A stretch of DNA of 51,002 nt. Origin: an uncultured Bacteroidota bacterium. GTDB taxonomy: Bacteria > Bacteroidota > Bacteroidia > Chitinophagales > Saprospiraceae. This document shows positions 1-51,002 of the stretch, piece by piece. The notes under the pieces are model-generated. The model did not search any database. It was given only the letters and a program-made list of their open reading frames with translations, and was not told the DNA's origin. The position numbers and the translations under genes were made by a program. Each line of letters opens with the position of its first letter. The first letter of the stretch is position 1. The stretch lies in the NCBI GenBank assembly GCA_937861115.1, contig CALMBD010000113.1, positions 1 to 51,002 on the forward strand. The letters run 5' to 3'.

Positions 1-106
1 AATCTGCGTCATCAGCGTGCCAACCCCAAGGCAGATTGAGCAGATTCACACAGAATTATCAAATTTTATCTGCGCGCATCCGCCTAATCTGCGTCATCAG
101 TGTGCC
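1..106. repeat. Two copies of a 21-bp intergenic repeat
   Basis: AATCTGCGTCATCAGCGTGCC lies at 1-21 and a copy with one change lies at 86-106. Between them, related fragments (gcagattgagcagatt) continue the pattern. No gene is visible in 1-163. The repeat sits just upstream of the DUF885 gene and resembles the short-period intergenic repeats found elsewhere in this window. Its function is unknown. Confidence 0.7.
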
Positions 107-163
107 ATTCACCAACGCAAAACACTCAGATGTTCTACTTTTAAGGCTCTAAAACAGACAACC

Positions 164-1945
164 ATGCGCCATATTTCCGGATACCTTTTTTTGTTCCTCT
201 TCTGTTTTGCCTGCCGCGATACGCCCAAACCCCCAACCGAAAATCCCGCGGCCCAACTCAACGACCTGCTCGAAAAATTTTACCGTGAACGCTTGTCCTT
301 TTACCCCCTCGAAGCAACGGTTCAGGGCGTCGACGGCTACAACGATCAATTGCAGATCGACGTAAGCGAGGATTTCCGGAGCCGTCTTCGCGCGTTCTAT
401 ACCCGCACCAAAACATCGCTGGCACAATACGACCCGGCGAAATTCGACGACAACGACCGCATCAGTTACGAAATCCTGCAATGGGAATGCGACATCAACC
501 TGAAAGGACTGGAATTCCCGGACAACTACACGCCCATCAACCAGTTCTGGAGCCTGCCGCTGACACTCGGGCAATACGGATCGGGCAGCGGCTCGCAACC
601 GTTTAAAACCGTGCAGGATTACGACAACTGGCTTGCCCGGATCGGAAAATTTCCAGTATGGTGCGATTCAGCCATCGTCTACACGCGCAAAGGCATGGAA
701 AAAGGCTATGTGCTGCCCAAGGTGCTGATCGCCAAGTGTATTCCCCAATTCAAGGAACTCGTCACCGCCGACCCGACCAAGAACCTGTATTACGGTCCGA
801 TCCAAATGATGCCCGCCGATTTTCCGGCGGCCGACAAGGCGCGGCTGACCGAAGCCTACAAAAAAATGATTGCGGAGCAACTCGTGCCTTCGTTTCAAAA
901 ACTCGCCGATTTTTTTGAAAAAGAATACCTGCCAAAAGGTCGCGCGTCGTCGGGCATTTCCGACACGCCGAACGGCCGCGCGCGATACGATTACCTGATA
1001 AAATACTGGACCACGACGGATATGAGCGCCGATGAGATATTCGAACTAGGCGAAAGCGAGGTAGCGCGTATCCGAGGCGAAATGGAAAAGGTGAAAACAC
1101 AGGTCGGCTTCAAGGGCGACCTGCGCGCGTTTTTCGACTACGTGCGTACCGACAAAAAATTTACGCCTTTCAAAGAACCCCAGCAGGTGATCGACTGGTA
1201 CGCATCGCTGGAGAAGACCATGAAACCCCAATTGAGCAAGATGTTCGATCTGGTACCGAAATCGAAGTTCGAGGTTCGCCGCACGGAGGCGTTTCGCGAG
1301 GCGTCGGCCAGCGCGGAGTACACGCAAGGAACGCCCGATGGCAGCCGCCCCGGCATTTTTTACGTGCCGGTACCCGATGCTTCCAAGGCCAACGTAGTGG
1401 GCGGCGAGTCACTGTTCCTGCACGAGGCCATACCGGGGCACCATTATCAGATATCGCTGCAACAGGAAAATACGGCCCTGCCCACCTTCCGGCGCTTCCT
1501 GTGGTACGGCGCCTATGGTGAGGGCTGGGCGCTGTATTCCGAGAGCCTGGGCAAGGAACTCGGCCTTTATACCGACCCATACCAGTATTTCGGTATGCTC
1601 AGCAGTGAAATGCACCGCGCCATCCGGCTGGTCGTCGATGTGGGCATGCACACCAAAGGCTGGACGCGCGAGCAGGCGATCGAGTATTCCAAAGCCAATG
1701 AGGCCGAGCCTGAAGAGAGCATCGTCGCGGAGATCGAGCGCTACATGGCCATCCCCGGCCAGGCGCTGTCGTACAAAGTCGGACAGTTAAAAATACTCGA
1801 ACTGCGGCACCGGGCGGAGCAGGCGCTGGGCGAAAAGTTTGATATCCGGGAATTTCACAACCAGGTGCTGGATGCGGGTTGCTTGCCGCTGAAGGTGCTG
1901 GAGGAGAAAGTAGACCGGTGGATAGAGCAGAAGCGAAAGTCGTGA
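164..1945 (+). CDS. DUF885 family lipoprotein, probable zinc metallopeptidase
   Basis: The protein has 593 residues. The reading frame is open further upstream, to position 17, but the ATG at 164 gives a typical lipoprotein signal (hydrophobic LFLFLFCFAC followed by R) with Cys16 as the probable lipid anchor, so I chose that start. The rest matches the DUF885 family. The key motif is HEAIPGHHYQ, with His420, Glu421 and His426 as likely metal and catalytic residues, followed by the GEGWALYSE region typical of the family. The upstream part before codon 50 runs through intergenic repeat DNA, which supports the later start. A possible -7 box (TACTTTTA, one mismatch to TAnnTTTG) lies at 136-143. 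The substrate is unknown. A role in degrading peptides at the envelope is inferred from family knowledge. It is a single gene, convergent with the toxin-antitoxin pair. Confidence 0.88.
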   Translation: MRHISGYLFLFLFCFACRDTPKPPTENPAAQLNDLLEKFYRERLSFYPLEATVQGVDGYNDQLQIDVSEDFRSRLRAFYTRTKTSLAQYDPAKFDDNDRISYEILQWECDINLKGLEFPDNYTPINQFWSLPLTLGQYGSGSGSQPFKTVQDYDNWLARIGKFPVWCDSAIVYTRKGMEKGYVLPKVLIAKCIPQFKELVTADPTKNLYYGPIQMMPADFPAADKARLTEAYKKMIAEQLVPSFQKLADFFEKEYLPKGRASSGISDTPNGRARYDYLIKYWTTTDMSADEIFELGESEVARIRGEMEKVKTQVGFKGDLRAFFDYVRTDKKFTPFKEPQQVIDWYASLEKTMKPQLSKMFDLVPKSKFEVRRTEAFREASASAEYTQGTPDGSRPGIFYVPVPDASKANVVGGESLFLHEAIPGHHYQISLQQENTALPTFRRFLWYGAYGEGWALYSESLGKELGLYTDPYQYFGMLSSEMHRAIRLVVDVGMHTKGWTREQAIEYSKANEAEPEESIVAEIERYMAIPGQALSYKVGQLKILELRHRAEQALGEKFDIREFHNQVLDAGCLPLKVLEEKVDRWIEQKRKS

Positions 1946-2063
1946 GTTGTCTCGTCCTAAAATAATTTTACAAATACCTCTGCTGGCATTTTTATACGAT
2001 TATCTGAAGTATCCTGAACAACTTCTTTCATAGTAAATCTATGATGGAATTGAAAAATTACCC

Positions 2064-2402
2064 TCAAATCTTCAACACCGATTGCAATGCCAACCCGATC
2101 TCGACCATTATGGCATCTGGAGCCACTCCCAATTTCCGTATTAACCGCAATTGAGAGACTGATCGAACCTGGAAACAATCGGCTGCTGATGTCTTGGAAA
2201 GATTGTTCCCTTCGTCAGGGTCGAGTTTTACCATCCAGGGTGCAGCGCCGTAATGCGGTTTCCAGTCAGTAATGGGTACGATCACTCTGAGCGGAAGAAT
2301 GCCGATGGCGTCGTCGTTAACGATGACAGCAGGGCGGGATTTCTTTATTTCAGATCCAATGGTCGGGTCAAGATTGACCAACCAGATTTCACCGCGTTTC
2401 AT
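2064..2402 (-). CDS. PemK/MazF-family toxin
   Basis: This 112-residue protein begins MKRGEIWLVNLDPTIGSEIKKSRPAVIV, the typical N-terminus of MazF/PemK ribonucleases, with the RGEIW and SRPAVIV elements that form the core SH3-like barrel. Family members cut mRNA at short sequences and slow growth under stress. The start overlaps the end of the upstream antitoxin-like gene by 14 bp (2389-2402), which indicates translational coupling, the usual toxin-antitoxin layout. Length is normal for the family. The cleavage specificity cannot be read from the sequence. Confidence 0.88.
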   Translation of the reverse strand: MKRGEIWLVNLDPTIGSEIKKSRPAVIVNDDAIGILPLRVIVPITDWKPHYGAAPWMVKLDPDEGNNLSKTSAADCFQVRSVSQLRLIRKLGVAPDAIMVEIGLALQSVLKI

Positions 2403-2655
2403 GATATGCTTCGGTGTCTAGAGCTGAAAAAGCGGTGAGTTCTTCGTTGTGCTGATAGTCATCCAATAAAAGCATGGCTGCGGATTGAATATCCATAAGA
2501 GGATAATCGGCGGTGGATTCTTCCACCATATCCTGTGTTTTTAAATGGAGGGCTTCCTTTTCTGCGTCCTGCAGAAACTGCTTTTGTTGTTTCGGCGAGA
2601 GTTGCCGAAATAATTGCAGGAGTTGTTCGTAGCCAATTTCAAGTTTTACTGTCAT
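2389..2655 (-). CDS. Putative antitoxin partner of the MazF-type toxin
   Basis: This is an 88-residue acidic protein starting MTVKLEIGYEQLLQLFRQL. The frame is open 30 bp further upstream, but that part overlaps the -7 box at 2683-2690, so the ATG at 2655 is the better start. It has a helical Leu/Gln-rich N-terminal half and an acidic C-terminal half (ADYPLMDIQ, DDYQHNEEL) that could wrap a basic toxin. I do not recognise a classic MazE AbrB-type DNA-binding fold. The assignment as antitoxin rests on position: it lies directly upstream of the toxin, overlaps it by 14 bp and shares one promoter. Confidence 0.75.
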   Translation of the reverse strand: MTVKLEIGYEQLLQLFRQLSPKQQKQFLQDAEKEALHLKTQDMVEESTADYPLMDIQSAAMLLLDDYQHNEELTAFSALDTEAYHETR

Positions 2656-2682
2656 AGGTACGATGTTAAGGTTACTGGAACA

Positions 2683-2690
2683 CAAATTTA
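2683..2690 (-). promoter_or_regulatory. -7 promoter box of the toxin-antitoxin operon
   Basis: On the minus strand this reads TAAATTTG, a perfect match to the Bacteroidota -7 consensus TAnnTTTG. It lies 27 bp upstream of the antitoxin ATG. No clear -33 element is visible. It sits in the 51-bp gap between the end of icmF and the antitoxin, so the pair has its own promoter. Confidence 0.55.
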
Positions 2691-2706
2691 TTCTATTTCC
2701 AATAAT

Positions 2707-5700
2707 TCACATATTCCTCCGATACTGCCCCCCCACTTCATACAAGGCGTGCGTGATCTGCCCCAACGAGCACACCTTGGCCGCTTCCATGAGTTCGGCA
2801 AAGAGGTTGCCGTTTTGCACGGCGACCCGCTGCAGGCGTTTGAGCGCAGCCTTGCCCTTGTCGGCATTCGCCTCATGCAAACTGCGCAGTGTGACGATCT
2901 GGTCTTCTTTTTCCTCCTCCGTGGCCCGGATCACTTCCCTGGGCAGAATGGTCGGCGAGCCTTCCTTGCTCAGGAAGGTATTGACGCCGATGAGCGGCAG
3001 TTCGCCGGTATGTTTCAGCGTTTCATAATACAGGCTTTCCTCCTGGATCTTGCCGCGCTGGTACATGGTTTCCATGGCGCCCAGCACACCCCCGCGCTCG
3101 GTGATGCGGTCGAATTCGGCCAGTACGGCAGCCTCCACCAGATCGGTCAGTTCTTCTATGATGAAGGAGCCCTGGAGCGGGTTTTCGTTTTTGGCGAGGC
3201 CCAGTTCGTGGTTGATGATCAACTGGATGGCCATGGCGCGGCGCACCGATTCTTCGGTGGGTGTGGTGATGGCCTCGTCGTAGGCGTTGGTATGCAGCGA
3301 ATTGCAGTTGTCGTAAATGGCGTACAAGGCCTGTAGCGTCGTGCGGATGTCGTTGAACGCGATCTCCTGGGCGTGCAGGGAGCGGCCGGAGGTCTGGATG
3401 TGATATTTCAACATCTGGCTGCGCTTGTTGGCGCCGTATTTCCAGCGCATGGCCTTGGCCCAGATGCGCCGCGCCACACGCCCGATAACGGCGTATTCGG
3501 GGTCGACACCGTTGGAAAAGAAGAACGACAGGTTGGGGGCAAAGTCGTCGACTTTCATGCCGCGCGAGGCGTAGTATTCCACGAAGGTGAAGCCGTTTGC
3601 CAGAGTGAAGGCAAGTTGAGAGATAGGATTGGCGCCCGCTTCGGCGATATGGTAGCCCGAAATGGATACCGAGTAGAAGTTGCGGACCTTGTTCGCTATG
3701 AAAAACTCCTGCACGTCGCCCATCACCCGCAGGCTGAATTCGGTGCTGAAAATACAGGTATTTTGCGCCTGATCTTCTTTCAGGATATCGGCCTGCACGG
3801 TGCCGCGCACGGAAGAAAGGGCGTAGGCCTTGATTTTTTGGTATACCTCCGGCTCCAGTACTTCCTCGCCGGTAATGCCAAGCAGCAGGAGTCCCAGCCC
3901 GTCGTTGCCTTCGGGCAGGTCGCCGCGGTAGCGCGGGCGTTCCAGTCCCCTGTCTTCGTATTTTTCCTTCAGTTTAGCCTCCACGACCTTTTCCATCCCG
4001 TGCTCCCGGATATATTTCTCGCACTGCTGGTCGATGGCAGCATTCATGAAAAATGCCGCGATAGTCGCTGCCGGGCCGTTGATGGTCATCGACACCGACG
4101 TTTTCGGGTCGCAGAGATCGAAGCCGGAGTAGAGTTTTTTGGCGTCGTCGAGACAGCAAATGCTCACGCCCGAGTTGCCGATCTTGCCGTAGATGTCGGG
4201 ACGGTAATCGGGGTCCTCTCCGTACAGCGTCACGGAGTCGAAGGCCGTGCTGAGGCGTGCGGCGGGCAGTCCCTGCGACACATAGTGGAAACGTTTGTTG
4301 GTGCGTTCGGGGCCGCCTTCGCCGGCAAACATCCGCGTCGGATCTTCGCCTTCGCGTTTGAAGGGAAATACGCCTGCCGTGTAGGGAAACTCGCCCGGTA
4401 CGTTCTCCTGCAGGCGCCAGCGCAGTATTTCGCCCCAATCCTTGAATTTCGGGAAAGCCACGCGCGGGATGCGCGTGTGCGAGAGACTCTCGGTATAGGT
4501 TTTTACCCTGACTTCCTTGTCGCGCACGTGATACACGTACTCGGGGGCGGCATAACGGGCCTTCATGGCCTCATGGCCCTCGAGAATGCGCTTGCAACGC
4601 CAGTCGAGTTGAGCCTCCAGTTCGGCGTAGCGTTTTTTGAGCGCATCTGCTAACTGGCTGTCCGGGGTTTCCCGCCCGCTTTCAATGGTTTCTATTGTAT
4701 TTTTCAGGCTCCACAATTTACCGGCAATGGCAACCTGCTGCTCCACATCGAAGTCGTACTTGCGGTTGCTCTCGGCGATCTCCGAAAGGTAACGGGTGCG
4801 CTGGGGCGGGATGATGTATATTTTTTCCGACATCTCATCGGTTGCCGTAAAGGTGGATTGCCAGCCGGTGTGGCATTTTTCCTCCACGAGGGCGATGATG
4901 CGGCTGTAGAGTTGATTGACACCCGGATCGTTGAACTGGCTGGCGATGCAGCCGAATACGGGCATGTTGTCGACGGCCACATCCCAGGCGTTGTGGTTGC
5001 GCTGCACCTGCTTGCGTACGTCGCGCAGGGCGTCGAGGGCGCCGCGTTTGTCAAACTTGTTGATGGCGATCACATCCGCAAAATCGAGCATATCGATTTT
5101 TTCGAGTTGCGTGGCAGCGCCGAACTCCGGTGTCATCACATACAGGCTCACGTTGCTGTGATCGATGATCTCGGTGTCGCTCTGGCCGATGCCGCTGGTC
5201 TCGAGGATGATGAGGTCGAACTTCGCCGCTTTCAGGATGTCTACCGCCGCATGTACGTATTTGGAGAGGGCCAGGTTGCTCTGGCGCGTCGCCAGCGAAC
5301 GCATATACACGCGGGGGTTATTGATGGCGTTCATCCGGATGCGGTCTCCGAGCAGTGCGCCGCCGGTCTTGCGCTTGGAAGGATCGACGGAAACGATGGC
5401 TATGGTTTTGTCGGGAAAGTCGAGCAAAAAACGGCGGACGAGTTCGTCGACCAGGGAGGATTTGCCGGAACCGCCCGTGCCGGTGACGCCGAGTACGGGA
5501 GAAGCCGGGGTTTTGGCGGCTGAGGATTGGAGTTGCGGGGCAATTTCCTTTTCGTAAAAATCGGGGTTGTTTTCGGCTACGGAGATCAGGCGTGCAATAC
5601 TGGAAACGTCGGGTGCGGTATGGTCTGTACGGGAAAAATTAACCAGTTTTTTCAATTCGCCGTTCACGGAAAAACCTACCGGAAAGTCGCATTGCTGCAA

Positions 5701-6117
5701 CACATCGTTGATCATGCCCTGCAGGCCCATTTTGCGCCCGTCGTCGGGATGGTAAAGGCGGGTGATGCCGTACCGGTGCAGTTCCTCGATCTCGGAAGGC
5801 AAAATGGTGCCGCCGCCGCCGCCAAATATCTTGATATGCCCGGCACCGTGCTCTTTCAGCAGGTCGTGCATGTATTTGAAAAACTCGTTGTGGCCACCCT
5901 GGTACGAAGTGATGGCGATGCCCTGCACGTCTTCCTGAATGGCACAGTCCACAATCTCCTGTACGGAGCGGTTGTGGCCGAGGTGTATGATTTCCGCGCC
6001 GCTGCTTTGCATGATGCGACGCATGATATTGATGGCTGCATCGTGACCGTCGAAGAGACTGGCGGCCGTGACGATCCGTATTTTGTTTTTGGGCTGGTAG
6101 GGCGCGACTTGCGTCAT
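2707..6117 (-). CDS. icmF: Fused isobutyryl-CoA mutase IcmF (B12 domain, G-protein chaperone, mutase)
   Basis: This 1136-residue protein joins three parts. An N-terminal B12-binding domain carries the DGHDA motif, with His25 as probable lower cobalt ligand, and a GGGGGTI loop. A MeaB/ArgK-type GTPase domain has the P-loop GTGGSGKS at residues 213-220. The C-terminal part is a large mutase barrel containing [23 protein letters not shown]. This order (B12, GTPase, mutase) is specific to IcmF, which interconverts isobutyryl-CoA and n-butyryl-CoA using adenosylcobalamin. Ordinary methylmalonyl-CoA mutases have the B12 domain at the C-terminus. Annotation pipelines often call it methylmalonyl-CoA mutase. 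It is cytoplasmic, with a role in branched-chain or short-chain acyl-CoA metabolism. Exact substrate preference would need checking of active-site residues. It is preceded by a good -7 box. No cobalamin riboswitch was recognised in the 196-bp upstream gap. Confidence 0.93.
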
Positions 6118-6146
6118 GATATTGCCGGATTTGGTTTAAGACGGCG

Positions 6147-6154
6147 CAAAGATA
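6147..6154 (-). promoter_or_regulatory. -7 promoter box of icmF
   Basis: The minus strand reads TATCTTTG, a perfect TAnnTTTG match, 29 bp upstream of the icmF ATG at 6117. A short leader would result. Confidence 0.6.
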
Positions 6155-6221
6155 AGGGGAAGTGACGAGTAGTAAGGTGTAAGTCTGGAGTTGTGCGTTG
6201 CCCCCTTTTCATTTACGCATA

Positions 6222-6254
6222 AGACCTATAAGGTTTTCAAAACCTTATAGGTCT
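6222..6254. repeat. Perfect 16-bp-arm palindrome between icmF and the AAA ATPase gene
   Basis: The left arm AGACCTATAAGGTTTT (6222-6237) and its exact reverse complement (6239-6254) are separated by one base. It lies downstream of the AAA ATPase stop at 6314 and upstream of icmF. Neither side is followed by a T run, so it is not a textbook intrinsic terminator. It could still stabilise the 3' end of the ATPase mRNA or be a dispersed palindromic repeat. Confidence 0.7.
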
Positions 6255-6313
6255 AAATAATTGATAATCAATCGATAAGGCATAAAAATGTCAAATCGGT
6301 GCGCTCAATCCCC

Positions 6314-7804
6314 TCAATTAAACAGATCACGCATGTCATCTTCATCCTCGTCTTTAAGATTTCCCGTCAGGAAGTCCTTGAACACCCACTTGGTCTGAAC
6401 GAACTCCTTGCTCAGTACTTCGAATTCGGAAAGTCCGTGCAGGGCGAGTTCCATGAAGGTGTACATATCGCCTTTGTCGACACCTGCGGCTTCGGCGACT
6501 TTGGTGAGGCCTGCCACCTGGTCGAGTTCTTTATAGAACTGTTTGTTCGGAAGATCGGTGAACAAGTCGACCACATTCCCTGCTGAAAACCAGGCTTTTA
6601 TCACGCCATACGGATCGCGTTCCTGTCCGCGTTTCAGTTTGGACGGGTTGGCAAAATACTGGAGAAACACTTTTTTGAGTGCTTCGCCGATGATATTCAG
6701 GGCCACGACATAGGGGCCTTCCTGCTCGCCTTCGTACACCATTTCCACCTTTCCGGTCAGGGCCGGAATAACGCCCCAGAAATCGGTGATGCGGGCAGTG
6801 GTGTTGTCTTCGCCGTTGCGCAGCAGTCGCCGCTCGGCGGTAGAGTAGAGGTTTTCGTAGGCCGAAATGGTCAGGCGTGCGCTTACGCCGCTCTTTTTGT
6901 CCACAAATTCACTGTCCCTTGCAGCAAAGGCAATTTCCTCGATAAGGTTTTTGAGCATTTCGGGAATGCGAATCCTTTCGCGTTGTTCTGCGGTAATGCG
7001 CGATTCCTGCTCCGTGATCTTGCGGCCGATATCGATCGAAGTAGGGTAGTGCGTGGTGATCTGGCTTTCGATGCGGTCTTTCAACGGCGTGATGATGCTG
7101 CCGCGGTTGGTGTAATCCTCGGGGTTGGCGGTAAAGATAAATTCCACATCGAGCGGCAACCGGAGTTTGAAGCCACGGATCTGCATATCGCCTTCCTGCA
7201 GGACGTTGAACAGCGACACCTGAATGCGTGCCTGGAGGTCGGGCAATTCATTGATCACAAACAGGCAGCGGTGTGCGCGCGGGATCAGTCCGAAGTGGAT
7301 AACCCGCTCGTCGGAGTAAGGCAGGCGCAGGTTGGCGGCCTTGATCGGGTCGACGTCGCCGACGAGGTCGGCGATGCTGACGTCGGGGGTGGCGAGTTTT
7401 TCCACATAGCGCGCGTCGCGGTGCATCCATTCCACGGGCGTATCATCGCCCTTTTCAGCGATCAGGTCCTTGGCATAGCGGCTGATGGGCGCCATCGGGT
7501 CGTCGTTGAGCTCGCTGCCGGCCACGACGGGGATGTACTCGTCGAGCAGGTGCACGAGCATACGCGCGATACGCGTTTTGGCCTGGCCGCGCAGGCCGAG
7601 CAGCAGGATGTTGTGGCGGCTGAGCACGGCGCGTTCCACATCAGGCAAAACCGTATCGTCGAAACCGAAAATGCCGGGGAAAATAGTCTCCTTGTTGCGG
7701 ATCTTTGCGATCAGGTTATCGCGTAGTTCCTGTTTGACGCTTCGGGGTTTATAGCCGCTTTTCTTCAGTTCGCCAAGTGTGCGAATTTGGTGGATGTCTT
7801 TCAT
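6314..7804 (-). CDS. AAA+ ATPase of the MoxR / magnesium-chelatase ChlI-like type
   Basis: This is a 496-residue protein. I placed the start at the ATG at 7804. A TTG three codons upstream (7813) is possible but less likely. It has a Walker A motif GLRGQAKT (about residues 70-77), a Walker B-like CLFVINEL (about 180-187), and a sensor-type segment FIFTANPEDYTNRG, which together match the MoxR/ChlI branch of AAA+ proteins. Such ATPases usually remodel or activate a partner, often a VWA-domain protein, but no VWA gene is seen nearby. A substrate cannot be named. The C-terminus is acidic (DEDEDDMRDLFN). The gene lies 98 bp downstream of brkB. Confidence 0.85.
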   Translation of the reverse strand: MKDIHQIRTLGELKKSGYKPRSVKQELRDNLIAKIRNKETIFPGIFGFDDTVLPDVERAVLSRHNILLLGLRGQAKTRIARMLVHLLDEYIPVVAGSELNDDPMAPISRYAKDLIAEKGDDTPVEWMHRDARYVEKLATPDVSIADLVGDVDPIKAANLRLPYSDERVIHFGLIPRAHRCLFVINELPDLQARIQVSLFNVLQEGDMQIRGFKLRLPLDVEFIFTANPEDYTNRGSIITPLKDRIESQITTHYPTSIDIGRKITEQESRITAEQRERIRIPEMLKNLIEEIAFAARDSEFVDKKSGVSARLTISAYENLYSTAERRLLRNGEDNTTARITDFWGVIPALTGKVEMVYEGEQEGPYVVALNIIGEALKKVFLQYFANPSKLKRGQERDPYGVIKAWFSAGNVVDLFTDLPNKQFYKELDQVAGLTKVAEAAGVDKGDMYTFMELALHGLSEFEVLSKEFVQTKWVFKDFLTGNLKDEDEDDMRDLFN

Positions 7805-7902
7805 GCGGGGCAAAACAGCGGCCCGGCTGCTTTTGTTTAATGCTTGTTCTTTTCAATCAGAAACGACCCGGCCAGGTCAGATCGGAAACGCGGGGTATAG
7901 CG

Positions 7903-8877
7903 TTATTTAACGGGCTGCTTTTTCTTTTCCTTTTCCCGCCGTTCGTCCCGCAGTACCGCAATTCCCGCATTTAACTCAAATCCAATCAGCAGGATCATAC
8001 AGTTCAGTTGTATCCAGATCATCAGGACGATCAGGGTGCCGATAGAGCCGTAGAGCTTGTTGTAGTTGCCGAAATTGTCTACATAAAAAGAAAATCCCCA
8101 GGATGTCAGGATGGAAAGCGGTGTGGCGAGCACAGCGCCGGGATTGATGAAAGGGATGGGGTGGCGTGTGGATGACCCGTAGCGGTAGATCATCGAAAAC
8201 AGGGAATAGAAGAGCAGGATGACCACTACCCAACGCAGCGACGAAAAGGCGATAATGGTCAAAACATCCACGTGGATATACTGAAAGACAAATTTCAGGA
8301 TGGTGTTGCCCAGGATTACGAGGATCACGGAAGCCACCAGTACAAAACCGACCAGGAAGGTCAGTTGCAGGGCCATCAGGCGTTTCTGGAATGCCGTCCG
8401 CCGTTTGAAGGTAATGGGATAGTCCTTTTCAAGCCCCTTCATCATCGACAGCATACCGTTGGAGGCAAACCAAAGGGCGAGGAAAAAGCCCGCCGACAGC
8501 AATCCTTCCTTCGGTTTGGTAGCGATATCCTTGATCGTTCCGAAGATCATATCGCCGGCCTTGCCGGGCATCACTTCCTTGATTGAACTCTGGAGCGTGC
8601 CGAAAAAATCCATGCTGATCGGGAAATAGGGCAATAGCGAGATCAACACCAGGATTCCCGGGAAAATGGCCATAAAGAAACTAAAGGCCATACTGTTGGC
8701 GCGGGTAGTGATGGCGTCGTCGCGGGTTTCCTTGTCAATAAACAGGATCAGGTTGTACAGGGGTATCCGGTTGAGCCCCGGCAGGGAATGCGTTCTAGAC
8801 CATTCCAGGGTACGTACCCAGAGGGGATGGCGGACAAAATAGCGGATGAGATTGCGAAAGAATTTATTTCTTTTCAA
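7903..8877 (-). CDS. YihY/BrkB-family integral membrane protein
   Basis: This 324-residue protein has about six hydrophobic segments and the family-typical region DDAITTRANSMAFSFFMAIFPGIL near the N-terminus, followed by FGTLQSSIKEVMP and late segments with the family's SWGFSFYVDNFGNYNKLYGSIG motif. The YihY/BrkB family was earlier mislabelled as ribonuclease BN. Its molecular role is still uncertain, with envelope or transport functions suggested. The C-terminal tail is charged (RDERREKEKKKQPVK) and probably cytoplasmic. It starts 15 bp after the thioesterase gene, so the two are likely cotranscribed. Confidence 0.88.
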   Translation of the reverse strand: MKRNKFFRNLIRYFVRHPLWVRTLEWSRTHSLPGLNRIPLYNLILFIDKETRDDAITTRANSMAFSFFMAIFPGILVLISLLPYFPISMDFFGTLQSSIKEVMPGKAGDMIFGTIKDIATKPKEGLLSAGFFLALWFASNGMLSMMKGLEKDYPITFKRRTAFQKRLMALQLTFLVGFVLVASVILVILGNTILKFVFQYIHVDVLTIIAFSSLRWVVVILLFYSLFSMIYRYGSSTRHPIPFINPGAVLATPLSILTSWGFSFYVDNFGNYNKLYGSIGTLIVLMIWIQLNCMILLIGFELNAGIAVLRDERREKEKKKQPVK

Positions 8878-8892
8878 CGGTAAAAATCAAAA

Positions 8893-9306
8893 TCAGGCCT
8901 CAAAATAGGGCCTTAGTTTTTCCAGCAGGTGCTCCGGGGCGTGTACAACTTTTTTCGTCTTTGCCTCAAAGAAACAAAGTCTTACGCGGCCCGCATTCAC
9001 CAGTTTCTTTTTTTCATTGAAAACTTCCACATGAAAGGTGATGTATTCGTTGGGTAATTCGCGCAGTTCCGAACGCACGGTCAGCAGGTCGTCGTAATAG
9101 GCCGGCCGGACAAAACGCATCTCCAGGCTCATTACAGGCAACCAGATGCCGTAAACATCCTCCAGTTCCTTGTACGTCAGACCCAGCGAACGGATCATCT
9201 CCACCCGGCCTACCTCGAAGTACTGTGCGTAGTTACCGTAATAGAGATAACCCATCTGGTCGGTCTCGCCATAGCGAACCCTTAACTGGACTTCGTGAAC
9301 ATACAT
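8893..9306 (-). CDS. Hotdog-fold acyl-CoA thioesterase (YbgC/FadM type)
   Basis: This 137-residue protein starts at the ATG at 9306 (MYVHEVQLRVRYGETDQMGYLYYGNYAQYFEVGR). A longer open frame up to 9360 is read through repeat DNA and is rejected. The ETDQMGYLYYGNY segment matches the catalytic D-x-x-G-x-x-x-(H/Y)-x-x-Y region of 4-hydroxybenzoyl-CoA thioesterase-like proteins such as YbgC. In this copy the usual His is Tyr. It probably hydrolyses acyl-CoA thioesters in the cytoplasm. The physiological substrate is unknown. Upstream lies a 24-bp inverted repeat of heptamers separating it from arcA. Downstream is brkB. Confidence 0.87.
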   Translation of the reverse strand: MYVHEVQLRVRYGETDQMGYLYYGNYAQYFEVGRVEMIRSLGLTYKELEDVYGIWLPVMSLEMRFVRPAYYDDLLTVRSELRELPNEYITFHVEVFNEKKKLVNAGRVRLCFFEAKTKKVVHAPEHLLEKLRPYFEA

Positions 9307-9315
9307 ATCTTTCAG

Positions 9316-9390
9316 TGTTAAGTGATAAGTGATAAGGGTTAAGTGACAAGAGCCTGACAATCAACACTTATCACTTAACCCTTATCACTT
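9316..9390. repeat. Heptamer repeat (AAGTGAT units) in an inverted pair
   Basis: From 9320 the units read AAGTGAT, AAGTGAT, AAGGGTT, AAGTGAC, all with period 7. A reversed copy follows at 9365-9390. The segments 9327-9350 and 9367-9390 pair with a single mismatch over 24 bp around a 16-nt loop. The right end touches the arcA stop codon (TAA at 9393-9395 on the minus strand). It may act as a 3'-end hairpin for arcA. There is no T run. Confidence 0.75.
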
Positions 9391-9392
9391 AC

Positions 9393-10661
9393 TTAAATTT
9401 CTTCTCTCTCGATAGGACACGTCATGCAGTGGCTTCCGCCCCTTGCCCGCGACAGTTCGTTCGACGGGATTGTAATGATCGTGTTTTCCACCTTGTCCGG
9501 TGTGATTTTGCCGTTGTCGATATCGCGCAGCAGTTTCTCGGCGCCGATCACTTTGTAGCCGAAATCCTTAAAGGCGCGTTCGGTGACGGGGTTGCGGTCG
9601 TAGGTGACGGCGACACCGGGTTTGAGCGCCACGAGGTTGCAGCCGTCGGTCCATTGCTCGCGCTCCTGGTAGGGGCTTTCGCCGCGGCCGGCCCAGATGA
9701 ATTCCATCTTGGGGTTCACCTCGGCGAGCAGGAAATCGCGCAGGCTGGGATACTCGACGGTCTCGCCATTGGAGCGGTGCACATCCACGTAGGAGCCCAG
9801 ACCTTCCTTTACGATCGGGAAATAACCCACCATATGGTTGTGGTTGATCTGGGTGAATACGGTGTCGATGTGCATGTAGGTGCGTTCGGCAGGTATGTTC
9901 ACCTGCACCACGTTTTTGATGATACCGCGGTCGAACAGGTAATTTTTGATCATCTGGAACGCGTATTCATTGGTGCGCTCCGAGCAGCCGATGAGCAGGT
10001 AGTCCTTGTTCAGCATCATCACGTCGCCGCCCTCTATACTGATCGTCTCGCCTTTTTTGTTGGGCGGAAACTTGTCCACGCGGTTCAGGTTGATGGTCTT
10101 GCCGTCGGCCTTGAGGCGCCTGAAGACGGGGTGGCTGCTGAAAATGAGCCGGGTCAGGAAATTCTCCCGGAAGCGCGCCGTTTTGTTGGCCTTCGTGATG
10201 ATAACGTAGTCTTTTACCGTCACGGCAATGTCGCGGGTAAAGATCAGGTTGGGAATGGGATCGAACAGGATGCGGTCTTCGGGTTCGAGATAGCCGGTAA
10301 TGAGCGTGTCGGCCAGTTGCTCGGGGGACAGGCCTGCCAGGCGCGGGATAAAAGAGTAGGGCAGTTCCTCGAAATCGGTGATCTTGTTGATAACCTCGTA
10401 TTTGCTTTCTTCGTCGCGGGTGCTTTCGGCGAGCAGGTCGCGCACCTCGAGTACATTCTCCTTGCCCAGGAATGCCTTGAGCACGCCTATGAAAATGTCG
10501 TGCTCGTCCTGCATGTTGGGCAGGTGCACGATATCGTCGAACAGGAGTTCGCCGGCCCGTTTCGGGGTAATGCGTGCGATGCCCTCGTCGGGGCGGTGTA
10601 CGACTACTTTTTTTAGTTTTCCAATTTCTGAATCGACGTAAATTCGGCTGTTAGCATCCAT
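9393..10661 (-). CDS. arcA: Arginine deiminase family protein
   Basis: This 422-residue protein has the guanidino-group hydrolase motifs in order: FTRD (after NLIF), IEGGDVMML, HIDTVF and the C-terminal GGSHCMTCPI with catalytic Cys412. This pattern fits arginine deiminase, which converts L-arginine to citrulline and ammonia. No ornithine carbamoyltransferase, carbamate kinase or arginine-ornithine antiporter gene is nearby, so it is not part of a classical arcABCD fermentation operon. It may serve nitrogen supply, ammonia production against acid stress, or citrulline formation. The family also includes relatives acting on other guanidino substrates, so the substrate is inferred. A perfect -7 box lies 53 bp upstream. 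Confidence 0.9.
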   Translation of the reverse strand: MDANSRIYVDSEIGKLKKVVVHRPDEGIARITPKRAGELLFDDIVHLPNMQDEHDIFIGVLKAFLGKENVLEVRDLLAESTRDEESKYEVINKITDFEELPYSFIPRLAGLSPEQLADTLITGYLEPEDRILFDPIPNLIFTRDIAVTVKDYVIITKANKTARFRENFLTRLIFSSHPVFRRLKADGKTINLNRVDKFPPNKKGETISIEGGDVMMLNKDYLLIGCSERTNEYAFQMIKNYLFDRGIIKNVVQVNIPAERTYMHIDTVFTQINHNHMVGYFPIVKEGLGSYVDVHRSNGETVEYPSLRDFLLAEVNPKMEFIWAGRGESPYQEREQWTDGCNLVALKPGVAVTYDRNPVTERAFKDFGYKVIGAEKLLRDIDNGKITPDKVENTIITIPSNELSRARGGSHCMTCPIEREEI

Positions 10662-10714
10662 AATGTGTACCGGAACGGTGTCCTTTGAATGTTTGGTTAA
10701 GGCAAAAAACGGCG

Positions 10715-10722
10715 CAAAAGTA
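10715..10722 (-). promoter_or_regulatory. -7 promoter box of arcA
   Basis: The minus strand reads TACTTTTG, a perfect TAnnTTTG match. Transcription would start near 10710 and give a leader of about 49 nt. Confidence 0.6.
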
Positions 10723-10874
10723 GCAGTAAAAATCGGAGGAATGAAAACTGTATTTGGCGCATTTCGGGATAATGCCGGCGATATTCATTTCACATTGTCC
10801 GGGCGGTAATGACGGTGCATCAGCCTGCCGACTTTCCCGGGAAAAACTTAACACGGGCAATATTAAGTCTGTGT

Positions 10875-10882
10875 TAACTTCG
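10875..10882 (+). promoter_or_regulatory. Possible -7 box of the TonB-dependent receptor gene
   Basis: TAACTTCG differs from TAnnTTTG at one position and lies 46 bp before the receptor ATG, in the 267-bp divergent gap shared with arcA. It is weak evidence. A similar CAACTTCG lies upstream of coaD. Confidence 0.3.
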
Positions 10883-10928
10883 CCATTGAAACCGTTTATC
10901 AATCCATTTTTACACTAAACCAATCGTT

Positions 10929-13900
10929 ATGAAGATTTTTTCCTCCCTGTTGGTGATGCTTTGTATCACCGGTGCAACTGCTCTCTATGGGCAGGTCACC
11001 ACAGCGACCCTGATCGGTCTTATTACGGACTCCAGCGGTGAAGGACTGCCGGGGGTTACGGTCATGGCCACCCACACCCCCTCCGGAACAGGCTATGCTG
11101 TCACCACGCGACCCGATGGGCGCTACACGTTGCCCAACCTGCGCATAGGCGGTCCGTACCAGATCAGGGTTGCCTACACGGGCTTTCAAAGTCAGGAACT
11201 GACACTTCCCGTTTTGCGGCTCGGCGAAAAGTTTGAACAAAATTTCCTGCTCTCCGAATCCAATGCACAACTCGGACAGGTGGAAGTTGTGGAGCGAACC
11301 AATACCCGGGCCAACGGCGCGGGCGGTAGCGTCAGCAGCGAACAGCTGCGCACCCTGCCTACGATTACACGTTCCAGCGCCGACTTTACCCGGCTGGTGC
11401 CGATGTCGGCCGAGGGCGGCAGTTTCGGCGGCCGCAACGACCAGTTCAACAACTACTCGCTCGACGGTACGATTTTCAACAACCCCTTTGGCCTGGATGC
11501 CGCTACTCCGGGCGGACAGGCCGACGCACAGCCTATTTCGCTCGACGCAATCGACCAGATCAACGTGGCCATTGCGCCGTTCGATGTATCACAGGCAGGC
11601 TTTACAGGCGCGGCGATCAATGCCGTGACAAAATCAGGCACCAACAACTTCTCCGGGACAGTATTCGCTTTTTACCGAAACAAAGACATGATCGGCACCA
11701 AGGTGCGCGACCAGGAAGTATTCCGCGGCGACTTGCGTCAATTACAGACAGGCTTCAGTTTCGGCGGACCAATCATTCGCGATAAACTGTTCTTTTTTGC
11801 CAACCTCGAAATCGAACGCCGCTCCGACCTCGGCTCCAACTTCGTCGCCAACCGCGGCACAGGCGCCTCGAACGAATCGCGGGTGCTGGCTTCCGACCTC
11901 GACCTGGTATCCGATCTGTTGTTTCAGCGCTATGGATATGAAACCGGTCCTTATGAGAATTACAAGCACAACACCAACAACCAGAAAGGTCTGATCAAAA
12001 TCGACTGGAATATCAACGCCGTACATAAACTGACCGTAACAGGCAATTTCCTCGACGCCTTTCGCGAAAAACCGGCACACCCTTCCGCCATCGGTCGCCG
12101 CGGCCCTGATGCTACCACCCTCCAGTTTTACAATTCAGGCTACCGCATCAACAATAAACTTTATTCCGGTATCGCAGAGTTGAAATCCCTTTTCGGAAAC
12201 AAATACGCGAACAAACTGCAAGTCGGATTTTCCGCTTTCCGGGATACCCGCGACCCGTTCTCCAAACCATTTCCCGTCCTGAATATCGCCCAGGACGGCG
12301 ATCGTTACATCATCGCCGGACATGAGCCATTCTCCATACACAACGTACTGGATCAGAACGTTTACCAGATCAACGACAACTTCAATATTTACGCCGGCAA
12401 GCACAATATCACGCTGGGAACCAGTCTGGAGCGTTTCGATTTCAATAACTCCTTCAACCTCACGGGCTATGGCTTCCGGGTGTTTGATATTCCGGGTGTC
12501 GATATCGATACTTTTGCCCAATGGATCAATTCGGGTGGACTGGATGCCGAGGTGCAAGGCGCCCGCGATGCTTTCGACGCCAACAACGCCAATAACTCCT
12601 GGGCGCTGGCCGAAACCAATCTCGGGCAGTTTGCCCTGTATGCCCAGGACGAATGGGCGCTTACGCCAAAATTTAACCTGACGGTAGGCTTGCGCATGGA
12701 TATGCCGCTGTACTTCGATACCAAAAAGAAAATCGAGGAAAATATCGCCCGGAAAGGCGGTTTGCTGGCTGATGGCGGCACTTATGCTCCCGATATTGAA
12801 TACTACGATGAAAATGGCAATCCGGTCATGTTCGACCATACCGTACTGCCCAAGCAGACGCCGCTCATCTCGCCGCGTGTAGGTTTCAACTACGACATAG
12901 CAGGCAACCGTTCCAGAATTCTGCGCGGCGGCTCCGGGCTTTTCTCCGGCCGTTTCCCCTTTGTGTGGATCGGTAACCAGGTGGCCAATCCGGACTTTTT
13001 CTTTTACTGTGTGACCGATCCCGATTTCAAGTTTCCCCAGGTTTGGCGCACGAACATTGGCTACGACCACAAACTCGGCAACAACTGGACCGCCACCGTC
13101 GATCTGCTTTACACAAAAACCATCAACGACATGATGGTGCGCAATTTCGGCCTCCGGAAACCCACTGGCCGCCTGACCGGCCCCGATGGCCGTCCGATTT
13201 ACCTGGCCGGCGACCGTGCACTGGTGTTTGGCGGACCGACGAATGCCTATGTTTTCACCAATGTAAACAAAGGACACGAGTTCAATGCTTCATTTCAGGT
13301 GACCAAGACCTGGTCCGACGGGTCTTCCCTGATGATGGGTTACAACTACCTGGATGCCAGAGATGCCGCCTCCATCGACGCCGAAATATCATCGGACGCC
13401 TACGACCGCAATCCCGCAAACATCCAGAATACGAATACACCCGAACTGGCGCCTTCCCTGTACGGCAACAAACACCGTTTTGTAGGGGCATTCAGCAAAC
13501 GATTCCGGTACGGCAGTTTTGGCACCACCATTTCATTGTTCAGCGAGTACGTACAGGGCGGACGGTTTAGTTATACCTATGCCGGCGATATCAACAACGA
13601 CGGCTCGGGCCTGAATGACCTGTTGTATATCCCAACAGATGCCGAGATCGGGCAAATGAACTTCAGCGGAGATGCCGCCGCCCAGAATATTCAACGCGAA
13701 GCGCTGAAATGGTACATTGCACAGGACAATTACCTGCGCAACAACCGCGGCCGGTATGCCGAGAAGTATGGAGCGCTCAGCCCCTGGTACAGTCGCTGGG
13801 ACATGCGTATCCTTCAGGACTATTCCCTGCCGAACAAAAATATGATCCAGTTGAGCATCGATATCCTCAATGTGGGCAACCTGCTTAATTCCGACTGGGG

Positions 13901-14069
13901 CGTGCGCCAATACGCAACCTACACCGGTCTGGTGCAACCGCTGGCGGTTACGGTCGATAACACCGTACCGACCTATACGTTCGATACCACGCCGCGTACG
14001 ACCTTCTTTAACGATTTCAGCCTGGCGTCGCGCTGGCAATTACAGGTCGGTCTGCGCTATTCCTTCTGA
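10929..14069 (+). CDS. Oar-like TonB-dependent outer-membrane receptor
   Basis: This 1046-residue protein starts with a signal peptide (MKIFSSLLVMLCITGATALYGQ). A carboxypeptidase-regulatory-like beta-sandwich follows at about residues 24-105 (TLIGLITDSSGEGLPGVTV, PDGRYTLPNLRIGGPY). Next comes a plug domain (about 110-235, with LRTLPTITRSSADFTRLVP and NDQFNNYSLDGTIFNNPFGL), and then a 22-strand-type barrel ending in QLQVGLRYSF, with the terminal Phe usual for outer-membrane barrels. The plug sequence and the VTKSGTNNFSGTVFAFYRN segment resemble Oar proteins. The substrate is unknown and no SusD partner is encoded next to it, so it is not a normal polysaccharide-utilisation pair. A strong terminator follows directly, so it is a single-gene unit. 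Confidence 0.92.
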   Translation: MKIFSSLLVMLCITGATALYGQVTTATLIGLITDSSGEGLPGVTVMATHTPSGTGYAVTTRPDGRYTLPNLRIGGPYQIRVAYTGFQSQELTLPVLRLGEKFEQNFLLSESNAQLGQVEVVERTNTRANGAGGSVSSEQLRTLPTITRSSADFTRLVPMSAEGGSFGGRNDQFNNYSLDGTIFNNPFGLDAATPGGQADAQPISLDAIDQINVAIAPFDVSQAGFTGAAINAVTKSGTNNFSGTVFAFYRNKDMIGTKVRDQEVFRGDLRQLQTGFSFGGPIIRDKLFFFANLEIERRSDLGSNFVANRGTGASNESRVLASDLDLVSDLLFQRYGYETGPYENYKHNTNNQKGLIKIDWNINAVHKLTVTGNFLDAFREKPAHPSAIGRRGPDATTLQFYNSGYRINNKLYSGIAELKSLFGNKYANKLQVGFSAFRDTRDPFSKPFPVLNIAQDGDRYIIAGHEPFSIHNVLDQNVYQINDNFNIYAGKHNITLGTSLERFDFNNSFNLTGYGFRVFDIPGVDIDTFAQWINSGGLDAEVQGARDAFDANNANNSWALAETNLGQFALYAQDEWALTPKFNLTVGLRMDMPLYFDTKKKIEENIARKGGLLADGGTYAPDIEYYDENGNPVMFDHTVLPKQTPLISPRVGFNYDIAGNRSRILRGGSGLFSGRFPFVWIGNQVANPDFFFYCVTDPDFKFPQVWRTNIGYDHKLGNNWTATVDLLYTKTINDMMVRNFGLRKPTGRLTGPDGRPIYLAGDRALVFGGPTNAYVFTNVNKGHEFNASFQVTKTWSDGSSLMMGYNYLDARDAASIDAEISSDAYDRNPANIQNTNTPELAPSLYGNKHRFVGAFSKRFRYGSFGTTISLFSEYVQGGRFSYTYAGDINNDGSGLNDLLYIPTDAEIGQMNFSGDAAAQNIQREALKWYIAQDNYLRNNRGRYAEKYGALSPWYSRWDMRILQDYSLPNKNMIQLSIDILNVGNLLNSDWGVRQYATYTGLVQPLAVTVDNTVPTYTFDTTPRTTFFNDFSLASRWQLQVGLRYSF

Positions 14070-14098
14070 GCACGGTGAAGATAAGCGTATAGAAACCG

Positions 14099-14161
14099 GA
14101 GGGTGTTTCGCAAGCCTGTCAGCCATGAAGCCTGACAGACTTGCGAGGCGCCCTCTTTTTT
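14099..14161 (+). terminator. Strong intrinsic terminator after the TonB-dependent receptor gene
   Basis: A long stem starts with GAGGGTGTTTCGCAAGCCTG (14099 on) and returns with GACAGACTTGCGAGGCGCCC up to 14155, with a few GU pairs or mismatches. It is followed by seven T (14155-14161). It insulates the act operon from the receptor gene. Confidence 0.85.
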
Positions 14162-14210
14162 ATGTATCTGAAAAATTATGCGCGCTTCTTGCAATCGTCC
14201 ATTCCTTGTC

Positions 14211-14218
14211 TACCTTTG
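14211..14218 (+). promoter_or_regulatory. Distal -7 box upstream of the act operon
   Basis: TACCTTTG is a perfect TAnnTTTG match about 200 bp before actA. A near-match AACCTTTG follows at 14243-14250. The 346-bp gap 14070-14415 otherwise holds only the terminator, a second promoter candidate and no gene that I can see. Confidence 0.5.
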
Positions 14219-14307
14219 CGCCACAATTTTTAACGGTTCATTAACCTTTGAAATACAATGCGTCTGTTTAGAGTTCATCTAAATAGGACACAATCTTGAC
14301 ACTACGC

Positions 14308-14337
14308 TTTGAGGAAATGGACGCGTTGGTAATTTTG
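14308..14337 (+). promoter_or_regulatory. Proximal promoter candidate of the act operon
   Basis: TTTG at 14308-14311 and TAATTTTG at 14330-14337 are spaced by 18 bp and match the -33/-7 arrangement known from Bacteroidota. The -7 box lies 78 bp before the actA ATG. Confidence 0.5.
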
Positions 14338-14415
14338 CGCAGTTAATGGCATGACACAGATCACCCCGGAAAGCCGCCAGATCAGACATTTGAAATTACA
14401 ACTACACATTCCGAT

Positions 14416-15816
14416 ATGTTGCTGAAACGCATTTGTTGGGTTTTCACGCTCCTTTTTGCAGCCACGCTCGTCCTTCGGGCGGCCCCCACGGTAGAAGAAG
14501 GCAAGAACCTTTTCATCGCTAACTGCGCCTCCTGTCATAACAAAAACATGAAGGATAACCTCACCGGTCCGGCACTGGGTGGGGTAGAAGAGCGCTGGGC
14601 TGAATTTCCACGTAAAGACCTGTACGCCTGGATTCGCAATTCCCAGGCGCTTATTGCTGCAGGTCACCCCCGCGCCAACGAACTGTGGGCGAAGTGGAAA
14701 CCAACCCTCATGAACAACTTTCCGGGTCTGACCGACGAGCAGATTGAGAGTACGCTGCTGTACATCAACAATGTGGCGACCGCACCGCCTCCGGGTGCCG
14801 CAACTACGGCAGGTGCCCCCGGCGACGGCGGCAAGCCCGAAAGCAGCACACCCTGGATGTTCATCGGCCTGACGGTGATCCTCGGTCTGTTGGCCTTCGC
14901 GCTCATGCGCATCATCAACAACCTTGGCAACATCACCCGCGTTCAGGCCGGACAGGCGCCCATCCAGAAAACACTGGTACAAACGCTGACCAGCAAAGGC
15001 GCTATCGCCTTCATGGTATTTGCGGTCACGCTTATTTTCGGCTACAAAACGGTGGACAACGCTACCAAAATGGGTCGCGAACAGGGCTACGAGCCCGACC
15101 AGCCGATTGCCTTCAGCCACAAACTGCACGCCGGCACCAACAAGATCGACTGCCAGTACTGCCACGACTCGGCGCGACGCTCGAAACATTCCTCGATTCC
15201 GGGCACCAATACTTGTATGAACTGCCACTCCGCAGTGAAGAAAGGATCCAAAAGCGGCACCTCCGAGATCACCAAGATATTTGCCTCTATCGGTTTCGAT
15301 CCGATTCAGAGCAAATACATTCCCGACTACGAAAACTGGAGCGACAAACAGATCGAAGAACTGTACAAAAAATGGATCGGTCAGGAATACATGGCCGCCA
15401 ACAGCCTCACCGCTATGGACGACAACGGCCGTATGACCGTTGAAAACGAATGGGAAGGCATCGTGAAGGCGCTCAAGAACGACCTGAACGGCAAAATACA
15501 GGGCCCGATCGAATGGACCCGTATCCACAACCTGCCCGACCACGTGTATTTCAACCACTCCCAGCACGTCTCCGTCGGCCAGATCGCCTGCCAGAAGTGC
15601 CACGGTCCTGTTGAAACGATGGACGTCGTGTACCAGTACTCTACCCTCGGTATGGGCTGGTGTATCAACTGCCACCGCGAAACAGAGGTCAAATTTGCCG
15701 ATAACGCTTACTACGAACAGTACGAGCGTTACCACAAGGAACTCAAATCCGGCAAGCGCGATAAAGTCACCGTTGAAGATATCGGCGGCCTTGAATGCCA
15801 GAAATGCCACTATTAA
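14416..15816 (+). CDS. actA: Alternative complex III multihaem cytochrome c subunit ActA (six CXXCH)
   Basis: This 466-residue protein has an N-terminal signal and a monohaem cytochrome c domain (CASCH at residues 37-41, ending near TDEQIESTLLYIN). A Pro/Ala/Gly linker and two hydrophobic segments (about 152-175 and 195-212) follow. The C-terminal part has five further haem motifs: CQYCH (246-250), CMNCH (267-271), CQKCH (392-396), CINCH (416-420) and CQKCH at the very end (461-465). ActA is the electron-transfer subunit of alternative complex III, which oxidises menaquinol and passes electrons to cytochrome c or directly to the oxidase. The Rhodothermus marinus ActA is described as pentahaem, so the N-terminal haem domain counts as an extra here. 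First gene of actABCDEF. Confidence 0.92.
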   Translation: MLLKRICWVFTLLFAATLVLRAAPTVEEGKNLFIANCASCHNKNMKDNLTGPALGGVEERWAEFPRKDLYAWIRNSQALIAAGHPRANELWAKWKPTLMNNFPGLTDEQIESTLLYINNVATAPPPGAATTAGAPGDGGKPESSTPWMFIGLTVILGLLAFALMRIINNLGNITRVQAGQAPIQKTLVQTLTSKGAIAFMVFAVTLIFGYKTVDNATKMGREQGYEPDQPIAFSHKLHAGTNKIDCQYCHDSARRSKHSSIPGTNTCMNCHSAVKKGSKSGTSEITKIFASIGFDPIQSKYIPDYENWSDKQIEELYKKWIGQEYMAANSLTAMDDNGRMTVENEWEGIVKALKNDLNGKIQGPIEWTRIHNLPDHVYFNHSQHVSVGQIACQKCHGPVETMDVVYQYSTLGMGWCINCHRETEVKFADNAYYEQYERYHKELKSGKRDKVTVEDIGGLECQKCHY

Positions 15817-15826
15817 TAGCGATGCG

Positions 15827-15958
<132 letters not shown>

Positions 15959-15965
15959 AAAATAT

Positions 15966-18900
15966 ATGCACCACGACAACGGTATTTGGGTCAGCACTGA
16001 AGATTTGACGCGGGACGAGTCTTTCCTGCAATCGGCTGATAAAGAGTTTTCTATTGAGAACATTGACCAAACCGACGGTCAATGGGAAACCAACCGCCGC
16101 GATTTCCTTAAATTGCTTGGTTTCGGTCTCGGCGCGGCCACCATTGCCGCCTCCTGCGAGATCCCGGTCAAAAAAGCCATTCCGTACGTCACCAAACCGG
16201 ATGAAATCGTTCCGGGTGTGGCCAACTACTTTGCCTCTTCATTCGTACAGGGCGGCGATTACTGCGCCGTGCTGGTGAAAACACGTGAAGGCCGCCCGAT
16301 CAAGATCGAAGGCAACAGCCTGAGCAGCGTGACCAAAGGCGGTACAAGCGCCCGCGCGCAGGCTGCCGTGCTGAGCCTGTACGACAATCGCCGCATCCAG
16401 CACGCCGGTGCGGTAAAGGAAGGCAATGTGACCAAGCAGGAGTGGAGCGCCCTCGACCGCGAGGTGAAAGCCAAACTTGCTGCAGGTGGTACGGTCCGCC
16501 TCATCACCAATACCATCATCAGCCCGACGGCAAAAAAAGCCCTCGCAGAATTCACGACTAAATACCCGAACAGCCGTGTGGTGACCTACGACCCCGTGTC
16601 GCATGCCGCCTTGCTGGCCGCTAACCAACAGTGTTTCGGCGCCCGCGTCGTTCCGGACTACAAATTCGGCGATGCGGAAGTGATCGTGTCCTTTGGGGCA
16701 GATTTTCTCGGTACCTGGATCAGCCCGGTCGAATACGCCCGCGCCTATGCCAGCCGCCGAAAAGTCGCCAGTGCCAAAGGCGCCAGCATGTCGCGCCACT
16801 ACCAGGTGGAAAGCCACATGTCGCTCACAGGCTCCAATGCAGACAACCGCATTCTGGTTAAACCGAGCGAACAGGGCGCAGCCATCGTGGCGCTGTACAA
16901 CGAACTGACCGGCAACAGCGGCGGACCCAAACTCAGCGACGCCAAGGCTGCTTCCGCCATCAAAAAAATGGCCCTCAACCTGGCCGACCACAAAGGCAAA
17001 TCGATTGTGGTGTGTGGCTCCAACAACATCATGGAGCAGGTGTATGTCAATAAAATCAATGACCTGCTGGGTAATATCAACGCCACGATCGACTTCAGTG
17101 CCGCTTCGATGCAGCGCCAGGGCGACGAACGCGATATGATGCGTCTTATTGATGAGATGAATGCCGGCCAGGTGGCAACAGTTATCGTATGGGGCGCCAA
17201 TCCCGCCTACGAATTGCCCAATGCCGCCAAATTCAAAGAGGCCTTTGCAAAAGTCGGCACCCGTATCTCTTTCTCCGGTATCATGGACGAGACGACGGCA
17301 CTGTGCACCCATTCGGCTCCTGCACACCATATGCTCGAATCCTGGGGCGATGCCGAACCCAAAGCGGGCCACCTCAGCCTTATTCAGCCAACCATTGCAC
17401 CGTTGTTCAATACCCGCCAGGCAGAACACAGCCTGCTCGAATGGGCCGACAGCGCAAACCTTAACCGCCAGGACGAACAACCTTACTACCAATACCTGAA
17501 GGCGCACTGGACGAGTGAAGTATTCGGCCGTCAGACCAGATACAGCACACCCGATGCCTTCTGGGATATGAGCCTGCACGATGGTGTGCTCGATATTCCT
17601 GCCACAAGCGTTGCGGCGACCATGAACGAGGTGTCGCTTAACCCGGATGCCGTTTCCAAACCATCCGGTACGGAACTGGAGATTTCCTTCTACGAAACGG
17701 TCAACATCGGCGGCGGCCAGTACGCGCACAACCCCTGGTTGCAGGAAATGCCCGATCCGGTGACACGTACCGTTTGGGGCAACTACCTCAGCATCCCGGT
17801 TGAGTGGGACGGCGTCAATGAGATCAATGGCTGGAAAGGCCTCAACGACGGCGATAATGTCGATGTGGAAATCAACGGCCAAAAACTAACCTGCACCGTT
17901 GTGCGCACCTTTGGCCAGATGCCCGGCACTGTCGCCATCGCCCTCGGCGGCGGCCGCGAATCGGGTGGCTGCGGCGTCGGTTTCGGTGTCAATGTGAACC
18001 CCTGGCTTCCGGTAGAAGGCGGCCTGATCCAGTATTTTGCAAAAGATGTCAAGATATCCGATAAAGTAGGTGTCGACAAACAGTTTGCCTGTGTTCAGCA
18101 CCACCACACCATGGGTGTGCAGGATATCGGCAAGGAAGAGGGTACCAAAATCAACGTCGATGAAAAATCTCTCGGCTGGAAAGGTTTTCAGGGCGCCCTC
18201 ACCGATCGCTCCATCATTTTTCATGCAAACGTCAACGACCTGGCCAAGTTTGACAAAGAGATGGAGGAGTTCCACGAAGAATCTGCACACCTCAATGCCC
18301 AGACGCTCTACCCCGATACCGGCGCGTATTTCGGAACGGGCATGAAATGGGGCATGTATGTCGATATGAATGCCTGTGTAGGCTGCGGCGCCTGCCAGGT
18401 AGCCTGCGTGAGCGAAAACAATGTACCTGTTGTCGGTAAAGGGGAAGTGCACCGCCACCACGAAATGACCTGGCTGCGCATCGACCGATATTTCTACGGC
18501 GATCTGGAAAACCCGAAAGTGGTGTACCAGCCCCTGATGTGCCAGCACTGCGACAACGCACCGTGCGAAAACGTATGCCCGGTGGCAGCGACCAACCACT
18601 CGATGGAAGGTATTAACCAGATGGCCTACAACCGTTGCATCGGCACGCGCTACTGCGCCAACAACTGTCCGTTCAAGGTTCGCCGCTTCAACTGGCTCGA
18701 CTACACCACGGCCGATGTATGGCCGGCCAACGAAGAGCGCGTGTTCCATGCCGAAGGCGACGAACTGCCCTTCTATGCCGACAACCTCGTGCGCATGGTG
18801 CTGAACCCCGACGTAACGATCCGCTCGCGTGGTGTGATTGAAAAGTGCACGTTCTGCATTCAGCGCATCCAGGAGGGCAAACTCACGGCCAAACGCGAAA

Positions 18901-19121
18901 GCCGCGCCATCATGGACAACGATGTGCGCACGGCCTGCCAGACCGCCTGCCCGACCGGTGCGATCATATTCGGCAACCTCAACAACCCCGACAGCGAAGT
19001 CAGCAAAATGACCAAAGCCGCCGGAGCCATGGCTTATAAAGTACTGGAGGAAATTAACGTACGCCCTGCGGTGAATTACTCCGTGAAAATTACAAACAGT
19101 AACGAAGAACTCTATTCTTGA
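15966..19121 (+). CDS. actB: Alternative complex III iron-sulfur subunit ActB (molybdopterin-like domain fused to ferredoxin domain)
   Basis: This 1051-residue protein has a Tat-type signal with the twin arginine motif RRDFLK at residues 44-49, then a long domain resembling molybdopterin oxidoreductases (about 75-770). In complex III homologues this domain holds no cofactor. The C-terminal domain (about 790-1035) has four cysteine clusters: C804-x2-C807-x2-C810-x3-C814; CQHCDNAPCENVCP; CIGTRYCANNCP; and CTFCIQR followed by ACQTACPTGA. This fits three 4Fe-4S clusters and one 3Fe-4S cluster, as in ActB. The twin-arginine signal lies after about 43 residues, which is long but usual for this subunit. 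It works on the periplasmic side, passing electrons toward ActA. Heptamer repeats flank it on both sides. Confidence 0.94.
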   Translation: MHHDNGIWVSTEDLTRDESFLQSADKEFSIENIDQTDGQWETNRRDFLKLLGFGLGAATIAASCEIPVKKAIPYVTKPDEIVPGVANYFASSFVQGGDYCAVLVKTREGRPIKIEGNSLSSVTKGGTSARAQAAVLSLYDNRRIQHAGAVKEGNVTKQEWSALDREVKAKLAAGGTVRLITNTIISPTAKKALAEFTTKYPNSRVVTYDPVSHAALLAANQQCFGARVVPDYKFGDAEVIVSFGADFLGTWISPVEYARAYASRRKVASAKGASMSRHYQVESHMSLTGSNADNRILVKPSEQGAAIVALYNELTGNSGGPKLSDAKAASAIKKMALNLADHKGKSIVVCGSNNIMEQVYVNKINDLLGNINATIDFSAASMQRQGDERDMMRLIDEMNAGQVATVIVWGANPAYELPNAAKFKEAFAKVGTRISFSGIMDETTALCTHSAPAHHMLESWGDAEPKAGHLSLIQPTIAPLFNTRQAEHSLLEWADSANLNRQDEQPYYQYLKAHWTSEVFGRQTRYSTPDAFWDMSLHDGVLDIPATSVAATMNEVSLNPDAVSKPSGTELEISFYETVNIGGGQYAHNPWLQEMPDPVTRTVWGNYLSIPVEWDGVNEINGWKGLNDGDNVDVEINGQKLTCTVVRTFGQMPGTVAIALGGGRESGGCGVGFGVNVNPWLPVEGGLIQYFAKDVKISDKVGVDKQFACVQHHHTMGVQDIGKEEGTKINVDEKSLGWKGFQGALTDRSIIFHANVNDLAKFDKEMEEFHEESAHLNAQTLYPDTGAYFGTGMKWGMYVDMNACVGCGACQVACVSENNVPVVGKGEVHRHHEMTWLRIDRYFYGDLENPKVVYQPLMCQHCDNAPCENVCPVAATNHSMEGINQMAYNRCIGTRYCANNCPFKVRRFNWLDYTTADVWPANEERVFHAEGDELPFYADNLVRMVLNPDVTIRSRGVIEKCTFCIQRIQEGKLTAKRESRAIMDNDVRTACQTACPTGAIIFGNLNNPDSEVSKMTKAAGAMAYKVLEEINVRPAVNYSVKITNSNEELYS

Positions 19122-19182
19122 ATGATAAATGATAAATGATGAATGGTTATCGCACCAAATTCATCATTCATCATTCATAATT
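19121..19182. repeat. Inverted heptamer repeat between actB and actC
   Basis: The left arm (19121-19144) is built of AATGATA and AATGATG units, and the right arm (19159-19182) of TTCATCA units. They pair over 24 bp with about four mismatches. The last base of the actB stop codon is the first base of the repeat. It could form a hairpin inside the act mRNA. Confidence 0.7.
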
Positions 19183-19192
19183 TAAAAAAATT

Positions 19193-20620
19193 ATGTCTCA
19201 AGCAGTTGCGCCGGTTCGGCACGTTTTGATTGAAGGCAATAAGTCCTACCACAATATCACGGAGGATTTGTGCACACCCACTGAGAAAGCGCCTTCGAGG
19301 GAATGGATTGTTGTGTTTTCCATGGCCTCGGCTCTTCTCGGCCTGTACATTTTCGCTATCGTGTGGACGGTATGGAAAGGTATTGGTTCCTGGAACCTGA
19401 ACCGCACCATCAACTGGGGTTGGGATATTACCAACTTCGTTTGGTGGATCGGTATCGGTCACGCCGGAACGCTTATTTCGGCCATCCTTTTGCTGTTCCG
19501 CCAGCGCTGGCGGACGGGGGTAAACCGCGCTGCAGAAGCCATGACGATATTCGCCGTGATCTGCGCCGGGCAGTTCCCTATCTTCCACATGGGGCGCGTC
19601 TGGCTCGCGTTTTTCATCTTTCCCTTCCCCAACACGCGCGGGCCGCTATGGGTAAACTTTAACTCTCCGCTGCTCTGGGACGTGTTTGCCATATCGACGT
19701 ACTTTTCGGTATCGCTGCTGTTCTGGTACACAGGTCTTGTTCCCGACCTTGCCACCGTACGCGACCGGGCAACCGGGCTCCGTCGCAAGATATACGAGAT
19801 ATTCTCCTTCGGATGGACCGGCAGCGCCAAACACTGGCAGCGCCATGAAGCCCTGTCGCTGGTACTTGCAGGTATTTCCACCCCGCTCGTACTTTCGGTA
19901 CATACGATCGTATCCTTCGACTTTGCCACCTCGGTTGTACCGGGCTGGCATACCACGATATTCCCGCCCTACTTTGTTGCGGGTGCCATCTTCTCCGGCT
20001 TCGCCATGGTGCAGACCCTGATGGTGATCACCAGAAAAGTGTTGAAACTGGAGGAGTATATCACCATCAACCACATCGAATCGATGAACAAAGTGATCGT
20101 GCTTACGGGTACGATCGTAGGTGTGGCCTATCTGACGGAGTTGTTCATCGCCTGGTATTCCGGGTATATTTACGAGCAGTTTGCTTTCTACAACCGCGTG
20201 TTCGGTATATACTGGTGGTCCTATTTCGGCATGATGTTCTGCAACGTCGTTAGTCCGCAGTTGTTCTGGTCGCGGAAAATCCGTCGCAGCATCTGGTGGA
20301 CCTTCTTCCTTTCCATCGTGGTGAATATCGGTATGTGGTTCGAGCGTTTTGTGATTATCGCCACTACGCTGGCCCGCGACTTTCTGCCTTCCTCCTGGAG
20401 TTATTACTCTCCATCGTGGGTGGAAATATCCATTTTCGCCGGCACCATCGGCCTGTTCTTCGTGCTCTACATGATCTTTACCCGTGTGGCGCCTGTAGTT
20501 GCCATTGCCGAGATCAAGGCAATCCTGAAAGTTGCCGGCGACCAGTATATCGGTCCGAATGCCACCAAAGGACATGCACACACAAAGGAAGCGACGAAAA
20601 CGCAGGAAAAAGAGCATTGA
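19193..20620 (+). CDS. actC: Alternative complex III membrane subunit ActC (NrfD/PsrC-like)
   Basis: This 475-residue integral membrane protein has about ten hydrophobic helices and NrfD/PsrC family features (WNLNRTINWGWDITNFVWWIGIGHAGTLISAILLLFRQRWR near the N-terminus). ActC is thought to hold one menaquinol site and to anchor ActB. The C-terminal tail is soluble and His/Lys-rich (GHAHTKEATKTQEKEH). It follows actB after a 71-bp gap filled by an inverted repeat, and actD follows 45 bp later. Confidence 0.93.
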   Translation: MSQAVAPVRHVLIEGNKSYHNITEDLCTPTEKAPSREWIVVFSMASALLGLYIFAIVWTVWKGIGSWNLNRTINWGWDITNFVWWIGIGHAGTLISAILLLFRQRWRTGVNRAAEAMTIFAVICAGQFPIFHMGRVWLAFFIFPFPNTRGPLWVNFNSPLLWDVFAISTYFSVSLLFWYTGLVPDLATVRDRATGLRRKIYEIFSFGWTGSAKHWQRHEALSLVLAGISTPLVLSVHTIVSFDFATSVVPGWHTTIFPPYFVAGAIFSGFAMVQTLMVITRKVLKLEEYITINHIESMNKVIVLTGTIVGVAYLTELFIAWYSGYIYEQFAFYNRVFGIYWWSYFGMMFCNVVSPQLFWSRKIRRSIWWTFFLSIVVNIGMWFERFVIIATTLARDFLPSSWSYYSPSWVEISIFAGTIGLFFVLYMIFTRVAPVVAIAEIKAILKVAGDQYIGPNATKGHAHTKEATKTQEKEH

Positions 20621-20665
20621 GGAGCGGAGAAATCAACATTTAAAATTCAAACCTTGTAATATAAA

Positions 20666-21196
20666 ATGGCTGCTGAAAGTAAAAAAGTCCTTTACGGGCT
20701 TTACAACGACGAAGAAAACCTGAAAGGCGCGGTCCAAACCGCAAATGCGGCACATCTCGATATCATGGATGTATTCACGCCTTTTCCGGTGCACGGCCTC
20801 GATCCCATCCTCGGGTTGAAAGAAAGCCGCCTGCACATACTTGGTTTCGTGTATGGCGCGATCGGTGCATTATTTGGTTTTCTCGCCATGACCTGGATAT
20901 TTACGAGTGACTGGCCGATCGTTTTTGGCGGCAAGCCGTACTGGTCTGTGCCCGCTTTCATTCCGATCACCTTCGAGATGACGGTACTTTTCTCTGCCTG
21001 GGGCATGACCATCACCTTTTATACCATCTGCGGCATGTGGCCGGGCGTGAAAGCCAGGACACTCGATGACCGCATTACGGACGATAAATTCTGTATCGCT
21101 TTTGATGTGACCGACGCTCCGGACAGCGATGTGAAAAACCTTCAGGGATTCTTCACCAACACAGGCGCATCGGAAGTGAATGTAAAGATGATGTAG
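20666..21196 (+). CDS. actD: Alternative complex III subunit ActD (DUF3341)
   Basis: This 176-residue protein has a soluble N-terminal part (KKVLYGLYNDEENLKGAVQTANAAHLDIMDVFTPFPVHGLD), two transmembrane helices (about 55-80 and 92-125) and a C-terminal soluble tail (ITDDKFCIAFDVTDAPDSDVKNLQGFFTNTGASEVNVKMM). This matches the DUF3341 family, known as ActD in alternative complex III, where it packs against ActC. Its catalytic role is not established. Confidence 0.93.
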   Translation: MAAESKKVLYGLYNDEENLKGAVQTANAAHLDIMDVFTPFPVHGLDPILGLKESRLHILGFVYGAIGALFGFLAMTWIFTSDWPIVFGGKPYWSVPAFIPITFEMTVLFSAWGMTITFYTICGMWPGVKARTLDDRITDDKFCIAFDVTDAPDSDVKNLQGFFTNTGASEVNVKMM

Positions 21197-21260
21197 TCTC
21201 CCAATACTGGGATGTTTTGACCCTGAGGCCATTAAACCTTTTATAAATACAACCATTACA

Positions 21261-22061
21261 ATGAAATACGCAATTGGCGCGATCCTCGGTGTTGCTTTGT
21301 TTGCCTGGCTGTTTTCGCTATGCTCTCCTGCCGGAAAAAACAAAACCGGCCATGAGTACATGCCCGACATGTACCACCCTGTCGGCTACGAGGCCAACCA
21401 GTACAGTGCATATTACTGGAACCACTGGGATGACAAGAGCACGTTTTCCAAAGCTCAACTTTCGAAGCCGCACGGAAAGGTGCACGGCACCATCCCGCGC
21501 GGTTATACTGCCGCCTATTATGGTCAGGACATCGGTTATGTGCGCGGCAACAATGCCGATAACGCCATTGCCGCTCCGGTAAACGGTTCGGCGCCTTTCT
21601 ATTACGAAAATACGGAAGAAGACCGTCTGCTGTGCGAGCAGCAAATGAAAGAAAACCCCTATCCGATTACCAAAGAAGGACTTGACCGCGCCAAGGGACT
21701 ATACAATATTTACTGCGGTATCTGCCACGGTGAAAAAGGCGACGGACAGGGCTGGCTGGTATCGATGCCCGATACCAAGTATCCTGCCCAGCCCAAGAAT
21801 CTGATCGGCAGCGACATGATCGGCGCCGGAAACGGACGCTTCTATTTTGCCATCATGTATGGAAGAAATGTAATGGGCGGCTATTCCGATAAACTGTCTT
21901 TTGAAGAACGCTGGCAGGTGATCCACTACATTCGCTCGCTGCAGGCAAAATCCATCAGCGCGGAATACAGCGAAACGGCCAACACCATCAGCAACATCGA
22001 AAAACCGGCAAAAGGAGAAGCGACGGGCCCGGCCCGTGTGGTGCCTGCGCCGGTCCAGTAA
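21261..22061 (+). CDS. actE: Alternative complex III monohaem cytochrome c lipoprotein ActE
   Basis: This 266-residue protein begins with a lipoprotein-type signal (FAWLFSLCSPAG, probable lipid Cys about residue 21). One haem motif, CGICH at residues 152-156, lies within YNIYCGICHGEKGDGQGW. A likely Met axial ligand lies in the FYFAIMYGRNVMGGYSDKL region. ActE is the mobile-looking monohaem subunit at the periplasmic face that can pass electrons onward. Length and gene order (after actD, before actF) are normal. Confidence 0.93.
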   Translation: MKYAIGAILGVALFAWLFSLCSPAGKNKTGHEYMPDMYHPVGYEANQYSAYYWNHWDDKSTFSKAQLSKPHGKVHGTIPRGYTAAYYGQDIGYVRGNNADNAIAAPVNGSAPFYYENTEEDRLLCEQQMKENPYPITKEGLDRAKGLYNIYCGICHGEKGDGQGWLVSMPDTKYPAQPKNLIGSDMIGAGNGRFYFAIMYGRNVMGGYSDKLSFEERWQVIHYIRSLQAKSISAEYSETANTISNIEKPAKGEATGPARVVPAPVQ

Positions 22062-22139
22062 AAGGAAAACCTGCGTTAATCTCGCTCCAAGAACCCTGTT
22101 ACTACAAAAAAAATTACCGGGCAATGCCCAACTTGCGAT

Positions 22140-23771
22140 ATGAATCTGACCAATACGCAATTCGTTTTTGAAGGCAAAACCAAACGCGTGCTCATCGGCG
22201 GCATGGTATTGGGCCTGTTGTGTCTCGTTCTCTCTGCCCTGAACGACGATGCCTACCACACCCGTTTCTGGACCAACTTCCTCCACAATTCGGTGTATTT
22301 CACTGCCATTGCCTTTATGGCTGTGTTCTTCCTCGCGGCTCAGATCACGGCGTTTGCCGGCTGGATGACGGTGATCAAGCGTATTTGGGAGGGAATGGGA
22401 CAGTTTATGATGGTAGGCCTTGTGCTGATGGGCATTGTTGCTATCGGCGTATGGGGGCACCTGCATCACCTCTACCACTGGAACGATCCCAACCTAAACA
22501 TCACAGACCCCACAGGTGCACACTATGATCGTATCATCGCCGGGAAATCAGGGTTCCTGAATCCCGTTTTTTACACGATTGCCTCGGTCGGCTTCCTGGC
22601 GATCTGGTACTTCTGGGCGTTCAAGATGCGGCAAAACTCCATTTCGCAGGACACCAATGAGACGGCCTCTCTGGACTATTATAAAAAAGAGCGCAAATGG
22701 GCGGCTTCTTTCCTGCCCATCGGCGGCTTCCTGAGCGCCGTATTCCTGTGGCAGGTGCTGATGTCGGTTGATCCGCACTGGTACAGCACGATGTTTGCGT
22801 GGTATTCCACGGCATCTGCATGGCTCGGAGCGCTTGCCCTGACGGTCATGATCATCATTTACCTCAAATCGCTGGGCTACCTGGAATATGTGACGCACGA
22901 TCACCTGCACGATGTGGGCAAATATTTGTTCGGGATCAGCGTATTCTGGACCTACCTGTGGTTCGACCAGTTCATGCTGATCTGGTATGCGAACAACGGC
23001 GAGGAGACCATATATTTCAAACAAAGGATGGATCACTATCCGGTGTTGTTTTGGGGCAACCTGCTCATGAACTTTGTTGCGCCGTTCCTTATCCTGATGC
23101 GCAACGACAACAAGCGCAAGTTTGGTACGATGTTCTTTGTTGCCCTAATCGTTTTCTTCGGTCACTGGTGGGATTATTTCTATATGATCAAACCGGGTGC
23201 ACGCATCGCTGCCATGGAAGCCAAAGAACTGGCTGAAGGCGGGCATGATAAAATGGGCTCCACCACCACCATTCACCCCGGTTCCTCCGAAATGGCTACG
23301 GCTTTGGCGGGAGTTCAGGCAGAGGCCGCAGGACATGGCGGACAGGCTGCCGGCGCACAACCCGAAGCTGCACAGGACGGTAGCCAGGCCACCGAGCAAG
23401 CTGCACCGCCTGCCGAGGGCCAGCCCGAAGGCCAGGATCAACATGCCGGAGAAGGCGAGGCTGCACACCCGGCCGCAGAACACAGCGGTAGCGACGCCCA
23501 CGGGGCGGAAGCCCCCGCAGCGCACGGAGAAGAGGGCCACGGCGGCAGCCATGAATCTGAAGAACCCTATAGTTTCCGCATGGGCTTCACTATACCGGGT
23601 CTGGAAGAAATCGGGGTTATGATCGGTTTCCTCAGTTTGTTTATCTTCTTCCTGTTCAATCAGTTGGAAAGGGTGTCACTTGTTCCGATGAAAGACCCTT
23701 ACCTTGAAGAAAGCCTGCATCACGAAACCGGCGCTCTAATCGAAAGCGAGGGCGGCGGTGGCCACCACTGA
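22140..23771 (+). CDS. actF: Alternative complex III membrane subunit ActF with a long low-complexity insert
   Basis: This 543-residue integral membrane protein is related to ActC, with about ten helices (MVLGLLCLVLSALND, ITAFAGWMTVIKRIWEGMGQFMMVGLVLMG, and so on). It is usually annotated as quinol:cytochrome c oxidoreductase quinone-binding subunit 2 and is proposed to take part in proton movement. Residues about 367-474 are an unusual Ala/Gly/Glu/Gln/His-rich stretch (AQPEAAQDG, HPAAEHSGSDAHG, HGEEGHGGSHESEE) inserted before the last helix (GLEEIGVMIGFLSLFIFFLFNQLERVSLVP). The core is intact. The insert probably forms a disordered loop outside the membrane. Last gene of the act group. coxB follows after 88 bp with its own promoter. 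Confidence 0.92.
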   Translation: MNLTNTQFVFEGKTKRVLIGGMVLGLLCLVLSALNDDAYHTRFWTNFLHNSVYFTAIAFMAVFFLAAQITAFAGWMTVIKRIWEGMGQFMMVGLVLMGIVAIGVWGHLHHLYHWNDPNLNITDPTGAHYDRIIAGKSGFLNPVFYTIASVGFLAIWYFWAFKMRQNSISQDTNETASLDYYKKERKWAASFLPIGGFLSAVFLWQVLMSVDPHWYSTMFAWYSTASAWLGALALTVMIIIYLKSLGYLEYVTHDHLHDVGKYLFGISVFWTYLWFDQFMLIWYANNGEETIYFKQRMDHYPVLFWGNLLMNFVAPFLILMRNDNKRKFGTMFFVALIVFFGHWWDYFYMIKPGARIAAMEAKELAEGGHDKMGSTTTIHPGSSEMATALAGVQAEAAGHGGQAAGAQPEAAQDGSQATEQAAPPAEGQPEGQDQHAGEGEAAHPAAEHSGSDAHGAEAPAAHGEEGHGGSHESEEPYSFRMGFTIPGLEEIGVMIGFLSLFIFFLFNQLERVSLVPMKDPYLEESLHHETGALIESEGGGGHH

Positions 23772-23829
23772 TTAAATTATAGCCATTCTAATTAAGATTT
23801 GATTCCAAAACCCCCTGAACAAACCATTT

Positions 23830-23837
23830 TACCTTTG
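23830..23837 (+). promoter_or_regulatory. -7 promoter box upstream of coxB
   Basis: TACCTTTG is a perfect TAnnTTTG match 22 bp before the coxB ATG. It suggests that the oxidase genes can be transcribed apart from act. The nearest TTTG (23798-23801) is 28 bp away, too far for a standard -33. Confidence 0.5.
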
Positions 23838-23859
23838 GGTTAAAGTCAAAAAAAATTCA

Positions 23860-25371
23860 ATGACAGCGTTAATTATATTGCTCTGCGTCCTTCTGATCGC
23901 TATCGTCCTGGTTCAAATCGGGAAAGTTACAGAACTCACCGCCCAGATCAAGGGCGAACGTGAGGTGCTGCGCGACAACAGCAAATGGAATGGCTGGTTG
24001 TCGCTGGGCTTCATGGTCGTATTTCTTGTTTCTGTATGTATTTCGGCCTGGGAATACAAAAATGAGATGATGGGCTATGGTCCGCACAAGGCGGCATCGG
24101 CTCATGGCGGCGCGCTGGACGATATGTTCCACATCACCCTGGTGCTTACCGGGATCGTGTTTGTGATCTGCCATATTGCCTTGTTCTGGTTTGCCTACAA
24201 ATACCGCTGGCAGGAAGGGCGTAAAGCGCAGTTTATCGCCCACGACAACCGGCTTGAGTTGATCTGGACAGCGGTCCCTGCCGTAGTCATGACGATTCTC
24301 GTTGTTCGCGGCCTCAACGCCTGGAATACGGTAATGGCTGATATCAACCCTAATGAAGACTATATCGAGATCGAAGCAACCGGGCAACAATTCAACTGGA
24401 TCATTCGCTATCCGGGTCCCGACGGAAAACTGGGTACGCGCAATTTCAAACTGACGACCGCCAACAACCAGTTGGGCATGGACTTTACCGATCCCAAAAC
24501 ATGGGACGACGTGATTCCCGGCCAGGAACTGTACCTCCCGGTCGGCAAAAAAGTGCGGGTTCGTATCACGGCCAAAGACGTGTTGCACAACTTCTACCTG
24601 CCCCATTTTCGGGTAAAAATGGATGCGGTGCCCGGCATGCCGACCTACTTCATCTTCACGCCCGTAAAAACGACGGCAGAATACCGCAACGAACTACGCA
24701 AATACGAAGACTTCAATAAACCCAGCGACCCTGCCGATCCTACGGGACCGAAGCGTTGGGAAAAATTCGAATACGAACTGGCTTGTGCTGAGCTCTGTGG
24801 AAAAGGGCACTACTCCATGAAACGTATCCTGAAAGTAGTGTCGCAGGAAGAATTTGATGCGTGGTATAAAACCCAGGAGTCGTTCTACCTCACCCAGATT
24901 CGCGATAAAGAAGACGACCCGAATAAAGGCAAGGTGCTGGATATGGAGGTCCGTCAGCGTGCACAGGAATTCAGCGATAACATGAAAAAAGCCGTTGAGT
25001 CGGCTAATCCTGCTGATAAGACCCTGACACTCAACCATATCAATTTTGAATCAGGCTCGGCTACGCTTACCGCCAACAGCCGGTATGAACTGGATAACCT
25101 CGTCACCGGACTCAATGCATATTCCGGTATTACGATCGAAGTGGCCGGCCATACCGACAATTCCGGCGATCCGTCGGCAAACCTGGCTTTATCCGGTGCA
25201 AGGGCAGCGGCGGTGGTCAAGTACCTGACCGACCGCGGCATCTCCGCCGGTCGCCTCCGACCGAAGGGATACGGCGATACCCGGCCGCTGGTGGCAAATG
25301 ATACGGAAGAGAACCGTGCCAAGAACCGCCGCACCGAGTTTACCATTCTAGGCACTTCGAACCCTCTATAA
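23860..25371 (+). CDS. coxB: Cytochrome c oxidase subunit II fused to a C-terminal OmpA-type domain
   Basis: This 503-residue protein has hydrophobic helices near 1-20, 45-65, 88-113 and 132-150. The periplasmic cupredoxin domain has a complete CuA site: His243 in HNFYLPHFRVKMDAVPG, and C309-A-E-L-C313-G-K-G-H317-Y-S-M320. CuA takes electrons from cytochrome c or ActA/ActE. After a charged linker (about 335-385) an OmpA/MotB-like domain occupies about 388-503: LNHINFESGSATL, VAGHTDNSGD, LSGARAAAVVKYLTDRGISAGRL, GYGDTRP and the NRAKNRRTEF end. This domain binds peptidoglycan in other proteins. The usual subunit II length is 250-350 residues, so the extension is real and in frame, with no internal start signal that I can see. 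It would tether the oxidase to the cell wall. Confidence 0.93.
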   Translation: MTALIILLCVLLIAIVLVQIGKVTELTAQIKGEREVLRDNSKWNGWLSLGFMVVFLVSVCISAWEYKNEMMGYGPHKAASAHGGALDDMFHITLVLTGIVFVICHIALFWFAYKYRWQEGRKAQFIAHDNRLELIWTAVPAVVMTILVVRGLNAWNTVMADINPNEDYIEIEATGQQFNWIIRYPGPDGKLGTRNFKLTTANNQLGMDFTDPKTWDDVIPGQELYLPVGKKVRVRITAKDVLHNFYLPHFRVKMDAVPGMPTYFIFTPVKTTAEYRNELRKYEDFNKPSDPADPTGPKRWEKFEYELACAELCGKGHYSMKRILKVVSQEEFDAWYKTQESFYLTQIRDKEDDPNKGKVLDMEVRQRAQEFSDNMKKAVESANPADKTLTLNHINFESGSATLTANSRYELDNLVTGLNAYSGITIEVAGHTDNSGDPSANLALSGARAAAVVKYLTDRGISAGRLRPKGYGDTRPLVANDTEENRAKNRRTEFTILGTSNPL

Positions 25372-25433
25372 ACCTTTTACCAACACCGAACCCAGCGACA
25401 GTTTCACTATAAAATCGTTCAAAACTCCTGGCT

Positions 25434-27287
25434 ATGGCTCATGTAGTTAACGCCGCCGAAACATTGGAAGAAAAACTTACCCAGGAACTGGGTTATGATG
25501 ATCATTTCCATGAAGAGCACCACGGCGACAAGTTTCAGTCCAATTTTTTGACCACTTACATCTTCAGCACTGATCACAAGATCATTGGCCGGCAGTTCCT
25601 GATCACAGGTATCTTCTGGGCTTTTGTCGGGGCTGCGATGTCTATTGTTTTTCGCCTTCAGCTCGGATTTCCCGAGGCTGACATGGCATGGTTGAAGCCA
25701 CTTCTGGGTAAATGGATTCAGGTCAACGATTCCGGTATCGGAAAACTCGACCCTGAGTTCTACTATGCACTGGTGACCATGCACGGCACGATTCTCGTGT
25801 TTTTTGTACTGACTGCCGGATTGAGCGGTACCTTTTCGAATATCCTCATTCCGCTACAGGTTGGTGCACGTGATATGGCGTCGCCCCTGCTCAACGCCTT
25901 CTCCTACTGGTTCTTCTTCCTGGCCGGTGTGGTGATGCTGCTGTCGCTGTTTCTCAGTACCGGGCCATTTTCCGGCGGATGGACGGCCTATCCCCCTCTG
26001 AGTGCGTTGGGGCAGGCTTCCGACGGGTCAAAGGCGGGCATGACCATGTGGATCGTTTCCATGGCCCTGTTTATCGTTTCGGCCCTGTTGGGTGGTATCA
26101 ACTATATCACTACCGTGCTGAACCTGCGTACCAAGGGTATGAACATGTGGCGCATGCCGCTGACGATCTGGGCGTTCTTCATCACGGCCATCCTGGGTGT
26201 ATTGTCGTTCCCGGTATTGTTCTCGGGTGTACTGCTGCTGATGTTCGACCGCAGCCTCGGCACCTCTTTCTACCTCAGCGAGATCGTCGTAGGCGGCCAG
26301 ATACTCGACCGTGTTGGCGGTAGCCCGATCCTGTACCAGCACCTGTTCTGGTTCCTGGGGCACCCCGAGGTGTACATCATCATCCTTCCTGCGATGGGTA
26401 TTGTTTCGGAAGTATTGTCCGTACACGCCCGCAAGCCTATTTTCGGCTATCGCGCGATGGTGTACTCCATTCTTGCCATTGCCTTCCTGTCGTTCATCGT
26501 TTGGGCGCACCACATGTTTATGTCCGGGGTCAACCCGTTCATCAGTAACTTCTTCGTGGTGTTTACCCTGATCATAGCAGTGCCGTCGGCCATCAAGGTG
26601 TTCAACTGGATATCGACGGTTTACGGCTCCAACTTCAGGTTCAACTCTGCCAGCCTTTTTGCGCTGGGCTTTGTATCCATGTTCATCTCCGGCGGTCTGA
26701 CGGGTATCTTCCTCGGCAACTCCGCGATCGATATACAGTTGCACGATACGTACTTTGTAGTAGCCCACTTCCACATTGTGATGGGTATTGCCGCCTTCTT
26801 CGGCATGTTCGCAGGTATTTACAACTGGTTCCCGAAGATGTTCGGTCGTTTCATGAACGAGACACTCGGTAAAATACACTTCTGGGGAACCCTGGTCGGC
26901 GCTTATGCCATCTTCTGGCCCATGCACTATACAGGCATGGCCGGTGTGCCGCGCCGCTATTACAGCATCGACAACTTCGACTCTTTCCGGCACTTTGTAG
27001 ACCTGAACAAGTTCATCACGGTAGCAGCCATTGTAGTATTTTTCCTTCAGGTGCTGTTTATCATCAACTTCTTCTACTCGATCTTCAGCGGCCGCAAGAT
27101 GACGACCAAAAACCCGTGGGGCGCCAATACGCTGGAATGGACCACGCCGATCAAGGCAGGTCACGGCAACTGGCCCGGCAACATTCCTACCGTACAGCGC
27201 TGGCCCTATGATTATGGTAAGGATGGTGAAGAATTTGTACCGCAATATGTGCCGCTGAAAGAAGGCGAGCACGATCACGGGCACTAA
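25434..27287 (+). CDS. coxA: Cytochrome c oxidase subunit I
   Basis: This 617-residue protein has about 12-13 helices and all hallmark residues. The low-spin haem ligand lies in MHGTILVFF. GHPEVYIIILPAMG holds a CuB His, the Glu of the D-channel and the cross-linked Tyr, which places it in the A1 subfamily. HHMFMSG holds the CuB His pair, and HDTYFVVAHFHIVM the haem a3 and haem a ligands. It is the catalytic oxygen-reducing, proton-pumping subunit. An N-terminal soluble stretch of about 40 residues is rich in His and acidic residues (HFHEEHHGD). It follows coxB by 62 bp. Confidence 0.95.
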   Translation: MAHVVNAAETLEEKLTQELGYDDHFHEEHHGDKFQSNFLTTYIFSTDHKIIGRQFLITGIFWAFVGAAMSIVFRLQLGFPEADMAWLKPLLGKWIQVNDSGIGKLDPEFYYALVTMHGTILVFFVLTAGLSGTFSNILIPLQVGARDMASPLLNAFSYWFFFLAGVVMLLSLFLSTGPFSGGWTAYPPLSALGQASDGSKAGMTMWIVSMALFIVSALLGGINYITTVLNLRTKGMNMWRMPLTIWAFFITAILGVLSFPVLFSGVLLLMFDRSLGTSFYLSEIVVGGQILDRVGGSPILYQHLFWFLGHPEVYIIILPAMGIVSEVLSVHARKPIFGYRAMVYSILAIAFLSFIVWAHHMFMSGVNPFISNFFVVFTLIIAVPSAIKVFNWISTVYGSNFRFNSASLFALGFVSMFISGGLTGIFLGNSAIDIQLHDTYFVVAHFHIVMGIAAFFGMFAGIYNWFPKMFGRFMNETLGKIHFWGTLVGAYAIFWPMHYTGMAGVPRRYYSIDNFDSFRHFVDLNKFITVAAIVVFFLQVLFIINFFYSIFSGRKMTTKNPWGANTLEWTTPIKAGHGNWPGNIPTVQRWPYDYGKDGEEFVPQYVPLKEGEHDHGH

Positions 27288-27347
27288 TTGCCGGTGGTAT
27301 CGAGTCAAATTTTAATTGATAAAACAAGTCATTACGATAAGCGATAA

Positions 27348-28247
27348 ATGGAGCGCAACCCGGTAAAACAGGTAACCATTCTGGAAGGCTTGATCCTATC
27401 CGTAACCGATTTCGGGTTGCTGGTGAAATTCAAGTTGACCCTGCTGGTTCTTTTTTCTGCAGTGATGTCCTATGCGATTGCCTGTGGCGGCGCAGTGGAC
27501 TGGACGGCTATGGCGCTACTGGCATTCGGGGGCTTCATGGTGACGGGCGCCGCCAACGCGCTGAACCAGGTGCTCGAACGCGACTACGACCTGCTTATGC
27601 CCCGCACGGCAAACCGCCCTGTGGCCACCGGCAGGTTGAGTGTATCGAAAGCAGTACTATGGGCCGGGTTGATGGCTATTGCCGGGATTACGGTTTTGTC
27701 GCTGTTTGGGCCGTTGAGCGGCTTTCTCGGCACACTTTCGCTCATGAGTTATGCCTTCGTTTATACGCCGCTGAAACGTTCTACCCAACTTTCGGTGGTT
27801 GTGGGAGCCGTGCCGGGTGCGTTGCCCCTGATTATCGGGTGTGTGGTGCATGAAGGCGCCATTACGCAGACGGCGCTGATGTTGTTTACCCTTCAGTTTT
27901 TGTGGCAGTTTCCACATTTCTGGGCGGTGGCATGGCTGGCTGATGAAGACTACAAGAAGGCGGGTTTTTACCTGCTGCCGTCAAAGAACGGCGAGAAAGA
28001 TGCGACGACCGGAATGTTGTCCCTCGTGTTTTGTCTGCTAATGATCGGCAATGCCGCATTGGGCTATGCCCTTGGCCTGGTTGGTCTGTGGGCAACGCTG
28101 ATACTTGTCGCCCTCAACGCTTACTGGGCGGTAAGTTGCTGGAAACTGTATAAAACGTGTTCGCGTGAAGCGGCACGGCGTCAGATGTTCATTTCATTTT
28201 TGCATCTGCCGTTGTCGTTGATCGTGTTGTTGCTTGATCGGATCTAA
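27348..28247 (+). CDS. ctaB: Protohaem IX farnesyltransferase (haem O synthase)
   Basis: This 299-residue UbiA-family membrane protein has about eight to nine helices. The prenyl-diphosphate-binding motif is NALNQVLERDYDLLMPRTANRP, and a second conserved region LPLIIGCVVHEG follows. It converts haem B to haem O with farnesyl diphosphate, the first step to haem A for the oxidase. No ctaA (haem A synthase) gene is visible in the window, so it must lie elsewhere if haem A is used. It sits between coxA and the subunit III genes. Confidence 0.94.
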   Translation: MERNPVKQVTILEGLILSVTDFGLLVKFKLTLLVLFSAVMSYAIACGGAVDWTAMALLAFGGFMVTGAANALNQVLERDYDLLMPRTANRPVATGRLSVSKAVLWAGLMAIAGITVLSLFGPLSGFLGTLSLMSYAFVYTPLKRSTQLSVVVGAVPGALPLIIGCVVHEGAITQTALMLFTLQFLWQFPHFWAVAWLADEDYKKAGFYLLPSKNGEKDATTGMLSLVFCLLMIGNAALGYALGLVGLWATLILVALNAYWAVSCWKLYKTCSREAARRQMFISFLHLPLSLIVLLLDRI

Positions 28248-28343
28248 GGAAGAGCAGAAGGGGGCGATGTTGCACCCTGATCAAATTTCTGACCCCGTTA
28301 TACCCCAAAATAATCCCCCATTAACCCTCATAAATTTAAAAAA

Positions 28344-28925
28344 ATGGGCGCTGTTTCAACTCCGGAATATAGCCGGAACAAAATACATCCGCATAAATTT
28401 GCGCTGTGGGTAGCCATCGGCAGCATCATTATGATGTTCGGCTCCTTCACCAGTGCCTATGTGGTACGCCGGTCGGCCGGCAATTGGCTGGAATTCAAAC
28501 TTCCGGACATATTCTTTGTCAATACCCTGGTGATCGTGGCGAGTAGCGTGGCGTTGCACAGTGCGTACGTCTTTTTCAAAAAAGGCAATGAAAAACTGTA
28601 CAAAGGGCTCCTGTTGACGACCTTTGTCCTGGGTATTGCTTTTGTCATTCTGCAATACAAAGGCTGGGAAGCGCTGAATGCAATTGGCGCGACGTTTACC
28701 GCCAATCCCTCGAGTTCCTTTATTTATGTGATCTCGGGTTTGCATGCAGCGCACGTGCTGGGCGGTATTGCGGCCTTGCTTGTTGCACTGACACACGCAT
28801 TTCTGTTGCCCTTCAAACCAACGATACGGCGCAGACAGCGCTTCGAACTTGTAGTACACTACTGGCATTTTGTCGACATACTCTGGGTTTACCTGATTGT
28901 CTTCTTTATGCTCCAATCCTCATAA
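28344..28925 (+). CDS. Haem-copper oxidase subunit III, first copy (short)
   Basis: This 193-residue protein has five helices. HPHKFALWVAIGSIIMMFGSFTSAYVVRRS opens it, and HAAHVLGGIAALL and HYWHFVDILWVYLIVFF close it, as in the CoxC/CyoC family. Short five-helix subunit III proteins are usual in Bacteroidota and normally lie next to a second copy. It is adjacent to the longer second copy, starting 46 bp before it. The two differ strongly in sequence and are not a recent duplication. Confidence 0.88.
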   Translation: MGAVSTPEYSRNKIHPHKFALWVAIGSIIMMFGSFTSAYVVRRSAGNWLEFKLPDIFFVNTLVIVASSVALHSAYVFFKKGNEKLYKGLLLTTFVLGIAFVILQYKGWEALNAIGATFTANPSSSFIYVISGLHAAHVLGGIAALLVALTHAFLLPFKPTIRRRQRFELVVHYWHFVDILWVYLIVFFMLQSS

Positions 28926-28971
28926 ACCGGCAAAACGAAAAAGTTATATTACCAATAATTGACTGACTATC

Positions 28972-29874
28972 ATGGCAGATACATCTGTTGCACACGCACA
29001 CGAAGCACATGGACACGGGGAAGAACCCCAACTGTGGGAAGGCGGAAAGGAGCCGTTCAAGGCGAGTTACGGTAAACTGATGATGTGGTACTTTCTGGTA
29101 TCCGATGCATTTACCTTCGCCGGATTTCTGATCGCCTACGGAGCGCTTCGCTTCAGCACACCAACGTGGCCGGAACCCGACTTTGTGTTCGCTTCGTTTC
29201 CGTTCGTACACGCGCACTGGCCGCTTATTTTCGTGACGTTTATGACGTTCGTGCTGATCTTCAGTTCGGTTACGATGGTACGTGCCGTACAGGAAGGACA
29301 CCGGGAAAACAGGCGAGGCGTTGTTTTCTGGATGTTTCTCACTATTCTCGGTGGCGCAACCTTCCTTGGTAGCCAGGCTTACGAATGGACGACATTAATC
29401 GTGGCTGAAAACATGACGGTCAAACAGAATCCGTTTGGCCGCCATATCGCCGACGGTATTTACCTGAACGACGATGGCACAGAAGCCAAAAAAGAAGACG
29501 GATCGGTAGATGCCTTCGAAAAAGGGCATTCCTATCTGCTGCATATGCATCCTGTTCGGCAGGCTGACGGGACGATGAAAGACGAATTTATCCAGCGCAA
29601 ACTCAAATACACCACCGGCGCCTATGCCGGCCAGACCGGCGTACAGGAACTGGGCCCGAAAGCATTCGGTGCGCTCTTCTTCTTTATCACCGGCTTTCAC
29701 GGCTTCCACGTGTTTTCAGGGGTGCTCTTCCTGACCATCATCATGATCAATGCTGCCAGCGGCGTTTATGCGGCGCGGCAAAACGGCTATGAGATGGTGG
29801 AGAAGATCGGCCTATACTGGCACTTTGTGGATTTGGTGTGGGTATTTGTATTCCTTGTTTTTTACCTTCTTTAA
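28972..29874 (+). CDS. coxC: Haem-copper oxidase subunit III, second copy (long)
   Basis: This 300-residue protein is of the subunit III family: KLMMWYFLVSDAFTFAGFLIAYGALR near the start, then FITGFHGFHVFSGVLFLTIIMINAASGVYAARQNGYEMVEKIGLYWHFVDLVWVFVFLVFYLL at the end. A soluble insert of about 80 residues (about 143-222, NPFGRHIADGIYLNDDGTEAKKEDG to GAYAGQTGVQELGPK) separates the early and late helices. The N-terminus is His-rich (HAHEAHGHGEEP). It stabilises subunit I and its proton uptake. Confidence 0.9.
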   Translation: MADTSVAHAHEAHGHGEEPQLWEGGKEPFKASYGKLMMWYFLVSDAFTFAGFLIAYGALRFSTPTWPEPDFVFASFPFVHAHWPLIFVTFMTFVLIFSSVTMVRAVQEGHRENRRGVVFWMFLTILGGATFLGSQAYEWTTLIVAENMTVKQNPFGRHIADGIYLNDDGTEAKKEDGSVDAFEKGHSYLLHMHPVRQADGTMKDEFIQRKLKYTTGAYAGQTGVQELGPKAFGALFFFITGFHGFHVFSGVLFLTIIMINAASGVYAARQNGYEMVEKIGLYWHFVDLVWVFVFLVFYLL

Positions 29875-29930
29875 TTCACTGGAGCATTACTTCAGTATAA
29901 TTAACGTTCAACAATTCAATTATTCAGACC

Positions 29931-30359
29931 ATGGCTGGACATCAGACATACGAAGAACAAAAAGCGCTCGTTTTTCGCGGGCTTATGATACTCGGTGCGG
30001 TAACGATCGTTGAGGTTGCTGTTGCACTGCTTGCAAAAGGCCATGTTGTGCCCAGCATCAGGTTTACAGAGGGCTTCGGCCACTATCTGTATATGATGCT
30101 GATGATCGGGTTCTCCATCTTCAAAGCCTATTTCATTGTGTTTTACTTTATGCACATGGCTTACGAGGTGCGAGGACTGGCACTGAGTGTGTTACTGCCT
30201 ACAACCCTGCTGATCTGGGCCATTATCGCATTTTTCCAGGAAGGAAGCTCGTGGGGCGCGCGTCGCGAACTGATCAAGGAAAAAAATGAGGAAGCAGTCA
30301 GGCCTGCACCTGCCGGCAAGCCGCAAGGCTACGTGATCCCCGGCACCATGAAAGGGTAA
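29931..30359 (+). CDS. Cytochrome c oxidase subunit IV family protein
   Basis: This 142-residue protein has three hydrophobic helices (about 20-40, 53-77, 79-103) with SIFKAYFIVFYFMHMAYEVRGL, the pattern of prokaryotic subunit IV. It is a small accessory subunit of the caa3-type oxidase. The C-terminal tail is charged. An intrinsic terminator follows about 70 bp later, so it is probably the last gene of the main cox transcript. Confidence 0.87.
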   Translation: MAGHQTYEEQKALVFRGLMILGAVTIVEVAVALLAKGHVVPSIRFTEGFGHYLYMMLMIGFSIFKAYFIVFYFMHMAYEVRGLALSVLLPTTLLIWAIIAFFQEGSSWGARRELIKEKNEEAVRPAPAGKPQGYVIPGTMKG

Positions 30360-30431
30360 TACCACTTAATGGGGTGATTTTTTGTCAGGCGCCTGCTTGG
30401 CGCTGTTTCGGGAAAATCAATCCATTTGAAG

Positions 30432-30461
30432 AAGGTGAGGCAACAAAACCTCACCTTTTTT
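30432..30461 (+). terminator. Intrinsic terminator after the subunit IV gene
   Basis: A perfect 9-bp stem, AAGGTGAGG with CCTCACCTT, closes an 8-nt loop and runs directly into a T run (30456-30461). It would end or weaken transcription before the accessory genes that follow. Confidence 0.8.
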
Positions 30462-30484
30462 GTTGAATATCAGTTTTTTAAAGC

Positions 30485-31111
30485 ATGGAAGAAATCGAAG
30501 AAAAGCCCTCGCTCGGGCGCAAAATCTATATCGCAGCCGCCTTGTTCCTTATCCTGGTCGTGCTGCCTGCAGGCTCCTGGATATACCTCCGGAACGGCCT
30601 GAACTGGCGCAAGACAGCCGTAGCCGAATTGTCCAACTACGGCAAGATACGGGGCGCATACGTGATCTGGCCGGATCAAACCAAAGAAGACCTTCTGAAA
30701 AAGAAGGTGGTGGTGGTACACTCCTTTGGCGAAAATCCCGACCTCACCGCCGACAACCGGAAGATCATCGATACCGGCCAGAAGTTGTTCAGCCAGTTTG
30801 GCCAGAACACCTATTTCCGCCTGGCGATGATCTCGAACAAAGGGACCAGCGAGTTCCTCAGTTATGCGCAGACCCTGCCCAGTTCCGAGTATGCGACCTG
30901 GGTGTGGACGGGGGGCCTGGGTTCCTGGTCGACCATCCTGCAAAACAGTTATGAGTCGTATTGCCTTGCGGAGAAGGTCAGCCCGGCTAAGGAATACTAT
31001 GCACTTGCCGACACCTCCGGCACGATCCGCCGCTTTTACGATGCGCTCGACGACAAACAGGTGGAGCGTATGGTGCAGCACATCGCTATTTTGCTACCGC
31101 CTTCAGAGTAA
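30485..31111 (+). CDS. Membrane-anchored thioredoxin-fold protein, Sco-like but without CxxxC
   Basis: This 208-residue protein has one N-terminal transmembrane helix (about 13-35) and a periplasmic domain. The end, EYYALADTSGTIRRFYDALDDKQVERMVQHIAILLP, closely resembles the C-terminal end of Sco1/SenC copper chaperones (a Val-Asp-x-x-Gly-x-Ile-Arg-x-x-Tyr-Asp pattern). The usual CxxxC copper site is absent, with only one Cys (about 164) in the whole protein, and no His in the usual later position. It sits right after the cox genes, where Sco genes often sit. I infer a degenerate Sco homologue with a structural or regulatory assembly role rather than copper transfer. The family assignment itself is by eye. 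Confidence 0.6.
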   Translation: MEEIEEKPSLGRKIYIAAALFLILVVLPAGSWIYLRNGLNWRKTAVAELSNYGKIRGAYVIWPDQTKEDLLKKKVVVVHSFGENPDLTADNRKIIDTGQKLFSQFGQNTYFRLAMISNKGTSEFLSYAQTLPSSEYATWVWTGGLGSWSTILQNSYESYCLAEKVSPAKEYYALADTSGTIRRFYDALDDKQVERMVQHIAILLPPSE

Positions 31112-31121
31112 ACTACTGTAT

Positions 31122-31667
31122 ATGACAACGCTACAGGAAAATATTCAACTCGAGAAAAAACTGAACAGGGTAGCCTATGTGGTATCGGCAGTGGTGTTGC
31201 TGCTGGTTGGCCTGATGCGGCGTTACAAGTTTGACAACACGGGTATTGATTTCAGTTTTCTGCCGCCGTTCCACGCCACGCTCAATGCCGTAACGGCTGT
31301 TATACTGTTATTCGCCCTCTATTTTATCAAGAACAAACAGGTGGAGAATCACCGGCGGGCCATTTATCTTGCCCTGGCCTGTTCGGCGCTGTTTCTGTTG
31401 TCGTACGTTGTATACCATTTTACCACCCCGGAAACCCGGTTCGGAGGTCAAGGAATTATGCGTACCGTCTATTTTATCCTGCTGATCACCCATGTGGTGC
31501 TGGCTGCGGTTATACTTCCCTTCGTGTTGATTACCTTTACCAGGGCATATACGGGGCAGTATGAACGGCATAAAAAAATAGCGCGGTGGGTTTATCCATT
31601 CTGGCTGTATGTAGCCGTGACAGGTCCCATCTGTTACCTCATGCTGAAACCGTATTACCCGGGCTAA
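31122..31667 (+). CDS. DUF420 membrane protein, probable oxidase assembly factor
   Basis: This 181-residue protein starts at the ATG at 31122, 10 bp after the previous stop. It has five hydrophobic helices with LPPFHATLNAVTAVILLFALYFIKNKQVENHRRAIYLAL and HVVLAAVILPFVLITFTRAY, matching DUF420, which includes the CtaM-like assembly proteins of haem A-containing oxidases. Conserved His residues (in FHATLNA, ENHRR, TTHVV-like positions) suggest metal or haem contact. It is tightly packed with its neighbours, so probably in the same transcript. Confidence 0.85.
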   Translation: MTTLQENIQLEKKLNRVAYVVSAVVLLLVGLMRRYKFDNTGIDFSFLPPFHATLNAVTAVILLFALYFIKNKQVENHRRAIYLALACSALFLLSYVVYHFTTPETRFGGQGIMRTVYFILLITHVVLAAVILPFVLITFTRAYTGQYERHKKIARWVYPFWLYVAVTGPICYLMLKPYYPG

Positions 31668-31680
31668 AAATGATCTTGTT

Positions 31681-31968
31681 ATGAAAAAACGTCTTGTTGC
31701 ATTGTTGAAATTGTCGGCAATCCTGATGCTGCTTGCAGGCAGTGCCGAACCCGTAGCCGCGCAGTGTCCGATGTGCCGGATGTCGGCAGAGTCGAACCTG
31801 AAAAACGGCGGCACCGACGGACGCGGATTGAATGCCGGGATTCTTTACATGTTATCCATGCCTTACCTGATCGTCGCCGGTGTGGGTTTCTGGTGGTGGC
31901 GCAACCGAAAAAGCGAAAAGACAGAATCGGAGGGGTTCTCCGAGGAGGATTTTGCCCAATACAACTGA
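31681..31968 (+). CDS. Small membrane protein with CPMC motif
   Basis: This 95-residue protein has a signal peptide (KLSAILMLLAGSAEPVAAQ) followed at once by CPMCRM. A second transmembrane helix (about 52-70, AGILYMLSMPYLIVAGVGFWWWR) and a charged tail come after. The CPMC motif could bind copper or be redox-active. The family is not one I can name. Its position 13 bp after the DUF420 gene suggests oxidase assembly, but that is inference. A very strong terminator follows. Confidence 0.75.
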   Translation: MKKRLVALLKLSAILMLLAGSAEPVAAQCPMCRMSAESNLKNGGTDGRGLNAGILYMLSMPYLIVAGVGFWWWRNRKSEKTESEGFSEEDFAQYN

Positions 31969-31972
31969 TTTA

Positions 31973-32014
31973 ACACCGATGCCCGGCAGAAAAACTCCTG
32001 CCGGGCATCGGTGT
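31973..32014 (+). terminator. Very strong hairpin at the end of the oxidase cluster
   Basis: A perfect 17-bp stem (ACACCGATGCCCGGCAG pairing with its complement) has an 8-nt loop and is followed by only a short T stretch (TTTATC). It lies 5 bp after the stop of the CPMC protein and ends the respiratory supercluster. Confidence 0.85.
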
Positions 32015-32069
32015 TTATCAGCCTGCGTGTATTTTCGCCCCGACAATGTTCACTCGAAAACGATTCTAC

Positions 32070-32459
32070 ATGAAAAAGCAATTAATCTTTATCCTTGCCT
32101 GCCTTGCCCTTACCGTTTTTGCCCCGATTCAAACGGAGGCGTCCGTTGCCGTTTCAAAGCAGGAGATGCGCACCGGTATGGCGGAGAAAATGCGCGACAA
32201 TCCGAACAGCGTATTCAAAAACAATAAAAAGGTCAGCAAACGCATGAACCGGATAGCCAAGCGCATCGAACGCAAGATGCTGAAGCACGGCATGGATGTC
32301 GATTTCAACGACCCGGTGGACAAGTGGCTTTGGTTTGGTTTGGTTGGTCTGGGTATTGCCATTCTGATGTCTTTTTTCGACCTCGGTATCGGAGGTCTGA
32401 TTGCATTCCTTGCCATAGTGTGTCTGGTGATCTGGGTGGTAAAACGCGGGTCAATTTGA
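32070..32459 (+). CDS. Small exported membrane protein, unknown function
   Basis: This 129-residue protein uses the ATG at 32070, chosen because it opens directly into a signal peptide (KKQLIFILACLALTVFAPIQTEAS). An in-frame ATG at 32046 is possible. A basic segment with many Lys/Arg and Asn (KNNKKVSKRMNRIAKRIERKMLKHGM) is followed by two adjoining hydrophobic helices (about 82-100 and 102-123). I do not recognise the family. Its basic, helical middle part and double C-terminal helix resemble small envelope proteins common in Bacteroidota. Confidence 0.7.
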   Translation: MKKQLIFILACLALTVFAPIQTEASVAVSKQEMRTGMAEKMRDNPNSVFKNNKKVSKRMNRIAKRIERKMLKHGMDVDFNDPVDKWLWFGLVGLGIAILMSFFDLGIGGLIAFLAIVCLVIWVVKRGSI

Positions 32460-32477
32460 TAAGATATTTTTTTATCC

Positions 32478-32512
32478 TTTGTCGCAACAAACAAGTGCTG
32501 TCAGTACATTTG
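32478..32512 (+). promoter_or_regulatory. Promoter of the outer-membrane barrel gene
   Basis: TTTG at 32478-32481 and TACATTTG at 32505-32512 (perfect TAnnTTTG) are separated by 23 bp. The predicted leader to the ATG at 32592 is about 75 nt. Confidence 0.5.
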
Positions 32513-32591
32513 CTGCCTCATCCCGCCGGTAAAATCTATTATCAAAGTAACGTTTTCACCAACAATTTCCTCTCACCAAAACAGTAACTTT

Positions 32592-33083
32592 ATGAAACTC
32601 CAGCACATTCTTGCCACTTTGATTTTACTGGCAGCCGTTCAATTTACCGCCAGCGCACAACTGTTACTTGGCCCCGGTATCGGATACGGTACCGAAATTG
32701 AAGACAACGGCCTTGCGATCCAGGCACGGGGCGTTTACACTATTTCCGGCCCCTGGCGCGCGGGCGCTGATTTCAACTATTATCTCGATGGTGTCAAAGA
32801 TTATTCCGTCTGGGATTTTAATGTCAACGCCCACTATCTGTTTCTTGAAGGCGACGGCTTGCAGGCATATGCCCTCGCGGGTTTGAACTACATCAAGTTT
32901 AAGGTTGATACGGGTATCCCAGGCTTCAATGGATCGGCCTCTGATACAGGACTGAATATCGGAGGAGGCGTCCAGCTCCCGTTTGGGGGAATTACCGGCC
33001 TCGCAGAAGCCCGCTATGTGTTGGGTGATGCCGACCAGCTCGTGCTTTCGGCCTGCATCCTGTTTCCCATCGGCGGCAAATAA
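32592..33083 (+). CDS. Small outer-membrane beta-barrel protein
   Basis: This 163-residue protein has a signal peptide (MKLQHILATLILLAAVQFTASAQ) and then alternating beta-strand segments (LLLGPGIGYGTEIE, LAIQARGVYTI, WRAGADFNYYLDG, WDFNVNAHYLF, LQAYALAGLNYIKF, TGLNIGGGVQLPF, GLAEARYVLGDADQLVLSACILFPIG). This is the pattern of an eight-stranded OMP_b-brl barrel. Structural role or porin-like function is unknown. It has its own promoter upstream and a terminator downstream. Confidence 0.8.
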   Translation: MKLQHILATLILLAAVQFTASAQLLLGPGIGYGTEIEDNGLAIQARGVYTISGPWRAGADFNYYLDGVKDYSVWDFNVNAHYLFLEGDGLQAYALAGLNYIKFKVDTGIPGFNGSASDTGLNIGGGVQLPFGGITGLAEARYVLGDADQLVLSACILFPIGGK

Positions 33084-33106
33084 GGCAACCGGATTAAAAG
33101 AATTCG

Positions 33107-33141
33107 CGGGCGGTCCAGCATCTGGATCGCCCGTTTTTTTT
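33107..33141 (+). terminator. Intrinsic terminator after the beta-barrel gene
   Basis: An 11-bp stem, CGGGCGGTCCA against TGGATCGCCCG with one GU-type pair, has a 5-nt loop and is followed by eight T. Confidence 0.82.
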
Positions 33142-33212
33142 CATAAAGCCCCGAACGGTTTTTTCGGATCGGGCAAATTTTCCCAACTTCGCAGCTGACT
33201 TAAGCGGATATT

Positions 33213-33698
<486 letters not shown>

Positions 33699-33808
33699 AT
33701 TGCCGCTAACCAGATTTTTTCACCACGCGGGCACGTTTGCCTGTAACAAAAATTTAAGCAGGATATCTGTGGTTCCTTTTAGCCTATCCTGTTCTCCTAT
33801 CTCACGCC

Positions 33809-35440
<1,632 letters not shown>

Positions 35441-35519
35441 GCACTGCCAAAAGGCCGTAAGCCAAAAGGTACAAGCGGGTCATTCCGTCCGGACAAGGGT
35501 TGATACGGATACCAAAAAG

Positions 35520-35559
35520 GCGGCGCACCGGGAACATGTCCAGGTGCGCCGCTGCTTTT
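35520..35559. terminator. Bidirectional terminator between pruA and the SDR gene
   Basis: A perfect 10-bp stem GCGGCGCACC / GGTGCGCCGC (35520-35529 and 35543-35552) has a T-rich tail on the + strand (TGCTTTTG) and an A-rich flank (CCAAAAAG) on the other side that becomes CTTTTTGG on the minus strand. It can serve both convergent genes. Confidence 0.7.
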
Positions 35560-35654
35560 GTTTGTCTAACCGCATGGCGAGACAAACATGGTGTGGACGA
35601 AGGCCGTTGTCCGGCTTCTTGTCGACGGCCTGGCCCGGTTTTAATGAAGGCGCA

Positions 35655-36470
35655 TTACCCGTTCTCCGTAAAGCCCGGATACAAAGTCATGCCTCCGTCT
35701 ACAAAGATGGTGGTGCCGTGGATGTAGTCTGACTCGTCTGAAGCCAGCCAAACGGCGACTGCGCCGATGTCGGAGGTTTCGCCTACACGTTTGTAAGGGA
35801 TCAACTGGAGTAGTTTGTTTTCTGCTTCGGGCGTCTCCCAGGCCGAACGGTTGATGGGCGTCTTGATGGCGCCCGGGCCGATGCTGTTAACCCGTATTTT
35901 CATCGGGCCGTACTCCTGGGCCAGGCTTTTCATCATGAGCATTACGCCGCCCTTGGATGCGGCATAGTTGACGTGTCCGGCCCACGGAATAACTTCGTGA
36001 ACCGATGACATGCAGATGATCTTGCCCAGCGCTACGGATACGTCGGGGCGCGGCCCGCGGCGCAGGAATTCGCGTATGGCTTCGCGCGCACAGAGGAACT
36101 GGCCGGTCAGGTTAACGTCGAGCACAAACTGCCAGTCTTTCAGGCTCATTTCATGAAAGTTGGCATCGCGCTGGAGGCCGGCATTGTTTACCAGGATATC
36201 CACCGTGCCGAAAGTGGCTACGGCTTGCCGGAACATTTCGATCACCTGGTCTTCCTTGCTGACATCGGCTTTAATGGCGAGGGCAGTGCCGCCCATCTGG
36301 GTGATCTCGTCCACGACCTGCTGGGCTGATTCGTCGCCGAAAACATAGTTGACGATCACGTTGGCGCCGTCGCGGGCCATGGCCATGGCGACTGCGCGGC
36401 CGATACCTGAATTGGCGCCGGTGACAATACAGGTTTGTTTGTCGAGGCGATTGTTGGGTTGTTGGTACAT
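35655..36470 (-). CDS. Short-chain dehydrogenase, glucose 1-dehydrogenase-like
   Basis: This 271-residue protein starts at the ATG at 36470. The frame continues upstream to 36545 but crosses the likely promoter, so the shorter form is chosen. It has the TGANSGIG cofactor motif, NNAG, and the catalytic Ser/Tyr/Lys set in SSVHEVIPWAGHVNYAASKGG. The end (DYIHGTTIFVDGGMTLYPGF) is typical of classical SDRs annotated as glucose 1-dehydrogenase. The cofactor is probably NAD(P). The true substrate is not readable. It is transcribed alone. Confidence 0.88.
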   Translation of the reverse strand: MYQQPNNRLDKQTCIVTGANSGIGRAVAMAMARDGANVIVNYVFGDESAQQVVDEITQMGGTALAIKADVSKEDQVIEMFRQAVATFGTVDILVNNAGLQRDANFHEMSLKDWQFVLDVNLTGQFLCAREAIREFLRRGPRPDVSVALGKIICMSSVHEVIPWAGHVNYAASKGGVMLMMKSLAQEYGPMKIRVNSIGPGAIKTPINRSAWETPEAENKLLQLIPYKRVGETSDIGAVAVWLASDESDYIHGTTIFVDGGMTLYPGFTENG

Positions 36471-36483
36471 AATAGTGTAGTGA

Positions 36484-36564
36484 ACCTTCGATTGTACAGG
36501 GTGTGTAACGGCGGACTGACGCTTGGCCTCACGCTGCAAATACATATCATGCTCAATCGAAGGT
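36484..36564. repeat. 11-bp inverted repeat flanking the SDR promoter
   Basis: ACCTTCGATTG (36484-36494) and CAATCGAAGGT (36554-36564) are exact reverse complements with 59 bp between them. A near -7 box (minus strand TGTATTTG, one mismatch, 36537-36544) lies between them. It could be a pair of operator half-sites or chance. Confidence 0.5.
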
Positions 36565-36592
36565 GTTATGGGTTTAAATCGTGATGAAAAAA

Positions 36593-36630
36593 GTGACGAA
36601 TGACGAAATGACGAATGTCAAAATGACGAG
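36593..36630. repeat. Short-period repeat (ATGACGA units) next to the gluconolactonase-like stop
   Basis: Units GTGACGA, ATGACGA, AATGACGA, ATGTCAA and AATGACGA follow each other with period 7 to 8. It lies 7 bp after the stop of the SMP-30-like gene (stop at 36637-36639 on the minus strand). Confidence 0.7.
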
Positions 36631-36636
36631 CACAGA

Positions 36637-38283
36637 TCATCGCACCACCTGCCCAGCAGTTTTGCCGCCGTTGAGTGTTCGGATTTTATACAGACCGGTG
36701 TGTGCGGTCAGGTAGAGCGTTTTGCCGTCAGCATCGCCCCAGGCCATATTGGCCGGGCGCTCGGGCCCGGTGATCTTGCCGAGGTACCGGCCTTCAGGCG
36801 ACAGCACCCAAACACCGCCGGGTGCGGATACGAACAGGTTGCCTGCGTTATCCACCTTTATCCCGTCGAGTGCTTCGTCGCCGTCGGTAAAACTGAAATC
36901 GAAAAAGACCTTGCCATTGGCCAGTTTCCCGTCGGCAGCAACCTCGTAACGCCACAGCGTTTTGGAGTGGTGGATGTCGCGGATGTCCCAGTTGGCCACA
37001 TACAGGTACTTTTCATCGGGGCTGAAAGCGATACCGTTCGGGCCGCCGAGGTCGGTGCTGAGCAACTCTGTCTTGCCGTTTTGGGTGCGGTAAACACCCT
37101 GGTGCGGCGTTTCCTTTTTCGGGTCGCTGTAGTTTTCAGGCAAACCGTAAGGCGGGTCGGTGAAATAAACTGCTCCGTCGGATTTTAAAACCAGATCGTT
37201 CGGGCTATTGAGCCTTTTGCCGTTCCAGTTGTCGGCCAGCACCGTCACCGGCCCTTTTTTCTCGTGGCGCACCACGCGGCGGTTGCCGTGCTGGCAAACG
37301 ATGAGCCGGCCTTCGGCGTCGATGGCCAACCCGTTGGAACCGGGCTGGTGGTAATCGCCGATATCGAAACCCGTGTAACCACTTTTGGTCATGTAGATGG
37401 AAACGTTGTGCGTCTGCGGTTCGTATCGGTAGATCACATTTGTGTTCGGATCGCTGAAGAGCAGAAAGCCATCGGGGTGCCAGACGGGACCTTCGGTGAA
37501 TTGAAATCCGTCGGCCAGTTTTTCCACGCGGGCATCGGGGGCGATGACTGCTGAAAAGGCCGGTTCGATCTGTATCAATTGACCGACGTCTTGCCAGTCA
37601 GGGTTTTGCGGGTATGTTTTGTAAAAATCCAGGGTAGCCGACCGGAACCAGACGTAGTTCGCGGGCAGGTCGGCAAACGGTGCATTGGCGACCAGGATGG
37701 CGATCTGGAACTGCTGTCCCGGTTTGGCGTTGTCGGTCAGGAACACCCGGTTGCGGGCATTCCAGCCGCTGATCGTACCGCCGCCGGATTGGCCGAACGT
37801 CTTGTTCAGTTTGCCATTGACCCAGATTTCAGCGTAATCATCCGCAACGATCTCCAGCACCGCAGTCGATCCGGCTGTAGTCAGATCGCCGATTTTATCC
37901 GGGATCGTCACGTTCAGCCTGAACCAGACGAACGACAGCAGCCCATTGCCGAAGCGGGTCTCCATTTTTGTCGGATCAACCGTTTCCCAGCGGGAGTCGT
38001 CGAAGTCGACGGCGCCGGCCTTGGGTTCGATATCGTGGGTAGTGATTTTTTTGCCTGTGGGATACAGCGGAAGCGGGTCGGTGGCGCCGGGTCCGGGGGC
38101 TTTGAATCCCGTTTCGACGATATCCGCCTCGCGGAATTTCCAGACGGCCTGCACTGCACCGGCCCCTTCATGCGTGCGCAGGTCAGCGATGGCATCGGGC
38201 TGGCCAATAGCCAGTTCGCGATGCTCCTGTGCATGAAGGAAGAAAGTGGACAGGCAGGAGAAGAGAAACAATATTTTTTTCAT
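36637..38283 (-). CDS. Exported SMP-30/gluconolactonase-family protein with N-terminal beta-sandwich
   Basis: This 548-residue protein has a signal peptide (MKKILFLFSCLSTFFLHAQ), then a carbohydrate-binding-like beta-sandwich (about 30-210; SFVWFRLNVTIPDKIGD, DDYAEIWVNGKLNKTFGQSGG). The six-bladed propeller of the SMP-30/gluconolactonase family follows (about 240-545): ADGFQFTEGPVWHPDGFLLFSDP, LNSPNDLVLKSDGAVYFTDPPYGLPEN, GGPNGIAFSPDEKYLYVANWD and DGIKVDNAGNLFVSAPGGVWVLSPEG. Family members hydrolyse lactones with one divalent metal bound by Glu, Asn and Asp. Those residues appear present (TEGPVW, SPNDL, DGIKVD). The substrate is unknown, and sugar lactone hydrolysis in the periplasm is inferred. 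The gap upstream is filled with repeats. Confidence 0.85.
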   Translation of the reverse strand: MKKILFLFSCLSTFFLHAQEHRELAIGQPDAIADLRTHEGAGAVQAVWKFREADIVETGFKAPGPGATDPLPLYPTGKKITTHDIEPKAGAVDFDDSRWETVDPTKMETRFGNGLLSFVWFRLNVTIPDKIGDLTTAGSTAVLEIVADDYAEIWVNGKLNKTFGQSGGGTISGWNARNRVFLTDNAKPGQQFQIAILVANAPFADLPANYVWFRSATLDFYKTYPQNPDWQDVGQLIQIEPAFSAVIAPDARVEKLADGFQFTEGPVWHPDGFLLFSDPNTNVIYRYEPQTHNVSIYMTKSGYTGFDIGDYHQPGSNGLAIDAEGRLIVCQHGNRRVVRHEKKGPVTVLADNWNGKRLNSPNDLVLKSDGAVYFTDPPYGLPENYSDPKKETPHQGVYRTQNGKTELLSTDLGGPNGIAFSPDEKYLYVANWDIRDIHHSKTLWRYEVAADGKLANGKVFFDFSFTDGDEALDGIKVDNAGNLFVSAPGGVWVLSPEGRYLGKITGPERPANMAWGDADGKTLYLTAHTGLYKIRTLNGGKTAGQVVR

Positions 38284-38308
38284 AGCAAAAATGTCGTGTT
38301 GTTTTGAA

Positions 38309-38436
38309 GACAGGATTTACAGGCTTTTAGGACAGGATTTACAGGATTTACATGTTTTTAAGACAGGATTTACAGGATTTACAAGCAAAGGATATTGAAT
38401 CCTGTAAACCCTGTAAATCCTGTCTTAAAAACATGT
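38309..38436. repeat. CAGGATTTA repeat array with a 34-bp inverted pair
   Basis: ACAGGATTT units with period 9 recur from 38309. Segments 38350-38383 and 38403-38436 are inverted copies over 34 bp with one mismatch, leaving a 19-nt loop. The array fills the gap between the GlcG-like gene and the SMP-30-like gene. Confidence 0.85.
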
Positions 38437-38458
38437 TAACCTTGTCAGTATTCACGTG

Positions 38459-38923
38459 TCAATTCAGCGGCGTGCCGGCGCCGGCGGTTGCGATTTCCCG
38501 GTCCTGGTCGGCAGTTTTGGCGCCGCTTACACCGATGGCGCCGACCACCTGACCGTTGTACAGAACGGGTACGCCGCCCTGGAGGAAGGTGTAGCCGACG
38601 GTGATGAGCGCATCGCGTCCGCCGTTGATGGCGTCTTCGAGTTTTTTGCTCTCGAATTTGAACAAGGCAGCGGTACGGGCTTTTTCGATGGCCACGGTTG
38701 CGGATGCCGGGAACGAGCCGTCGAGGCGTTCGAACAGCAGCAGATGGCCGCCGGCGTCGACGATGGCGATGCTGCCGCCGGGGGCCTGGTTGGCCGCGGC
38801 GTACGTTACTGCGGCGTCCATGACTTTTTGAGCGCCTTCGAGGCTGAGGTTGGCGGTGGCGATCACCTGGGCATGGGCTGAGGCTGCCACCAACAGAAAG
38901 GCGGCGAGAAAGATGTTTTTCAT
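38459..38923 (-). CDS. Exported GlcG/HbpS-family protein
   Basis: This 154-residue protein has a signal peptide (MKNIFLAAFLLVAASAHAQ). The GlcG/HbpS fold follows: LSLEGAQKVMDAAVTYAAAN, GGSIAIVDAGGHLLLFERLDGSFPASATVAIEKARTAALFKFESKKLED, GGVPVLYNGQVVGAIGVSGAKTADQDREIATAG. HbpS homologues bind haem or cobalamin and sense redox state in some bacteria. For most members the role is unknown. It lies between the YHS lipoprotein gene (99 bp upstream) and the SMP-30-like gene, and might be cotranscribed with the former. Confidence 0.88.
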   Translation of the reverse strand: MKNIFLAAFLLVAASAHAQVIATANLSLEGAQKVMDAAVTYAAANQAPGGSIAIVDAGGHLLLFERLDGSFPASATVAIEKARTAALFKFESKKLEDAINGGRDALITVGYTFLQGGVPVLYNGQVVGAIGVSGAKTADQDREIATAGAGTPLN

Positions 38924-39022
38924 GATGGAAATGTTTGTGTGGTGGAAGGGAGGTTCCCGGGTTTAAAGGTTGCAGGGTTGGCATTGCCGTGACCCTGAAA
39001 CCTTACAGACCTGAAACATCAA

Positions 39023-39511
39023 TCAACTTTTTTTCACGAATTGCTGCTGGAATTTGGCCCACTCTTCCTTTGCTTTTGCATCGTTGCCGGGCACATCTTT
39101 TTTCCAGCCATTGACGGCCTTCTGGTTGTGCTGGTAAATGTTCCGGTTTTGGTAGGTGGTGTCGTAGGTCCACAGTTCGATGGGAGCGAGGCGCCCGACC
39201 GATACGCCGTAGGCGCAGTATCCGCCGTATTCGGGCTCGTAGGTGGCCGGGCTTGCGTCGAACGTGGCCTTGTTTTCGGCGGAGGCAAAGTAGTAGATCG
39301 CGCCTTTGTAGGTAGTCTGGAACTGCGCGTCGCCCTTCGTTTCGACGCCCTGGCGAAGGCTTACCGGGTCGTAGCCCTGAAGGATGACACCTTGTTCGTC
39401 GACATTGACCAGGTAGCCGTCGACCACTTTGCCGAGGTCGGGTTGCTGCGCGCTGGCGCAGGAATGGAGGATTGCCAGCGCGGGCAGGAGGAGAAACAAT
39501 AATTTTTTCAT
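39023..39511 (-). CDS. YHS-domain lipoprotein
   Basis: This 162-residue protein starts at the ATG at 39511. The open frame upstream overlaps the promoter. The lipobox ILHSC gives Cys18 as the lipid anchor. The YHS-like domain spans about 45-115 (VILQGYDPVSLRQG, FQTTYKGAIYYFASAENKATFDASPATYEPEYGGYCAYGVSVGR). YHS domains often occur in metal-related or redox proteins. Its function is unknown. Its promoter carries the shared palindrome (39563-39606). Confidence 0.85.
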   Translation of the reverse strand: MKKLLFLLLPALAILHSCASAQQPDLGKVVDGYLVNVDEQGVILQGYDPVSLRQGVETKGDAQFQTTYKGAIYYFASAENKATFDASPATYEPEYGGYCAYGVSVGRLAPIELWTYDTTYQNRNIYQHNQKAVNGWKKDVPGNDAKAKEEWAKFQQQFVKKS

Positions 39512-39562
39512 GGTTCTGATTCCTTTGTGTTTGGTGAAAATGGCTTTTAATAATTTACCACA

Positions 39563-39606
39563 CAAAGGTCGGGGCGATGCCGGGGCCGCAAGGTTACGCA
39601 GGTAAC
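39563..39606 (-). promoter_or_regulatory. Putative Crp/Fnr-type operator and -7 box of the YHS lipoprotein gene
   Basis: On the minus strand, palindrome GTTACCTGCGTAAC (39593-39606) is followed after exactly 22 bp by GACCTTTG (39563-39570), about 52 bp before the ATG. The same layout recurs at 42971-43014 and 50008-50051. The predicted centre near -41 fits class II activation. Confidence 0.7.
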
Positions 39607-39619
39607 AGTTGCGAAAAAA

Positions 39620-40162
39620 TCAGGTTGTCACAGGTCGAACTTTTGGAAAATCAAGCGGGATTTTTGTCAGGAGTGCTACGTAATTGGAAAAGGTAGCCTC
39701 CATGACCAGCGCTACGGCCTCCATCAGCGCACGGGCATCGAAGCCCCATTCTTCAAAATCGTCCATCATCTGGCGGGATACTTTTCCCCTGTTTTCGGCG
39801 ATGGCCCGCCCAAAATGCGCGAGAAACTGTAGTTTGGGATCGGCGATCGTCGTGGCACGCGCTTCGACGGTTTCCGTTTCGCTCAGTCCGTATGAAATGG
39901 CGTAGGTAGTATGGGCGGAGAGACAGTACGGGCTGCCGTGGAACTCTGAAACGGCCAGCAGGATCACCTCGCGTTCGATCTCCGTAAAGGAGGTTCCGCG
40001 GGCATGGCTTTGTACCAGATTCAGATAGGCTTCAAAGGCATTTGGCGAATATCCGAGTACCAGCCCGATTTTGGGGACGAACCCGAATCCCTTTTCAAGT
40101 GCATCGAAGTAAGGGGCCAGTTCGGGGGACAGTTCATCGCGTTGCGGGACGAGGATTTTCAT
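39620..40162 (-). CDS. Carboxymuconolactone decarboxylase / AhpD-like protein
   Basis: This 180-residue all-helical protein is of the AhpD family (REVILLAVSEFHGSPYCLSAHTTYAISYGLSE). The catalytic motif normally reads E-x-x-x-C-x-x-C-x-x-x-H. Here the first Cys is Ser77, while Cys80 and His84 remain, so the classic CxxC disulfide is lost and alkylhydroperoxidase activity of the standard kind is doubtful. It is separated from the VOC gene by a hairpin terminator that also holds its -7 box. Confidence 0.82.
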   Translation of the reverse strand: MKILVPQRDELSPELAPYFDALEKGFGFVPKIGLVLGYSPNAFEAYLNLVQSHARGTSFTEIEREVILLAVSEFHGSPYCLSAHTTYAISYGLSETETVEARATTIADPKLQFLAHFGRAIAENRGKVSRQMMDDFEEWGFDARALMEAVALVMEATFSNYVALLTKIPLDFPKVRPVTT

Positions 40163-40184
40163 ATGGCAAGGCTCGGTTTTGAGT

Positions 40185-40232
40185 AAAAAAAAAGATCGTT
40201 TTCACGGTACAAAGATACCTGTGAAAACGATC
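40185..40232 (-). terminator. Intrinsic terminator after the VOC gene, with a -7 box in its loop
   Basis: A perfect 12-bp stem GATCGTTTTCAC / GTGAAAACGATC (40221-40232 and 40194-40205) with a 15-nt loop is followed on the minus strand by nine T (40185-40193). The loop contains TATCTTTG (40210-40217), a perfect TAnnTTTG box placed 48 bp before the AhpD-like start. Confidence 0.85.
40210..40217 (-). promoter_or_regulatory. -7 promoter box of the AhpD-like gene, inside the terminator loop
   Basis: TATCTTTG on the minus strand matches TAnnTTTG and lies fully within the loop of the upstream terminator. Transcription would start near 40205 inside the stem, so the leader begins with half of the hairpin. 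Confidence 0.55.
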
Positions 40233-40253
40233 ACTTATGGTTAAAAATCCTGG

Positions 40254-41387
40254 TTATTCAATGGCCTGCCGCAATAAAACGGCGTGGCCGTCGGGGTCCC
40301 GGTATAGGCACATTTTTGAAGATCCGATCTCGACAGCATTGAAGGGTTTTTTGGCAAATCCCTCTTTATCAAGTTTTTGCATCAGCCCGTTCAGGTCGTC
40401 TACCTTGATTTCAGTTTGATAATGCCAGAGGTCGTCGGCGCGGCTGTCCGGCGGATATGGCCTTCCGCCCGGCGGGGCGATGTAATTCAGGAACTCCACT
40501 CCAAAACCGCTGCCGGCATGAAGCCCGTTGATGTCGAGCCGGGCGCCGAATACCTGGTTGAGGTGCTCCTGTTCCGTTCCGTAATTTTCGGAATGACCGC
40601 CGTGCACGAGGCCGAGTTGATCCCGGTAGAACGCCATGCTTTTTTCCGTGTCGGAAATGCCGATCGCGGTGTGGTCGATGCCCTGAAAAACGCTGGTCCC
40701 CTGCTGCCATTTCGGGTCTCCTTTCCCCGGCGGAAACCAGATCAATTCAAGGTTGTGCCCTTCCGGATCGCGAAAATAGAATGCCTTGATGCCGGCGGCG
40801 TTGGGCAGGTATTCCGGCAGCGTCTGCGGCGCGGTACTCACATGCGTCACCTTTGCATCCAGGAGCCTTTTGTAGGCGGCATCCATATCGCTGACCACAA
40901 TGGCCAGGTGCTGGAACCACAGGTCGTTGCTGCGTGTATCCGCCGGAATGGCGCGTGAGGGAGCGCCGTCGAAATCCATCAGGCGTATGGTTTCGCTACC
41001 CAATTGAAGCGTAACCATTTGGACCGAGTTGTTCTCCCCCTGCAATCCAAAAAGCCGGGAGACTTCTGCCCCTTCCCATTTTTCCTGCCCGGTCTGTTTA
41101 AAATCGAGCACCTCTGTAAAGAACGCCACCTCCCGGTCGAGGTCTTCCACAGTGATGCTCACGCCGGTGACCGCAGTGGCTTTCTGGGCATGGAGATTCA
41201 GGCCAGGGCCTGCAAGGAAGAACAACAGCCCGTAAAAGATGAACACCTCGTTTGGATTGGCGCCGCCTTTCCGCCTGGCTGGATGCGCGCCTGGCAGCCG
41301 CATGGATTTGATCAGGATCAGGCTGGTGATGATACCTGAGACAACGGACCCGGCCGGATAGAGGTATCGTTGAAGGATTGTTTTCAT
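40254..41387 (-). CDS. Exported two-domain VOC (glyoxalase-like) protein
   Basis: This protein has up to 377 residues. Two VOC modules are visible: about 72-215 (VTGVSITVEDLDREVAFFTEVLDF to FYFRDPEGHNLELIWFPP) and about 238-375 (GIDHTAIGISDTEKSMAFYRDQLGL to CLYRDPDGHAVLLRQ). Both keep metal-site style residues (His and Glu in DHTAIG and GHNLELI), though the final Glu of the second module is not obvious. N-terminal residues 49-68 (VFIFYGLLFFLAGPGLNLHAQ) look like a signal peptide ending at HAQ, and a start at Met30 would place it near the N-terminus. The start at 41387 adds another hydrophobic stretch, so the true start is open. It follows the GMC gene by 15 bp, in one operon. Confidence 0.8.
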   Translation of the reverse strand: MKTILQRYLYPAGSVVSGIITSLILIKSMRLPGAHPARRKGGANPNEVFIFYGLLFFLAGPGLNLHAQKATAVTGVSITVEDLDREVAFFTEVLDFKQTGQEKWEGAEVSRLFGLQGENNSVQMVTLQLGSETIRLMDFDGAPSRAIPADTRSNDLWFQHLAIVVSDMDAAYKRLLDAKVTHVSTAPQTLPEYLPNAAGIKAFYFRDPEGHNLELIWFPPGKGDPKWQQGTSVFQGIDHTAIGISDTEKSMAFYRDQLGLVHGGHSENYGTEQEHLNQVFGARLDINGLHAGSGFGVEFLNYIAPPGGRPYPPDSRADDLWHYQTEIKVDDLNGLMQKLDKEGFAKKPFNAVEIGSSKMCLYRDPDGHAVLLRQAIE

Positions 41388-41402
41388 AGCTGTGTTGTTG
41401 TA

Positions 41403-42941
41403 TTAGCGTGAAAGGAGATGTTCCCCTACGCGCAAGGCGTTGGCCATGGCAGTCAGGGAGGGGTTCACGGCCCCGGACGACGGGAAGAAACTGGTATCCA
41501 CGACGTACAGGTTGTCCAGGTCGTGGGCTTTGCAGTTCAGGTCGAGTACCGAGGTGGCAGGGTCGGCGCCGAAGCGACAGGTACCGTTCTGGTGGCTGAC
41601 GCCGCCAATGCCGAGTTTGAAGCCGTAGTATTTTGTCGTGCCGCCTACGCCTTCGCTTTCCGCCACGCGGTCCATGATCCCGATAAGTTTTTCCCGCAGG
41701 CGGCGGTAGGCTTCGAGGTTGTTCTGGGTATAATGCAGTTGAATATTGCCTTCCCTGTCTACTGCGACGCGGTTCCCGGCAAGCGGCAGGTCTTCCGCCG
41801 TGATAAAGAAATCGACGATGTGCCCGGCGAAGTGCGCCGCGTCTTTGCCGTCTTTTCCGAGATCGTCGCCTACCGCGTCGGCGAGCAGTAGCGGGTCGGC
41901 TTTGCCCATATTCTGGATGGAGCCGAGCGGATGCGGACTGTCGGGAGCGCCGTGGTAGAAATCGGGAATGATAATAGCCTTTTGGAATGTGGAGGGATTG
42001 GGTTTGGCAGAGTAGGCCAATACCACGCCGTTATTGTGGATCATCAGGTTGCGGCCCACCTGACCGCTGCTGTTGGCCAGGCCGTCGGGATGTTTTTCGC
42101 TGGCCGAGCGCAGGAGCAGCGCTGCCGAGTTGATGGCGCCGCACGACACGACGATTGTATCGGCATGGTATGTTTCTTCCATGCCTTCATGGGCTACGGT
42201 AACGCTCGTCGCCCGGCGACCGCTGGCATCTGTATTGATTTTCAGGGCTTTGCGATTGCGCAGCATCGTGACATTCGGGTATTGCAAGGCGCCCTGGATG
42301 CCCACCACGTGGCTGTCGCCCTTGGCGCCGGTAGGGTCCGGGTAACCGTCGTACAGTTCGATGTTGAGGCTGTCGCTCTGGCGTCCGTTCATATCCTGCG
42401 GCAGGCGAATGGCCAGCGGGATCGGTGCGGGGTGGTACCCTTGCGCAGCGATCGCCTGGCTGACTTCGGCCATACGCGGCTCGAAGGGCAGGGCAGGGTA
42501 GGGGTAGCCATTGGTCGCCGGTGGTTCGGTGGGGTCGATGCCCCGCGCGCCGTGGACAGCGTAAAGATGTTCTACCATATCGTACCAGGGCGCGAAGTCG
42601 GCGTACTTCAGCGGCCATTCGGGCGACAGACCGTCGAAGTGCATGGTCGCCTCGAAATCGCGTTCCCGCAGGCGCAACAGCGCACCGCCGAACATCTTGG
42701 TATTGCCGCCGACCCAATAATGGTGGTAAGGTGAAAATGCCTTTCCGTCGCGGTCGCGCCACATTTCCGTGGTTTTGTAACGGCCCTGGGCAACCGCCAG
42801 CGGGTCCCAGTTTTCCTTTTCTTTGGGCAGAAAGTCGCCGCGCTCGAGGATAAGAATGCGTTTGCCGGAAGGGGCCAGTTTGTAGGCCAGCGTTCCACCG
42901 CCGGCGCCGGTCCCGATGATGATGATATCAAAATTGGTCAT
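41403..42941 (-). CDS. GMC-family FAD-dependent oxidoreductase
   Basis: This 512-residue protein opens with the FAD-binding motif IIIIGTGAGGGTLAYKLAPSGKRILILERG. It has the GMC signature region (HHYWVGGNTKMFGGALLR, then CGAINSAALLL) and a C-terminal active-site region GGVSHQNGTCRFGADPATSVLDLNCKAHDLDNLYVVDTSFFPSSGAVNPSLTAMANALR. The His and Asn there are the usual catalytic pair. It probably oxidises an alcohol or sugar. No signal peptide is seen, in contrast to its exported neighbours. First gene of a two-gene operon with the VOC gene, under a promoter with the shared palindrome. Confidence 0.9.
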   Translation of the reverse strand: MTNFDIIIIGTGAGGGTLAYKLAPSGKRILILERGDFLPKEKENWDPLAVAQGRYKTTEMWRDRDGKAFSPYHHYWVGGNTKMFGGALLRLRERDFEATMHFDGLSPEWPLKYADFAPWYDMVEHLYAVHGARGIDPTEPPATNGYPYPALPFEPRMAEVSQAIAAQGYHPAPIPLAIRLPQDMNGRQSDSLNIELYDGYPDPTGAKGDSHVVGIQGALQYPNVTMLRNRKALKINTDASGRRATSVTVAHEGMEETYHADTIVVSCGAINSAALLLRSASEKHPDGLANSSGQVGRNLMIHNNGVVLAYSAKPNPSTFQKAIIIPDFYHGAPDSPHPLGSIQNMGKADPLLLADAVGDDLGKDGKDAAHFAGHIVDFFITAEDLPLAGNRVAVDREGNIQLHYTQNNLEAYRRLREKLIGIMDRVAESEGVGGTTKYYGFKLGIGGVSHQNGTCRFGADPATSVLDLNCKAHDLDNLYVVDTSFFPSSGAVNPSLTAMANALRVGEHLLSR

Positions 42942-42970
42942 GATTTCTTTGTGTTTTTCTTTTGACAGGA

Positions 42971-43014
42971 CAAAGGTGCGGGGAGCAGAACGTTCGGGAT
43001 GTTACGGGGGTAAC
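42971..43014 (-). promoter_or_regulatory. Putative Crp/Fnr-type operator and -7 box of the GMC-VOC operon
   Basis: On the minus strand, GTTACCCCCGTAAC (43001-43014) is followed after exactly 22 bp by CACCTTTG (42971-42978), about 30 bp before the ATG. The layout is the same as at 39563-39606 and 50008-50051. It lies in the divergent gap shared with the lipoprotein gene starting at 43132. Confidence 0.7.
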
Positions 43015-43131
43015 AAAGTGCAAAACAAGTATTTGCCGGTTGACCCAACCTCGAGCCCCGAATCAGCGTATTCATGAAGAACGTTCGAGTGGTCCTCTGT
43101 TTATTTCTTTCACCGGTAAACCGCCATTAGC

Positions 43132-44016
43132 ATGCGTAAAATCACTTTCATCTCGGTCCTCCTGCTGGTTGTTACAAGTTGCAGCAAGGAGCGCACGGTC
43201 AGTTCGTTAGACCCCAATACTATCCAGATTGACGGCGCAAATTGGGACGTAGAGCGTTCCTGTGTGCTGTTCCGAAGGGCCGGAACACCGGCCTGGTACA
43301 ATATCATGATAAAAATAGAAGGCACGGATGGCACCGCTCTGTTCATATCCCTGCCTGAAAAATGGGACAACGGCATGAATGCGGCGCCCGGAATATATCC
43401 TGTTGAAAATCAGGATATTGCTTCATTAAGGGTCTCGGCAACGTATTATCTTTCAGACGCCATGAACGGTGCGGCATTTAAGGCAGGCGACCCGGAAGGC
43501 TATGTAGAAATCATATCGGTCGACCCAGCCAATCAAACGATCAACGTGAAATTTGACCTGTCGCTGTACGATAAAAACGGAGCAAAAATGAATATCCGTA
43601 GCGGGGAGATGCAACAAATCGGCTATCAAAACAAAGCGGCTTATTCCACTTTCCTGTCCTTGTCGGCACTCCGGAACGACGAAGCCTTCCAAATCTCCGA
43701 ATACGGCAGCGATATGGTGGAAGGGCGGACGGATTGGCTGATGTATGAAAACGCCCATTACTACAGCCTGCGTTTTTCCATTCCCTGGTCTGCCAAACCG
43801 GGCGTGCATGTCTTGTCGCCGTCCGATTCTTCTGTGGTGCAGTATGCTGAAGGTGTAGGGTATCTCCTTGAATCAGCCACTTACAATATTGAATTCATTG
43901 ATTTTTGCGACGCTAAAATACGGGGCACCTTCCATGCCATCTTCCGGCACCCGACCGACCCGGCCGTGACAGTCGAGTTCAAAGACGGGCTGTTTGAGAC
44001 GAATTATGATTTCTGA
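43132..44016 (+). CDS. Lipoprotein of unknown function
   Basis: This 294-residue protein has a lipoprotein signal (ITFISVLLLVVTSCSKE, lipid Cys about residue 17). The rest is rich in short beta-strand-like segments (TIQIDGANWDVERSCVLF, GYVEIISVDPANQTINVKFDLSLYDKNGAKMNIRSGEM, YNIEFIDFCDAKIRGTFHAIFRHPTDPAVTVEFKDGLFETNYDF). The ending resembles Bacteroidota surface lipoproteins with a beta-sandwich, but I cannot name the family. It is the only + strand gene in this part and is convergent with crp, with a 13-bp gap. Confidence 0.75.
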   Translation: MRKITFISVLLLVVTSCSKERTVSSLDPNTIQIDGANWDVERSCVLFRRAGTPAWYNIMIKIEGTDGTALFISLPEKWDNGMNAAPGIYPVENQDIASLRVSATYYLSDAMNGAAFKAGDPEGYVEIISVDPANQTINVKFDLSLYDKNGAKMNIRSGEMQQIGYQNKAAYSTFLSLSALRNDEAFQISEYGSDMVEGRTDWLMYENAHYYSLRFSIPWSAKPGVHVLSPSDSSVVQYAEGVGYLLESATYNIEFIDFCDAKIRGTFHAIFRHPTDPAVTVEFKDGLFETNYDF

Positions 44017-44029
44017 ATAAAGCGGGGCA

Positions 44030-44707
44030 TTACACCAGGGCTTCCAGGTTCGGTACATAGATTTCCTTGCGTCCGAAAAACTTGACCATTCCGGCCTCTT
44101 CGAGGTCGGTAAAGAGCAGCGAGACGGTTTTGCGCGAGGCGCCGATCAGTGCTGCGATATCGCTCTGGGTGATTTCCAGCGTTATTTTTACGCCTGTACG
44201 GTAGGGTGTTCCGATGTCGCGGCAGAGGTCTTTCACAAACTCGACAAGGCGCTGGCGGGCATCCTTGAACAGCAGGATCTGGAGCCGGCGTTCGAGCCGC
44301 CCCATCCGTTCGCCGAAACGTTTGGTGAGGGTCAGGGAAAACGGCACGTAATCGCGCGCCAGTTCCTGCGCCTTTTCGACCCGGAGTTTGCAGATCAGGG
44401 TATGGTCGGTGACGGCCTGTGCAAATTCCTTGTGCCGGTTTTCGCCAAACAGGGCTTTTTCGCCGAGTATTTCGCCGCGGCCCAGAAAGGCAATGACCTG
44501 CTCGTTGCCTTCCTTGTCGTAAAAACCGATTTTGACACGGCCCTCCGCCACCAGGTAAATTTCGCGAACGGGGTCGCCTTCCATAAACAGGAAATCCGTT
44601 TTGTTGTAACAACTCAACGGATGCGACTTCATGTGGTCGTTGTATTTGTACGGACAAAGGATGTCGTACAAATCTACTTCTTCGAAAAACCAGACGCCTT
44701 TATTCAT
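44030..44707 (-). CDS. Crp/Fnr-family transcription regulator
   Basis: This 225-residue protein has an N-terminal cyclic-nucleotide-binding-like beta-roll (about 28-118; FLFMEGDPVREIYLVAEGRVKIGFYDKEGNEQVIAFLGRGEILGEKALFGE), a dimer helix, and a winged helix-turn-helix (about 181-203; QSDIAALIGASRKTVSLLF). There is no FNR-type set of four N-terminal Cys, so an iron-sulfur sensor is unlikely. The ligand is unknown. Its ATG overlaps the stop of the esterase gene (ATGA at 44704-44707). It is the last gene of an operon whose promoter holds the palindrome described at 50008-50051, so it probably regulates itself. Confidence 0.93.
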   Translation of the reverse strand: MNKGVWFFEEVDLYDILCPYKYNDHMKSHPLSCYNKTDFLFMEGDPVREIYLVAEGRVKIGFYDKEGNEQVIAFLGRGEILGEKALFGENRHKEFAQAVTDHTLICKLRVEKAQELARDYVPFSLTLTKRFGERMGRLERRLQILLFKDARQRLVEFVKDLCRDIGTPYRTGVKITLEITQSDIAALIGASRKTVSLLFTDLEEAGMVKFFGRKEIYVPNLEALV

Positions 44708-46158
44708 ACAACAACTGTTTGAGGTTTTGGAGATGAGATGTTCCGTGCGCCGGGGCGTTTGCCTTTGGCCGGTTCCACGGCTTCCACCTGGTTGAGGTGT
44801 ACCCGCCGGGAGAAAACGAGATCACCGTCCGACAACAGGCGTATCGAGTAGAGACATTCCTCCCAGTCGGCATAGGGGATAAAGTTGTCATCGTGCGTCA
44901 GGGGGTGGTGGAATTGCCGGTAGTGACAATAGTCGCGTATCTCCAGCAAGGGCTGTTGCAGGCGCCTGTTTACGTTGACCACCAGTTGTTTGGCGCTTTC
45001 GTCGAGGCGGAACTTGATAAAATCGCCGGTCACGCCGTGTGTATGGCCCGGCATATTGCCGAACAGCCAGCGCAGGGCGTGCTCAAACTCCCGCGCCCAG
45101 AACCACTCTGCGTGGGCGCCGTCGGTATGCAGGTCATAGTGGAGCAAATGGTCGTCGTGCCCTGCTTCGAGCAGGGTTTCATAGAGGTCGAGCAGGTCGC
45201 TGACCATCGTTTCGCTTTCCTGCTGACCGGCCATGAGCAGTATTTTCTGGGGCAGGGCGGGTTTTCGGTGCTGTACGTAGGGCAGAATTTCTTTGGAGAA
45301 CCACAGCGAGGGCGAGAACACGCCCGCCATACCGAAAATATCGGGTCGCTCCAGGGCGGCATACAAAGAGATCAGTCCGCCCATGCTGCTGCCCATGATA
45401 CCGGTGTCGTTGCGTCCCGGCATGGTGCGCAGGTGTTCGTCGGCAAATGGCTTGAGGATGTCGCACACGAAATCGAGGTATTTTTCTCCTTCGCCGCCGC
45501 CGTATTCCGGATGTTGCCAGGGAGAATATTCTGCGATACGGTGCTCGCCGCCGTTTTCTATGCCGATGAATATGGGTTGTGTTTCCATTCCGGCGGCGGC
45601 CTGCATCTGACTCATAAAAAGCCGGTTCAGGGCCTTGTCGATCCCCCAGGAACCGTAAACGGCGTCGGGGTTGTCGAACAGATTCTGCCCGTCCTGCATA
45701 TACACGACAGGGTATCGCTTGCCGGACGTCCAGTAATCGGGCGGAAGGCAGGCCCAGATGCGGCGTGTCCGGTTTAGTTGGGGAATGTACAATGCGGGGT
45801 GCAGGAGGAGGATATTGCCGGGCGATCTGTGTTGTTGCGCTTCCGCCTTCATATCGGTCCAGGATTCGATACTGATCCAGTACTCGCTGTCGGGTACACC
45901 GGTTTTGGAAATGCGGTTGGGGCGCTCGTTGCCCATGCTGTCGCCTTCTGCCGCCGACCAGTTGCCGCGTGTGATCTTGTACTCCAGCGTATCGCGATCT
46001 GTCTGAATATCAATACTGTACGACCCGTCGCCATTGGGTGCAAACCGGTAGGGTGTTTCAGCAGGTTGCCAGCCGTTGAAATTGCCGGCAAGGTAAAACG
46101 CAGTCCCCGCAGGGGTGTAGGGCGGAAGGGACTGAATATGGAATCGTACTGTTTTCAT
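44704..46158 (-). CDS. Esterase-family hydrolase with N-terminal carbohydrate-binding-like module
   Basis: This 484-residue protein begins with a starch/glycogen-binding-like beta-sandwich (about 1-100; AFYLAGNFNGWQPAETPYRFAPNGDGSYSIDI). An esterase D / enterochelin-esterase alpha/beta hydrolase follows (about 115-395) with VVYMQDGQNLFDN and the nucleophile Ser258 in GIMGSSMGGLIS. His (in TDGAHAEWFW) and an Asp or Glu are candidates for the rest of the triad. The C-terminal part (about 400-484) is unassigned. No signal peptide is visible, so it is probably cytoplasmic. It starts 7 bp after the upstream gene and overlaps crp by 4 bp. Confidence 0.87.
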   Translation of the reverse strand: MKTVRFHIQSLPPYTPAGTAFYLAGNFNGWQPAETPYRFAPNGDGSYSIDIQTDRDTLEYKITRGNWSAAEGDSMGNERPNRISKTGVPDSEYWISIESWTDMKAEAQQHRSPGNILLLHPALYIPQLNRTRRIWACLPPDYWTSGKRYPVVYMQDGQNLFDNPDAVYGSWGIDKALNRLFMSQMQAAAGMETQPIFIGIENGGEHRIAEYSPWQHPEYGGGEGEKYLDFVCDILKPFADEHLRTMPGRNDTGIMGSSMGGLISLYAALERPDIFGMAGVFSPSLWFSKEILPYVQHRKPALPQKILLMAGQQESETMVSDLLDLYETLLEAGHDDHLLHYDLHTDGAHAEWFWAREFEHALRWLFGNMPGHTHGVTGDFIKFRLDESAKQLVVNVNRRLQQPLLEIRDYCHYRQFHHPLTHDDNFIPYADWEECLYSIRLLSDGDLVFSRRVHLNQVEAVEPAKGKRPGARNISSPKPQTVVV

Positions 46159-46165
46159 AGTATTT

Positions 46166-46984
46166 TCAGTTGCAGGTGTTGCCGGGATTCAGGGATTCGC
46201 GGTGTATCCGTTGTATGGTGGAGGGGTCGGTGTACAGTACCAGCCAGTCGCTTTCCCGACCGATTCGTCCGCAAAGTTGCACGCCGTCGCCAACGAATTC
46301 AAGTATGCGATCGTTGAGCATCTCACCGCCGGGGCCTGCGAGCAGGTAGTACTCGGTTTCCCCCTGTGCATTGGCTACTTTGAGTACAGGCGGTATGCCG
46401 CCGGCAATACACCGTGCTGCGCAATCGCGGTGCGGTTTTCCGAAACCGGGTTTCATCACGCCGAGCAGGCATTTGGGGTCGGTGATCTCACCCCGCAGGG
46501 TGACCGTGCCGGATCCGGGACCGGAGGAGCGGGGATCGGCTTCGGCGGCGGTATGGTTTTGTTTTTTGTTTATCGAACGCACCTCCAGGGCCGTTTTCCC
46601 GTCGTGGTAGATCAAAAAGCCGGATGCGGTGACCATCGATCCGTCCTCGACAGACATCTCCGGACCCGTAGTGAATCCGAACTTGCCGGGAGCGACCAGC
46701 AGAATTTTTTGTGTAATGGGCTTCCCTGCCGCGTCTGTGCCGTTTTCAACGGTAAGAAAGGGGAAGGGATGCCGGCTGTATCTGCCCGACAGTTCGGTTT
46801 TTTTGCCGTATTCGAAGGTGCTCCCGGCAAATCCGCTCTGGAAAAGCACGATCAGCGCTGCCACAGCCGGCACGAGCAGGCAAAGTGCGAGCAGGAACTG
46901 CCGGACCCGCCGGGCAAACCCCGGCGGCGCCTCGGCCTGCCAGCCGATGTAAAATTCAGAGTCGTCTTGCATGGTCCGGTTCAT
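46166..46984 (-). CDS. Membrane-anchored protein with conserved-looking Cys motif, unknown function
   Basis: This 272-residue protein starts at the ATG at 46984, which overlaps the stop of the Rieske fusion gene (ATGA), so the longer open frame upstream is rejected. It has one transmembrane helix (about 29-52) and a periplasmic region. Residues 160-200 read as TLRGEITDPKCLLGVMKPG followed by GKPHRDCAARCIAGGIPPV, with Cys172, Cys188, Cys192 and His185 as possible metal or haem-binding residues. I recall similar motifs in uncharacterised proteins but cannot name the family. Translational coupling to the ferric-reductase/Rieske gene suggests a redox partner. Function is inferred only. Confidence 0.7.
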   Translation of the reverse strand: MNRTMQDDSEFYIGWQAEAPPGFARRVRQFLLALCLLVPAVAALIVLFQSGFAGSTFEYGKKTELSGRYSRHPFPFLTVENGTDAAGKPITQKILLVAPGKFGFTTGPEMSVEDGSMVTASGFLIYHDGKTALEVRSINKKQNHTAAEADPRSSGPGSGTVTLRGEITDPKCLLGVMKPGFGKPHRDCAARCIAGGIPPVLKVANAQGETEYYLLAGPGGEMLNDRILEFVGDGVQLCGRIGRESDWLVLYTDPSTIQRIHRESLNPGNTCN

Positions 46985-48039
46985 GTCGTTGATAGGGTGA
47001 TCCTTGCCGGCGGACGGGCTGTCCCTTCCGGGTAGGGTGTCGGATTGACGTAAACTTTTGTGCCGGCCACCTGCACATCGTAGGTGCACACCTGTTCGTG
47101 AAACGGCGGTGGCGATTGCCCGTTTTCGGGCAAATACTGGTAGCCATGCCAGGGGCAGGTGATGCACCCGTCGATGATCTTGCCTTCGCTGAGCGGACCG
47201 TTCTGGTGTTTGCAGAGGTTGTGCACTGCCGAAAGTTTGTCGTCGTACTTGAACAATGCTATGTTTTCACCGCCGATAATCAGCATTTTAGCGCGATTTT
47301 CGGGGATATCTGCAACATCGCAGGCATACACAAAACCGTCGGGAATGGCTTTCGCAGCGGAGCGCCGGGCCCCGCCGTCTGTTCGGGCCTGTTTGACGGC
47401 CGCCGCGAGGTGCAAACCCAGGACGGCAACCAGGCCTGTGCCGGTCAAGCCGATAAGTACGGGTGATTTTTCCAGTTGGATCACGCCGAGCATGACGTGC
47501 ATGACGAGCATGGCATAGGCAAAGTATACGCCCATGTGCAGGGTTTTCCAGACGGGCGGTGTGAGGTTTTTCAGCCAGAAATCGTGGCTGGTGGCCGCCA
47601 TGAGGAAAAGAATGATCAGCGCGAAGAAACCCAGCGACTGAAACGGGAACCGGGCGAGCGAGCCGAACTGCGTGTTGGAGGTAAAGAGCGACACGAGCGG
47701 ATCGACATTGCCCAGCGCATGGAATTGTACCAGGTTGAATACGCCGTGCGTGAGGGCGATCATAAACATCGTTACGCCCAGGTGGCGGCGGTTGTACAGC
47801 AACGGCAGGAAGCGCCGGTCGAACCTGCACAACGGACCAATGCACAGGATGACGTGCAGCATCAGGAATGCCAGGGTGCCGGTAGCGCGGATGGTGAGCG
47901 TTTCGGCCGTGATCTGCGGGTGAAAAACCAGTTGCAACCCGCCGAACAGGACCAGGTAGCCGGCTACAAACGCGAGCATCAGGCGGTCGTACAGCCTTTT
48001 GTGGGGCGTCCAGTGTATCGGATCGTATATGACAGACAT
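46981..48039 (-). CDS. Fusion of ferric-reductase-like membrane domain and Rieske 2Fe-2S domain
   Basis: This 352-residue protein has six hydrophobic helices (about 20-38, 55-72, 88-108, 135-150, 167-187, 193-213) with His residues spaced as haem ligands (LHVILCIGP, THGVFN, TLHMGVYFAYAMLVMHVML), as in ferric-reductase-like / MsrQ-type domains. A C-terminal Rieske-type ferredoxin domain follows (about 232-340), with Cys276-x-His278 and Cys295-x2-His298 in NLCKHQNGPLSEGKIIDGCITCPWHGYQY. The pattern is that of Rieske oxygenase-type ferredoxins. The arrangement would connect b-haems in the membrane to a 2Fe-2S cluster on one side. It is central in the crp operon. Confidence 0.85.
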   Translation of the reverse strand: MSVIYDPIHWTPHKRLYDRLMLAFVAGYLVLFGGLQLVFHPQITAETLTIRATGTLAFLMLHVILCIGPLCRFDRRFLPLLYNRRHLGVTMFMIALTHGVFNLVQFHALGNVDPLVSLFTSNTQFGSLARFPFQSLGFFALIILFLMAATSHDFWLKNLTPPVWKTLHMGVYFAYAMLVMHVMLGVIQLEKSPVLIGLTGTGLVAVLGLHLAAAVKQARTDGGARRSAAKAIPDGFVYACDVADIPENRAKMLIIGGENIALFKYDDKLSAVHNLCKHQNGPLSEGKIIDGCITCPWHGYQYLPENGQSPPPFHEQVCTYDVQVAGTKVYVNPTPYPEGTARPPARITLSTT

Positions 48040-48080
48040 AATGCGTGTTCTGTTTTGGTTTGTTAAAGCATGAGGATGGC

Positions 48081-48524
48081 TCAGGGGTGCAGTACAACCG
48101 TCCGGAGCAGGCGCCCCTGGATGTTGTCTTCAAACCGGAGTGTCAGGGAACTGCTTCGGGCCGCTGTGCTGTCCAGGTTAAAACGGTGTATACCCCGGGA
48201 GCCCAGCAGTCCCAGCAAGGTTTTATCCTGCCGGTTGTCTGCGTTTTCGAGCAGGAGCATGGTGTTTGGGTTGGACAGGGGCCTGGCGATAAGAACTTCT
48301 ATCTGGCGCTGTGTTCCACTGCTGTCCTGCCGGAGACTGATCACGAAATCGCCGGATTGTGTCGACTGGATTTCAAGGGGAAGTTGTTCCGGTTCTGCCG
48401 GCCTGACCGGTTGCTGCCATACGGCATCGGGAATGGCCATTACAGCCGCCAGCCAGCCCACCGGAAGTAATGCAGCGAACGAAAACCAGATGTACCGGTG
48501 TGCTTTTCTCAGCAAAGGTGTCAT
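48081..48524 (-). CDS. Small membrane-anchored protein, unknown function
   Basis: This 147-residue protein has one N-terminal helix (about 12-30, WFSFAALLPVGWLAAVMAI). A soluble beta-rich domain follows (LPLEIQSTQSGDFVISLRQD, QRQIEVLIARPLSNPNTMLLLENADN, IHRFNLDSTAARSSSLTLRFEDNIQ). It resembles no family I can name. It lies 41 bp upstream of the ferric-reductase/Rieske gene, in the same operon. Confidence 0.72.
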   Translation of the reverse strand: MTPLLRKAHRYIWFSFAALLPVGWLAAVMAIPDAVWQQPVRPAEPEQLPLEIQSTQSGDFVISLRQDSSGTQRQIEVLIARPLSNPNTMLLLENADNRQDKTLLGLLGSRGIHRFNLDSTAARSSSLTLRFEDNIQGRLLRTVVLHP

Positions 48525-48565
48525 CAGCAGGGGAGTTGGGTCAGAATAATAGGTTGAGGTATTAG

Positions 48566-48597
48566 CGTCATTGAGTCGTTATTCGTCATTCGTCAGT
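48566..48597. repeat. Short heptamer repeat at the stop of the 74-residue gene
   Basis: On the minus strand, two ATGACGA-type heptamers follow one another and AACGACT and CAATGACG continue the pattern. The stop codon (48586-48588) of the small membrane protein lies inside it and its last residues TDE are repeat-encoded. Confidence 0.6.
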
Positions 48598-48810
48598 TGA
48601 ATGGGCGCGGGATGTTTGGAGCCATTTTCGGAGCAGGACGGGCCACAGCGCTGCGCTGGCGGGAAAGAGCAGGGTGCGGGTTTTCCAGGAAATACCTTTG
48701 GCTGATTCGTCGAGTTTTGCTGCGCCGCGCCAGACAAACAGCGCAGCAAAAATCACCCCTGCAAGCAGGTAGAGATAGAAGGCGTTGACGATAAATTTGA
48801 TTGTTTCCAT
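48586..48810 (-). CDS. Small membrane protein, unknown function
   Basis: This 74-residue protein has an N-terminal helix (about 7-28, VNAFYLYLLAGVIFAALFVW) and a second, weaker hydrophobic stretch (about 45-60, TRTLLFPASAALWPVLLRKW). It lies between the DUF1622 gene and the 147-residue protein gene and is part of the crp operon by position. The C-terminus ends in heptamer repeat DNA. I do not recognise it as a named family. Confidence 0.65.
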   Translation of the reverse strand: METIKFIVNAFYLYLLAGVIFAALFVWRGAAKLDESAKGISWKTRTLLFPASAALWPVLLRKWLQTSRAHSTDE

Positions 48811-48896
48811 AACCTGATCTTTTATTTGTTAGGGGTCTGGATTCGGGGTTGTCGTAAATCCAGACCTGAAGCCGGAATCCCCTAAAGTGCTTGTTG

Positions 48897-49241
48897 TCAA
48901 TTTTTTGCTTCAATTTCGCGCCCCAGGAAATAACCGATTGTGGTGCGCAGCAGACCGATGATGGCGAGGCTGATAAGTTCCTGCCATTCGGGGTGCAGCA
49001 TCGACGACAGGATATCCGACACGATGTAGAAGTCGAGCCCCAGGAGGATGTAGTTGCCCACCACCGGCCGAAGGGCTGAAATGCCTTCTAGGCTTGCCTC
49101 GTTGCTGGTTCTTACTTCGCGCCATTCATGCAAGAGAAACCCCCACATCCCTTTTGCAAAGCCCACCAACAACACCAGGGCGCTGAGCAACTCGATCCCG
49201 TTAGACAGCCTTTGCAACAGCATTGAACGATATTCTTCCAT
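48897..49241 (-). CDS. DUF1622 family membrane protein
   Basis: This 114-residue protein has about three hydrophobic segments (IELLSALVLLVGFAKGMWGFLL, VGNYILLGLDFYIVSDILSSML, LISLAIIGLLRTTIGYFLGREIEAKN), matching DUF1622. Function is not established for the family. It follows the SDR gene after 26 bp, which indicates cotranscription. Confidence 0.85.
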   Translation of the reverse strand: MEEYRSMLLQRLSNGIELLSALVLLVGFAKGMWGFLLHEWREVRTSNEASLEGISALRPVVGNYILLGLDFYIVSDILSSMLHPEWQELISLAIIGLLRTTIGYFLGREIEAKN

Positions 49242-49267
49242 GTGAAACGCTTGTTTTCAAACGGTTT

Positions 49268-49966
49268 CTAGGCGTTGTTGTACAGTTTAATCACTGTTTC
49301 GCGCATATTCTCGCCTGTGTCGCTGAGCAAAAAGGAGATGGTTTCGGCGGCAACTTCAGGGGTTACCCATTCGCCGGCGGGTGCGTTGGGCAGTGCCGCG
49401 CGGTTCTGGGGGGTGTCGAGCAGAGAGGGTATGACCACGCTGGCCCGGATATCCTTGAATTTGCCCTGGTCGTTGATGATCTCCGCGAGGCGAAACAACA
49501 GCGATTTGCTGAGGGCATAGGCAAACTGGTTCTTGCCTTCGGCGGGATTGATGGCCGGGCGTGCACCGATGAAGACAAACTGTCCGCGCCCTTTCCGCTC
49601 GAAAAACTCAAGCAACGGCTTGACGATGTTGAACGCCGTGGCGAAGTTGAGTTTGATCATCTTGTCCAGCTCGTACATCGTGGTTTCAGCGATCGTTCCG
49701 GGCTGCCACCCGCCTACGATGCACACGGCGGTGTCGACCTCGGGGTCTTGTGCGATGATGCCCTTCACATAACCTTCCGATACGGTCTCGTCGGTCAGGT
49801 TGAGAAATTGAGCGTGTATATTGGCTTCATGCGGGCTTTCGCCGAATGTTTTGGAGTTTTCACCCAGTCCGAGCGCTGCGTAGATTTTATGCCCGTCCTG
49901 CGCGAAGCGCTTGACGACAGCCTGTCCCATATTTCCGGCCGCGCCGGTAACGATGATGGATTTCAT
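49268..49966 (-). CDS. Short-chain dehydrogenase/reductase
   Basis: This 232-residue SDR has the cofactor motif TGAAGNMG, CIVGGW in place of the usual NNAG, and an active-site region FVFIGARPAINPAEGKNQFAYALSKSLLFRL with the Tyr-x-x-x-Lys element (YALSK). The substrate is unknown. It is the first gene of an apparent eight-gene operon: SDR, DUF1622, 74-residue protein, 147-residue protein, ferric-reductase/Rieske, Cys-motif protein, esterase, crp. The promoter upstream has the shared palindrome. Confidence 0.88.
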   Translation of the reverse strand: MKSIIVTGAAGNMGQAVVKRFAQDGHKIYAALGLGENSKTFGESPHEANIHAQFLNLTDETVSEGYVKGIIAQDPEVDTAVCIVGGWQPGTIAETTMYELDKMIKLNFATAFNIVKPLLEFFERKGRGQFVFIGARPAINPAEGKNQFAYALSKSLLFRLAEIINDQGKFKDIRASVVIPSLLDTPQNRAALPNAPAGEWVTPEVAAETISFLLSDTGENMRETVIKLYNNA

Positions 49967-50007
49967 GTAGAAATGGATTTATTGATGTTTTTGATCGTTT
50001 GATGATA

Positions 50008-50051
50008 CAAAGGTCGGTATTGATTGGGGCGCCAATGTTTACCTGCGTAAC
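50008..50051 (-). promoter_or_regulatory. Putative Crp/Fnr-type operator and -7 box of the SDR-to-crp operon
   Basis: On the minus strand, GTTACGCAGGTAAA (50038-50051, one base off a perfect palindrome) is followed after exactly 22 bp by GACCTTTG (50008-50015), about 42 bp before the SDR ATG. It has the same geometry as at 39563-39606 and 42971-43014. Confidence 0.7.
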
Positions 50052-50061
50052 ATTTGGGAAA

Positions 50062-50802
50062 TTAACCCTGAAGACTGCACTTGAATTCGGCTTTCGAGCA
50101 GATCCATGTGCTCCATATTTTCGCCGCGACCAGCATGCCCGACAGGGGAGCAATAAAAAATATCCACTGATGCCGGAAATTCAAGGCCGCCACTGCCGAT
50201 GCCACCGACCGGGCGGGGTTCATGGATGTGCCGGAAACCGGCGATTCGAAGGTAATATAAAGCATCAGCAGTATACCTGCAAAAATGCCGGTAAACGGAG
50301 CGGTTTTTTCGTAGTTGCTGGAATACAGGATGGTCAGAAACAAGCCAAGCGATATGAACAATTCCGCGAGGAAGGCTGCAGTAATACCGGCCATGCCGGG
50401 CTGGGTTTGCACGAAATTCACCTCCGGAGCGGCTGTGAAAGCCGGTACCGACATCCGGAGCAGCAACATGGCTGCCGTGCCTCCCGCGAACTGTGCCATG
50501 ATGTACCAGATCGCGTCGGGCCGGCTGATTTTTTTCAGGTATAAAAAGGTGAGCGTCACCGCCGGGTTCATGTGCGCCCCGGAACGGCGTCCCCAGCCCG
50601 AATATACCAGAAAAACCAGGGTGAGCCCCATGGCGCATCCCGACAGGGCGCGCCGCACCAGTGGATCGGCAACCGCATGGCGAACAGGCCAATCGGGCAA
50701 CTCCAGCAAGCCGGTAAAAAAAGTGGCCGATAACATGAACATGCCCAATGCCCAGGCCTCGATAAGGTAATTGGGCCAGTTGGATTTCAATGCGGTGATC
50801 AT
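50062..50802 (-). CDS. MIP/aquaporin-family channel
   Basis: This 246-residue protein has six helices and both NPA boxes, MNPAVTL (Asn79) and MNPARSV (Asn195). The Arg following the second box (Arg198) is the usual selectivity-filter residue. The short loop before the second NPA is FESPVSGTS. It transports water or small neutral solutes such as glycerol. The ATG is at 50802, and no -7 box is obvious upstream. It precedes the SDR operon but has a separate promoter-containing gap of 95 bp. Confidence 0.92.
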   Translation of the reverse strand: MITALKSNWPNYLIEAWALGMFMLSATFFTGLLELPDWPVRHAVADPLVRRALSGCAMGLTLVFLVYSGWGRRSGAHMNPAVTLTFLYLKKISRPDAIWYIMAQFAGGTAAMLLLRMSVPAFTAAPEVNFVQTQPGMAGITAAFLAELFISLGLFLTILYSSNYEKTAPFTGIFAGILLMLYITFESPVSGTSMNPARSVASAVAALNFRHQWIFFIAPLSGMLVAAKIWSTWICSKAEFKCSLQG

Positions 50803-50830
50803 CTTTGTGCTGCTTGTTTGGTTTTGTATG

Positions 50831-50912
50831 ACAGGATTTACGTGATTGTTTTTAGACAGGATTTACAAGGTTGAAAGGCTGGTTTTACCTGTCGATCCTG
50901 TAAATCCTGTCC
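50831..50912. repeat. CAGGATTTA repeats with an inverted copy upstream of the aquaporin gene
   Basis: ACAGGATTTA at 50831 and AGACAGGATTTACA at 50855-50868 face TGTAAATCCTGTCC at 50899-50912, giving an inverted pair. It is the same family as the array at 38309-38436. The gap 50803-50961 holds no gene. Confidence 0.75.
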
Positions 50913-50961
50913 AAAAGCCACAGGGTTGCAGAAAAATTGCTCCTGTTGACGGATTAAAAAC

Positions 50962-51002
50962 TTACTGTTCCAGTGTTTTGGTCCAGAAATCATCGCCCTG
51001 TT
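50962..51002 (-). CDS. C-terminal end of a gene cut by the window edge
   Basis: On the minus strand the last 41 bases read in one frame as QGDDFWTKTLEQ and a TAA stop at 50962-50964. The residue pattern looks like the natural end of a protein, but only 12 residues are visible, so the family cannot be judged. Confidence 0.4.
   Translation of the reverse strand, partial: QGDDFWTKTLEQ

Follow-up and report, generated by a model that had tools for sequence, protein, structure and literature searches.

Genes and promoter elements of the window

The window, meaning the whole stretch of 51,002 nucleotides that was analysed, carries on its minus strand an operon, assigned from gene gaps, that begins with an SDR gene (49268..49966; PF00106) and ends in the gene of the Crp/Fnr regulator P0001 (44030..44707). 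Between these lie genes for a DUF1622 protein (48897..49241), a protein with a ferric-reductase-like membrane domain and a Rieske domain (46981..48039; PF01794, PF00355), a 272-aa protein with no Pfam match (46166..46984; gaps of 7 and -4), and an esterase-domain protein (44704..46158; PF00756) whose gene overlaps the start of crp by 4 bp (gap -4). On the same strand are a GMC oxidoreductase gene (41403..42941; PF05199, PF00732) with a gene for a VOC (glyoxalase-fold) protein (40254..41387; PF00903), and a YHS-domain lipoprotein gene (39023..39511; PF04945, NF041384 over its cut-off) with genes for an HbpS-like protein (38459..38923; PF03928) and an SMP-30/gluconolactonase-like (SGL) protein (36637..38283; PF08450). 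The term lipoprotein for the YHS gene is the label given by the initial annotation. A further minus-strand SDR gene, of the glucose-1-dehydrogenase type (35655..36470), has an ortholog in genome G373 with a site of its own (L191:17904).

The initial annotation described a palindrome, GTTAC-N4-GTAAC, lying exactly 22 bp ahead of the box [GC]ACCTTTG at three minus-strand promoters, and direct reading of the letters bears this out. Putative operator palindrome 1 (GTTACCTGCGTAAC, 39593..39606) precedes the YHS-HbpS-SGL genes, the YHS gene being the first past it, and stands 22 bp from the -7 box GACCTTTG (39563..39570). Putative palindrome 2 (GTTACCCCCGTAAC, 43001..43014) precedes the GMC-VOC genes, with the GMC gene first, and stands 22 bp from the -7 box CACCTTTG (42971..42978), while putative palindrome 3 (GTTACGCAGGTAAA, 50038..50051), ahead of the SDR-to-crp operon, lies 22 bp from another GACCTTTG box (50008..50015). 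Palindrome 3 is imperfect, with one mismatch visible already in the letters of the initial annotation. All three palindrome-box sites are intergenic, falling between called genes.

Recurrence of the element in the genome and in relatives

The element that exceeds chance is the combination of palindrome, fixed spacing and box, not the palindrome alone. With up to one mismatch the palindrome occurs three times in the window against 0.79 expected, a count that is only mildly unusual because 2 of 100 shuffles reach it, and the exact palindrome has six sites in the whole genome against 17 for the reversed control, so that it was rejected as a genome-wide signal. Three of the four exact palindromes outside the window lack a box at 22 bp, and two of those three lie inside long called genes. 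The palindrome followed by a gap of 20-24 and ACCTTTG, on the other hand, has three exact matches in the genome, all with the same spacing, and none in the control; the whole-genome scan that the initial annotation had proposed finds the combination enriched, at seven sites with up to one mismatch against two for the control. Counts from looser patterns were rejected as noise because the controls exceed the matches: three mismatches give 15 matches against 24 in the genome's own control, the ANNTTTG form with two mismatches gives 15 against 26, and with two mismatches allowed none of six genomes beats its own control. A single two-mismatch site of the genome (C8:5468) was kept, since G373 and G385 have a site ahead of the same gene, and the other seven such matches were dropped. 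A sigma-70 scan of the region, which does not cover this type of promoter, stayed at chance level (6 found, 5.8 expected).

Persistence in relatives that keep both regulator and targets had been suggested as a check, and in these the site is found at the same spacing ahead of the same genes. Operator 1 is kept ahead of the YHS gene in L098, L099, G373, G385 and G639, and with one mismatch in G361; operator 2 ahead of the GMC gene in L098, G373, G385, G361, G008, G058 and G639, and with one mismatch in L099 and G654; and operator 3, with zero to two mismatches, ahead of the SDR gene in L099, G373, G385, G361, G639, G654 and G489 (of the genome's own sites, those other than C316 and C4 were looked up in relatives). 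Rearranged clusters follow the same rule, with sites still ahead of runs of the same genes in G505, G489 and G573. The order site-SDR-...-crp is present in eight loci and absent in G008, G091, G100, G286, G505 and G573. Across 42 tabulated sites the half-site reads GTTAC in 35 and GTAAC in 7, and a T, a base unused in selection, stands ahead of GTTAC in 41. Among the relatives' cluster genes, those labelled DinB and ATPgrasp have no family match, and the one labelled CPIC is a subtilase with CBM48.

It is conceivable that the shared element is a chance likeness, or a relic of cluster ancestry with no regulatory meaning. The lack of enrichment of the palindrome alone would fit, as would the joint occurrence of regulator and GMC cluster: at E 1e-40 the GMC target was found in only 8 of the 23 genomes searched, all of them with the regulator, so that the site may be passed on along with the cluster. 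Palindrome, spacing and box nevertheless persist while the 22-bp spacer between them diverges, and in G091 and G286, whose distant orthologs have no close GMC gene, the same element stands ahead of different genes, of the msrA/msrB type, which makes this explanation extremely improbable.

The regulator P0001 and its distribution

P0001, a protein of 225 aa with the recognition helix ASRKTVS, is the predicted binder of the palindrome. It belongs to the Crp/Fnr superfamily, with the Pfam domains cNMP_binding, HTH_Crp_2 and Crp above cut-off (PF00027, 65.6 bits against 27.5; PF13545, 51.3 against 27; PF00325, 25.9 against 21). Eighteen proteins whose recognition helix has Arg-Lys group in a single clade (100/99), whereas the sampled paralogs have Arg-Gln; at position 193, 11 of the 12 orthologs carry Lys and the one of G104 Glu, against Gln in all 41 sampled paralogs. 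The only cysteines invariant across the 12 orthologs are C18 and C106, and redox sensing through them was dropped as a clade-specific trait, since each is also present in 38 of the 41 paralogs. In CRP, R82 and S83 are the residues that contact the cAMP phosphate; alignment by eye sets their equivalents at 93-94, where the 12 orthologs have K6 R4 T1 D1 and E6 D4 N1 A1, respectively.

The exact pattern follows this protein across genomes. Orthologs were called in a sample of the order at a profile score above 300 bits, reached in 7 of 396 genomes (next best 205 bits), and the exact pattern occurs in six of the 396, namely in six of the seven with an ortholog and in none of the other 389 (Fisher p 1.4e-12, a value that, like the one given below, is too strong because the genomes are related, four of the seven being of one genus). 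The possibility raised beforehand, that the pattern is common at promoters of genomes without the regulator, thus found no support in this sample. Within the same genus the exact pattern is present in 4/4 genomes with the regulator and 0/9 without; with one mismatch, two of these nine have one match each, and G361 has five matches and five control matches. Among 150 genomes, the palindrome followed by 20-32 bases and TTTG gave 82 matches, and a gap of 26 bases, equal to the 22 bp plus the first four box bases, is seen in 9 of 13 matches in genomes with an Arg-Lys ortholog against 4 of the 69 matches in other genomes (p 1.4e-6). In G014 and G126 of this sample, which have no ortholog, a single palindrome each stands at this gap from a box that fits. 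Seven ortholog loci found later have the exact pattern in five cases and, in the other two, a perfect palindrome near crp with no box; the stretches read of G492 and G548 contain a palindrome without a box at 22 bp, and the only site of G100 has one mismatch.

A different regulator, for example another Crp/Fnr protein of the genome, might bind the palindrome and leave the adjoining crp a bystander, as the genome has 10 HTH_Crp_2 matches and the cluster in G058 and G505 includes another Crp-like gene, with an Arg-Gln helix. This is very unlikely given that, in the order sample, sites track the Arg-Lys clade only, that no exact site occurs there in genomes that lack the Arg-Lys protein yet have the widespread Arg-Gln paralog, and that eight paralog loci, about 280 kb, contain no exact pattern. 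The pairing of P0001 with the palindrome, put forward by the initial annotation, is thus supported by sequence comparison as the candidate interaction, and the fact that sampled relatives retain the spaced site only where they have the regulator points to a small control circuit of sugar-polymer and redox genes.

Promoter geometry, predicted regulon and known systems

Bacteroidota promoters use an unusual -7 box, placed at -12 to -5 in another Bacteroidota species according to passages of PMC9723704. Together with the 22-bp spacing, this position would set the palindrome centre at -41.5, which sharpens the earlier estimate of a centre near -41 and, with the start site so predicted, would be the geometry of a class II activator. 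All eight boxes at the genome's own sites lack the first T of TAnnTTTG, suggesting promoters that need help. Repression from the same palindromes by P0001 is very unlikely on these grounds, as repressor sites need no exact spacing, whereas the fixed 22 bp and the -41.5 centre are what a class II activator would have. A site across the -33 region could still block RNA polymerase, and NtcA, too, represses some promoters (passages of PMC3898017).

Activation by P0001 is the reading that we consider highly probable from the sequence evidence. The protein would bind TGTTAC-N4-GTAAC as a dimer, its site, centred at -41.5 and 22 bp ahead of the -7 box, taking the place of a -33 element, and would activate its own operon, an oxidoreductase group (GMC-VOC, YHS-HbpS-SGL) and, elsewhere in the genome, an alpha-glucan group (a GH63-like hydrolase and a glycogen debranching enzyme). 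The local, self-regulating regulon suggested at the outset fits the place of the regulator in a site-headed SDR operon here, but not the extent of the predicted regulon: the putative targets exceed the three first named and reach beyond the window to the GH63-like and glycogen-debranching genes and, in distant relatives, to methionine sulfoxide reductases.

Several known systems resemble this arrangement. Class II promoters of E. coli CRP have the half-site TGTGA at the -41.5 placement, read by a protein with Glu at 181; P0001 shares the fold, and its putative sites the TGT half-site start and the predicted placement, unlike CRP in having TGTTAC for TGTGA and Lys for Glu at 181. Identity with a cAMP-responsive CRP was rejected (NF008732, 77.2 bits against a cut-off of 266), as was identity with FNR (NF008365, 60.3 against 228; both NCBIfam). 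The best match of P0001 among solved structures by sequence is the cyanobacterial NtcA, which it scores too low to be (TIGR03697 equivalog, 77.3 bits against 244.95). The NtcA site is GTAN8TAC with the core GTN10AC, lying 22 nt from the -10 box at ilvG and centred at about -41.5 (passages of PMC3898017). The promoters described here share with class II NtcA promoters the 14-bp register, the ilvG spacing and, as predicted, the approximate centre, and differ in the half-site (GTTAC rather than GTA), the recognition pair (Arg-Lys rather than Arg-Val), the Bacteroidota-type -7 box in place of TAN3T, and the absence of nitrogen genes from the targets scanned.

HcpR2 is likewise of the Crp/Fnr family, with a predicted motif, GTAACnnnnGTTAC, of the same length and register, and residues 180 and 181 have been linked to motif bases (passages of PMC1274295). 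It was rejected as the identity of P0001, as the motif does not fit, 35 of the 42 sites having T as the middle base where HcpR2 has A, and none of the 12 orthologs has Pro at the equivalent of 181 (Lys in 11, Glu in G104); no hcp gene is among the targets scanned. BT4338/MalR of Bacteroides is, like P0001, a Crp-like protein of Bacteroidota associated with carbohydrate genes and the half-site ATGTT, its consensus being wwwTATGTTnTAnAACATAwww with a putative -7 box downstream (passages of PMC6989115), and MalR-like proteins have been proposed also in a Saprospiraceae genome (passages of PMC8510549). The comparison, made on the operator, sets P0001 apart from it: TATGTTnTAnAACATA does not fit, the ATGTT halves lying 8 bp apart here and 4 bp there. 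The passages available of PMC12040651, on a cAMP-independent Crp of Porphyromonas, give no operator string.

Few defined Crp/Fnr regulons of Bacteroidota turned up in the literature searched. A search of open-licence PMC papers for the operator as a letter string found none, and with the terms searched no paper was found, in the passages available, to describe it together with the regulator. The present analysis yields a candidate regulator with its putative operator, the exact geometry of the promoters and a list of predicted targets, all of them open to direct test, and the natural Lys/Gln/Glu helix series offers a means to test DNA reading by the recognition helix. We give an even chance to the broader reading, in which an apparently undescribed Arg-Lys Crp/Fnr subfamily reads GTTAC-N4-GTAAC as a new entry in the published 180/181 recognition code, and the regulon couples alpha-glucan use to redox functions and methionine-sulfoxide repair. 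Under the same reading the code may change next to the clade, at G104, whose sister protein has an Arg-Glu helix and where the 18 kb read contain no GTTAC site; the DoxX gene adjoining the sister protein carries TGTTAGCTACCTCACA at the 22-bp register, with 9/10 matches to a CRP-type site.

The element and its place in the promoter

The three GTTAC-N4-GTAAC palindromes of the window, the 22 bp that follow them and their -7 boxes were all found, on direct reading, as the initial annotation had described them, on the minus strand and intergenic relative to the called genes. The palindrome by itself means little, with three occurrences in the window against 0.79 expected and no enrichment across the 5.71 Mb of the same genome (six exact copies versus 17 for a reversed control pattern), and it is the combination with spacing and box that counts. 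The palindrome followed by a gap of 20-24 and ACCTTTG has three exact matches in the genome, all with a single common spacing, and none for the control; two lie in the window, and contig C316 supplies the third, which was found independently. With GTTAC-N4-GTAAC, 23 bases and ANNTTTG, allowing up to one mismatch gives seven sites in this genome versus two for the control, and two mismatches give 15, fewer than the control's 26, so that weak sites rest on conservation.

In Flavobacterium psychrophilum, the TAnnTTTG box is placed at -12 to -5 (PMC9723704). If this position is carried over, the intervening 22 bp would put the palindrome centre at -41.5, in agreement with the earlier estimate of near -41. 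NtcA promoters have the 14-bp register of the window palindromes and a site centre at about -41.5, the ilvG promoter likewise having 22 nt to its -10 box (PMC3898017).

Co-occurrence with the regulator

P0001, the window's 225-aa Crp/Fnr regulator (44030-44707, minus strand), was searched first in 150 family genomes, where besides its own genome it matched proteins of G091, G058, G008 and G100 (48-54% identity, 223-268 bits) and, at 41% and 160 bits, one of G104; the remaining matches (at most 37% and 143 bits) are mostly a widespread paralog that this genome also encodes. A profile of seven orthologs (alignment A1) exceeded 300 bits in seven of 396 genomes of the order, the next best score being 205 bits. 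The exact pattern gave 15 matches in six genomes of that order sample, taken to be identical for both searches, with an ortholog in every one; the seventh ortholog genome, G100, has a one-mismatch site directly after its crp gene. The reversed control gave, by our own count, 18 single matches in 18 of the 396 genomes. The exact site is absent from all nine same-genus genomes lacking the regulator, two of which (G366 and G402) hold one match each with one mismatch. Fisher p values for co-occurrence, 1.4e-12 in the order sample and 0.0014 within the genus, overstate the case because the genomes are related.

When the distance from palindrome to TTTG was allowed to vary over 20-32 bases, the 150-genome sample yielded 82 matches, and the 26-base gap, equivalent to the 22-bp spacing, accounted for 9 of 13 in G000, G008, G058, G091 and G100 (G100 itself giving none) versus 4 of 69 elsewhere, none of these 69 coming from G104; two of the four (G014 and G126) also have A at box position 2.

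Among 398 family genomes, seven further orthologs were found (G639, G654, G489, G492, G505, G548 and G573), and the 10-40 kb stretches around them hold the exact element in five cases and, in G492 and G548, a perfect palindrome near crp with no box at 22 bp. Eight paralog loci (about 280 kb) contained neither an exact palindrome nor a one-mismatch palindrome with box. At least one exact element lies nearby or in the genome for 15 of the 18 Arg-Lys regulators, search depth being unequal among them. The distant orthologs show that the site follows the regulator and not only the gene cluster, since close GMC genes are absent from G091 (31%) and from G286, of another family (none at E 1e-40), and sites precede other genes: in G091 exact ones stand ahead of an msrA-msrB pair and also of an MsrB-like gene, while a DUF2007 gene follows a site with one box mismatch, and in G286 one exact site precedes msrB and another sits at a contig end, its gene out of view.

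In G058 (L126:1179-2000) and G505 (L221:8753-9445) the regulon cluster includes another Crp-like gene, whose helix is of the Arg-Gln type. Contig L099 (JAKLJF010000048.1) bears the label Thermoanaerobaculia (Acidobacteriota); on it are an 86% identical regulator and, with sites, the genes that the three window promoters serve, and it is perhaps a misbinned Bacteroidota contig.

The recognition helix

R192-K193 of P0001 aligns with Arg-Val of NtcA and presumably corresponds to CRP positions 180-181. The residue after Arg is Lys in 11 of 12 orthologs, Glu in G104 and Gln in all 41 sampled paralogs; in a 42-row tree all 18 proteins with Lys group together (100/99), and G104 adjoins them on a long branch. 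Rodionov et al. 2005 tie Arg180 to the half-site G and relate residue 181 to an inner base, and HcpR2, with Pro181, has GTAAC (PMC1274295); a combination of Arg-Lys and GTTAC would be new to the recognition code. Beside the sister regulator of G104, which has an Arg-Glu helix (L132, 8672-9500), a CRP-like 16-mer, TGTTAGCTACCTCACA, occupies the same 22-bp register ahead of a DoxX gene's TAACTTTG box. Nothing else in 18 kb agrees with TGTGA-N6-TCACA at 9 of 10 positions, yet the 16-mer also fits the window-type site at 9 of 12. Spotted post hoc, it is a lead only.

Candidate regulon and gene order

Eight candidate sites were retained in the window's genome. Their candidate targets are the YHS gene, the GMC gene and the SDR-to-crp operon in the window; on contig C8, the gene of a GH63-like hydrolase and a 202-aa gene behind which lie those for glycogen debranching enzyme and for a YHS protein; a 346-aa gene on C84; a glutamine-amidotransferase-like gene on C316; and, on C4, a CotH-like gene whose leader is long. 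One of eight two-mismatch hits, C8:5468, was kept because relatives have a site ahead of the same gene. The comparison with relatives covered the window, C8 and C84 sites, and all six are conserved there.

In a site-anchored alignment, palindrome, distance and box persist and the spacer varies. Because the tabulated sites were picked by the motif, its columns do not count as evidence; a T directly before the palindrome, outside the selection criteria, occurs in 41 of 42 tabulated sites. Where the cluster is rearranged, in G489, G505 and G573, runs of the same genes still follow the element. The gene order behind the self-regulating local circuit proposed earlier is found in part of the clade: site-SDR-...-crp recurs in eight loci (the window, L099, G361, G373, G385, G639, G654 and G489), but the stretches read have no site ahead of crp in G008, G091, G100, G286, G505 or G573 and no boxed one in G492 or G548, and in G058 the site is far upstream (the L098 stretch begins inside the operon). 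Self-regulation by the site would accordingly be a lineage trait.

Domains behind the sites or clustered with them comprise GMC, VOC, SGL, glucose-dehydrogenase-like SDR, AhpD-type CMD, HbpS-like, YHS, ferric-reductase/Rieske, MIP channel, GH63/MGH1-like and glycogen debranching, to which relatives add subtilase with CBM48, DoxX and methionine sulfoxide reductases; the set suggests alpha-glucan use joined to redox upkeep. The subtilase with C-terminal CBM48 is a cluster member in G100 (L131:9445-11049), G058, G489, G492, G505 and G573, and was not seen in stretches read from the window's genus. The stretch separating crp from the GMC promoter holds a plus-strand ORF (43132-44016), opposite to the regulon direction, whose matches to Riean_0653 and DUF6252 fall below the cut-off. 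The N-terminal stretch of the esterase at 44704-46158 resembles, by eye, a glycogen-binding module.
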